Positions 1 to 33,504 of a DNA stretch of 33,504 nt are shown one piece after another. This DNA is from Rhodovulum tesquicola (GTDB lineage Bacteria > Pseudomonadota > Alphaproteobacteria > Rhodobacterales > Rhodobacteraceae): NCBI RefSeq assembly GCF_024128855.1, contig NZ_JAMYDV010000026.1, positions 1-33,504 of the forward strand, in the 5' to 3' direction. Position 1 is the stretch's first letter; each line of letters begins with the position of its first letter. The notes beneath the pieces are model-generated. The model was not told the origin of the DNA and made no database searches. It saw only the letters and a list, made by a program, of their open reading frames with translations. The position numbers and the translations under genes were made by a program.

Positions 1-257
1 CGACGCTGCGCCACGAGGCCGAGACGCTGCAGGGCCTCGTGGCCCGGTTCCGCCTGCAGGGCGGCGCGCCCGCCCGACCCGCACAGCCCGGCGCCATGAC
101 CCCGCTCCGCCTGGTCGACCCGGCCCGGCAAGCGGCGGGCAGAACCGCGCCCGCCAGTCCGGGCCAGACCCCCGCCGCCGCCCCCCGCCCGGCCGCCGAA
201 CCCGCCCCTAGGAAAAAGGCCGCCGCAAACGACTTGACCACTTGGCAGGACTTCTGA
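1..257 (+). CDS. Methyl-accepting chemotaxis protein, C-terminal end (partial)
   Basis: Only the last 84 codons are present; the frame enters the window at base 3 and stops with TGA at 255-257. The first residues (TLRHEAETLQGLVARFRL) match the end of the methylation-helix region of bacterial chemoreceptors, where the receptor coiled coil stops. A long Ala/Pro-rich disordered linker follows, then a short acidic-aromatic tail ending WQDF. In many chemoreceptors such a tail is a tether for the adaptation enzymes CheR and CheB (NWETF in E. coli). The GTG at 39 is internal and should not be used as a start. The call rests on this tail alone because signalling and ligand domains lie outside the window. 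Confidence 0.7.
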   Translation, partial: TLRHEAETLQGLVARFRLQGGAPARPAQPGAMTPLRLVDPARQAAGRTAPASPGQTPAAAPRPAAEPAPRKKAAANDLTTWQDF

Positions 258-345
258 ACGGACGATCGAACAAGGGTGGAAGCATCACTCCCGCCCTTGC
301 GAACACATGTCGGCCCGGTCCTGCGCCGCGCGTCCTGGGTCCCGA

Positions 346-368
346 CCCTTGAGGCCCAGCCTCAAGGG
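346..368 (+). terminator. Hairpin after the chemoreceptor gene, possible terminator
   Basis: CCCTTGAGG (346-354) and CCTCAAGGG (360-368) form a perfect 9-bp stem with a CCCAG loop, about 90 bases after the stop. No T-tract follows, so intrinsic termination is only possible, not shown. Confidence 0.4.
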
Positions 369-636
369 ACCGGCGCATCGGCCTGACGGAACCGGGGCCA
401 AGGGCGCTGACGGTGCGTACCTGACCGGGACCGAGGCCCCGCATTACCCACGCAGGCGGGCTGCGAGCCGAAGAAGAATGGGCGGTCCGAGCCCCGATCG
501 ACTTCCCCGATGCCCCCTAGCCTTGGGGTGCGGCCTGCCGACAGCCCCCATCGTCATGAAACAGTTCACTTGAGACCAATTGCCAGAGGGCGGAATCGCA
601 TCGACAGGCCGCATCAATCCATTTACCTCCCATAGA

Positions 637-652
637 TGTCATTTCCTGTCAT
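637..652 (+). promoter_or_regulatory. Direct repeats in front of the WYL regulator
   Basis: TGTCAT occurs at 637-642 and again at 647-652, exactly one helical turn apart and ending ten bases before the start codon. This spacing suits a DNA-binding site, perhaps for autoregulation, but no binding protein is identified. Confidence 0.3.
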
Positions 653-661
653 GGTGTCCCC

Positions 662-1660
662 ATGTCCTTTGCAAAAGCCTCAGACCTGCTGCGACTTGCC
701 GAGATGGCCGCCGCGCGACACATGGGCGTTGCGCTGCAGGAGATCGAGGACGAATTCGGTGTCGACCGCCGCACGGCGCAGCGCATGACACGGGCGCTCG
801 AGGCCTGCTTTCCCAATGTCGAGACCCACACCGATACGCAGCGCCGCAAATTCTGGTCGCTGAGGGGCGAGGATGCCCGGCTGATGCGGGCGCGCGGCAT
901 CCGCGACAGCGAACTTGCGGCCATCGACCTCGCCATCCGCCGTGCCGAGCGCGAGGGCGCGACCAACGAGGTCAGGGCGCTGGCCTCGCTGCGCGACCGC
1001 CTGCTGGCCAGCATGCCCGGGCCGCATGCCCGCCGCGCCGAGGCCGATGCCGAGGCCATGCTGGAAGCGCATGGCTTCGCCTCGCGCCCCGGTCCGCGGG
1101 TGCGCATCGACCCCGTGCTGCTCGACACGATCGCAGAGGCGCTGAAGGCGCCGAATGTCCTGACCATCGTCTATGCCGGGGAGCGCGACAATGCCCCGAG
1201 AGCACGGGTGGTCGAACCCTATGGCCTGCTGCTTGGGACCCGTCGCTATCTGGTGGCGCGGGAACCGGACGGGGACGGCGGGCTGCGGCATTTCCGCCTG
1301 GACCGCGTTCATGCCGCGCGGCTGGAGCCGCAATCCTTCTGCCGCGACCCCGGGTTCAGCCTCGAGGCCCACGCCGCGCGCGCCTTCGGTTCGTTCCACG
1401 CCGCGCGGGAATTCGGAGAGGTGGCCTGGCGCTTTGCTCCCTCGGCCGCACCCACCGCCCTCCAATTCGTCTTTCACCCCGGCCAGCAGATGACCGAGGC
1501 GCCTGACGGGGCGCTGATCGTGCGTTTCCGGGCCTCGGGTTGGCTGGAAATGGCGTGGCATCTCTATCAGTGGGGCGACAAGGTGGAGGTGCTGGAACCC
1601 GACGGGCTGCGCGAACTCGTGGAACGGCACCGCCGGACGGACTTTCCCGCCCTGCCCTAG
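662..1660 (+). CDS. WYL-domain transcriptional regulator
   Basis: A 332-residue cytoplasmic regulator. Residues 5-65 form a winged helix-turn-helix with the typical text EFGVDRRTAQRMTRALE. Residues about 150-225 are the WYL ligand-sensing domain (VVEPYGLLLGTRRYLVARE, then RHFRLDRV), with RYL in place of the eponymous WYL; a WCX-like C-terminal extension follows. WYL proteins bind small ligands or nucleic acid and control processes including DNA damage responses, defence loci and metabolism. The gene stands alone between a chemoreceptor and a secreted protein, so no target can be inferred. No Shine-Dalgarno sequence is visible before the ATG, and no better in-frame start exists upstream. Family is clear; ligand and regulon are unknown. 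Confidence 0.9.
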   Translation: MSFAKASDLLRLAEMAAARHMGVALQEIEDEFGVDRRTAQRMTRALEACFPNVETHTDTQRRKFWSLRGEDARLMRARGIRDSELAAIDLAIRRAEREGATNEVRALASLRDRLLASMPGPHARRAEADAEAMLEAHGFASRPGPRVRIDPVLLDTIAEALKAPNVLTIVYAGERDNAPRARVVEPYGLLLGTRRYLVAREPDGDGGLRHFRLDRVHAARLEPQSFCRDPGFSLEAHAARAFGSFHAAREFGEVAWRFAPSAAPTALQFVFHPGQQMTEAPDGALIVRFRASGWLEMAWHLYQWGDKVEVLEPDGLRELVERHRRTDFPALP

Positions 1661-1814
1661 AAGGCCCAGGCGCCTCCGGACGCCCCGGGGAGCCGACATT
1701 GTATTTCGTGCCCCTGGGCGGACGGCAAACGTCCTCCCGCGCCGGACCCGATCTGGGCCGATGTCGAGCCATTGTGATTGGACCCCCGTCCCCCCTGCCC
1801 CGCATCCTGATCCC

Positions 1815-2612
1815 ATGCGCCCCTTTCGCCCCCTGCTGGCGGCGGCCCTGTGCCTTGCCGCCTCCGCCACCGCCGGTGCCGGTGACCGCATCGAGGTCGA
1901 CCTGGAACTGGTGCTGATGGCCGATGTCTCGCGCTCGATGAGCCCGCGCGAGTTGGAAATCCAGCGCCGGGGCTATGCGGCCGCGCTGGATTCGGATGCG
2001 GTGCATGCGGCGGTGCGCGGGGGGCTTCTGGGCCGGATCGCGCTGGCCTATGTCGAATGGGCGGGCGGCCATAAGGTGGTGATTGACTGGCGGCTTGTGG
2101 AAACGCGCGCGGACCTGGTCGCCATGGCCGCGGTGCTGGTCGACGGGACAAGCGCGCCCATGCAGCGGACCTCGATCTCCGAGGCGCTGGTCTTCGGCGC
2201 CGCGATGATCGAGGGCAACGCCTATGCCGGGTTGCGGCAGGTGATCGACATTTCGGGCGACGGCCCAAACAACGAGGGCCGCCCGGTGACCGAGGCACGC
2301 GACGCGGTGATCGCCCGGGGCATCGTGATCAACGGGCTGCCGCTGATGACGCGCGACGGGATGGGGGCGGCCTGGCACCTGGACGATCTGGACGCCTATT
2401 ACGAGAACTGCGTGATCGGCGGGCCGGGCGCCTTTGTGCAGCCGGTGCAGGACTGGGCCGACTTCACCGATTCCGTCCGCCGCAAGCTGGTGCGCGAGAT
2501 CGCGGCGCTGCCACCGCCCGAGCCGGAACACCTGACCCGGGTGGCAGGATATGACTGCATGATCGGCGAACGGATGTGGCAGGAGCGCCGCCGGTTCTGG
2601 GGCGATCCCTGA
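1815..2612 (+). CDS. Secreted DUF1194 (von Willebrand factor A-like) protein
   Basis: A 265-residue protein when started at the ATG at 1815, which places a signal peptide (MRPFRPLLAAALCLAASATA) at the N-terminus; the upstream in-frame ATG at 1761 would bury it. Residues 33-41 (VLMADVSRSM) contain the DxSxS metal-ion-dependent adhesion motif (Asp37, Ser39, Ser41), and a later ISGDG turn is also typical of vWA folds. The length and the closing region with a conserved cysteine pair fit DUF1194, a periplasmic or secreted family of unknown function common in Rhodobacterales and Rhizobiales. It converges on the oligopeptidase gene with a gap of only 10 bases between stops. The family assignment is firm; the role is unknown. 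Confidence 0.85.
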   Translation: MRPFRPLLAAALCLAASATAGAGDRIEVDLELVLMADVSRSMSPRELEIQRRGYAAALDSDAVHAAVRGGLLGRIALAYVEWAGGHKVVIDWRLVETRADLVAMAAVLVDGTSAPMQRTSISEALVFGAAMIEGNAYAGLRQVIDISGDGPNNEGRPVTEARDAVIARGIVINGLPLMTRDGMGAAWHLDDLDAYYENCVIGGPGAFVQPVQDWADFTDSVRRKLVREIAALPPPEPEHLTRVAGYDCMIGERMWQERRRFWGDP

Positions 2613-2622
2613 GCGCGCCCCC

Positions 2623-4650
2623 TCAGGCCGCCGCGTCCAGCCCCCGCCCCTTCAGAAGCGCCTCGATCCCCGGCAGGCGGCCACGGAAGGCAACGTAAAG
2701 CGCGTCCGGCTCGGCCGTGCCCCCGGCCGAGAGGATATGCGCCTCCAGCGCGCGGGCGGTTTCGGGGTCGAACGGGTCGCCCGCCTCGTCAAAGGCCGCG
2801 AAGGCGTCGGCATCCATCACCTCGGACCACATGTAGGAGTAGTAGCCCGCGGCATAGCCCCCGCCCGAGAAGACATGGGCGAAATGCGGCGTCGCGTGGC
2901 GCATCCCGATGGCCCGCGGCATGCCGATCGCCTGCAAGACCTCGGCCTCACGCTGGATCGGGTCGGCGGGCGGCGGGCCTTCGTGGAAATCCAGATCGAC
3001 CAGCGCCGAGGCGATGAACTCGACCGTCTGGAACCCCATGTCGAACTTCGCCGCCCCCAGCAGGCGGGTCAGCATATCGGCGGGCATCGGCGCGCCGGTC
3101 TCGGCATGGGTGGCAAAGCGTTCCAGCACCTCGGGTACCTCAAGCCAGTGCTCGTAAAGCTGGCTGGGCAGTTCCACGAAATCGCGCGCGACCGATGTGC
3201 CCGACAGGCTTTCATGGGTCACATCGCTCAGCATCTGGTGCAGCGCATGGCCGAACTCGTGGAACAGCGTGCGCGCGTCATCCCAGGACAGAAAAGCAGG
3301 CCGCCCCTCGGCCGGTCTGGAGAAATTGCACACGTTCAGCACATGCGGCCGGATCTCGTCCGCCAGCTTCTGCTGGGCGCGCAGCGCGGTGCACCAGGCG
3401 CCCGAACGCTTGCCGGGCCGGGCGAAGTAATCGCCGATGAAGACCGCCATGTGGCGGCCCTCGCGCGTGACCTCCCAGGCGCGGGCGTCGGGATGATGCA
3501 GCGTCACATCAAGCGGCGTGAACTCCAGCCCAAAAAGCCTGTGCGCACAGTCGAAGGCCGCCTCGATCATCCGGTCCAGTTGCAGGAAGGGTTTCAGCGC
3601 GGCCTCGTCCAGATCATGCTCGGCCATGCGCCGTTTCTCGGCATAGTAGCGCCAGTCCCAGGGCTCCAGCGGCGCGGGGTGGCCGTCCGCGGCCAGCATC
3701 GCCTCCAGAATGGCCGCATCGGCCTCGGCCCGCGCCCGTGCCGGAGCCCAGACCGCCATCAGCAGATCGCGCACCGCCTGCGGGGTCTTGGCCATTTCGG
3801 TTTCCAGCTTGCCGGCGGCGAAACTGTCAAAGCCCAGCACCGCCGCGCGTTCGGCCCGCAGCGCCAGCGTCTCGGCCACGATGGCACGGTTGTCGGTCGC
3901 GCCACCGCGCGCGCCGCGCGCCACCCAGGCCCGCCAGGCCCGTTCGCGCAGGTCGCGGCGGGGCGAGAATTGCAGGAACGGCACGATCAGCGAGCGCGAC
4001 AGCGTCACCACCGGCCCCGCGCCATCGCGCTCGGCCCCGGCGGCGCGGGCGGCCTCGATGACGAAGCCGGGCAGCCCGTCCAGATCGGTTTCGGCCAGCA
4101 GCATCGTCCAGTCGCGTTCGTCGGCCAGCAGGTTTTGCGCAAACGCGGTGCCAAGCTCGGCCAGCCGCGTGTTGATCGCCCGCAACCGCGCGCGCCCTTC
4201 CTCGGCCAGCGCCGCGCCCGCGCGGATGAAGTCGCGGTGCTTGACCTCAAGCAGGCGGGCCTGTTCGGGGGTCAGATCCAGCGCCGCACGCCCCTGCCAA
4301 AGCGCGTCGATCCGCGCGAAAAGGGCGGCGTTCAGAACGACATCGGACGAGAACTCGGCGAGTTTCGGCGAAAACGCGCGTTGCAGCGCCTCGCGCTCGG
4401 GCGTGGAATCGACCGAGGCGAACAGGAAGAATACCGACAGCACGTCGGACAGCGCGCGCCCGGACAGTTCCAGCGCCTCGATGGTGTTGGCGAAATCGGG
4501 CGGTGCGGGATTGGCGGCGATGGCGTCGATCTGGGCGCGGGCCTCGGCCAGCGCGGTCTCGAAGGCGGGGGCGAACTCCGCATCCGTGACGGCGGCGAAA
4601 TCGGGCAGGTCAAAGGGCGCGGCGCGCGGCGCGAGCAGGGAATTGGTCAT
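2623..4650 (-). CDS. M3 family zinc oligopeptidase (peptidyl-dipeptidase Dcp-like)
   Basis: Cytoplasmic metallopeptidase of 675 residues that degrades short peptides. The zinc site is complete: HEFGHALHQ at residues 464-472 gives His464, Glu465 and His468, and the third ligand is the Glu493 in DFVELPSQ. The PHVLNVCNF segment before it is closer to Dcp than to oligopeptidase A, and the length equals Dcp (about 680). The ATG at 4650 is chosen because GGAGG lies at the right distance before it; a longer frame from 4713 adds 21 residues unlike the family. The hybrid kinase gene lies 65 bases upstream on the same strand. Dipeptidyl-carboxypeptidase versus endopeptidase activity cannot be separated by eye. 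Confidence 0.93.
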   Translation of the reverse strand: MTNSLLAPRAAPFDLPDFAAVTDAEFAPAFETALAEARAQIDAIAANPAPPDFANTIEALELSGRALSDVLSVFFLFASVDSTPEREALQRAFSPKLAEFSSDVVLNAALFARIDALWQGRAALDLTPEQARLLEVKHRDFIRAGAALAEEGRARLRAINTRLAELGTAFAQNLLADERDWTMLLAETDLDGLPGFVIEAARAAGAERDGAGPVVTLSRSLIVPFLQFSPRRDLRERAWRAWVARGARGGATDNRAIVAETLALRAERAAVLGFDSFAAGKLETEMAKTPQAVRDLLMAVWAPARARAEADAAILEAMLAADGHPAPLEPWDWRYYAEKRRMAEHDLDEAALKPFLQLDRMIEAAFDCAHRLFGLEFTPLDVTLHHPDARAWEVTREGRHMAVFIGDYFARPGKRSGAWCTALRAQQKLADEIRPHVLNVCNFSRPAEGRPAFLSWDDARTLFHEFGHALHQMLSDVTHESLSGTSVARDFVELPSQLYEHWLEVPEVLERFATHAETGAPMPADMLTRLLGAAKFDMGFQTVEFIASALVDLDFHEGPPPADPIQREAEVLQAIGMPRAIGMRHATPHFAHVFSGGGYAAGYYSYMWSEVMDADAFAAFDEAGDPFDPETARALEAHILSAGGTAEPDALYVAFRGRLPGIEALLKGRGLDAAA

Positions 4651-4715
4651 GGAGCCTCCGTTTGCCGCAAAGCTAGCCGGATCGCGGGGCGGCGCAAGCC
4701 GGATCCCGGCCACGA

Positions 4716-6932
4716 CTATTCCGCAGCACAGCCGGCCGCGTCCGAACCGGGCACCCGCTGGGCCAGAAGCGCGGCCAGATGGCGACGCGAGACCGGCTTC
4801 GAGCCGATCTCGTCCATGCCCGCGCGGCGGAACCCCTCGATCTCCTGCGGCATTGCATGCGCGGTCAATGCGATGATCCGGGCATTGCGCGAGCGCCCGC
4901 CCAGCCGGATCCGGCGGGTTGCCTCGACCCCGTCGAGCCGGGGCATGCTGACATCCATCAGGATCACGTCATAGGCACTCGCAAAGGCCATCTCGACGCC
5001 TTCGATACCGTCCGCGGCCTCGGTCACGTCATGGCCAAGACCTTCCAGCATCGCCCGCGCGACGCGCCGGTTCACGCGATTGTCCTCGACCAGAAGGATA
5101 CGCAGGGGGTCGGCCGCGAGACCCTCGGCGTCGGACGCTGCGGCGGGCTGGGCGCCGGTTGCGGGCCGGGCGGCAAGCGACAGCCGCACGGTAAAGGTGC
5201 TGCCCGTGCCGGGCATGCTGTCCACTTCGATCTCTCCGCCCAGCAGCCGCACCAGCCGCGCGGTGATCGCAAGTCCCAGCCCGGTGCCGTCCGCGCGGCG
5301 GCCATAGGTCGGATCGGCGGTGAAGAACTCGTCAAAGATGCGCCCAAGATCCCCGGGCAAGATCCCGATCCCGGTATCACGCACGGCTATCTCGACCCCA
5401 TCGGTCATGCCGACGCGCGCAACGGCCAACGTTACCGTGCCGCCGCAGGTGAATTTCAGCGCGTTGCCGATCAGGTTGACAAGGATCTGGCGCAGCCGCC
5501 GCGGATCGCCCGTCACATGGCCCAGCCCGTCCCCGGTTTCCAGCACCAGCCGATTGTCGCCCGCCGCGGCGAGCGAGCCATGCATCGCGACCGTTTCGGC
5601 CAGAAGCGCGTCGAGGTCGAAAACCTCGGCATCCGCCGCCGCGCACCCCGAGTCGAGATGGGAGATATCGAGCACGTCGTTGACATGGTGCAGCAACAAC
5701 CGCCCCGAGGAGTCCATGATCGACAGAAGTTCCTGCTGGTCGGCATCAAGCGACGTGTCGCGCATCAGTTCCATCGCACCCAGCATGCCGTTCAGCGGCG
5801 TGCGCATCTCGTGGCTCATCACCGCCAGCAGGTTCGCCTTGGCCTTTTCGCCCGCCAGCGCGTCGTCGCGGGCGCGCATCAGTTCGGCCTCGGCCGCCTT
5901 GCGCGCCGAGATATCGCGCAGGAACGACACCAGGATCTTGCCGCTTTCGCTGTCGGCAATGCTGACCGAGATCTCGGCCGGGAATACCTCGCCAGTCTTG
6001 CGCCGCGCCTCCATCTCGACGCGGCCACCTGCGAAAAGCCGCAACTCGCCGGTTTCACGGAACCGTTCCATCCCGGCCTGAAGGCGGAGGCGGACACTTT
6101 CGGGCACGATCATCTCGTCCATGCACCGGCCGATGACCTCGTCGCGGCGAAAACCGAAGATCGCCTCGGCCGCCGGGTTGAAATCGAGGATGCGCCCCTC
6201 GCCATCGGCCACCACCACCGCGTCGATCGCGCTGGATACGGTGGCGCAAAGCCGCGAGGTCGTCATTTCCAGCGCCCGCGTCCGCCGCCCCATGTCGCGG
6301 TTCAGCCGCGCGAGGATCGCAAGCGAGACCAGCAGCAGAACCACCAGCCCCGTGGTGACCAGTGCAAGCCGCGTGAGCAGTTCCACCACCCTATCGCGCT
6401 GGTGATCGGCATCGACCGCCAGCAACTGCACCCCGCCCAGCGCCATCGCGCGGAAGGGCGCGCGCAAGTCGCCCAGTTCCCCGCGCAGCGCGGGCAGCGC
6501 GGCGGCCAGCGCCTCGTCCGGGCCGTCGATCAGCGGTTCGGCGGCGGCAAGCGCGCGCCAGACCTGCGCTGCTTCGGGCGCGAGGCCCGCACGGGCGATC
6601 ATCTCGGCATAGATCGCGCCATTGGTCGCGATATCGGCGCGGTTGTGCAGGATGTCGAAGCGGCGGCGCACCTCGTCCAGCGGCAGACCGTCCCGTTCGG
6701 CCGCCAGAAGCGCCTTCTCAAGGTCGACAAGCTCGACCATGACCGAGGCAAAAGTCCATTGCACATTGTCCGAATGAGCCATGGCCAGCCGGTCGACCCG
6801 TCGCATCACATCCAGCGACAGGAAGGCGGTGATCCCGATCAGCAGCGACAGCATCGCCGCCAGGATCGCGGCCTGCGCGCGCCACGCCGCGAACCGTCGG
6901 GTCAAAATACGGGAGAAGGCCTTAGCGCGCAT
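4716..6932 (-). CDS. Membrane hybrid sensor histidine kinase with receiver domain
   Basis: A 738-residue hybrid kinase. Transmembrane helices at about 20-42 and 190-210 flank a periplasmic helical sensor; a PAS domain spans about 228-345. The HisKA phospho-acceptor is His374 (VMSHEMRTPLNG), and the ATPase has the N box at 486-494, DTGIG at 519-523 and GTGLGL at 549-554. The C-terminal receiver (about 608-725) has acidic residues Glu616/Asp617, phospho-acceptor Asp660 (ILMDVSMP), Thr690 and Lys712. There is no Hpt domain, so a separate phosphotransfer protein is probably needed. It starts 10 bases after the gene for a secreted molybdopterin-domain-like protein, which may feed its periplasmic sensor. 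The ligand is unknown. Confidence 0.94.
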   Translation of the reverse strand: MRAKAFSRILTRRFAAWRAQAAILAAMLSLLIGITAFLSLDVMRRVDRLAMAHSDNVQWTFASVMVELVDLEKALLAAERDGLPLDEVRRRFDILHNRADIATNGAIYAEMIARAGLAPEAAQVWRALAAAEPLIDGPDEALAAALPALRGELGDLRAPFRAMALGGVQLLAVDADHQRDRVVELLTRLALVTTGLVVLLLVSLAILARLNRDMGRRTRALEMTTSRLCATVSSAIDAVVVADGEGRILDFNPAAEAIFGFRRDEVIGRCMDEMIVPESVRLRLQAGMERFRETGELRLFAGGRVEMEARRKTGEVFPAEISVSIADSESGKILVSFLRDISARKAAEAELMRARDDALAGEKAKANLLAVMSHEMRTPLNGMLGAMELMRDTSLDADQQELLSIMDSSGRLLLHHVNDVLDISHLDSGCAAADAEVFDLDALLAETVAMHGSLAAAGDNRLVLETGDGLGHVTGDPRRLRQILVNLIGNALKFTCGGTVTLAVARVGMTDGVEIAVRDTGIGILPGDLGRIFDEFFTADPTYGRRADGTGLGLAITARLVRLLGGEIEVDSMPGTGSTFTVRLSLAARPATGAQPAAASDAEGLAADPLRILLVEDNRVNRRVARAMLEGLGHDVTEAADGIEGVEMAFASAYDVILMDVSMPRLDGVEATRRIRLGGRSRNARIIALTAHAMPQEIEGFRRAGMDEIGSKPVSRRHLAALLAQRVPGSDAAGCAAE

Positions 6933-6942
6933 ACCTCTGGCC

Positions 6943-7479
6943 TCACCGTGCCACGTCGATGCGGTCGAGCTGCCAGATGCTGCACGAATAGATCACGTCC
7001 GAGCGATAGGCAGGGTTTTCGTCAAAGGGATAGACGATCCACAGCGGCCCACGCTTGCGCCGCGGCATCTCGGCGCCGTCCTCCAGATAGGCGACGATGG
7101 GGCCGCCCGGCACCGCCTCCAACACCGGGATCTCGACCGCGTAATCGTTGATCGCCGTTGCCGTCAGCCGTCCACCATCGACGCCCAGCCGCGCCAGCAG
7201 CGCGTTCAGCGGCACGCCGGTCAGCTCCAGCTCGCCCGTGGTCCAGATCGTCGTGGTTCTGATCGTCTCGGCGGGCAGCGCGCGCAGCATGTCCAGGTCG
7301 AAGACGGCCGCCGTGCCCTCATTGGCGACCGCGATGTCGCCGGTCACCGTCAGCACGACCGGGCCCGACGGAAACGGCAGGGGCGCGGGATCGGCATGCA
7401 GCCCCGGCGTGATAAGGGCCGACACGACAAGGGCGCCGACGAAAACGGAGGGTTTCGCGATCTGGGGCATGTTCTGCAA
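6943..7479 (-). CDS. Secreted molybdopterin-binding-domain-like protein, probable partner of the kinase
   Basis: A 178-residue protein with an N-terminal signal sequence ending near GLHA (about residue 29). The mature part resembles the small sulfite-oxidase-type molybdopterin-binding fold, with the characteristic text VPLNALLARLGVDG, TAINDYAVEIP and GPLWIVYPFDENP. Cysteine is present only near the C-terminus, so a canonical catalytic molybdenum-cysteine ligand is not evident and the protein may be a binding or sensory relative rather than an enzyme. Similar proteins are often coded next to hybrid histidine kinases, as here (10 bases apart, kinase downstream). I infer that it works as a periplasmic sensory partner; this is not shown by the sequence. 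Confidence 0.75.
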   Translation of the reverse strand: MQNMPQIAKPSVFVGALVVSALITPGLHADPAPLPFPSGPVVLTVTGDIAVANEGTAAVFDLDMLRALPAETIRTTTIWTTGELELTGVPLNALLARLGVDGGRLTATAINDYAVEIPVLEAVPGGPIVAYLEDGAEMPRRKRGPLWIVYPFDENPAYRSDVIYSCSIWQLDRIDVAR

Positions 7480-7648
7480 TCTCCGTTCCTCATGGCCCGG
7501 TGCGCCGGTCCCCTCGCGGCGACAGACAGAGCCGACGGCGACACAATAGCGCCTAAAGGACAGGGCCGCGGGATGAAGCTGCGGAAGTGGTTAAACCGTT
7601 TCCAGCGGCGAAACACGGACAGTAAGACTAAAATTTTCCGAAGTTCCT

Positions 7649-7660
7649 GTTTCGCGAAAC
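7649..7660. promoter_or_regulatory. Perfect 12-bp palindrome upstream of the kinase operon
   Basis: GTTTCGCGAAAC is a perfect palindrome in the 260-bp gap between the leftward Mct gene end and the leftward kinase operon. It could be an operator for the operon or chance; no -10/-35 pair is convincing. Confidence 0.3.
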
Positions 7661-7739
7661 GCTGCAATCGAGGCCTCTCCGCGCCGTTACGCTGACGATG
7701 CGGGCACGAATCATTCCCCAATCGGGTGCATGTCCCGGC

Positions 7740-8951
7740 TCAGGCGCCCTTGACGATGCCTTCGTCGAACAGCCGCGCGATCTCGCCACCCGGCAGGCCC
7801 GCGACATCGGCCAGGATTTCCTCGGTATGCTGGCCCAGAAGCGGCGCGGGCGCCGGGGGCTCGCGGCCTGCGGCGGAAAACGCGAAAGGCGAGCCCGGCA
7901 CCGGGTAGCGACCGATGCCCGGCTGGTCGATCTCGGCAAAGATCGGGTTCTGGGGCGAGAAATCGGGGTCTTCGGCAAGCGCGCGGGCGAAGCTGCGGAA
8001 CAGCGACCAGGTCACGCCCGCCTTGTCGAAGGCCGCGCCGAACTCGGCCACGCGGTTCGCGGCGAACCAGGGCGCCAGGATCGCGGTGATCCGCGCCCGG
8101 TGCAGCCAGCGCGCGCCCTCGTCGGCAAGGCTGGTGCCCAGTTCCGCCTCAAGCGCCGCGATCGCCGCGCCGCTGCCCGTCACCTCGACCAGCCCGCGCC
8201 ATTGCCGGTCGGTCAGCCCGATCACCATCACCCGCTCGCCATCGGCACAGACGAAGTCCTGCCCATATGCGCCGTAAAGCGCGTTGCCGTTTTTCGGCCG
8301 GTCGACGCCGTTCACCGCCACCTCGCCGATGATGCCGAGATTGCCCAGCATCGCCGCGGCGACATCCTTCAGCGTGATCTCGACCGACTGGCCCTGCCCG
8401 GTGCGCAGCCGGTGGCGCTCCGCCGCCAGCAGACCCGTGACCGCCATGTTGCCCGCGATGCAATCCCAGGCGGGCAGCACATGGGCGACGGGATCGGCGC
8501 TGCCCTCGGGGCCGGTCGCTTCGGGAAAGCCCACCGCGGGGTTCACCGTGTAATCGACCGCCGGGTGGCCATGCCGGTCGCCCATCAGCGTGACCATGAC
8601 CAGATCGGGGCGACGGATCGACAGCGTCTCGTGATCCATCCAGCCGCGCACGCGCAGATTGGTCAGGAACAGGCCCGCATCCGGCCCCGGCGCGCAGATG
8701 ATCTCGGTGATGATCTCGCGCCCGCGCGGGTGGCGCATGTCGATCGCGATCGAGCGCTTGCCCTTGTTGAGCCCGGCCCAGAACAGGCTTTTGCCGTCCT
8801 GCGTGACCGGCCAGCGGTGGTGGTCAAGCCCGCCCTCCAGCCGGTCGAAGCGGATCACGTCCGCCCCCATCTGCGCCAGCGTCATCCCCGCCAGCGGGAT
8901 CGCCACGAAGGCCGAGCCCTCGACCACGCGCATACCCTTGAGAACACCCAT
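7740..8951 (-). CDS. mct: Mesaconyl-CoA C1-C4 CoA transferase-like (2-methylfumaryl-CoA isomerase), CaiB/BaiF family
   Basis: A 403-residue class III CoA transferase. It matches my recollection of Chloroflexus Mct closely in several blocks: RVVEGSAFVAIPL, GMTLAQMGADVIRFD, LFWAGLNKGKRSIAID and VDYTVNPAVGFP. Asp163 in LPAWD sits where the family nucleophilic aspartate is expected. Mct moves CoA within mesaconyl-CoA from the C1 to the C4 carboxyl. The start at 8951 overlaps the stop of the Meh-like gene by one base (TGATG) and gives the expected N-terminus; a longer frame to 9008 is not needed. The neighbour supports the assignment. Other CaiB/BaiF substrates remain possible. Confidence 0.82.
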   Translation of the reverse strand: MGVLKGMRVVEGSAFVAIPLAGMTLAQMGADVIRFDRLEGGLDHHRWPVTQDGKSLFWAGLNKGKRSIAIDMRHPRGREIITEIICAPGPDAGLFLTNLRVRGWMDHETLSIRRPDLVMVTLMGDRHGHPAVDYTVNPAVGFPEATGPEGSADPVAHVLPAWDCIAGNMAVTGLLAAERHRLRTGQGQSVEITLKDVAAAMLGNLGIIGEVAVNGVDRPKNGNALYGAYGQDFVCADGERVMVIGLTDRQWRGLVEVTGSGAAIAALEAELGTSLADEGARWLHRARITAILAPWFAANRVAEFGAAFDKAGVTWSLFRSFARALAEDPDFSPQNPIFAEIDQPGIGRYPVPGSPFAFSAAGREPPAPAPLLGQHTEEILADVAGLPGGEIARLFDEGIVKGA

Positions 8952-9805
8952 CACGCCACCTCCAGCCGGGCCTGAAGACATTGATGCCCCGAGGGCGTGC
9001 CGGTGCAAAGCTCGACCGCGCCATCCTCGGTGCGGGTGCCGATCAGGCGCATGTCCTCGTCGGCGAACATCGGATGCACCCCGCGGAACCGGAAGGCGCG
9101 CGGCGCACCGCCGACATGGCGCAGCCCCGCCTCCATCACCAGGCTGGCCTGCATCGGCCCATGCACGACAAGGGACGGATATTTCTCGACCTCACGGGCA
9201 TAGGGCAGGTCGTAGTGGATGCGGTGGGCGTTGTAGGTGGCCGCCGAATAGCGGAACAACCGCGCCTCGTTCACCACCACGCACTCGTCGAAGGCGGGCG
9301 CCTCGGGCAAGGGCAGTTTCCTGGGGGGCGTGAACGTCTCGGGGATGTCCAGGTAGACGATGTCCTGTTCTTCCTCGATCACCCCGCCCGCCGCGCCCTC
9401 GATCCGGTGGCCGACACGCACGAAGACCATCGGCCCGGTCGCGCCCTGCTTTTCGTCCACCGCCAGGATTTCCGAGCGTTTGTGCAACGCCTCGCCGATG
9501 GCGAACCTGCCCTCGAAGCGCAGCCGCCCGCCTGCCCACATCCGCCGCGAATAGGGCAAGGGCGGCAGGAAGCCGCCCAGCCGCGGGTGGCCATCGCTGC
9601 CAAGTTCGGACAGCGGCACGAATTCGGGAAAGGCCGCCCAGTGCCAGAGCGGCGGCATCGGCGCGCCGGGCGCGAGGTCGGGCACGGGGGCTGCGGCATG
9701 GCCCAGCGCACCGGCAAGCATCCCGGCCAGGTCCACCGTCAGGCAACCCGTCCGCGTCTCGGTCCGCCCGATCCAGTGCTGATGCGTCGCCTCGACCATC
9801 GTCAT
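8951..9805 (-). CDS. meh: Mesaconyl-C4-CoA hydratase-like protein (Meh; double hot-dog, HTD2/FAS1-like dehydratase)
   Basis: A 284-residue double hot-dog hydratase. The N-terminal half has a degenerate hot-dog with PLPYSRRMWAGGRLRFEG; the C-terminal half carries the catalytic text YNAHRIHYDLPYA followed by YPSLVVHGPMQASL, typical of the HTD2/FAS1-like acyl-CoA hydratases that include Chloroflexus Meh. Meh hydrates mesaconyl-C4-CoA to citramalyl-CoA. The gene overlaps the Mct-like gene downstream by one base, so the two are translated together. No citramalyl-CoA lyase gene is in view. The first ATG (9805) is used; one two codons later is also possible. A G-rich stretch lies before it. Annotation tools may call it a MaoC-like dehydratase. 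Confidence 0.8.
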   Translation of the reverse strand: MTMVEATHQHWIGRTETRTGCLTVDLAGMLAGALGHAAAPVPDLAPGAPMPPLWHWAAFPEFVPLSELGSDGHPRLGGFLPPLPYSRRMWAGGRLRFEGRFAIGEALHKRSEILAVDEKQGATGPMVFVRVGHRIEGAAGGVIEEEQDIVYLDIPETFTPPRKLPLPEAPAFDECVVVNEARLFRYSAATYNAHRIHYDLPYAREVEKYPSLVVHGPMQASLVMEAGLRHVGGAPRAFRFRGVHPMFADEDMRLIGTRTEDGAVELCTGTPSGHQCLQARLEVA

Positions 9806-9983
9806 GCGTTCTGTCCCCCCGACTTTGTCTTTCGTTCTGCTTCATGCTCTCGGGCCGCCCTTTCCCGGGCAATCCGGCGGTCGCGGCCGCGCGCCAAAGC
9901 TTGGGACCATGATATGGAGGTGTGCCCCCGATGATCAAGCGAACGCAGGTGAGGCAATGCGCCCAGCAGTCTCGCGGCGGAAA

Positions 9984-10006
9984 AATGCCGTGAACGGTGC
10001 GGCATT
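9984..10006. promoter_or_regulatory. Inverted repeat between the divergent meh and protease-nuclease genes
   Basis: AATGCCG (9984-9990) and CGGCATT (10000-10006) are perfect inverted arms around a 9-base centre. It lies about 70 bases before the protease-nuclease start and 180 before the Meh start, a plausible operator place. Confidence 0.3.
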
Positions 10007-10077
10007 CCCGGCTTGCCAGACCCCGAGGAGAAGGCTCAGGATGATCCTGCAACCCATAAGCAGCAGGAGCCATCCCC

Positions 10078-12057
10078 ATGCCCACCGCGCTTGGCAAGCT
10101 TCGCGGACGCGACACGCATTTCACCGAGGCCCTGGAACGGGCGCGCGACGTGCTGGACCATTTTACCCCGCCCGGCGCCGCGGGGACCGAAGCGGGCGAT
10201 GCGGGCTTCGTGACCTTCGAACTGGACGAAGCGATGGCGGGGCTTGACCGGGGCGAGGAGGAAAGCGCCTTTGCCACGCGCGGCGGCGCGGCGGTCGAGG
10301 CGATCGTGCGCAGCACGCTGCGGCCGTCCTTCTACATGTCCCGCGACAGGATCCTCAGCGCGCGCGAGGGGCTTTCGGACATCGCCCGGCAATTGATGGA
10401 GGGGATGGATCTCGATTTCGACGACCGCGACCTGTTCGAGGCGCAGCGCATGCTGGTCGAGACCCGGGCGATGGCGGCAGGGCGGCTGAACCTGTTCAAC
10501 GGCTTTCGCGAATATGCCGGGACTGGCTGGCTGGTCGATGACGGCATCGCGGTGACCAACCGCCATGTCGCAGAGCTTTTCGCGCGGCGCTGGATGGGCG
10601 AGGACTGGGAGTTCCAGGAGGGCCAGTTCGACCGCAGGATCGAGGTGCGGCTGAACCCGCTGGAACAGATCGACACGCCCGAGGATCCGACCCGCGCGGC
10701 CTTTGTGACCGGCATCCTCTGGGTCGCGGGCTCGGGCGAGCCGGACATGGCCTTCCTCAAGGTTCACGCGCCGGGCGCGGAACCGGTGCCGCTGGCCGCG
10801 GACCTGCCCGGGGCCGAGACGCCGATTTCGGTGATCGGCTATCCCGAACGCGACCCGCGCGACAATCCCCGGCATCTGATCGTGTCCTTCTTCGGCGACC
10901 GGTTCGGGGTCAAACGCTGCGCGCCGGGCCGGGTGATGCGGGCCGATGCCTGGATGCTGGAACATGACGCCTCGACGCTGGGGGGCAATTCGGGCTCGGT
11001 CGTGATCGCCACCGAAACCGGCGAGGCGGTGGGGCTGCATTTTGCGGGCGCCGCGCAGGAACGCAACGTCGCCGTCCCCTCGAGCACCGTCGCCGCGGCG
11101 CTGCGCCGGCTGAAATCGCAGATCGCCATGCCCGCGCTGGGGGGCGTGGCAGCGGATGCAGAGATCGAGACGAGCCGCGCGGATTTCGCCGACCGCGAGG
11201 GGTTCGACCGCGCGTTTCTGGGGGTCGAGACCGCCCTGCCCGGCCTTGGCGCATGGCAGGCCGATCTTGCCCCGGTCGCGGACGGCGGCACGGAATTGCG
11301 CTATGTGCATTTCTCGGTCTGGCAAAGCGCCTCGCGCAAGCTGCCGCTGCTGACGGCTGTCAATATCGACGGCGCCCGGCTGCGGCGCGTTCCGCGGCGG
11401 GGCACCTGGCGTCTGGACGGACGGCTTGACCGGGCGCATCAGGCAGGCAACGAGCTTTACCGCTCGAACCCGCTGGACAAGGGCCACATGGTGCGCCGAC
11501 TGGACCCGTGCTGGGCCGAGGACATCAATGACGAGGCGACGATCCTCAAGGCGCAGGCCGACACCTTCCATTATACCAATTCCGCCCCGCAGCACGAACA
11601 ACTGAACCAGCGCGACTGGGTGGGGCTCGAGGATTACATCCTCGATGCGTCGGAGGAATACGGCTTCAAGGTCAGCGTGCTGACCGGCCCGGTCTTCCGC
11701 GACGACGACCGGCGGCTGAAGAACCAGCCCGGCGCCGAGGATATCGCCATCCCGCGCGAGTTCTGGAAGGTGGCGGTTATGCGGCGGGCCGATGACGGCG
11801 CGCTGTCGGCCACCGGCTATGTGCTCAGCCATGGCGAGATCATCAAGGGCCTGACCGAGGCCGAATTCGTACTGGGCGCCTATGAAACCTATCAGGTGCC
11901 GCTGGCGCTGATCGAGGGGGCAACGGGGCTAGATTTCGGCAGGCTGAAAGAGGCCGATCCACTGCATGTCGCCGATATGCACGAGGCCGCGTTCGGCCGT
12001 CAGGTTATGCGCGTGCGCGGTCCGGGCGATCTGACGCTGGCGGCTACGCCTCGCTGA
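10078..12057 (+). CDS. Trypsin-like serine protease fused to a DNA/RNA non-specific endonuclease
   Basis: A 659-residue fusion with no signal peptide. Residues 1-140 are a helical, uncharacterised N-terminal region. Residues about 145-345 are a trypsin/HtrA-like protease with the triad visible: His163 in AVTNRHV, Asp223 in EPDMAFLKV and Ser305 in LGGNSGS. Residues about 405-640 are a beta-beta-alpha-metal nuclease of the EndoG/NucA family: DKGH at 467-470 (the DRGH motif, catalytic His470), Asn501 in TNSAPQ, Asn510 and Glu518, all matching Serratia nuclease positions. Both halves therefore look active. A good ribosome site (AGGAG, 8 bases) precedes the ATG. The 3' end overlaps the convergent lipase gene by 14 bases. 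An intracellular protease-nuclease fits a regulated, possibly self-cleaved, effector of conflict or cell death; that role is inferred. Confidence 0.9.
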   Translation: MPTALGKLRGRDTHFTEALERARDVLDHFTPPGAAGTEAGDAGFVTFELDEAMAGLDRGEEESAFATRGGAAVEAIVRSTLRPSFYMSRDRILSAREGLSDIARQLMEGMDLDFDDRDLFEAQRMLVETRAMAAGRLNLFNGFREYAGTGWLVDDGIAVTNRHVAELFARRWMGEDWEFQEGQFDRRIEVRLNPLEQIDTPEDPTRAAFVTGILWVAGSGEPDMAFLKVHAPGAEPVPLAADLPGAETPISVIGYPERDPRDNPRHLIVSFFGDRFGVKRCAPGRVMRADAWMLEHDASTLGGNSGSVVIATETGEAVGLHFAGAAQERNVAVPSSTVAAALRRLKSQIAMPALGGVAADAEIETSRADFADREGFDRAFLGVETALPGLGAWQADLAPVADGGTELRYVHFSVWQSASRKLPLLTAVNIDGARLRRVPRRGTWRLDGRLDRAHQAGNELYRSNPLDKGHMVRRLDPCWAEDINDEATILKAQADTFHYTNSAPQHEQLNQRDWVGLEDYILDASEEYGFKVSVLTGPVFRDDDRRLKNQPGAEDIAIPREFWKVAVMRRADDGALSATGYVLSHGEIIKGLTEAEFVLGAYETYQVPLALIEGATGLDFGRLKEADPLHVADMHEAAFGRQVMRVRGPGDLTLAATPR

Positions 12058-13411
12058 CGGCGAAACGGACATCGTTCTCGGCCTGCGCCCCGCTTGCAAA
12101 GCGCAGCAGGAACAGGCCGGGTTCGACGATGGCGGGCAGATGCACGGTCAGCCGGTTGATCCCCGGCCCGTCATAGGCAAGCGCCGTCTCGCGAAAGCCG
12201 CGCTCGACGATCCTCCCCTCGTCATCCACCCTGTCGAGGATGAAGCGCCCCTCGATCGTGGTCGCGGTCTGCTGATCGGCCTCGCCCGCGGGGGGCAGGA
12301 TCGACAGCGTGACCTCGATCGGCTCGCCCACCGGCTGCACCGGCTGGTCGATGCTGAGCGCGACGGTCATATGCGCCGCCTCGCCGCCCGCCAGTTCCAC
12401 AGGCGGACCGGCATCGGCCCCGAACAGCCGGAAGAAGACACGCTTGAACGGCACGCCCTCGAACACGGTGGAATGTTCATTGACCACCAGTTGCCGCTGG
12501 CCGATCCGGGGCAGCGCGCTGTAGATCGGCACCGTGCCGTCGCCGCCATCGGGCGTCTTGGTCATCACCGTCTTGCCGTGATCGGCCTGCGCCGCATCGC
12601 CCAGCGCCACGTTCACCCGCGTCACCGTCTTGTGGCCCACACCCGCGAAGTAGAAATAGCGCACATGGCCGGGCTGGTTGCCCTGCCCCAGAACGTCATG
12701 CAGTGCCCTTGCCCGCTCGACCAGCGCGGGCACCATGCCCAGTCGGGGCGCCATCGCGGGGTCATAGGGGTCGAGCGCGGCCAGATCGGCACTGGCCAGA
12801 TCCCAGATCGCCTGTTCGCCCGGCGCGGGGATCAGCTGGTAGCCCGAGGGATATTTCGGGTTCGCGGCCAGCCTGGCGAAATCGCTGCCCTTGATCCCCA
12901 GCGTGCTGTCCACGCCGAAGATGCGCGCCAGCGCCAGAGGCGCCCCCAGATGGGGCGAGGCCAGCGCCACGAAAAGGGTGATCTTGGGGAACCACGCCTC
13001 GTTCTCGAACCGCCCGCATTCGAGAAGCAACCGGCACAGAAGCCCGCCCATCGAATGGCCGACCAGCGCGATTTCCTCGGCACCCTCGTCATGCAGCGCC
13101 TGCAACCGGGCGGCCATGACATCGACCGTCTCGAACAGGTCGCGCCGCCAGTCATAGGGAAAATCGACATAGCGTTTCTGCGCCCCGCCCGGCGTATAGC
13201 CCGTCCCCGCCAGCAGGTCGCGCACCGTCGAGTAGAACCGGAAACTCAGGACGTTGTAGATCAGTTCCGTGGGCAGGACCGCGTCATCCTGCAACTTGTC
13301 GATGCGCTTGTAGCCGAACTTGGTTTCCAGCGGCGTCGGCGGCCAGACCTCCTCGGCGCCAAGCGCGAGCCTTGTCGCCATGATGCCGGGAACGAGAAAG
13401 GCGACTTTCAT
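12044..13411 (-). CDS. LCAT-like alpha/beta-hydrolase (putative phospholipase)
   Basis: A 455-residue protein related to lecithin:cholesterol acyltransferases and bacterial LCAT-like lipases. The opening KVAFLVPGIM is the oxyanion-hole strand; GHSMGG at 118-123 gives nucleophile Ser120; GGDGTVP (Asp291) and NEHSTVF (His313) complete the triad. The last 110 residues are a beta-rich domain that reads like a C2 or Ig-type membrane or adhesion module. The ATG at 13411 follows a strong GGAGG; the frame upstream to 13567 is not family sequence. There is no signal peptide, so it acts inside the cell unless exported otherwise. Tail-to-tail overlap with the protease-nuclease gene suggests the two travel together. 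Substrate unknown. Confidence 0.85.
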   Translation of the reverse strand: MKVAFLVPGIMATRLALGAEEVWPPTPLETKFGYKRIDKLQDDAVLPTELIYNVLSFRFYSTVRDLLAGTGYTPGGAQKRYVDFPYDWRRDLFETVDVMAARLQALHDEGAEEIALVGHSMGGLLCRLLLECGRFENEAWFPKITLFVALASPHLGAPLALARIFGVDSTLGIKGSDFARLAANPKYPSGYQLIPAPGEQAIWDLASADLAALDPYDPAMAPRLGMVPALVERARALHDVLGQGNQPGHVRYFYFAGVGHKTVTRVNVALGDAAQADHGKTVMTKTPDGGDGTVPIYSALPRIGQRQLVVNEHSTVFEGVPFKRVFFRLFGADAGPPVELAGGEAAHMTVALSIDQPVQPVGEPIEVTLSILPPAGEADQQTATTIEGRFILDRVDDEGRIVERGFRETALAYDGPGINRLTVHLPAIVEPGLFLLRFASGAQAENDVRFAVSEA

Positions 13412-13629
13412 GGAACTTCTCCTCCGATAGGATACATGCAGGGCACGGGCGGCCTCGGGGCCTGCGGACGGGGAAAAACCGGTCACTCGTTCCCGAAACG
13501 GTGCGGACCACGGTCTGGAGTATGCGGCGGTTACGGCAGCCGCGCAATGACGGCGCACAACCGCCACCCGTCGACAAACCGCGGGCCGATACCTACCTTC
13601 GAAGGCGAACCTTGAGGGAGGAAACCGAA

Positions 13630-14951
13630 ATGGCCGATGGAACTCAGAATGCGACCGCCACCCGCCGCAGCGTGGTGGTGCAAGGCTTCACCAACAGCGT
13701 GCTCGACCCCGACGCGCCCATGCTGGGTCCGGTCGAGGATGGCGGCACGATCATCGCCAATACCGCGCCGGCTGCTGGGGGCCGATGATCACGCCCAGCC
13801 TGCGCGGCGGGCACGAGGTGACGCAACCGGTCGCGGTCGCGGGGGCCGAGCCGGGCGACGCGGTCGCGATCCGGATCCGCGACATCACCGTGACCTCGAT
13901 TGCCACCGCCTCGGGCCATGACAGCTCGCCCGAGGGATTCTGCCTGGGCGACCCCTATGTCGCCGCGCGGTGTCCCACCTGCGACACGGTCTGGCCCGAA
14001 ACCCATGTCGAGGGGATCGGCCAGGACGCGGTGAAATGCGACACATGCGGCAACCCGGTCACGCCCTTCCGCATCGTGCATGGCTATACCGTCACCTTCG
14101 ACGAAACCCGCGCGGTCGGCCTGACCCTGCCGCAACCGGCGGCAGAAAAGATCGCGCAGGCGGCCGATCACTATTCCGCCCTGCCCGACGAAAGCCGCCA
14201 GCACTCGATCCTAGTCTATGCGCCCTCCGACATGCCGGGCGCGCTGGTCCGCATGCGGCCCTTCCTGGGGCAACTCGGCACCTGCCCGTCCAAGGCCATG
14301 CCCGACAGCCACAACGCGGGCGATTTCGGCGCGTTCCTGGTGGGGGCGCCGCACGCCTATGCGATCACCGCCGAAGAACTGGCGCAGCACAAGACCGATG
14401 GCCACATGGACATCGACGCGGTCCGCCCCGGCGCGATCCTGATCTGCCCGGTCAAGGTGCCGGGCGCGGGCCTCTACATGGGCGACATGCATGCGGGCCA
14501 GGGCGACGGCGAGATCGCGGGCCACACGATGGACGTGGCCGGCAGCGTGACCCTTCAGGTCGAGGTGGTGAAGGACTATCCCATCGACGGGCCGGTGCTG
14601 TTCCCGCTGGTCGAGGATCTGCCGCCCTTGGCCCGCCCCTTCACGGCCGAGGAAAAGGCCAAGGGGGCGCGGCTTGCCGCACAATGGGGCGTGGACCGGC
14701 TGGAGGAGGTCGCCCCGGTCTCGGTGATCGGGACGGCCGCGAACCTGAACGACGCCATCGCGAACGGGCTGGAACGCGCCGCGACCCTTCTGGGCATGAG
14801 TGTGCCCGAGGTCCGCAATCGCGCCACGATCACCGGCGCGATCGAGATCGGGCGCGCGCCCGGCGTGATCCAGGTGACCTTCCTCGCCCCGCTCGACCGG
14901 CTTGATGCGGTGGGGCTGGGTGGCTACGCGCGCGAGCAGTACGGCCTCTGA
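13630..14951 (+). pseudogene. Acetamidase/formamidase family gene with a one-base frameshift
   Basis: The frame from the ATG at 13630 (good AGGGAGG site) reads 52 residues that match the start of acetamidase/formamidase proteins, then runs into a stop at 13786-13788. The family text continues in another frame from 13785 (MITPSLRGGHEVTQP) to 14951. Adding one G in the run at 13769-13772 restores NTAPGCWGPMITP and a continuous protein of about 440 residues. Downstream parts look intact: a four-cysteine knuckle (CPTCDTVW ... CDTC) and the active-site region MGDMHAGQGDGEIAGHT. The enzyme would release ammonia from small amides. A recent pseudogene and a sequencing error in a G/C run are equally possible. 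Confidence 0.85.
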
Positions 14952-14957
14952 TCGGAC

Positions 14958-14992
14958 CGTCCGCGCGGGGGCGTCTTTTCCCCGCGCGGACG
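14958..14992 (+). terminator. Strong hairpin after the acetamidase gene
   Basis: CGTCCGCGCGGGG (14958-14970) pairs perfectly with CCCCGCGCGGACG (14980-14992) around a 9-base loop, seven bases after the stop. There is no long T-tract, but a 13-bp GC stem in this place is best read as a terminator or 3'-end stabiliser. Confidence 0.7.
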
Positions 14993-15041
14993 ACCCGCTA
15001 TAGGGCGCAGGGTCCCGTCCCGCAGAAGGAACCCGCTCCCC

Positions 15042-15440
15042 ATGCCAGACCTCACCCCGGAAAACGGCGATCCGGTCATCCGGACAATCGCCATGCCGGC
15101 CGATACCAACCCCTCGGGCGACATCTTCGGGGGATGGCTGATGGCGCAGATGGACCTTGCCGCAGGCAGTATCGCGGCGCGCGTCTCGCGCGGGCGGGCG
15201 GCGACCATCGCGGTCGACGGGATGCAGTTCCTGAAACCGGTCAAGGTGGGCGACGAGGTGACGCTTTATGCCAAGCTCATTGCGGTCGGCCGCAGCTCGA
15301 TGAAGATCGAGGTCCGCGCCTGGCACCGCCCGCGCTGCCAGGAATGGAGCGAACAGGTGACCCGCGGCATCTTCACCTTCGTCGCCATCGACGAGGACGG
15401 CAAGGCCCGGCCAGTCCCGCGGGACAGCATCGAGGCCTGA
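15042..15440 (+). CDS. YciA-like acyl-CoA thioesterase (hot-dog fold)
   Basis: A 132-residue single hot-dog protein. The N-terminal block MPADTNPSGDIFGGWLMAQM is the signature of the YciA/ACOT7 type (Asn23 and Asp27 near the active site), followed by AATIAVDGMQFLKPVKVGDEV, split here by positions 54-73, and a closing strand typical of these enzymes. It hydrolyses acyl-CoA to free acid and CoA in the cytoplasm and forms hexamers in known members. It sits alone after a terminator hairpin, 81 bases before the gene for a small membrane protein. Chain-length preference cannot be told from sequence. Confidence 0.9.
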   Translation: MPDLTPENGDPVIRTIAMPADTNPSGDIFGGWLMAQMDLAAGSIAARVSRGRAATIAVDGMQFLKPVKVGDEVTLYAKLIAVGRSSMKIEVRAWHRPRCQEWSEQVTRGIFTFVAIDEDGKARPVPRDSIEA

Positions 15441-15521
15441 GCCCGCGCGTCCATTTCTGTGGCCCCAAACGGGCGTAAATGCTACGCTTCGCGCGGGATG
15501 CCGTCAGGCAGGGGGGGCGCG

Positions 15522-15809
15522 ATGCCGGAGTTTCTGGAGCTTTATCCGTGGGTTGTCCTGGGCGTGGCGATCAGCATCCTGCTGCCGGTGTTGCGCAAGG
15601 CGCTGCCCCAGCCCGAGGGCAAGGCCGCCGGGCTTGAGGGGGTGTTGCCCAGGGTCTGGCGGGTAGCACGCCCCTATCTGGCGCTGGGGCTGTTTTCCTG
15701 TCTTGCCGGGCTGATCGTTCTGGCTGCCCTTGCCGACCAGATCACCCAGTGGAACGCGGCCCTTCTGGCCGGATATGCTGCGGACTCGACCCTGCAGAAA
15801 CTCAGATGA
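15522..15809 (+). CDS. Small two-helix membrane protein coupled to the subtilisin gene
   Basis: A 95-residue protein, not recognised. The ATG at 15522 follows a G-rich ribosome site; the frame can be extended to 15459 but those residues are not hydrophobic or ordered. Two membrane helices are visible, at about 5-23 (YPWVVLGVAISILLPVL) and 49-70 (PYLALGLFSCLAGLIVLAAL), with a basic linker between, then a tail GYAADSTLQKLR. Its stop overlaps the start of the S8 protease gene (ATGA), so the two are made together. It could anchor, inhibit or be cleaved by the protease; no direct evidence distinguishes these. Confidence 0.75.
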   Translation: MPEFLELYPWVVLGVAISILLPVLRKALPQPEGKAAGLEGVLPRVWRVARPYLALGLFSCLAGLIVLAALADQITQWNAALLAGYAADSTLQKLR

Positions 15810-16675
15810 CCGATGCAGCCTCCTCCTCGATCCGCGCCCGGGTCGAGGCGCAGGAGCTTTACGATCAGGGCTATCGCGGCCAGGGCGTGGGGGTGGCGAT
15901 CCTCGACAGCGGGTTCCTGCCCCGCAACGGCTTTGACCCGAGGGTGGTAGAGGAGCGCGACTTCACCGGCGAGGGGCACCCACGCCACAGCAGCAACTGG
16001 CACGGCAGCACGGTGGCCACCTGTCTTTCCGTGCTGGCGCCCGAGACAAGGCTGGGCAATTTCCGCGTGATCCCGGCCGAGGCGCCGATGCGGCGCGAGG
16101 ATGTGATCGCCGCCCTGGACGCGGTGGTGGCCGCCTTCCCGACATACCGCATCGCAAACCTGTCGCTGTCCTTCGCGCCCGACGGATGCCCGGACGCCTG
16201 CCCGCTCTGCCAGGCGGTCGAGCGGGCCTATCGGGCGGGGGTTCTGGTGGTGGTGGCCGCGGGCAATGAGGGGCCTGCACCCGACACGCTGACCTGCCCC
16301 GCGCGGGCGCATTGGGCGCTGACGGTCACTGCCACCCTGCCCGAGACGGTCAACGACTATTGGCGCGATCACCGCTGGGCGCGGATCTGGGCCCAGCATG
16401 TGACGGGCCGGTTCGGCAGGTCCTACGGGACGTCCTACAGCGCGGGCTACATGTCCGGACAGGCGGCAATGCTGTTCTCGGCCTTCCCGGAGGTCAGCGC
16501 CGACACGTTGCGTTTTGCCCTGCTCGAGGCCGCCCATGTCGCCGAATCCGAAGGTCGCGTGACGGCCAGCACGGCGCAGGCCCATGCCCAGCTTGCGCGG
16601 CTTCAGGGACTCGTGCGCATCGGCGCCATCGTCACGAAATCGAATGCGCTGTTTCCCGTGGTCGAGAAATTCTGA
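15806..16675 (+). CDS. Compact subtilisin-like (S8) serine protease
   Basis: A 289-residue peptidase that is essentially only the S8 catalytic domain. The triad is Asp34 (VAILDSGFLP), His66 (NWHGSTVA) and Ser210 (YGTSYSAGYMSG), with oxyanion Asn154 in AAGNEGP. There is no signal peptide or propeptide, so it is likely intracellular or held at the membrane through its partner. A cysteine trio (CPDACPLC, residues 128-135) is unusual for the family and could bind a metal or form disulfides. Start at 15806 is fixed by the ATGA overlap with the upstream two-helix protein. Proteolytic target unknown. Confidence 0.88.
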   Translation: MTDAASSSIRARVEAQELYDQGYRGQGVGVAILDSGFLPRNGFDPRVVEERDFTGEGHPRHSSNWHGSTVATCLSVLAPETRLGNFRVIPAEAPMRREDVIAALDAVVAAFPTYRIANLSLSFAPDGCPDACPLCQAVERAYRAGVLVVVAAGNEGPAPDTLTCPARAHWALTVTATLPETVNDYWRDHRWARIWAQHVTGRFGRSYGTSYSAGYMSGQAAMLFSAFPEVSADTLRFALLEAAHVAESEGRVTASTAQAHAQLARLQGLVRIGAIVTKSNALFPVVEKF

Positions 16676-16687
16676 TCCCCTGCCCGC

Positions 16688-16927
16688 TCAGAACGCCTTG
16701 AAGGTCAGCGTGGTCAGCGAGCGTTCGATGCCGGGGATGTCGAGCAGCCGGTCATTGATGAACTTGCCGACATCCTCGCCCTCGGGAATGTAGAGCTTGA
16801 GCAGGAGGTCATAGACCCCGCTGGTCGAGTAAAGCTCGGAATGCAGTTCGCGCAGCACGATATCCTCGGCCACCTCGTAGGTCTTGCCCGGCCGGCAGCG
16901 CAGTTGCACGAAGACACAGGTGGACAT
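16688..16927 (-). CDS. Stand-alone Lrp/AsnC effector-binding (RAM) domain protein
   Basis: A 79-residue protein equal to the C-terminal ligand-binding domain of Lrp/AsnC regulators, without the helix-turn-helix. The pattern is typical: VFVQLRCRPGKTYEVAEDI, then YSTSGVYDLLLKLYIPEGED and a closing IPGIERSLTTLTF. Such SraA/AsnC-domain-only proteins form decameric rings and may bind amino acids or modulate full-length Lrp proteins. The ATG at 16927 has GAGGAG at proper distance. It is divergent from hisB, which begins 137 bases away, so the two may share a control region. Confidence 0.85.
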   Translation of the reverse strand: MSTCVFVQLRCRPGKTYEVAEDIVLRELHSELYSTSGVYDLLLKLYIPEGEDVGKFINDRLLDIPGIERSLTTLTFKAF

Positions 16928-17063
16928 CTCTCGGCTCCTCTCGACGTCTGGGGCAAACCTATTGAGGCCGCCCCGCCCCGGCAAGCGGCAAAAGCCGCGC
17001 CCGGGGCTTGGAGCGCCGGAGGCCCCGGTGTAAGGGAAACGCGGACGGAGCAGGAGGCGCCCC

Positions 17064-17651
17064 ATGCGCAAGGCAAGCATCACGCGAAAGACGGCAGAGA
17101 CCGATATCGGCGTCGCGGTCGATCTGGACGGCAGTGGCGCCTACGACATGGCGACGGGCGTGGGCTTCTTCGACCACATGCTGGACCAGCTTGCGCGCCA
17201 TTCTCTGATCGACATGCGGGTGCGCTGCACGGGCGACACCCATATCGACGACCACCATTCGGTCGAGGATGTGGGCATCGCGCTGGGCCAGGCGCTGGCG
17301 CAGGCGCTGGGCGACAAGCGCGGCATCCGCCGCTATGGCGCGTGCCTTTTGCCGATGGACGATGCGCTGGTGCGCGCCGCGCTCGATCTCTCGGGGCGAC
17401 CCTACCTGGTGTGGAACGTCGACTTCCCGACCGCGAAGATCGGCAGCTTCGACACCGAACTGGTGCGCGAGTTCTTCCAGGCGCTGTCCACGCACGGGGG
17501 GATCACGCTGCATGTGGACTGCCTGCACGGGATCAACAGCCACCACATCGCCGAGGCCGCCTTCAAGGCCGTGGCGCGCGCCCTGCGCGAGGCGGTCGAG
17601 ACCGATCCGCGCAAGGCCGACGCGATCCCGTCCACCAAGGGGGCGTTGTAG
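17064..17651 (+). CDS. hisB: Imidazoleglycerol-phosphate dehydratase
   Basis: A 195-residue monofunctional HisB, sixth step of histidine synthesis (imidazoleglycerol phosphate to imidazoleacetol phosphate). The duplicated manganese-binding motifs are present: [27 protein letters not shown] and, in the second half, the [20 protein letters not shown] region. Length equals that of other monofunctional enzymes (190-200) and the phosphatase domain of the enterobacterial fusion is absent. Four bases separate the stop from the hisH start, so the two are an operon. GGAG lies just before the ATG. Confidence 0.97.
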
Positions 17652-17655
17652 GGGC

Positions 17656-18294
17656 ATGCTGACCGCCATCGTCGATTACGAGTCGGGCAACCTGCACTCG
17701 GCCCAGAAGGCGTTCGAGCGGGTGGCGCGCGAGACCGGTGCGGGCGAGGTCGTCGTGACCTCGGACCCCGACATGGTGCGCCGCGCCGACCGGGTGGTGC
17801 TGCCGGGCGACGGAGCTTTCCCGGCCTGCCGACGCGAATTGTTCGACCATCGCGGCCTGTTCGAGGCAATCGAGGAGGTGGTGATCGCCCGCGCCCACCC
17901 CTTTCTCGGCATCTGCATCGGAATGCAGATGATGGCAACGCGCGGGCTGGAATACGAAGAGACGCCCGGGTTCGACTGGATCGGTGGCGACGTGGTGCGC
18001 ATCATGCCCCAAGGCGCTCACATGAAGGTGCCGCATATGGGCTGGAACGATCTGGTGATCGACGCGCCCCATCCGCTGCTGGACGGCATCGCCACGGGCG
18101 AGCACGCCTATTTCGTCCATTCCTTCCAGTTCCGCGTGGCGGACCCGGCGCATTTGCTGGCCCATGTCGATTACGGCGGACCGGTTACGGCCATCGTCGG
18201 CCGCGACACCATGGTCGGCACCCAGTTCCACCCGGAGAAGAGCCAAGCCACGGGGCTAAGGCTGATCGCCAACTTCCTGGCCTGGACGCCCTGA
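17656..18294 (+). CDS. hisH: Imidazole glycerol phosphate synthase, glutaminase subunit
   Basis: A 212-residue class I glutamine amidotransferase that supplies ammonia to HisF. The nucleophile is Cys87 in FLGICIGMQ, and His192/Glu194 in TQFHPEKS complete the triad; VLPGDGAF at 48-55 forms the oxyanion strand, with Asp replacing the second Gly of the more common PGVGAF. It follows hisB closely. Its partners hisF and hisA, which usually come next in related genomes, are not downstream here: about 300 bp without a gene and then a tRNA follow. Confidence 0.96.
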
Positions 18295-18590
18295 GGGCAT
18301 CGACCGGTTCGACGGCCGCACCATCCATGCGTCCGAAGCACGGTGGCGGCGGTCACGCAAGTTTCCGCGGCCAGCACAACAAGCGGTTCGGGCTTTGCGC
18401 CCACCGCGCCGACCCGACCCGAAAAACGATCAATATCGACCCCGAAGACTGTCGTTGTGAACGGAAGGCGGCGACCATGCCGGTCAGGCGCATCAGGCGT
18501 GGCACACCGCGTCCGCACCATGGGCGCGTCGCATCAGTGCAGCCGGATGAACCCAGCCCGTGGCCTTGTTTTCATGTCGGCGGGAAGGGA
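18295..18590. other. Gene-free region between hisH and tRNA-Thr
   Basis: About 296 bases with no supported gene. The open frame 18327-18887 reads straight through the antisense of the tRNA and has no family features. No hisA or hisF remnant could be recognised. The place may be a rearrangement junction. Confidence 0.5.
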
Positions 18591-18665
<75 letters not shown>

Positions 18666-18883
18666 CTTCTGATCCAGTTCGCCAACCCCGATGCGATCAC
18701 GCAAAGGCGCAGGCTCCGGAACCGCCCTGCCCCGTCCAGCACCCGGCAAACCTCAGCCACATTGTGGAAGCGGCTTGCCGCCTGCGCTGCTCCAGCTTGG
18801 CGTCGGCGGCTGATTAGACGCATTCGCCCCCCGACGCAAGCGCTATCTGGACGCATTTTCACCCCTGCGCTACAGAGGACGGC

Positions 18884-19038
18884 ATGAATGGAAAACCCCC
18901 GAAAAATGCCTCCGACACGGCGGGCAAGGCGCGCGACGAGCGGCTGAAACAGGCGCTGAAGGCGAACCTGACCCGGCGCAAGGCGCAGGCGCGCGCGCGG
19001 GGGGCCAACAAGGCCGAGGGGCAGAAAGAGCAGGGCTG

Positions 19039-19039
<1 letters not shown>
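18884..19039 (+). CDS. Small basic conserved protein upstream of murA
   Basis: A 51-residue Lys/Arg/Ala-rich protein beginning [20 protein letters not shown]. Its core [20 protein letters not shown] recalls a short hypothetical protein found in front of murA in other Rhodobacterales. The stop overlaps the murA start by one base (TGATG), and the codon use is like that of the neighbours, both of which favour a real gene. It should be a charged single helix in the cytoplasm; function unknown. It is below common length cut-offs and easily missed. Confidence 0.75.
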
Positions 19040-20303
<1,264 letters not shown>

Positions 20304-20307
<4 letters not shown>

Positions 20308-20789
20308 CCAGACCGGACGAGGACGCGCGTTTCGCGGACGGGGCGGAGCGGCCGTTGCACCTGCTGGCGGTCGGGCCGGAAGATTTGAAGGTAATCTCGG
20401 CACTGGTGCAGGATGCGGTGCTGCCCGCAAGCGAAATGCGCTGGGACCGGCGCGGTCGGCGGCTGGCATTGCTTCTGAACCGCTTCCGCTGGGAAAGCCG
20501 CGAGGCCGCCGAGCGCCGCGGCAGCCCCTATGAGCGCGTGCAATCGGTATTGAGCATCGAGGACGTGCGCGCCGTGTCCAGCCAGGGCATTGACCGGGGC
20601 AATCCCGATCTCGTGCTGTCGCTTCTGTCGATCGGCTTCGAGCCGGGCGAGGACGGCGCGGGCCGGGTCGTCTTGACGCTGGCGGGCGATGGCGCCGTGG
20701 CGGTCGAAGTCGAGTGCCTGGAGGTGTCGCTCCACGATGTCACCCGCCCCTATCAGGCACCCTCGGGGAAGGCGCCCGACCACCCCTGA
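20304..20789 (+). CDS. DUF2948 family protein
   Basis: A 161-residue cytoplasmic protein. The segment [20 protein letters not shown], the central [21 protein letters not shown] and [14 protein letters not shown] match the DUF2948 family of alphaproteobacteria, which is commonly coded between murA and hisD. Start at 20304 overlaps the murA stop (ATGA). Function is unknown; the conserved location suggests a housekeeping role. Confidence 0.85.
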
Positions 20790-20907
20790 CGCCCCTGCCC
20801 CGGCCTGTACGCCATTGTCGTCGGGCGCTGCATGCATCCCCTTTGGGGTGTTCCCCCGGCGAAGGATTGCCGCTACACACGGGCGCGTGAGGCTCATGGG
20901 GGACGAC

Positions 20908-22218
20908 ATGCCGGTTTTCCTGGACAGTACGGCGGCGACGTTCGAGGCAGAGTTCGCCGCGCTTCTGACCGCCAAGCGCGAGGACAGCCCCGATGTGGAT
21001 GCGGTGGTCTCCGAGATCATCGCCGATGTCCGCGCGTTGGGCGATGCCGCGGTGATCGAGCTGACCGCGCGCTTCGACCGGCTGGCGCTCAGCCCCGAGA
21101 CGCTGGCCTTTTCCCCCGAAGAGATCGAGCGTGAATGTGCGAAGGTGCCCGCCGCCGAGCGCGAGGCACTGGAACGCGCGGCCGAGCGCATCCGCGCCTA
21201 TCACGTCCGCCAGATGCCCGAGGACGTGCAATGGACCGACCCCGAGGGCGCGACGCTGGGCTGGCGCTGGACGCCGGTCACGGCGGCGGGCCTTTACGTG
21301 CCGGGGGGGCTGGCCTCCTATCCCTCGTCGGTCCTGATGAACGCGATCCCCGCCCATGTCGCGGGCGTCGAGCGGCTGGTGATCTGCGCGCCCACGCCCG
21401 ATGGCAAGGTCAATCCGCTGGTGCTGCTGGCCGCGCGGCTGTCGGGGGTGGACACGGTCTATCGCATCGGCGGCGCGCAGGCGATCGCGGCCATGGCCTA
21501 CGGCACGCAGACGATCCGGCCCGTCGACAAGATCACCGGCCCCGGCAACGCCTATGTGGCGGCGGCCAAGCGGCGGGTGTTCGGCAAGGTGGGCATCGAC
21601 ATGATCGCGGGGCCGTCGGAAATCCTGGTGATCGCGGACCGCGACAACGACCCCGACTGGCTGGCGCTGGATCTCCTGTCCCAGGCCGAGCACGACGAAA
21701 GCGCGCAGGCGATCCTGATCACCGACGACGCGGCGTTCGGCCGGGCGGTGGCGACGGCGGTGGACAAGCGGCTGGAAACGCTGGAACGTCGCGCCATCGC
21801 CGGGGCAAGCTGGCGCGATTTCGGTGCGATCATCACCGTGCGCGACCTGGACGAAGCGGCCGAGCTGTCCAATCGCGTCGCGCCCGAGCACCTGGAACTC
21901 TGCGTGGCCGACGCCGATGCGCTGGCGGCGAAGATCACCCATGCCGGTGCGATCTTCCTCGGCGCCTGGACGCCCGAGGCGATCGGCGATTATGTCGGCG
22001 GCCCGAACCACGTCCTGCCCACCGCGCGTTCGGCCCGGTTCTCGTCCGGGCTGTCGGTTCTGGATTTCATGAAACGAACAACGATCGCCCGCATGACGCC
22101 TGCCGCCCTCAAGGCGATTGGCGCTGCCGCAGAGACGCTTGCCATTTCGGAAAGCCTTGAGGCGCATGGGCTTTCCGTCCGCGCGCGGCTTGACCGATTG
22201 AACGAGGACCGGCCATGA
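20908..22218 (+). CDS. hisD: Histidinol dehydrogenase
   Basis: A 436-residue enzyme for the last two steps of histidine synthesis (histidinol to histidine with two NAD+). Zinc ligands are visible: Gln259 and His262 in SQAEHDES, and Asp361 in GDYVGGPNHVLPT; the acid/base pair Glu327/His328 lies in VAPEHLEL. The ATG at 20908 (MPVFLDSTAA) is chosen because of GGGGGA before it and because this N-terminus fits the family; an ATG four codons earlier is possible. The UPF0262 gene follows with an ATGA overlap. It sits apart from hisBH. Confidence 0.97.
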   Translation: MPVFLDSTAATFEAEFAALLTAKREDSPDVDAVVSEIIADVRALGDAAVIELTARFDRLALSPETLAFSPEEIERECAKVPAAEREALERAAERIRAYHVRQMPEDVQWTDPEGATLGWRWTPVTAAGLYVPGGLASYPSSVLMNAIPAHVAGVERLVICAPTPDGKVNPLVLLAARLSGVDTVYRIGGAQAIAAMAYGTQTIRPVDKITGPGNAYVAAAKRRVFGKVGIDMIAGPSEILVIADRDNDPDWLALDLLSQAEHDESAQAILITDDAAFGRAVATAVDKRLETLERRAIAGASWRDFGAIITVRDLDEAAELSNRVAPEHLELCVADADALAAKITHAGAIFLGAWTPEAIGDYVGGPNHVLPTARSARFSSGLSVLDFMKRTTIARMTPAALKAIGAAAETLAISESLEAHGLSVRARLDRLNEDRP

Positions 22219-22700
22219 CCCTCGCCCGTCTGATCCATGTGGAACTGGACGATTCGAACCTGCCGCCGCCGACGCCGGAAATCGAGCAGGAACGCAAGGT
22301 CGCGCTGTTCGACCTGATGGAGGACAATTCCTTCGCGCTGCCCGGGCGCGACGACCGGCCTGCGCCGGACGGCCCCTACCGGCTGGTGCTGTCGATCCGG
22401 GAAAAGCGGCTGGTCTTCGACGTGCGCACCGAAACCGGCGATCCCGCGGCCGAATTCCACCTGTCGCTCTCGCCCTTCCGGCAGGCGGTCAAGGATTACT
22501 GGCAGATCTGCGAAAGCTATTTCGAGGCGGTCAAACGCCTGCCCCCCAGCCAGATCGAGGCCATCGACATGGCCCGGCGCGGCATCCACAACGAGGGTGC
22601 GCGTATCCTTCAGGAACGGCTGGACGGCAAGGCGGAACTGGATATCGACACCGCCCGGCGGCTGTTCACCCTGGTCTGCGTGCTGCATTTCGGGGGCTGA
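22215..22700 (+). CDS. UPF0262 family protein
   Basis: A 161-residue protein with the UPF0262 hallmarks: RLIHVELDDSN near the start, QERKVALFDLMEDNSF, a central VLSIREKRLVFDV strand and the helix AIDMARRGIHNEGARIL. This family is nearly restricted to alphaproteobacteria and is normally coded right after hisD, as here (ATGA overlap). No function is established. Confidence 0.92.
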   Translation: MTLARLIHVELDDSNLPPPTPEIEQERKVALFDLMEDNSFALPGRDDRPAPDGPYRLVLSIREKRLVFDVRTETGDPAAEFHLSLSPFRQAVKDYWQICESYFEAVKRLPPSQIEAIDMARRGIHNEGARILQERLDGKAELDIDTARRLFTLVCVLHFGG

Positions 22701-22701
22701 C

Positions 22702-23169
22702 TTGGCCAGGCCGCTTCCCTCGTCGATCCTGTTCTGCTGCGATCACAATTCGGTCCGTTCACCGATGGCCGAGGGGATCACGAAGAAGTTCTATGGAAGC
22801 GACACCTACGTCCAGTCCGTGGGCGTGCGCAATGACCGCGAGGTGGACGGCTTTTCGGTTGCCGTCTGCGAAGAGATCGGGGTCGAGATCGACCGTCACC
22901 AGACCCGCTCCTTCGACGAGATGGAGGAATGGGGCGACGATCTGTCAGGCTTCGACCTCATCATCGCGATGAGTCCCGCCAGCCTGCGCCGCGCGCAGGA
23001 ACTGACGCGCTACTACCATCTCGACGTGGAATACTGGCCGGTGCTGGACCCGACCGGCCTGGGCGAGACGCGCGAGGCGAAACTTGCCGCCTATCGCCAG
23101 ACACGGGACCAGATCGTCGAGCGGCTGATCGGCCGCTTCGGCCCGCCTATGCAAGGGAGAAAACCATGA
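22702..23169 (+). CDS. Low-molecular-weight protein-tyrosine-phosphatase-like protein
   Basis: A 155-residue protein if started at the TTG at 22702, one base after the UPF0262 stop. The next in-frame ATG would delete the catalytic loop, so the TTG is favoured. The P-loop is CDHNSVRS (Cys13 and Arg19, CX5R), and Asp116 in LDPTG is the general-acid aspartate. Members remove phosphate from tyrosine or, in related arsenate reductases, reduce arsenate; the DPTG loop supports phosphatase-type chemistry. The position before infA is the conserved one in this bacterial group. Confidence 0.88.
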   Translation: MARPLPSSILFCCDHNSVRSPMAEGITKKFYGSDTYVQSVGVRNDREVDGFSVAVCEEIGVEIDRHQTRSFDEMEEWGDDLSGFDLIIAMSPASLRRAQELTRYYHLDVEYWPVLDPTGLGETREAKLAAYRQTRDQIVERLIGRFGPPMQGRKP

Positions 23170-23561
23170 GCCGGGACGTCATCGAACGCTATTTCGCCGC
23201 CTTCAACGCGGGCGACACCCAAGGGATGCTGGCCGAACTGGCCGAGGATGTCGAACATCATGTCAACGAAAGCGTGATCCGCCGCGGCAAGCCCGCCTTC
23301 GCCGAGTTCTGCGCCCATATGTCCCGCTGCTACCGCGAGACCCTGACCGACATGGTGACCTTCGCGACCGAGGACGGCACGCGCGCCGCTGCCGAATATG
23401 TCGTGAACGGCACGTATCTGGAGACGGATTCGGGCCTGCCCGAGGCGCGTGGCCAGACCTATGTGCTGCCCGCGGGGTCGTTCTTCACGCTGAGGGATGG
23501 CAAGATCGCCCGCGTGACCACCTATTACAACCTTGCCGACTGGTTGAGGCAGGTGAAATGA
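23166..23561 (+). CDS. SnoaL-like / NTF2-fold protein
   Basis: A 131-residue alpha+beta barrel protein. The start ERYFAAFNAGDTQGMLAELAED and the ending FFTLRDGKIARVTTYYNLADW are typical of the SnoaL/ketosteroid-isomerase superfamily. It starts inside the phosphatase stop (ATGA) and its own stop overlaps the GNAT start. Members include isomerases, hydrolases and binding proteins, so no reaction can be assigned. It is the first of three genes that look inserted between the phosphatase and infA. Confidence 0.82.
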   Translation: MSRDVIERYFAAFNAGDTQGMLAELAEDVEHHVNESVIRRGKPAFAEFCAHMSRCYRETLTDMVTFATEDGTRAAAEYVVNGTYLETDSGLPEARGQTYVLPAGSFFTLRDGKIARVTTYYNLADWLRQVK

Positions 23562-24145
23562 GCCTGGATTTCCGGGTGCTGACGGGGCCGGAGGTCGAGG
23601 CCGCCCTCGACGATCTGGCCGCGTTGCGCATCCGGGTGTTCCGCGACTGGCCCTATCTCTACGATGGCGATCCGGCCTATGAACGGCGCTATCTGGCCAG
23701 CTATCGCGACAATCCGCGCGCGATCCTCGTTGTGGCCTTCGATGGCGGCCGGATCGTCGGCGCCTCGACCGGCACACCGCTGGAGGATCATTACGACGAT
23801 TTCGCGGCGGCCTTTGCGGGCACGGGCTACGATCTGGCCGAGATCTTCTATTGTGCCGAAAGCGTGCTCCTGCCCGAGTATCGCGGGCAGGGGGCGGGGC
23901 ATGCCTTCTTCGCCGCGCGCGAGGATCACGGTCGCCGCCTGGGCCGCCGGTTCTGCACCTTTTGCAGCGTGCTGCGCCCGGCCGATCACCCGCTGAAACC
24001 TGCCGACTATCGCCCGCTCGATGCCTTCTGGACGAAGCGCGGCTATGAGCGGCTCGATGCCGTGGTCGCGCAATTCGAGTGGAAGGATATCGACCAGCCC
24101 GGCCCCACAAGCCACGACCTGCAATTCTGGATCAAGCCGCTATGA
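23558..24145 (+). CDS. GNAT family N-acetyltransferase
   Basis: A 195-residue acetyltransferase. The acetyl-CoA-binding motif A is LLPEYRGQGAGHAFFAARED (RGQGAG pyrophosphate loop), preceded by the beta-4 strand with IFYCAESV. A Pro/Tyr-rich region (ADHPLKPADYRPLDAFW) shapes the acceptor site, and the C-terminal FWTKRGYERLD is the usual GNAT end. It is coupled to both neighbours by ATGA overlaps. GNAT and carbon-nitrogen hydrolase domains occur fused elsewhere, which suggests a shared small-molecule substrate. Confidence 0.85.
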   Translation: MSLDFRVLTGPEVEAALDDLAALRIRVFRDWPYLYDGDPAYERRYLASYRDNPRAILVVAFDGGRIVGASTGTPLEDHYDDFAAAFAGTGYDLAEIFYCAESVLLPEYRGQGAGHAFFAAREDHGRRLGRRFCTFCSVLRPADHPLKPADYRPLDAFWTKRGYERLDAVVAQFEWKDIDQPGPTSHDLQFWIKPL

Positions 24146-25035
24146 GGATCGCCGCCGCCGCCTGGCCCATCGACTGGCACGACAGTTGGGCCAGCTACGA
24201 GGACAAGCTGTCCCGTTGGGTGGCAGAGGCCGCGGGTCAGCGAGCGGACCTGCTGGTCTTCCCCGAATACGGCGCGATGGAACTGGCCTCGCTTGCCGGG
24301 CCAGAGGCGGCGGCGGACCTGGAACGGTCGCTTCGTGCCGTCGCGGATCGGGTCGAGGCCGCGGATGCGCTGCATGCCCGGCTGGCGATTTCGCATGGTG
24401 TCCACATCCTCGCCGCGAGTGCCCCGGTCTGGCGGGGTGAGCGGCCGGTGAATCGCGCGCGGCTCTTCGGACCCGGCGGACAGGTCGGCTATCAGGACAA
24501 GCAGATCATGACCCGCTTCGAACGCGAGACCTGGGATGTCCACCCCGGCGGCCCGCTGACCCTGTTCGAGACCCGGCTGGGAAAGATCGGCGTGCTGATC
24601 TGCTATGATTCCGAATTCCCGCTCTTGGCGCGCGCCATGGTCGCGGCGGGGGCCGAAATCCTCCTGGTGCCGTCCTGCACCGATGCGCTGGCGGGCTATT
24701 GGCGGGTGCGCGTGGGTGCCATGGCCCGCGCGCTGGAGGGCCAGTGCGTCGTCGTGCAGGCCCCCACCGTGGGCACCGCCGCATGGTGCCCGGCCGTCGA
24801 CGAAAATGTCGGCGCGGCGGCGATTTACGGTCCGCCCGACCTGGGCTTTCCGCCGACCGGCGTGCTGGCCGAGGGGGCCCTGAACGCTCCCGGCTGGGTC
24901 TATGGCGAAGCTGACCGCGATACCATCGCCCGTGTCCGTGCCGAAGGGGCGGTGCTGAATGCCGCGCATTGGCCCGAGCAGGACGCGCGCACAGCACCTG
25001 TCGTTTCCGTGCAGTTCGATGCATTTACGACTTGA
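24142..25035 (+). CDS. Carbon-nitrogen hydrolase (nitrilase superfamily amidohydrolase)
   Basis: A 297-residue cytoplasmic enzyme with the full Glu-Lys-Cys triad: Glu42 in [12 protein letters not shown], Lys120 in [13 protein letters not shown] and Cys154 in [10 protein letters not shown]. It hydrolyses an amide or nitrile carbon-nitrogen bond; the NIT branch cannot be fixed by eye. The start at 24142 overlaps the GNAT stop (ATGA), and there is no other good start. A hairpin follows before infA, so the operon may end or pause here. Confidence 0.9.
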
Positions 25036-25048
25036 AATATGAACGGAT

Positions 25049-25071
25049 CGGGCGCATCTACTTGGCGCCCG
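25049..25071 (+). terminator. Hairpin between the carbon-nitrogen hydrolase gene and infA
   Basis: CGGGCGC (25049-25055) and GCGCCCG (25065-25071) form a perfect 7-bp stem with a 9-base loop. There is no T-tract; it may be a weak terminator or part of the infA leader. Confidence 0.4.
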
Positions 25072-25103
25072 CGAAAAGCCGGGTAACCTTCGATGGAGTG
25101 TTC

Positions 25104-25322
25104 ATGGCCAAGGAAGAAATGCTCGAATTCCCCGGCGTCGTGAAGGAACTCCTGCCGAACGCGACATTCCGGGTCGAGCTTGAGAACGGCCATGAGATCA
25201 TCGCGCACACGGCAGGCAAGATGCGCAAGAACCGCATCCGCGTTCTGGCCGGCGACCGGGTTCAGGTCGAGATGACCCCCTACGATCTGACCAAGGGTCG
25301 GATCAACTACCGCTTCAAGTAA
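25104..25322 (+). CDS. infA: Translation initiation factor IF-1
   Basis: A 72-residue OB-fold protein, the standard IF-1 length. [20 protein letters not shown], then [20 protein letters not shown] and the end [14 protein letters not shown] are unmistakable. It binds the 30S A site during initiation. GGAG lies 5 bases before the ATG; the in-frame extension upstream overlaps the preceding gene and is not part of IF-1. One base separates its stop from the TTG start of maf. Confidence 0.98.
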
Positions 25323-25323
25323 C

Positions 25324-25902
25324 TTGCGGCTGATCCTCGGGTCCGCCAGCCCGCGCCGCAGGGAGCTGCTGGCGCAGATCGGCGTCGTCCCCGACGCGGT
25401 GCGCGCCGCGGATATCGACGAAACGCCTGCCAAGGGCGAACTTCCCCGCCCCTATTGCGCACGCATGGCCATCGAGAAGGCCCGCGCGGTCGAGGCCGCC
25501 GAGGACGACCTGGTCCTCTGTGCCGACACGACCGTGGCACTGGGTCGGCGCATCCTCGGCAAGCCGGACAGCGCGGGCGAGGCGGCCGAGTTCCTGTTGG
25601 CGCTGTCGGGTCGGCGCCACCGGGTGATCACCGCCGTCGCCCTGCGCCGCGGCGACCGGGTGTGGGAGCGGGACGTGGTGACCGCGGTCAAGTTCAAGAA
25701 TCTGTCAGACACCGAACTCAACGCCTATCTCGCCTCGGGCGAATGGCAGGGCAAGGCCGGGGGCTACGGCATCCAGGGGCTGGCGGGCGCGTTCGTGCCC
25801 TGGATCAACGGATCCTTCTCGGCGGTGGTGGGCCTGCCGCTTGCGGAAACCGCGGCGCTGCTGGCGGGGGCAGGCTACCCGGTCCATGGGGGGCAGGCAT
25901 GA
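25324..25902 (+). CDS. maf: Maf-like nucleoside triphosphate pyrophosphatase
   Basis: A 192-residue Maf/YhdE-type protein. The N-terminal [18 protein letters not shown] and the central [18 protein letters not shown] are the substrate and metal-binding signatures; [10 protein letters not shown] near residue 145 is also conserved. These enzymes hydrolyse non-canonical or dTTP/UTP nucleotides to monophosphates. Translation must start at the TTG at 25324, one base after infA, because the strand that follows is the first beta strand of the fold. The stop overlaps the RNase E/G start. Confidence 0.92.
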
Positions 25903-26942
25903 AGGGACGCAGCGTCATCCTCGACGAGATCGCGGGCCGCAAGGCCGCGGCGCTGATGGTGGACGGGCGGCTGGACGATCTGTTCATCGACCCGCCCGAC
26001 GACCGCCCCGCGCCGGGTGCCATTTTCCGCGCCGTGGTGGACCGGCAGGTCAAGGGACAGGGCGGCGTCTTCCTGCGGCTTCCCAATGGGTCCGCCTTTC
26101 TGCGTCAGGCCAAGGGCTTGCATCCCGGTCAGGGGATCCTCGTGCAGGTTTCGGGCTATGCCGAGCCCGGCAAGGCCGTGCCGGTCACGCCGCGGCTCCT
26201 GTTCAAGAGCCGGTATGCCATCGTCACGCCCGATGCGCCGGGTTTCAATGTCTCGCGCGCGATCCGCGACGAGGCCGAGCGCGACCGGCTGCTGGAAATC
26301 GCCCATGACGCCATGGCGGGCGCGATGAACCATCTGGGCCTGATCCTGCGGTCGGCCTGCGACGGCGTCGCGGTTGAGGCCATCGCCGAGGATATCGCGA
26401 TCATGCGCGGACTCGCCCGGGACATCCTGTCCGAACCGGCGGAGGGCGCGCCCGACCTGCTGCTCGACGCCCCCGACGCCCATACCCGCGCCTGGCGCGA
26501 CTGGGCCGAGCCCGACCCCGACGAGGTGATCGACCGCCCCGGGAGCTTCGCCGAGACCGGCGTTCTGGACGCGATCGCGGCGCTTGCGGGTCCCGAGCCG
26601 CTGCCCGGGGGTGGCAGCCTCTTCGTCGAGCCGACCCGCGCGCTGGTGGCCGTGGACGTGAATACCGGCCCCGACACCTCGCCCGCCGCGGGTCTCAAGG
26701 CCAACATCGCTGCGGCCCGCGCGCTGCCGCGGCTCCTGCGGCTCTGCGGTCTGGCCGGCCAGATCGTGATCGACTTCGCGCCGATGTCGAAAAAGGATCG
26801 CACGGCGCTGGACCAGATCCTGACCGCCGCCTTCCGCGCCGATCCGGTGGAAACCACGCTGGTCGGATGGACCCCGCTGGGCAACGCCGAACTGACCCGC
26901 AAGCGTGAACGCCTGCCCCTTTCCGAGGCGCTAGCCCCATGA
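25899..26942 (+). CDS. Short ribonuclease E/G family protein
   Basis: A 347-residue protein with the RNase E/G catalytic core only. Metal-binding aspartates are in [12 protein letters not shown] (Asp253) and IVIDFAPM (Asp292), matching Asp303 and Asp346 of E. coli RNase E, and an S1-like segment lies near residues 40-90. The CPxC zinc-link of RNase E and the scaffold C-terminus are missing, and it is shorter than RNase G (about 490). Two reductions, in the 5'-sensor and zinc regions, make full activity uncertain. It overlaps maf and yacG by four bases each, a conserved order. Confidence 0.85.
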
Positions 26943-27121
26943 CCTGCCCGATCTGCAAGAAACCCACCGCCCCCTCGTACCGCCCGTTCTGCTCACGCCG
27001 CTGCGCCGATATCGATCTGGGCAAGTGGTTGACGGGCAGCTACGCGGTTCCCGCCGACAGCCCCGACGACTTCGACGACGCAGCGCGAGACCTGCAGGAT
27101 CCGCCGACGAAACCGCACTGA
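26939..27121 (+). CDS. yacG: DNA gyrase inhibitor YacG (zinc protein)
   Basis: A 60-residue zinc-binding protein. Cys3, Cys6, Cys18 and Cys22 form the CPIC ... CSRRC site, followed by the conserved DIDLGKWLTGSYAVP. Known YacG binds GyrB and blocks DNA binding by gyrase. It overlaps the RNase E/G stop (ATGA) and is the last gene before tRNA-Phe. Confidence 0.95.
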   Translation: MTCPICKKPTAPSYRPFCSRRCADIDLGKWLTGSYAVPADSPDDFDDAARDLQDPPTKPH

Positions 27122-27199
27122 TTTTCTGGCCGATACCCTCTGGACAGCCCCCTCTCACCCGTCTAAAAGCACGCCACCCGAAGCGTCCGCTTCACCCAT

Positions 27200-27274
27200 G
27201 CCCGGGTAGCTCAGGGGTAGAGCAGTGGATTGAAAATCCTCGTGTCGGTGGTTCGATTCCGCCCCCGGGCACCA
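27200..27274 (+). tRNA. tRNA-Phe(GAA), target of the integrated element
   Basis: Complete cloverleaf: acceptor GCCCGGG (27200-27206) with CCCGGGC (27264-27270), anticodon stem GGATT/AATCC around loop with anticodon GAA, T arm with GTTCGATTC, discriminator A and encoded CCA (27272-27274). The integrase gene begins its 3' end 45 bases away, so the tRNA 3' end is the probable attachment site. Confidence 0.96.
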
Positions 27275-27318
27275 CTTAACAAGCTGAAATGGTTGGTTTT
27301 TGTGGTCATGTCTGGTCC

Positions 27319-28419
27319 TCATTCGGATCGGGTTTGACGCTTTTCGGCGACAGGTTTGACAATCTTCGCCCGCCTAGCGTTCTCTTTTTCCAGCGTCGCC
27401 ATCGTCTCGCGGTTCTTGTCGGCGAGGTTCGCCGACCGCGAATAGTGCCGGGCCATGGACGGCGTTTTCTGCCCCAACAGGTCCGCGATGCGCCGCTCAT
27501 CCAGCCCCGCCTCGCGCAGCGTCGTCGCCACAGTGTGGCGCAGGCCCTTGAGCGTCAGGCCCGGCGCGATCAGCCCTTCCTCCTCCAGCCCGGTCTTGAA
27601 GCGATGCCAGACGGTGGAAAACCCGTTGTAGGTCCAGGCCGCGCCTTGCGAACTGGCCAGCACGGTAGCCGCCTCATGCGCAGGGATGCTGTCGAGGGCT
27701 GCCTGCAAGGTCGGGCTGACGGGAATCGCAACCTCTTCCCCCGTCTTGCCACGCACGCCCCAGATCGTGTCGCCGTCGATCTGATCCTTGCGCAGCTTCA
27801 AGGCATCCGAGGGATCGAGCCCGGTATTCATCATCAGCGCCAGCGCCACCCGCACATGCGGCTTCGCTCGGGACAGGACGATGTCGCGCTCCTCGATGGT
27901 CCATGGCCGGTTCGCATAGGCGCGGTCGCGTGGGCGGCGCTTGGGGATCACGTCCTTGGCGTAGTTCGCGGCGATCAGGCCTTGCGGGATAGCATGGCGG
28001 AACACCTCGCTCAGCAGGGTGCGCACCATGTTGGCCCGCCGCCAGCCAATCTTTTTCGCGGCCTTGTCGTGGATGCCTGCGATCAGCGGCGTGTCGATCA
28101 CATGGACGGGCGTGTCGCGGATCGGGGCGAGGAAATCGGCGCATTTTCGGTAATCGCGGCGCGTGGCCTCGGCCAGATTGGCGAAATGCCCGGTCTCGAA
28201 ATAGCCCTTGATCAGCCCGCCCAGCGTGCCCGCGCGGGGGCCTTTCTCCTTCTGCGCCACGGTGATGGCGCGGATCGTCTCGCAGTGGGCGAGGAATTCG
28301 GCTGATCCCAACGGCGCCTCGGCAAGGTCGATCTTGTGCCCTGTGGCGCGGTGGTAGCAGCGCATCTGGCCGTGACGATCCTTGAATATCTTGAACCCTT
28401 TGACGCGCACATGGGTCAT
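27319..28419 (-). CDS. int: Tyrosine recombinase / site-specific integrase
   Basis: A 366-residue phage-type integrase. An N-terminal SAM-like core-binding domain spans about 65-165. The catalytic domain shows Lys225 (RGKTGEE), Arg294 in LKGLRHTVATTL, the box LLGQKTPSMARHYSR with nucleophile Tyr326, and a basic tail. In the first catalytic box (NTGLDPSDALKL) an Asp stands where the usual Arg would be. The ATG at 28419 overlaps the stop of the upstream small DNA-binding gene by one base. It is adjacent to tRNA-Phe and would integrate the element there. Confidence 0.93.
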   Translation of the reverse strand: MTHVRVKGFKIFKDRHGQMRCYHRATGHKIDLAEAPLGSAEFLAHCETIRAITVAQKEKGPRAGTLGGLIKGYFETGHFANLAEATRRDYRKCADFLAPIRDTPVHVIDTPLIAGIHDKAAKKIGWRRANMVRTLLSEVFRHAIPQGLIAANYAKDVIPKRRPRDRAYANRPWTIEERDIVLSRAKPHVRVALALMMNTGLDPSDALKLRKDQIDGDTIWGVRGKTGEEVAIPVSPTLQAALDSIPAHEAATVLASSQGAAWTYNGFSTVWHRFKTGLEEEGLIAPGLTLKGLRHTVATTLREAGLDERRIADLLGQKTPSMARHYSRSANLADKNRETMATLEKENARRAKIVKPVAEKRQTRSE

Positions 28420-28655
28420 CAGAGCCGGTCCAGGATGTCGTCGCGCGTCATCTCGACATGGTCGGCCTTCATCGTGTCGATCCAGCGGTCGATGTCGCGC
28501 CGGTCCCACAGCAGCGTGCCGCGCGCCAGTTCGACCGGCCGCACCGGGCAGCTCGCCTTGAAATGCTTGATGGCGAGGCCGGTGTAACTGGCGGCTTCGG
28601 ATTGTTTCAGCATGCGCTTGTCGATCACGCTGATGTTGAGATTGGTCGTGCCCAT
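28419..28655 (-). CDS. Small helix-turn-helix protein, probable excisionase (AlpA/Xis-like)
   Basis: A 78-residue winged-helix protein of the MerR/AlpA excisionase type: LKQSEAASYTGLAIKHFKAS, then ARGTLLWDRRDIDRWID, which is the recognition-wing-helix pattern. GGGGGAGAG precedes the ATG. Its stop overlaps the integrase start by one base, a typical xis-int arrangement. It probably bends DNA and controls the direction of recombination. Confidence 0.82.
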   Translation of the reverse strand: MGTTNLNISVIDKRMLKQSEAASYTGLAIKHFKASCPVRPVELARGTLLWDRRDIDRWIDTMKADHVEMTRDDILDRL

Positions 28656-28670
28656 CGGCTCTCCCCCTGA

Positions 28671-28895
28671 TCAGTTCACACTCGACACCGAACCATCCCT
28701 CTCCCTCTCGTCCCCGCGCAGCTTCGTGGCGCGCTTCTGGAACCGTTCCCAGCCGGTCATGGTCAGCAGGCGGGTCTTGGGCGTGATCTCGACGAATTCG
28801 AGCCGTCCGTCGTTCATCAAGGCACGAATCTGCGCCGTGCTGAGCCCCACAAGGGCGCCAAGTTCCTTGGGCGACAGCAGCTTTTCCTGTGACAA
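28671..28895 (-). CDS. Small DNA-binding (excisionase-family HTH) protein
   Basis: About 74 residues if started at the TTG at 28895, which has AAGGAG at proper distance. The frame is open to 28985, with an ATG at 28931, but the extra residues are proline-rich and fall in the operator-like region. The core LLSPKELGALVGLSTAQIRALMNDGRLEFVEI, spanning about residues 5-36, is a MerR/excisionase-type helix-turn-helix, and a basic charged tail follows. It lies 15 bases upstream of the Xis-like gene, so three genes form the leftward integration operon. Confidence 0.7.
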   Translation of the reverse strand: MSQEKLLSPKELGALVGLSTAQIRALMNDGRLEFVEITPKTRLLTMTGWERFQKRATKLRGDERERDGSVSSVN

Positions 28896-28925
28896 ACCTC
28901 TCTCCTTTCCTGCAAATGGACGAAA

Positions 28926-29011
28926 ACGCATTGAATGCGGTGCCGGGCCGTGGTTCGATGGTGGAACGCAGGCGTTAACGCACAAACGTGCGCTTATATG
29001 CGTTCATGCGT
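28926..29011. promoter_or_regulatory. Cluster of ACGCA/TGCGT operator-like repeats in the divergent control region
   Basis: Between the leftward integration operon and the rightward XRE gene lie several inverted sites: CGCATTGAATGCG (28927-28939), GCGTTAACGC (28972-28981), CGCACAAACGTGCG (28979-28992) and two TGCGT copies at 28999 and 29007. The half-site TGCGT/ACGCA recurs at least six times in 86 bases. This is the usual layout of a phage-type repressor control region. Confidence 0.65.
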
Positions 29012-29036
29012 CATGGCAAGCTGCTTGATGGCAAGA

Positions 29037-29459
29037 ATGGTGAATCGTCCGGATACCTACCTCGGCGGCCTCGGCGCGCGCATGGCGATCGCGCGCAACG
29101 AGCTTGGCCTGTCGCAGGCCCGGATGGCCGAGGCGCTTGGCATGTCGCAGCGCGCCTATCAGAGCTACGAGACCGGCAAGCGCTCGATCCCGGTGGAGGC
29201 GCTGGTCGACATGCACCGCCAGTTCGGCGTGGACCTGAACTGGATCTTGCTGGGTGTCGAAGCGGTGCGCCCGGGCCATGATCTGGCCGCGCTGGAGGGT
29301 TTCGAGACGGCGCTGGACCGCCACCTTGGCGCGACCGGCATCCGCCTGAAAAGCGAGAAACGCGGGGCGATCGTCGCGCGCTGGTACCGGTCGTTCCTGG
29401 AAGGGAAGGAAATCCCGATGGACGACGTCCACACCTGGATCGAATTGTTGAGAGAATGA
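29037..29459 (+). CDS. XRE-family helix-turn-helix regulator
   Basis: About 140 residues from the ATG at 29037; three other in-frame ATGs upstream (28998, 29013, 29028) cannot be excluded, and no clear ribosome site decides. The HTH is LGARMAIARNELGLSQARMA with the second helix LGMSQRAYQSYETGKRSIP. The C-terminal half (about 70-140) is helical and may be a dimerisation or oligomerisation domain. Position and divergent orientation suggest a repressor of the integration operon and itself, acting at the TGCGT repeats. The next gene overlaps its stop. Confidence 0.85.
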   Translation: MVNRPDTYLGGLGARMAIARNELGLSQARMAEALGMSQRAYQSYETGKRSIPVEALVDMHRQFGVDLNWILLGVEAVRPGHDLAALEGFETALDRHLGATGIRLKSEKRGAIVARWYRSFLEGKEIPMDDVHTWIELLRE

Positions 29460-29752
29460 TGATGGAAATCGAGAAGAGCGATGCGTGGCAACGCCACCAG
29501 CTGGCGACGTTGGAGCGGATGCAGCGCGACCTCGCGCGCTTGACGCATCCGGTGATCCGGGCGGTGGGGCTGTGCGGGGTGGCCTATCTGGCGAGCTGGG
29601 CGGTTGTGATGGTGTTTGGGGCTGCTGTCGGGGCGATGGTGGTCGTGGCGGCGTTGTCTGCGGGTGCGCTGGTGCTTGGTGCTCCGGCTTTTTCGTTGGC
29701 GATCGGGGTGGAACGGTATCTGCGGGGGCGGTTAGAAGACCACATGAGTTAA
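29456..29752 (+). CDS. Small membrane protein coupled to the XRE regulator
   Basis: A 98-residue protein, not recognised. After a charged 30-residue head (EIEKSDAWQRHQLATLERMQ) come two membrane helices at about 35-57 and 60-83, rich in Gly, Ala and Val, and a short charged tail. It starts with ATGATGATG, the first overlapping the XRE stop. A regulator-membrane protein pair in a mobile element could be a simple exclusion, immunity or toxin-control unit, but nothing shows this directly. Confidence 0.65.
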   Translation: MMMEIEKSDAWQRHQLATLERMQRDLARLTHPVIRAVGLCGVAYLASWAVVMVFGAAVGAMVVVAALSAGALVLGAPAFSLAIGVERYLRGRLEDHMS

Positions 29753-29914
29753 GAGCCAGCGCTTCGCGATCGGCCCCAAGCGGCCATTGACCACCGCCTC
29801 GCTCCGCCGCGGCGCGGCTTCACTGAAGCGGCCTTTCGTGGCACCATGCAGCATCGTCCGACAGGTCGAAGGCCGCAGTGCGGGACGAAGCGGACGTGCC
29901 GAGAGAGCGGCCGT

Positions 29915-30340
29915 TCAAGCCGGAAGTTCGTCAAACCTATCGAGGGACGCGAGATCGTTGTCCCAATCCGCACGACTGGAAAAGCAGAGATGCGCGTCGG
30001 GCCGCATGCCGACCTCGCCATCAAGCGACCCTGCCGGCACGACAAGCACACCATCGTCCGCTTGAGAAAACGGCAGCGCGGAGCCACAGATCGTGCAAAA
30101 GCACTTCACATGTCTTGATCCGGAAAGCCGGAAGGTCCTGATATTTGCATCTCCTGACAACCAGGTGATCATCGCCGTCGACGAAAACAGGTTTGCCGAA
30201 TGGGCCGAGCCGCTATCCTTGCGGCAGCGCGTGCAGTGGCACAGGAAGAACCTCTCGAACTCTCCCGTTATGCGAAACGTCACAGCGCCGCACAGACACT
30301 GTCCAGACACCAGACTGTCCACTCGAAATCCCTTTGACAC
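29915..30340 (-). CDS. GFA-family (glutathione-dependent formaldehyde-activating-like) protein
   Basis: A 141-residue zinc protein of the GFA/DUF636 family. The zinc cysteines are in GQCLCGAVTF, LCHCTRCRKDSG and CFCTICGSALP. The only in-frame starts are GTGs (30340 and 30322). Family members include S-(hydroxymethyl)glutathione synthase, but most have unknown substrates and frequently lie in accessory regions. It is transcribed against the reverse transcriptase gene and has host-like GC content. Confidence 0.88.
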   Translation of the reverse strand: MSKGFRVDSLVSGQCLCGAVTFRITGEFERFFLCHCTRCRKDSGSAHSANLFSSTAMITWLSGDANIRTFRLSGSRHVKCFCTICGSALPFSQADDGVLVVPAGSLDGEVGMRPDAHLCFSSRADWDNDLASLDRFDELPA

Positions 30341-30661
30341 GCAACCGTGAAGCCGCCTTGCGGCCCTCCCAATCAGTATCCATGCCTGGAACCAGGGTCA
30401 ACGTGGGCTCGGAGCCGACCTCTGTCGCGTCGCGGCATACCCCGAATCGCGGGCACCCCGCGGCGTCGAGGTCGGCCCTGAGCCGACATTGGCCCGACGT
30501 TCGAGACGCCGCGGCGCGGCCCGCCACTCTGGACATTCGTAGCAATATGCGTACCACTGGTTCTGTATAGGACGTTTTAGGTCACCAAGTCTATTCGCCA
30601 GTATGAGCAATCGCTTGAGTGCGTGGCCTTAAAATGCGCCGTGTGCCGAGGAGTCATAACC
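30341..30661. other. Gene-free leader between the divergent GFA and reverse transcriptase genes
   Basis: About 320 bases. The first two thirds are GC-rich and contain small hairpins and a long imperfect inverted repeat; the last 120 bases are AT-rich like the reverse transcriptase gene, with AGGAG eight bases before its ATG. This is where a promoter and possibly a non-coding RNA of the reverse transcriptase system would lie. Confidence 0.5.
30406..30484. repeat. Long imperfect inverted repeat upstream of the reverse transcriptase
   Basis: Arms at 30406-30422 (GGCTCGGAGCCGACCTC) and 30468-30484 (GAGGTCGGCCCTGAGCC) match at 15 of 17 bases around a 45-base centre. Each arm also contains a smaller palindrome (GGCTCGGAGCC; GTCGGC-CCTGA-GCCGAC), so it may be a dispersed intergenic hairpin repeat rather than a functional RNA. 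Confidence 0.55.
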
Positions 30662-32215
30662 ATGAAACTTGATGCTGACCACTATTTGTGCGCAATCGAG
30701 CATATCATCGCACATGGCGATACAGACATCTTCCCGTACCCGTTCGAGCTCAAGTTCCTTGAAGATCGTAAAGAAGAAGTGGCGAAGGAACTTAGTTCGC
30801 TAGATCTCACCCAATATCACCCTATGAGTTTGGTAGAGGCTCTAATCCCTAAGTCAAAGTTCGGATTCAGAACTGCGCATCAACCCTTCCCTATCGATAC
30901 GGTAATATATTCGGCTCTCGTTTTGCGTATTTTCGACCGCGTCGAAGCAGGTCGCGACGCGAAAGAGAATAACCGAGCATTTTCATATCGAAAAATACCT
31001 GGATTGGACTCAGCACTCTTTTTTGAAGATCGCACATATCGACATTGGCTTAAAGTTATTGAGGCAAATGTGTTTTCGAATGACTACAGCCATGTCATCC
31101 GAACCGATATTTCAGACTACTACTCTCGCGTCTATCGACATCGACTTGAGAATATTCTCGATAGCCTTTCCGGTGAGCCAAAAATCGTTAAGAAGATTGA
31201 GAATTTTATATCTGACTGGCGGAGTCGTCAGTCGTTTGGCTTGCCGGTTGGGAGCAACGCCTCTAGGCTTCTTGCTGAGGCCGCTCTAAATGACACGGAT
31301 ATGGGGCTAATCTCTGAGGGCTACGAACACACCCGCTATGTCGATGACATGCTGATTTTCATCAAGAAGGGTCAGGACCCGTACGCTGCGCTCGGATATC
31401 TTGCAAGACAGCTTGCGGAAAATGAAGGCCTCAGTCTGAATATACAAAAGACGAGGATTCTCGATTGGGACGAATTTATAGCAACTATGGGCACACCCGA
31501 AGCTGGGGATGATGATGCCAAGGAAGAATTTGCGACCGAGAAACTGTTCTGGGCGGCCTACGGTCAAGAAGAAATCGATCAGGAAGCGCTAGACGCACTT
31601 ATGCTGAAAGACCTCAGAAAGGAGCTCGAAGACCTCTTGAACGAACCATATTGGGATATGGGCCAGATCAGAATCGTTTTGCACGCTATGCGCTTAGTAA
31701 AGAATGCAGATGTGGCAAGCTACATTCGAAGCAACCTTTCTGAACTCGTCCCGTTTGCTAAAGATGTGTGTCTGTTAATTGAGGAGTTTCTCGACTCGGG
31801 TATTGCTGGGTTCGAGAATATGGGCTCTGATGTAACAGAGCTTTTGCTGTCCCCTCGCATGCAGCCACTGGATTGTGCGCGAGCATGGTTCTTGGAACTG
31901 GCAGTGCGAGAGCATATTGTTTTCAATGCCGAGCAAATTCGCAAACTAGACGCGTTATCTGGCACACTTGACCTCAGGCAATTGCACCTAATCCGTTGGA
32001 GAGCGAAGGACCTGAACTTCTTCAGATCGCGGAAAACTCGTGTTCATGAAATACAGCCTTGGGCGCAGCCAAGCTTCATTTTCGGAGCGAGTTGTCTACC
32101 AAAGGACGAGTATGCTCATTGGCTACGAAGCATTAAGAGCCGCGTCCAGTTTCCTATGGGAAAAGAATTTGTCGATTGGTGCGGTGCAATCCAAGAAACG
32201 CAACCACTCGGCTAG
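30662..32215 (+). CDS. Reverse transcriptase of the defence-associated (UG/Abi, DRT) type
   Basis: A 517-residue protein. The N-terminal block has HGDTDIFPYPFELKFL and PKSKFGFRTAHQPFPIDTV. RT motifs follow: first catalytic Asp149 in IRTDISDYYSRVY, GLPVGSNASRLLAEA (193-207), YVDD at 226-229 in HTRYVDDMLIF, and LSLNIQKTRIL. Residues about 285-517 are a helical repeat-like C-terminal domain with no maturase or Cas1 features. This architecture fits the UG/Abi reverse transcriptases, many of which block phages. The ATG at 30662 with AGGAG is preferred to the GTG at 30623. The gene is much richer in A+T than the host genes and lies in an integrative element, pointing to recent transfer. The subgroup cannot be fixed without a tree. 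Confidence 0.88.
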   Translation: MKLDADHYLCAIEHIIAHGDTDIFPYPFELKFLEDRKEEVAKELSSLDLTQYHPMSLVEALIPKSKFGFRTAHQPFPIDTVIYSALVLRIFDRVEAGRDAKENNRAFSYRKIPGLDSALFFEDRTYRHWLKVIEANVFSNDYSHVIRTDISDYYSRVYRHRLENILDSLSGEPKIVKKIENFISDWRSRQSFGLPVGSNASRLLAEAALNDTDMGLISEGYEHTRYVDDMLIFIKKGQDPYAALGYLARQLAENEGLSLNIQKTRILDWDEFIATMGTPEAGDDDAKEEFATEKLFWAAYGQEEIDQEALDALMLKDLRKELEDLLNEPYWDMGQIRIVLHAMRLVKNADVASYIRSNLSELVPFAKDVCLLIEEFLDSGIAGFENMGSDVTELLLSPRMQPLDCARAWFLELAVREHIVFNAEQIRKLDALSGTLDLRQLHLIRWRAKDLNFFRSRKTRVHEIQPWAQPSFIFGASCLPKDEYAHWLRSIKSRVQFPMGKEFVDWCGAIQETQPLG

Positions 32216-32417
32216 ACGGCCGGGTTTCTCGAAATATGCTGAACAGTTTCATTTCCTTTATTCGCGCTGAAGCTGACGGCATCTCCACTCAGATACCCAA
32301 TGTCCGATTACAAGTTCGGAACATAGCCATTTTGCACCCGCAGCGAACCACCGCTACCCGCCCAGTGCGAAGGCGACCTGTGCGTCGACGTCCCCGGCCC
32401 ATTACGATCGCCGACCG

Positions 32418-33378
32418 TCAACCTTGGACGCCATACAACTCCCGCAGTTGCTGCGGCAACGGCTCGGAAAGATCGCACTGCACCGTTATCGGCGCCTCGC
32501 CCTCCCAGCCCGCGAATTGCACCGGTCCAGCGTAGCGGAACGGGGCTGCGCGCCCATCGCGCAGTTTCGATTTTCGAAGGAACAGGTGAACCGTCCAGCC
32601 AGGTTCTGCGCCCGAGATGATGCGACCGCGCATGTCGTCGCGGCGTGTGCTGGTCTGGGTTTGCCAGACAAAGCGCGTGGGGCTCGCGAATTGGTCGGCG
32701 TAGTGGTGGCCTGTGGACATGCTGCCCTTGTCCATCGTTACCAGAAGGATCATCGCCCGCACGCCCTTCAGGACCACGATACCGGCGTTCCAAGACCCCG
32801 TGTTGAACACCGCCCCGAAATGCGGCGCGATCTGGTCGCGTTGATATTCGTGCCAGAGGGTCAGACCCTTGGCTGGGGCTATTGGAGCGGAGGCAGCACC
32901 TTCGGCGGCTTCCGCCAGACCGGTGCCCTCGGGCATGTCATAGGTCACATCCCGCGCCTGGAGATATCGCAGGAGCCGCCAGTCCACGAGTTCCGAGGCG
33001 AGCGCGGTGAGTGCCGCGGTCTCGCCCTCGGCAAACGTGGTCTCGAACGTGCCCGGGCCCAACTGGAACCAGTCCGTCTCGGCCAGTATTTTCAGCGGTT
33101 GCTGCATCAGGACCGCGCGCAGCCGGGGCGCGTCGTCCGGATCGACACTCAGATCCGCCTTGATCTGCGGGTTGCGACGAGCCAAACGGGCAACGCGCTC
33201 CACAAGATCGGTCAGAGCGATCCGGCCTGGGAAGGCTCCCGCTTCGATCATCGCGCGCAAGACCAGCATCTTGTAGCTGCGGGTCATGCGGGTTGTCTCG
33301 ATCTCGTCCAGTAGCGCGCGATGTGCCGTCCAGGCAGCGCGCTGCGCGTCGGACAGATCACCCATATCGGCCACGAAC
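32418..33378 (-). pseudogene. C-terminal fragment of a DUF3427-type (DEAD/DEAH helicase) protein cut by IS66
   Basis: The minus-strand frame from 33378 to 32418 (about 320 residues) starts abruptly as FVADMGDLSDAQ, text expected deep inside a helicase, not at a start. The last 140 residues resemble DUF3427 (LWHEYQRDQIAPHFG, later HHYADQFASPTRFVWQTQT and a VHLFLRKSKLRDGR strand), a domain usually found after an SF2 helicase and often in restriction or defence proteins. The helicase motifs themselves are absent. The IS66 end lies directly at the break, so the 5' part of the gene was separated by that insertion. A GTG (33374) or ATG (33365) could still yield a truncated product. Confidence 0.75.
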
Positions 33379-33504
33379 GTAAGCGCAGCCTGACCACCCT
33401 TCGGCTTGCCGCGTGACTATTCAGCGAAGTTCCAGGGCATAAGCTCGGCGATATCGCTCTGCATGTGCTGGTCGAGGATCTTGCGGAGGGTTGCCGCGAT
33501 ATAG
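33379..33504 (-). mobile_element. IS66-family insertion sequence, one end
   Basis: The terminal inverted repeat begins at 33379 with GTAAGCGCAGCCTGACCACC, the GTAAGCG start being typical of IS66-family ends. Between it and the window edge lies the 3' end of the transposase gene. IS66 elements make 8-bp target duplications, so 33371-33378 (CCACGAAC) should be repeated at the other end, outside the window. Confidence 0.75.
33417..33504 (-). CDS. IS66-family transposase (TnpC), last 28 residues
   Basis: The minus strand reads 28 residues to a TAG at 33419-33417: YIAATLRKILDQ, then SDIAELMPWNFAE. The ending with I-x-E-L-x-PW is characteristic of the C-terminal element of IS66 transposases. Only the tail is present; the rest, with tnpA and tnpB if any, is outside the window. 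Confidence 0.75.
   Translation of the reverse strand, partial: YIAATLRKILDQHMQSDIAELMPWNFAE

Follow-up and report, generated by a model that had tools for sequence, protein, structure and literature searches.

The window (the whole 33,504-nucleotide stretch of Rhodovulum tesquicola DNA analysed here) ends together with its contig, C26, which is 33504 bases long. Close to its right-hand end lies a gene for a reverse transcriptase (RT) of 517 aa (30662..32215, plus strand). It is a single unbroken frame that opens with ATG and has GAGGAG 5′ of the start; an alternative in-frame GTG at 30623 would make the protein 13 residues longer. The gene is preceded by an AT-rich leader with a ribosome-binding site (30541..30661, plus strand, 49.6% GC), which shows no unusual stability when folded (z +1.28), and a scan of the plus strand of 30341-32420 returned no promoter-like (sigma-70-type) site. 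Pfam RVT_1 recognises the protein with E=1.4e-11, which exceeds the Pfam cut-off. The codon of the catalytic Asp149, part of a TDISDYY motif, occupies 31106..31108 and the YVDD active-site motif (residues 226-229) 31337..31348, both on the plus strand. D149, D228 and D229 are invariant in all 31 aligned rows, and the positions assigned to these motifs by an earlier reading of the letters alone (hereafter the sequence-only reading) were right.

The same reading had found the base composition of the gene unlike that of its neighbours. Indeed, the RT gene has 47.6% GC (GC3 0.498), against 67.7% for positions 1-30400 of the window. Since the RT gene is GC-poorer than its surroundings in 16 out of 16 Drt8-type loci compared, its AT-richness is a habit of the family and not of the genome.

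Comparison with the homologue in Roseovarius amoyensis (L002, 83% protein identity) gave a pN/pS of 0.12 and a dN/dS of about 0.04, with synonymous sites close to saturation; for a second homologue (L026, 74% protein identity) pN/pS was 0.18. The value obtained with L002 indicates that the RT protein is under purifying selection. That the gene is a decaying passenger without present function might be suspected from the truncated neighbour in the window and from a locus in genome G014 (L039) that retains only a 90-aa piece of such an RT. However, the full-length frame, the catalytic residues and both pN/pS values argue against it, and we regard this explanation as highly improbable.

To the left of the RT gene, a tRNA-Phe gene (27200..27274, plus strand; ARAGORN, Rfam), the attachment gene of the element described here, adjoins a gene for a tyrosine recombinase (integrase) of 396 aa (27319..28509, minus strand; Pfam Phage_integrase, E=8.9e-15). 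The tRNA-Phe and the integrase/regulator module (27174..29737) are 91.7% identical to a module in genome G1430 (L167). In all five stretches from the same genus that extend far to the right (from 5 out of 15 genomes of the genus compared), synteny stops at 27274-27276, which is the 3′ end of the tRNA. The integrase and this break support a tRNA-Phe integrative element, the right end of which is not closed in the assembled sequence. A candidate second att copy of 90 nt, 92% identical and not a whole tRNA gene, is present on another contig (C12:18759-18848). The RT had been described as carried by such an element; the element itself is borne out, and the RT may lie inside it, the contig stopping before a right border is reached.

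To the right of the RT gene, the minus strand carries a C-terminal remnant, 318 aa long, of a DUF3427 protein, a type IV restriction-like helicase (32418..33374; PADLOC mREase_IV, positions 665-934 of 945, E=2.4e-7; Pfam), which corresponds to the broken defence-like helicase noticed earlier. The remainder of this gene is not visible because C26 ends with the window. The last feature, at the contig end, is the C-terminus of an IS66-type transposase (33420..33503, minus strand; Pfam DDE_Tnp_IS66_C, E=7.2e-6, 26.5 bits, below the 30-bit cut-off).

The sequence-only reading could not name a known DRT type for this RT. This can now be corrected: the PADLOC Drt8 profile PDLC03783 matches the protein with 475.9 bits (E=5.4e-143), aligning residues 2-508 with profile positions 1-490 of 493, and the second-best PADLOC family, RT_UG21, reaches 143.8 bits, although none of the NCBIfam Drt models matched at its cut-off and a Drt8 model was absent among the nine NCBIfam matches listed. 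DRT8 probably corresponds to UG7, judging by the order of the PADLOC accessions. At E<=1e-30, the Drt8 profile gave matches in 5 out of 398, 7 out of 385 and 7 out of 369 genomes, the genome of the window being counted in the first two sets. Candidates from G583, G789, G1051, G1251 and G1352 were rejected, as they belong to UG20, DRT4/6 or UG19. No match to phage records was observed at E<=1e-5; 12 of the 45 viral loci (L047-L058) entered the RT list and 33 weaker ones were left out.

In a tree of RT domains (residues 60-290; 24 rows, including two group II intron RTs, one retron RT and one DRT2, without DGR sequences), the window RT was grouped with Drt8 and DRT4/6 rows (96/90). The group II intron, retron, DRT2 and UG19/UG20 rows all fell outside this group, with the DRT2 domain standing apart on a long branch. 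Support is weak at the deepest split (73/73) and for a joint grouping of the Drt8 rows (70/57). The earlier view of the protein as a UG/Abi-type RT is thus supported; of the two groupings that were named as refuting it, the one with group II intron RTs was not observed.

An AlphaFold2 model of the RT, built with 10 sequences (mean pLDDT 79.6, pTM 0.81), consists of an RT core, a low-confidence, flexible linker of about residues 278-303 (31493..31570, plus strand; pLDDT <50 over most of it) and an all-helical C-terminal domain of residues 307-513 (31580..32200, plus strand; DSSP on the model). This agrees with the helical C-terminus lacking maturase parts that had been read from the sequence: the NCBIfam model group_II_RT_mat scores 58 bits, far below its 300-bit cut-off. 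Additionally, Rfam gave no match to a group II intron RNA in the window. In a search of the PDB by sequence profile, the best match was a Cas6-RT-Cas1 chain (4.7e-14), followed by Abi-P2 (5.5e-14). With Foldseek, the top 13 PDB chains were all DRT4/UG15, DRT6, AbiK, AbiA or Abi-P2 (TMq 0.45-0.60), and DRT9, an ncRNA-type system, ranked lower (TMq 0.39-0.42). TM-scores of 0.45-0.60 show a common architecture, not a common reaction.

In the excerpts of the reports cited here, Class 1 DRTs studied so far use no nucleic-acid template and Class 2 DRTs use cis ncRNAs as template (PMC13174585). Protein-primed, untemplated DNA synthesis is described for AbiK and Abi-P2 (PMC9508834) as well as for DRT4 (PMC13314766), and in AbiA a flexible loop joins the polymerase and the helical domain (PMC11077055). 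The helical domain C-terminal to the RT agrees with the HEAT-like domain of Class 1 UG RTs (AbiK/DRT4 type), and the best reading of the predicted fold and the gene organisation is that the window RT would be Class-1-like. It is worth stressing that DRT1, which is assigned to Class 3, makes untemplated DNA too and, according to the same kind of excerpt, uses it for the control of a nitrilase (PMC13275509); the role of the product as effector is therefore not derivable from the fold.

The sites of close homologues give further evidence. In genome G009 (L026), the RT is the only gene between one of the SMC family and one for a ParB_N protein. Congeners do not share a stretch of 1715 nt that comprises the RT gene with 117 nt upstream and 44 nt downstream (161 non-coding nt). 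Dispersed repeats form the borders of this stretch; depending on the relative used for comparison, the left one varies by as much as 33 nt (6721-6754), and in one of five relatives (L126) the right-hand similarity resumes later. All 13 genomes of the genus, G009 included, matched the query for this spot, and five of the other 12 were read (L122-L126). Each of these five carries one main ORF there, namely a DRT2 (402 bits), an AAA/OLD-like gene, an AIPR gene and two unmatched ones. The spot is a site for single, relatively AT-rich, partly defensive genes, with no empty site among those read. The site of L002 is variable as well: four relatives that were read carry stretches of 0.6-1.7 kb, one of which was submitted to PADLOC and gave no match.

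Several observations from these and other loci may be recorded separately. The two proteins at the G009 spot that neither PADLOC nor Pfam recognises (531 and 565 aa) are candidate products of new defence genes. The RT piece of the window branch in G014 (L039, 6883-7155, minus strand), which matches residues 1-77 at about 54%, is probably a decayed copy. In Dinoroseobacter shibae plasmid pDSHI01 (L174, 2237-5480), a gene for an RNA-directed DNA polymerase overlaps an annotated DNA polymerase gene.

The fold matches and the sites also bear on the explanation that the gene is a retroelement or a domesticated RT (group II, DGR or repair) with no role in defence. Group II intron RTs, aligned by their RT core (TMt 0.50-0.67), do appear among the Foldseek matches, and rank 48 is a DGR RT (TMt 0.60). 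The RT-domain tree (which holds no DGR rows), the profile scores, the helical domain and the sites common to defence-type genes all argue against this explanation, to which we give very little credence.

If the RT were instead an ncRNA-templated, Class 2-like DRT, its RNA would be encoded beside the gene. A long, near-perfect, GC-rich hairpin is present at 30395-30495 and ends about 166 nt before the RT start codon. The stretch 30395-30530 folds with -79.4 kcal/mol (z -3.7), which none of 200 shuffles equalled; the fold of 32216-32365 was likewise better than expected, with one shuffle in 200 as good (z -2.8). However, the hairpin occurs only once in the genome (the best other match is 48 nt long, E 0.012), and nothing in the L002 and L026 flanks matches it; for these reasons we do not attribute it to the RT. 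The immediate leaders of the three homologues are no more stable than their shuffled versions (z +1.28, +1.17 and +0.65), and the stretch 3′ of the L002 gene is only slightly more stable (z -1.04).

DNA similarity between the window and L026 spans 30661-32215, which are the limits of the gene. With L002 it spans 30649-32214 and, additionally, a block of 52-68 nt downstream. In the window this block is 68 nt long (32297..32364, plus strand) and contains a hairpin, a T-rich step and, after these, GCAGCGAA..CCGCT..CCGCCC; the window has it in common with L002 and not with L026. It occurs as a single copy in its own genome, and its core pattern is found in 12 viral contigs. Judged by eye, the block is perhaps a terminator with an intergenic remnant; it is absent from the list of the terminator scan.

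At gathering scores, Rfam recognised only two tRNAs within the window. Thus, no conserved cis ncRNA was found by sequence in the flanks of L002 and L026 or with Rfam, a search that an RNA conserved in structure only may escape. A 144-nt element, located upstream of the RT in L002 and downstream of it in L026, was rejected as an ncRNA: stretches of it recur at many further sites in these genomes and others searched, which makes it a dispersed intergenic repeat. The G009 stretch offers only its 117 and 44 non-coding nt, whereas the stretch with the DRT2 gene, at the corresponding site of a congener, has 426 nt, space enough for an RNA. Together with the predicted fold of Class 1 type, these results make a Class 2-like DRT quite improbable here.

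DRT8 is characterised by a PD-(D/E)XK domain, as stated in the excerpt available (PMC12596737), and we looked for such a nuclease beside the Drt8-type RTs. The PADLOC family RTasPDDEXK was found immediately 3′ of the RT in L029, L030 and L034, and a profile built in this analysis added L035, L047-L052, L092, L094, L095 and L097. Read from its first start codon, the nuclease frame overlaps the end of the RT gene in 13 out of the 14 nuclease loci. An overlap of -755 nt in L095 was discarded as an artefact of a too-early start; the annotated gene (5694-6326) begins 109 nt past the RT end.

In a tree of full-length RTs (36 rows, five of them outgroup RTs, after removal of the copies or fragments L049, L052, L058 and L097 and without the L039 fragment), the 11 rows with the nuclease fall into a single clade (100/99). 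The window RT belongs to another clade of only seven loci (100/100), namely the window, L002, L026, L027, L031, L032 and L040, of which L027 and L040 are closely related to each other. Both clades and four further rows are united under one fork (96/97); the placement of the long branches L033, L044-L046 and L057 is unsure. A PD-(D/E)XK nuclease beside the RT was not found in any of the seven loci of the window clade, the window extending only 1.3 kb beyond the RT gene, nor in the four further rows or in the tree rows outside the fork. A single gain of the nuclease is therefore the simplest history, within the limits set by a weak inner fork (88/77). This suggests that the stand-alone state may be the older one and that one lineage would have gained the PD-(D/E)XK gene later.

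A search in trans with the nuclease profile PDLC03797 gave nothing in the six window-clade genomes searched (G000, G009, G204, G471, G663 and G977; the genome of L040 was outside the search), and was positive in four out of four control genomes, all already known nuclease carriers. The suggestion of a poorly sampled subgroup thus holds in a sharper form: the window RT belongs to a well-supported branch in which the DRT8 nuclease was not found. In the excerpts of the literature available to us, a nuclease-free DRT8 branch was not found described; such members may be covered by Mestre et al. (2022) in their survey of UG/Abi RTs.

It might be argued that this is a DRT8 system whose PD-(D/E)XK nuclease is too divergent to be recognised, or whose non-homologous nuclease or ATPase is encoded elsewhere. 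The domain is, after all, the one by which DRT8 is described (PMC12596737), and the window RT is followed after 202 bp by a restriction-like DUF3427 remnant. Additionally, two clade members (L027 and L040) have a gene for a HerA-type ATPase immediately 5′ of the RT, 86% identical between them, so part of the window branch may have a partner. On the other hand, PDLC03797 remained blank in all six genomes and not in the controls, no neighbour protein is common to the three closest loci, and the truncated DUF3427 gene is read from the opposite strand. We therefore consider a hidden partner unlikely.

Two apparent associations were rejected. The 827-aa protein of L042 is not an RT-nuclease fusion, as PADLOC recognises nothing in its C-terminal part, where only a DUF3108-like match below threshold is seen, and the second RT beside the gene in L040 (Aminobacter) is a type VII-A1 retron RT (RT-DUF3800 gene), a separate system. 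The L042 frame (G1117:C96, ORF 2437-4920, minus strand) encodes an RT of Drt8 type that is extended at its C-terminus by about 300 residues, which by eye read as a transmembrane helix and a coiled coil. In L043, a PD-Lambda-3_A protein is encoded directly 3′ of the Drt8-type RT and an AAA_21/AAA_15 protein directly 5′ of it.

Taken together, we think that the gene probably encodes a stand-alone, Class-1-like phage-defence polymerase of the DRT4/AbiK type, protein-primed and assigned to Drt8 by profile. A role in phage defence had been proposed before and is supported as probable. The analysis itself contributes an intact active site, a predicted fold of Class 1 type, purifying selection, a single-gene unit, a defence-type location of a homologue and no partner nuclease found. 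The oligomer, the priming, the untemplated synthesis, the product as effector and the trigger would follow the example of relatives (DRT4 and AbiK).

By this analogy, the RT protein would assemble into trimers or hexamers through its helical domain, and one of its own tyrosines would accept the first nucleotide. Tyr52 and the linker residue Tyr300 are only candidates for this role, and in our alignments neither appears to be family-wide. Tyr52 is present in 7/7 rows of the window clade and in 13/31 overall; Tyr300 in 18/18 rows of the window and nuclease clades and in 18/31 overall. In another alignment Tyr300 is nearly invariant across 16 rows, and its state in other rows differs between alignments, which shows that the linker is hard to align. 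The YVDD site would then extend single-stranded DNA with the helical domain in place of a template strand. Phage infection would cause the DNA product to accumulate or to be stabilised, and this product might halt the cell or sequester DNA-binding proteins of phage or host with no nuclease as partner.

Since the RT is a single-gene member of a family known with a nuclease partner, the DNA that it makes may itself be the weapon. A nuclease-free branch of DRT8, with the DNA product rather than a nuclease as effector, is a possibility that we put forward tentatively, with somewhat more doubt than belief. DRT8 is reported to protect against phages by a mechanism that the excerpts at hand describe as open (PMC13213688, PMC13314766). 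A close branch free of the nuclease makes this a testable question: is the DNA a weapon, or a signal to the nuclease? If our reading is true, the two branches would constitute a natural pair of RT alone and RT plus nuclease, and the 1715-nt stretch of G009 suggests the minimal unit to be cloned.

Among the closest known systems, DRT2, DRT9 and DRT10 are ncRNA-templated (Class 2). Like the window RT they are UG RTs, and one congener of G009 carries a DRT2 at the hotspot described above, but no conserved cis RNA was found at the window and the fold of DRT9 is further away (TMq ~0.4). With AbiK, Abi-P2 and AbiA it shares the single gene, the palm/fingers RT, the flexible linker and the helical domain; AbiA has a HEPN domain, which is missing from the window RT, and the priming tyrosine of the latter is at the level of a candidate. 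DRT4 (UG15) and DRT6 are likewise single proteins with an RT and a helical domain, and they are among the best fold matches in the PDB, but identity in structural alignments is only 13-17% and the Drt4 models score 52-63 bits and Drt6 55, as against 476 for Drt8. DRT8 in the strict sense (PADLOC Drt8 with RTasPDDEXK) shares with the window RT the Drt8 profile over residues 2-508 and the 96/97 fork. The window RT differs from it in that no PD-(D/E)XK protein was found in cis or in trans and in belonging to a separate 100/100 clade of seven, and it is 27-29% identical to seven nuclease-bearing RTs in alignments A2 and A3.
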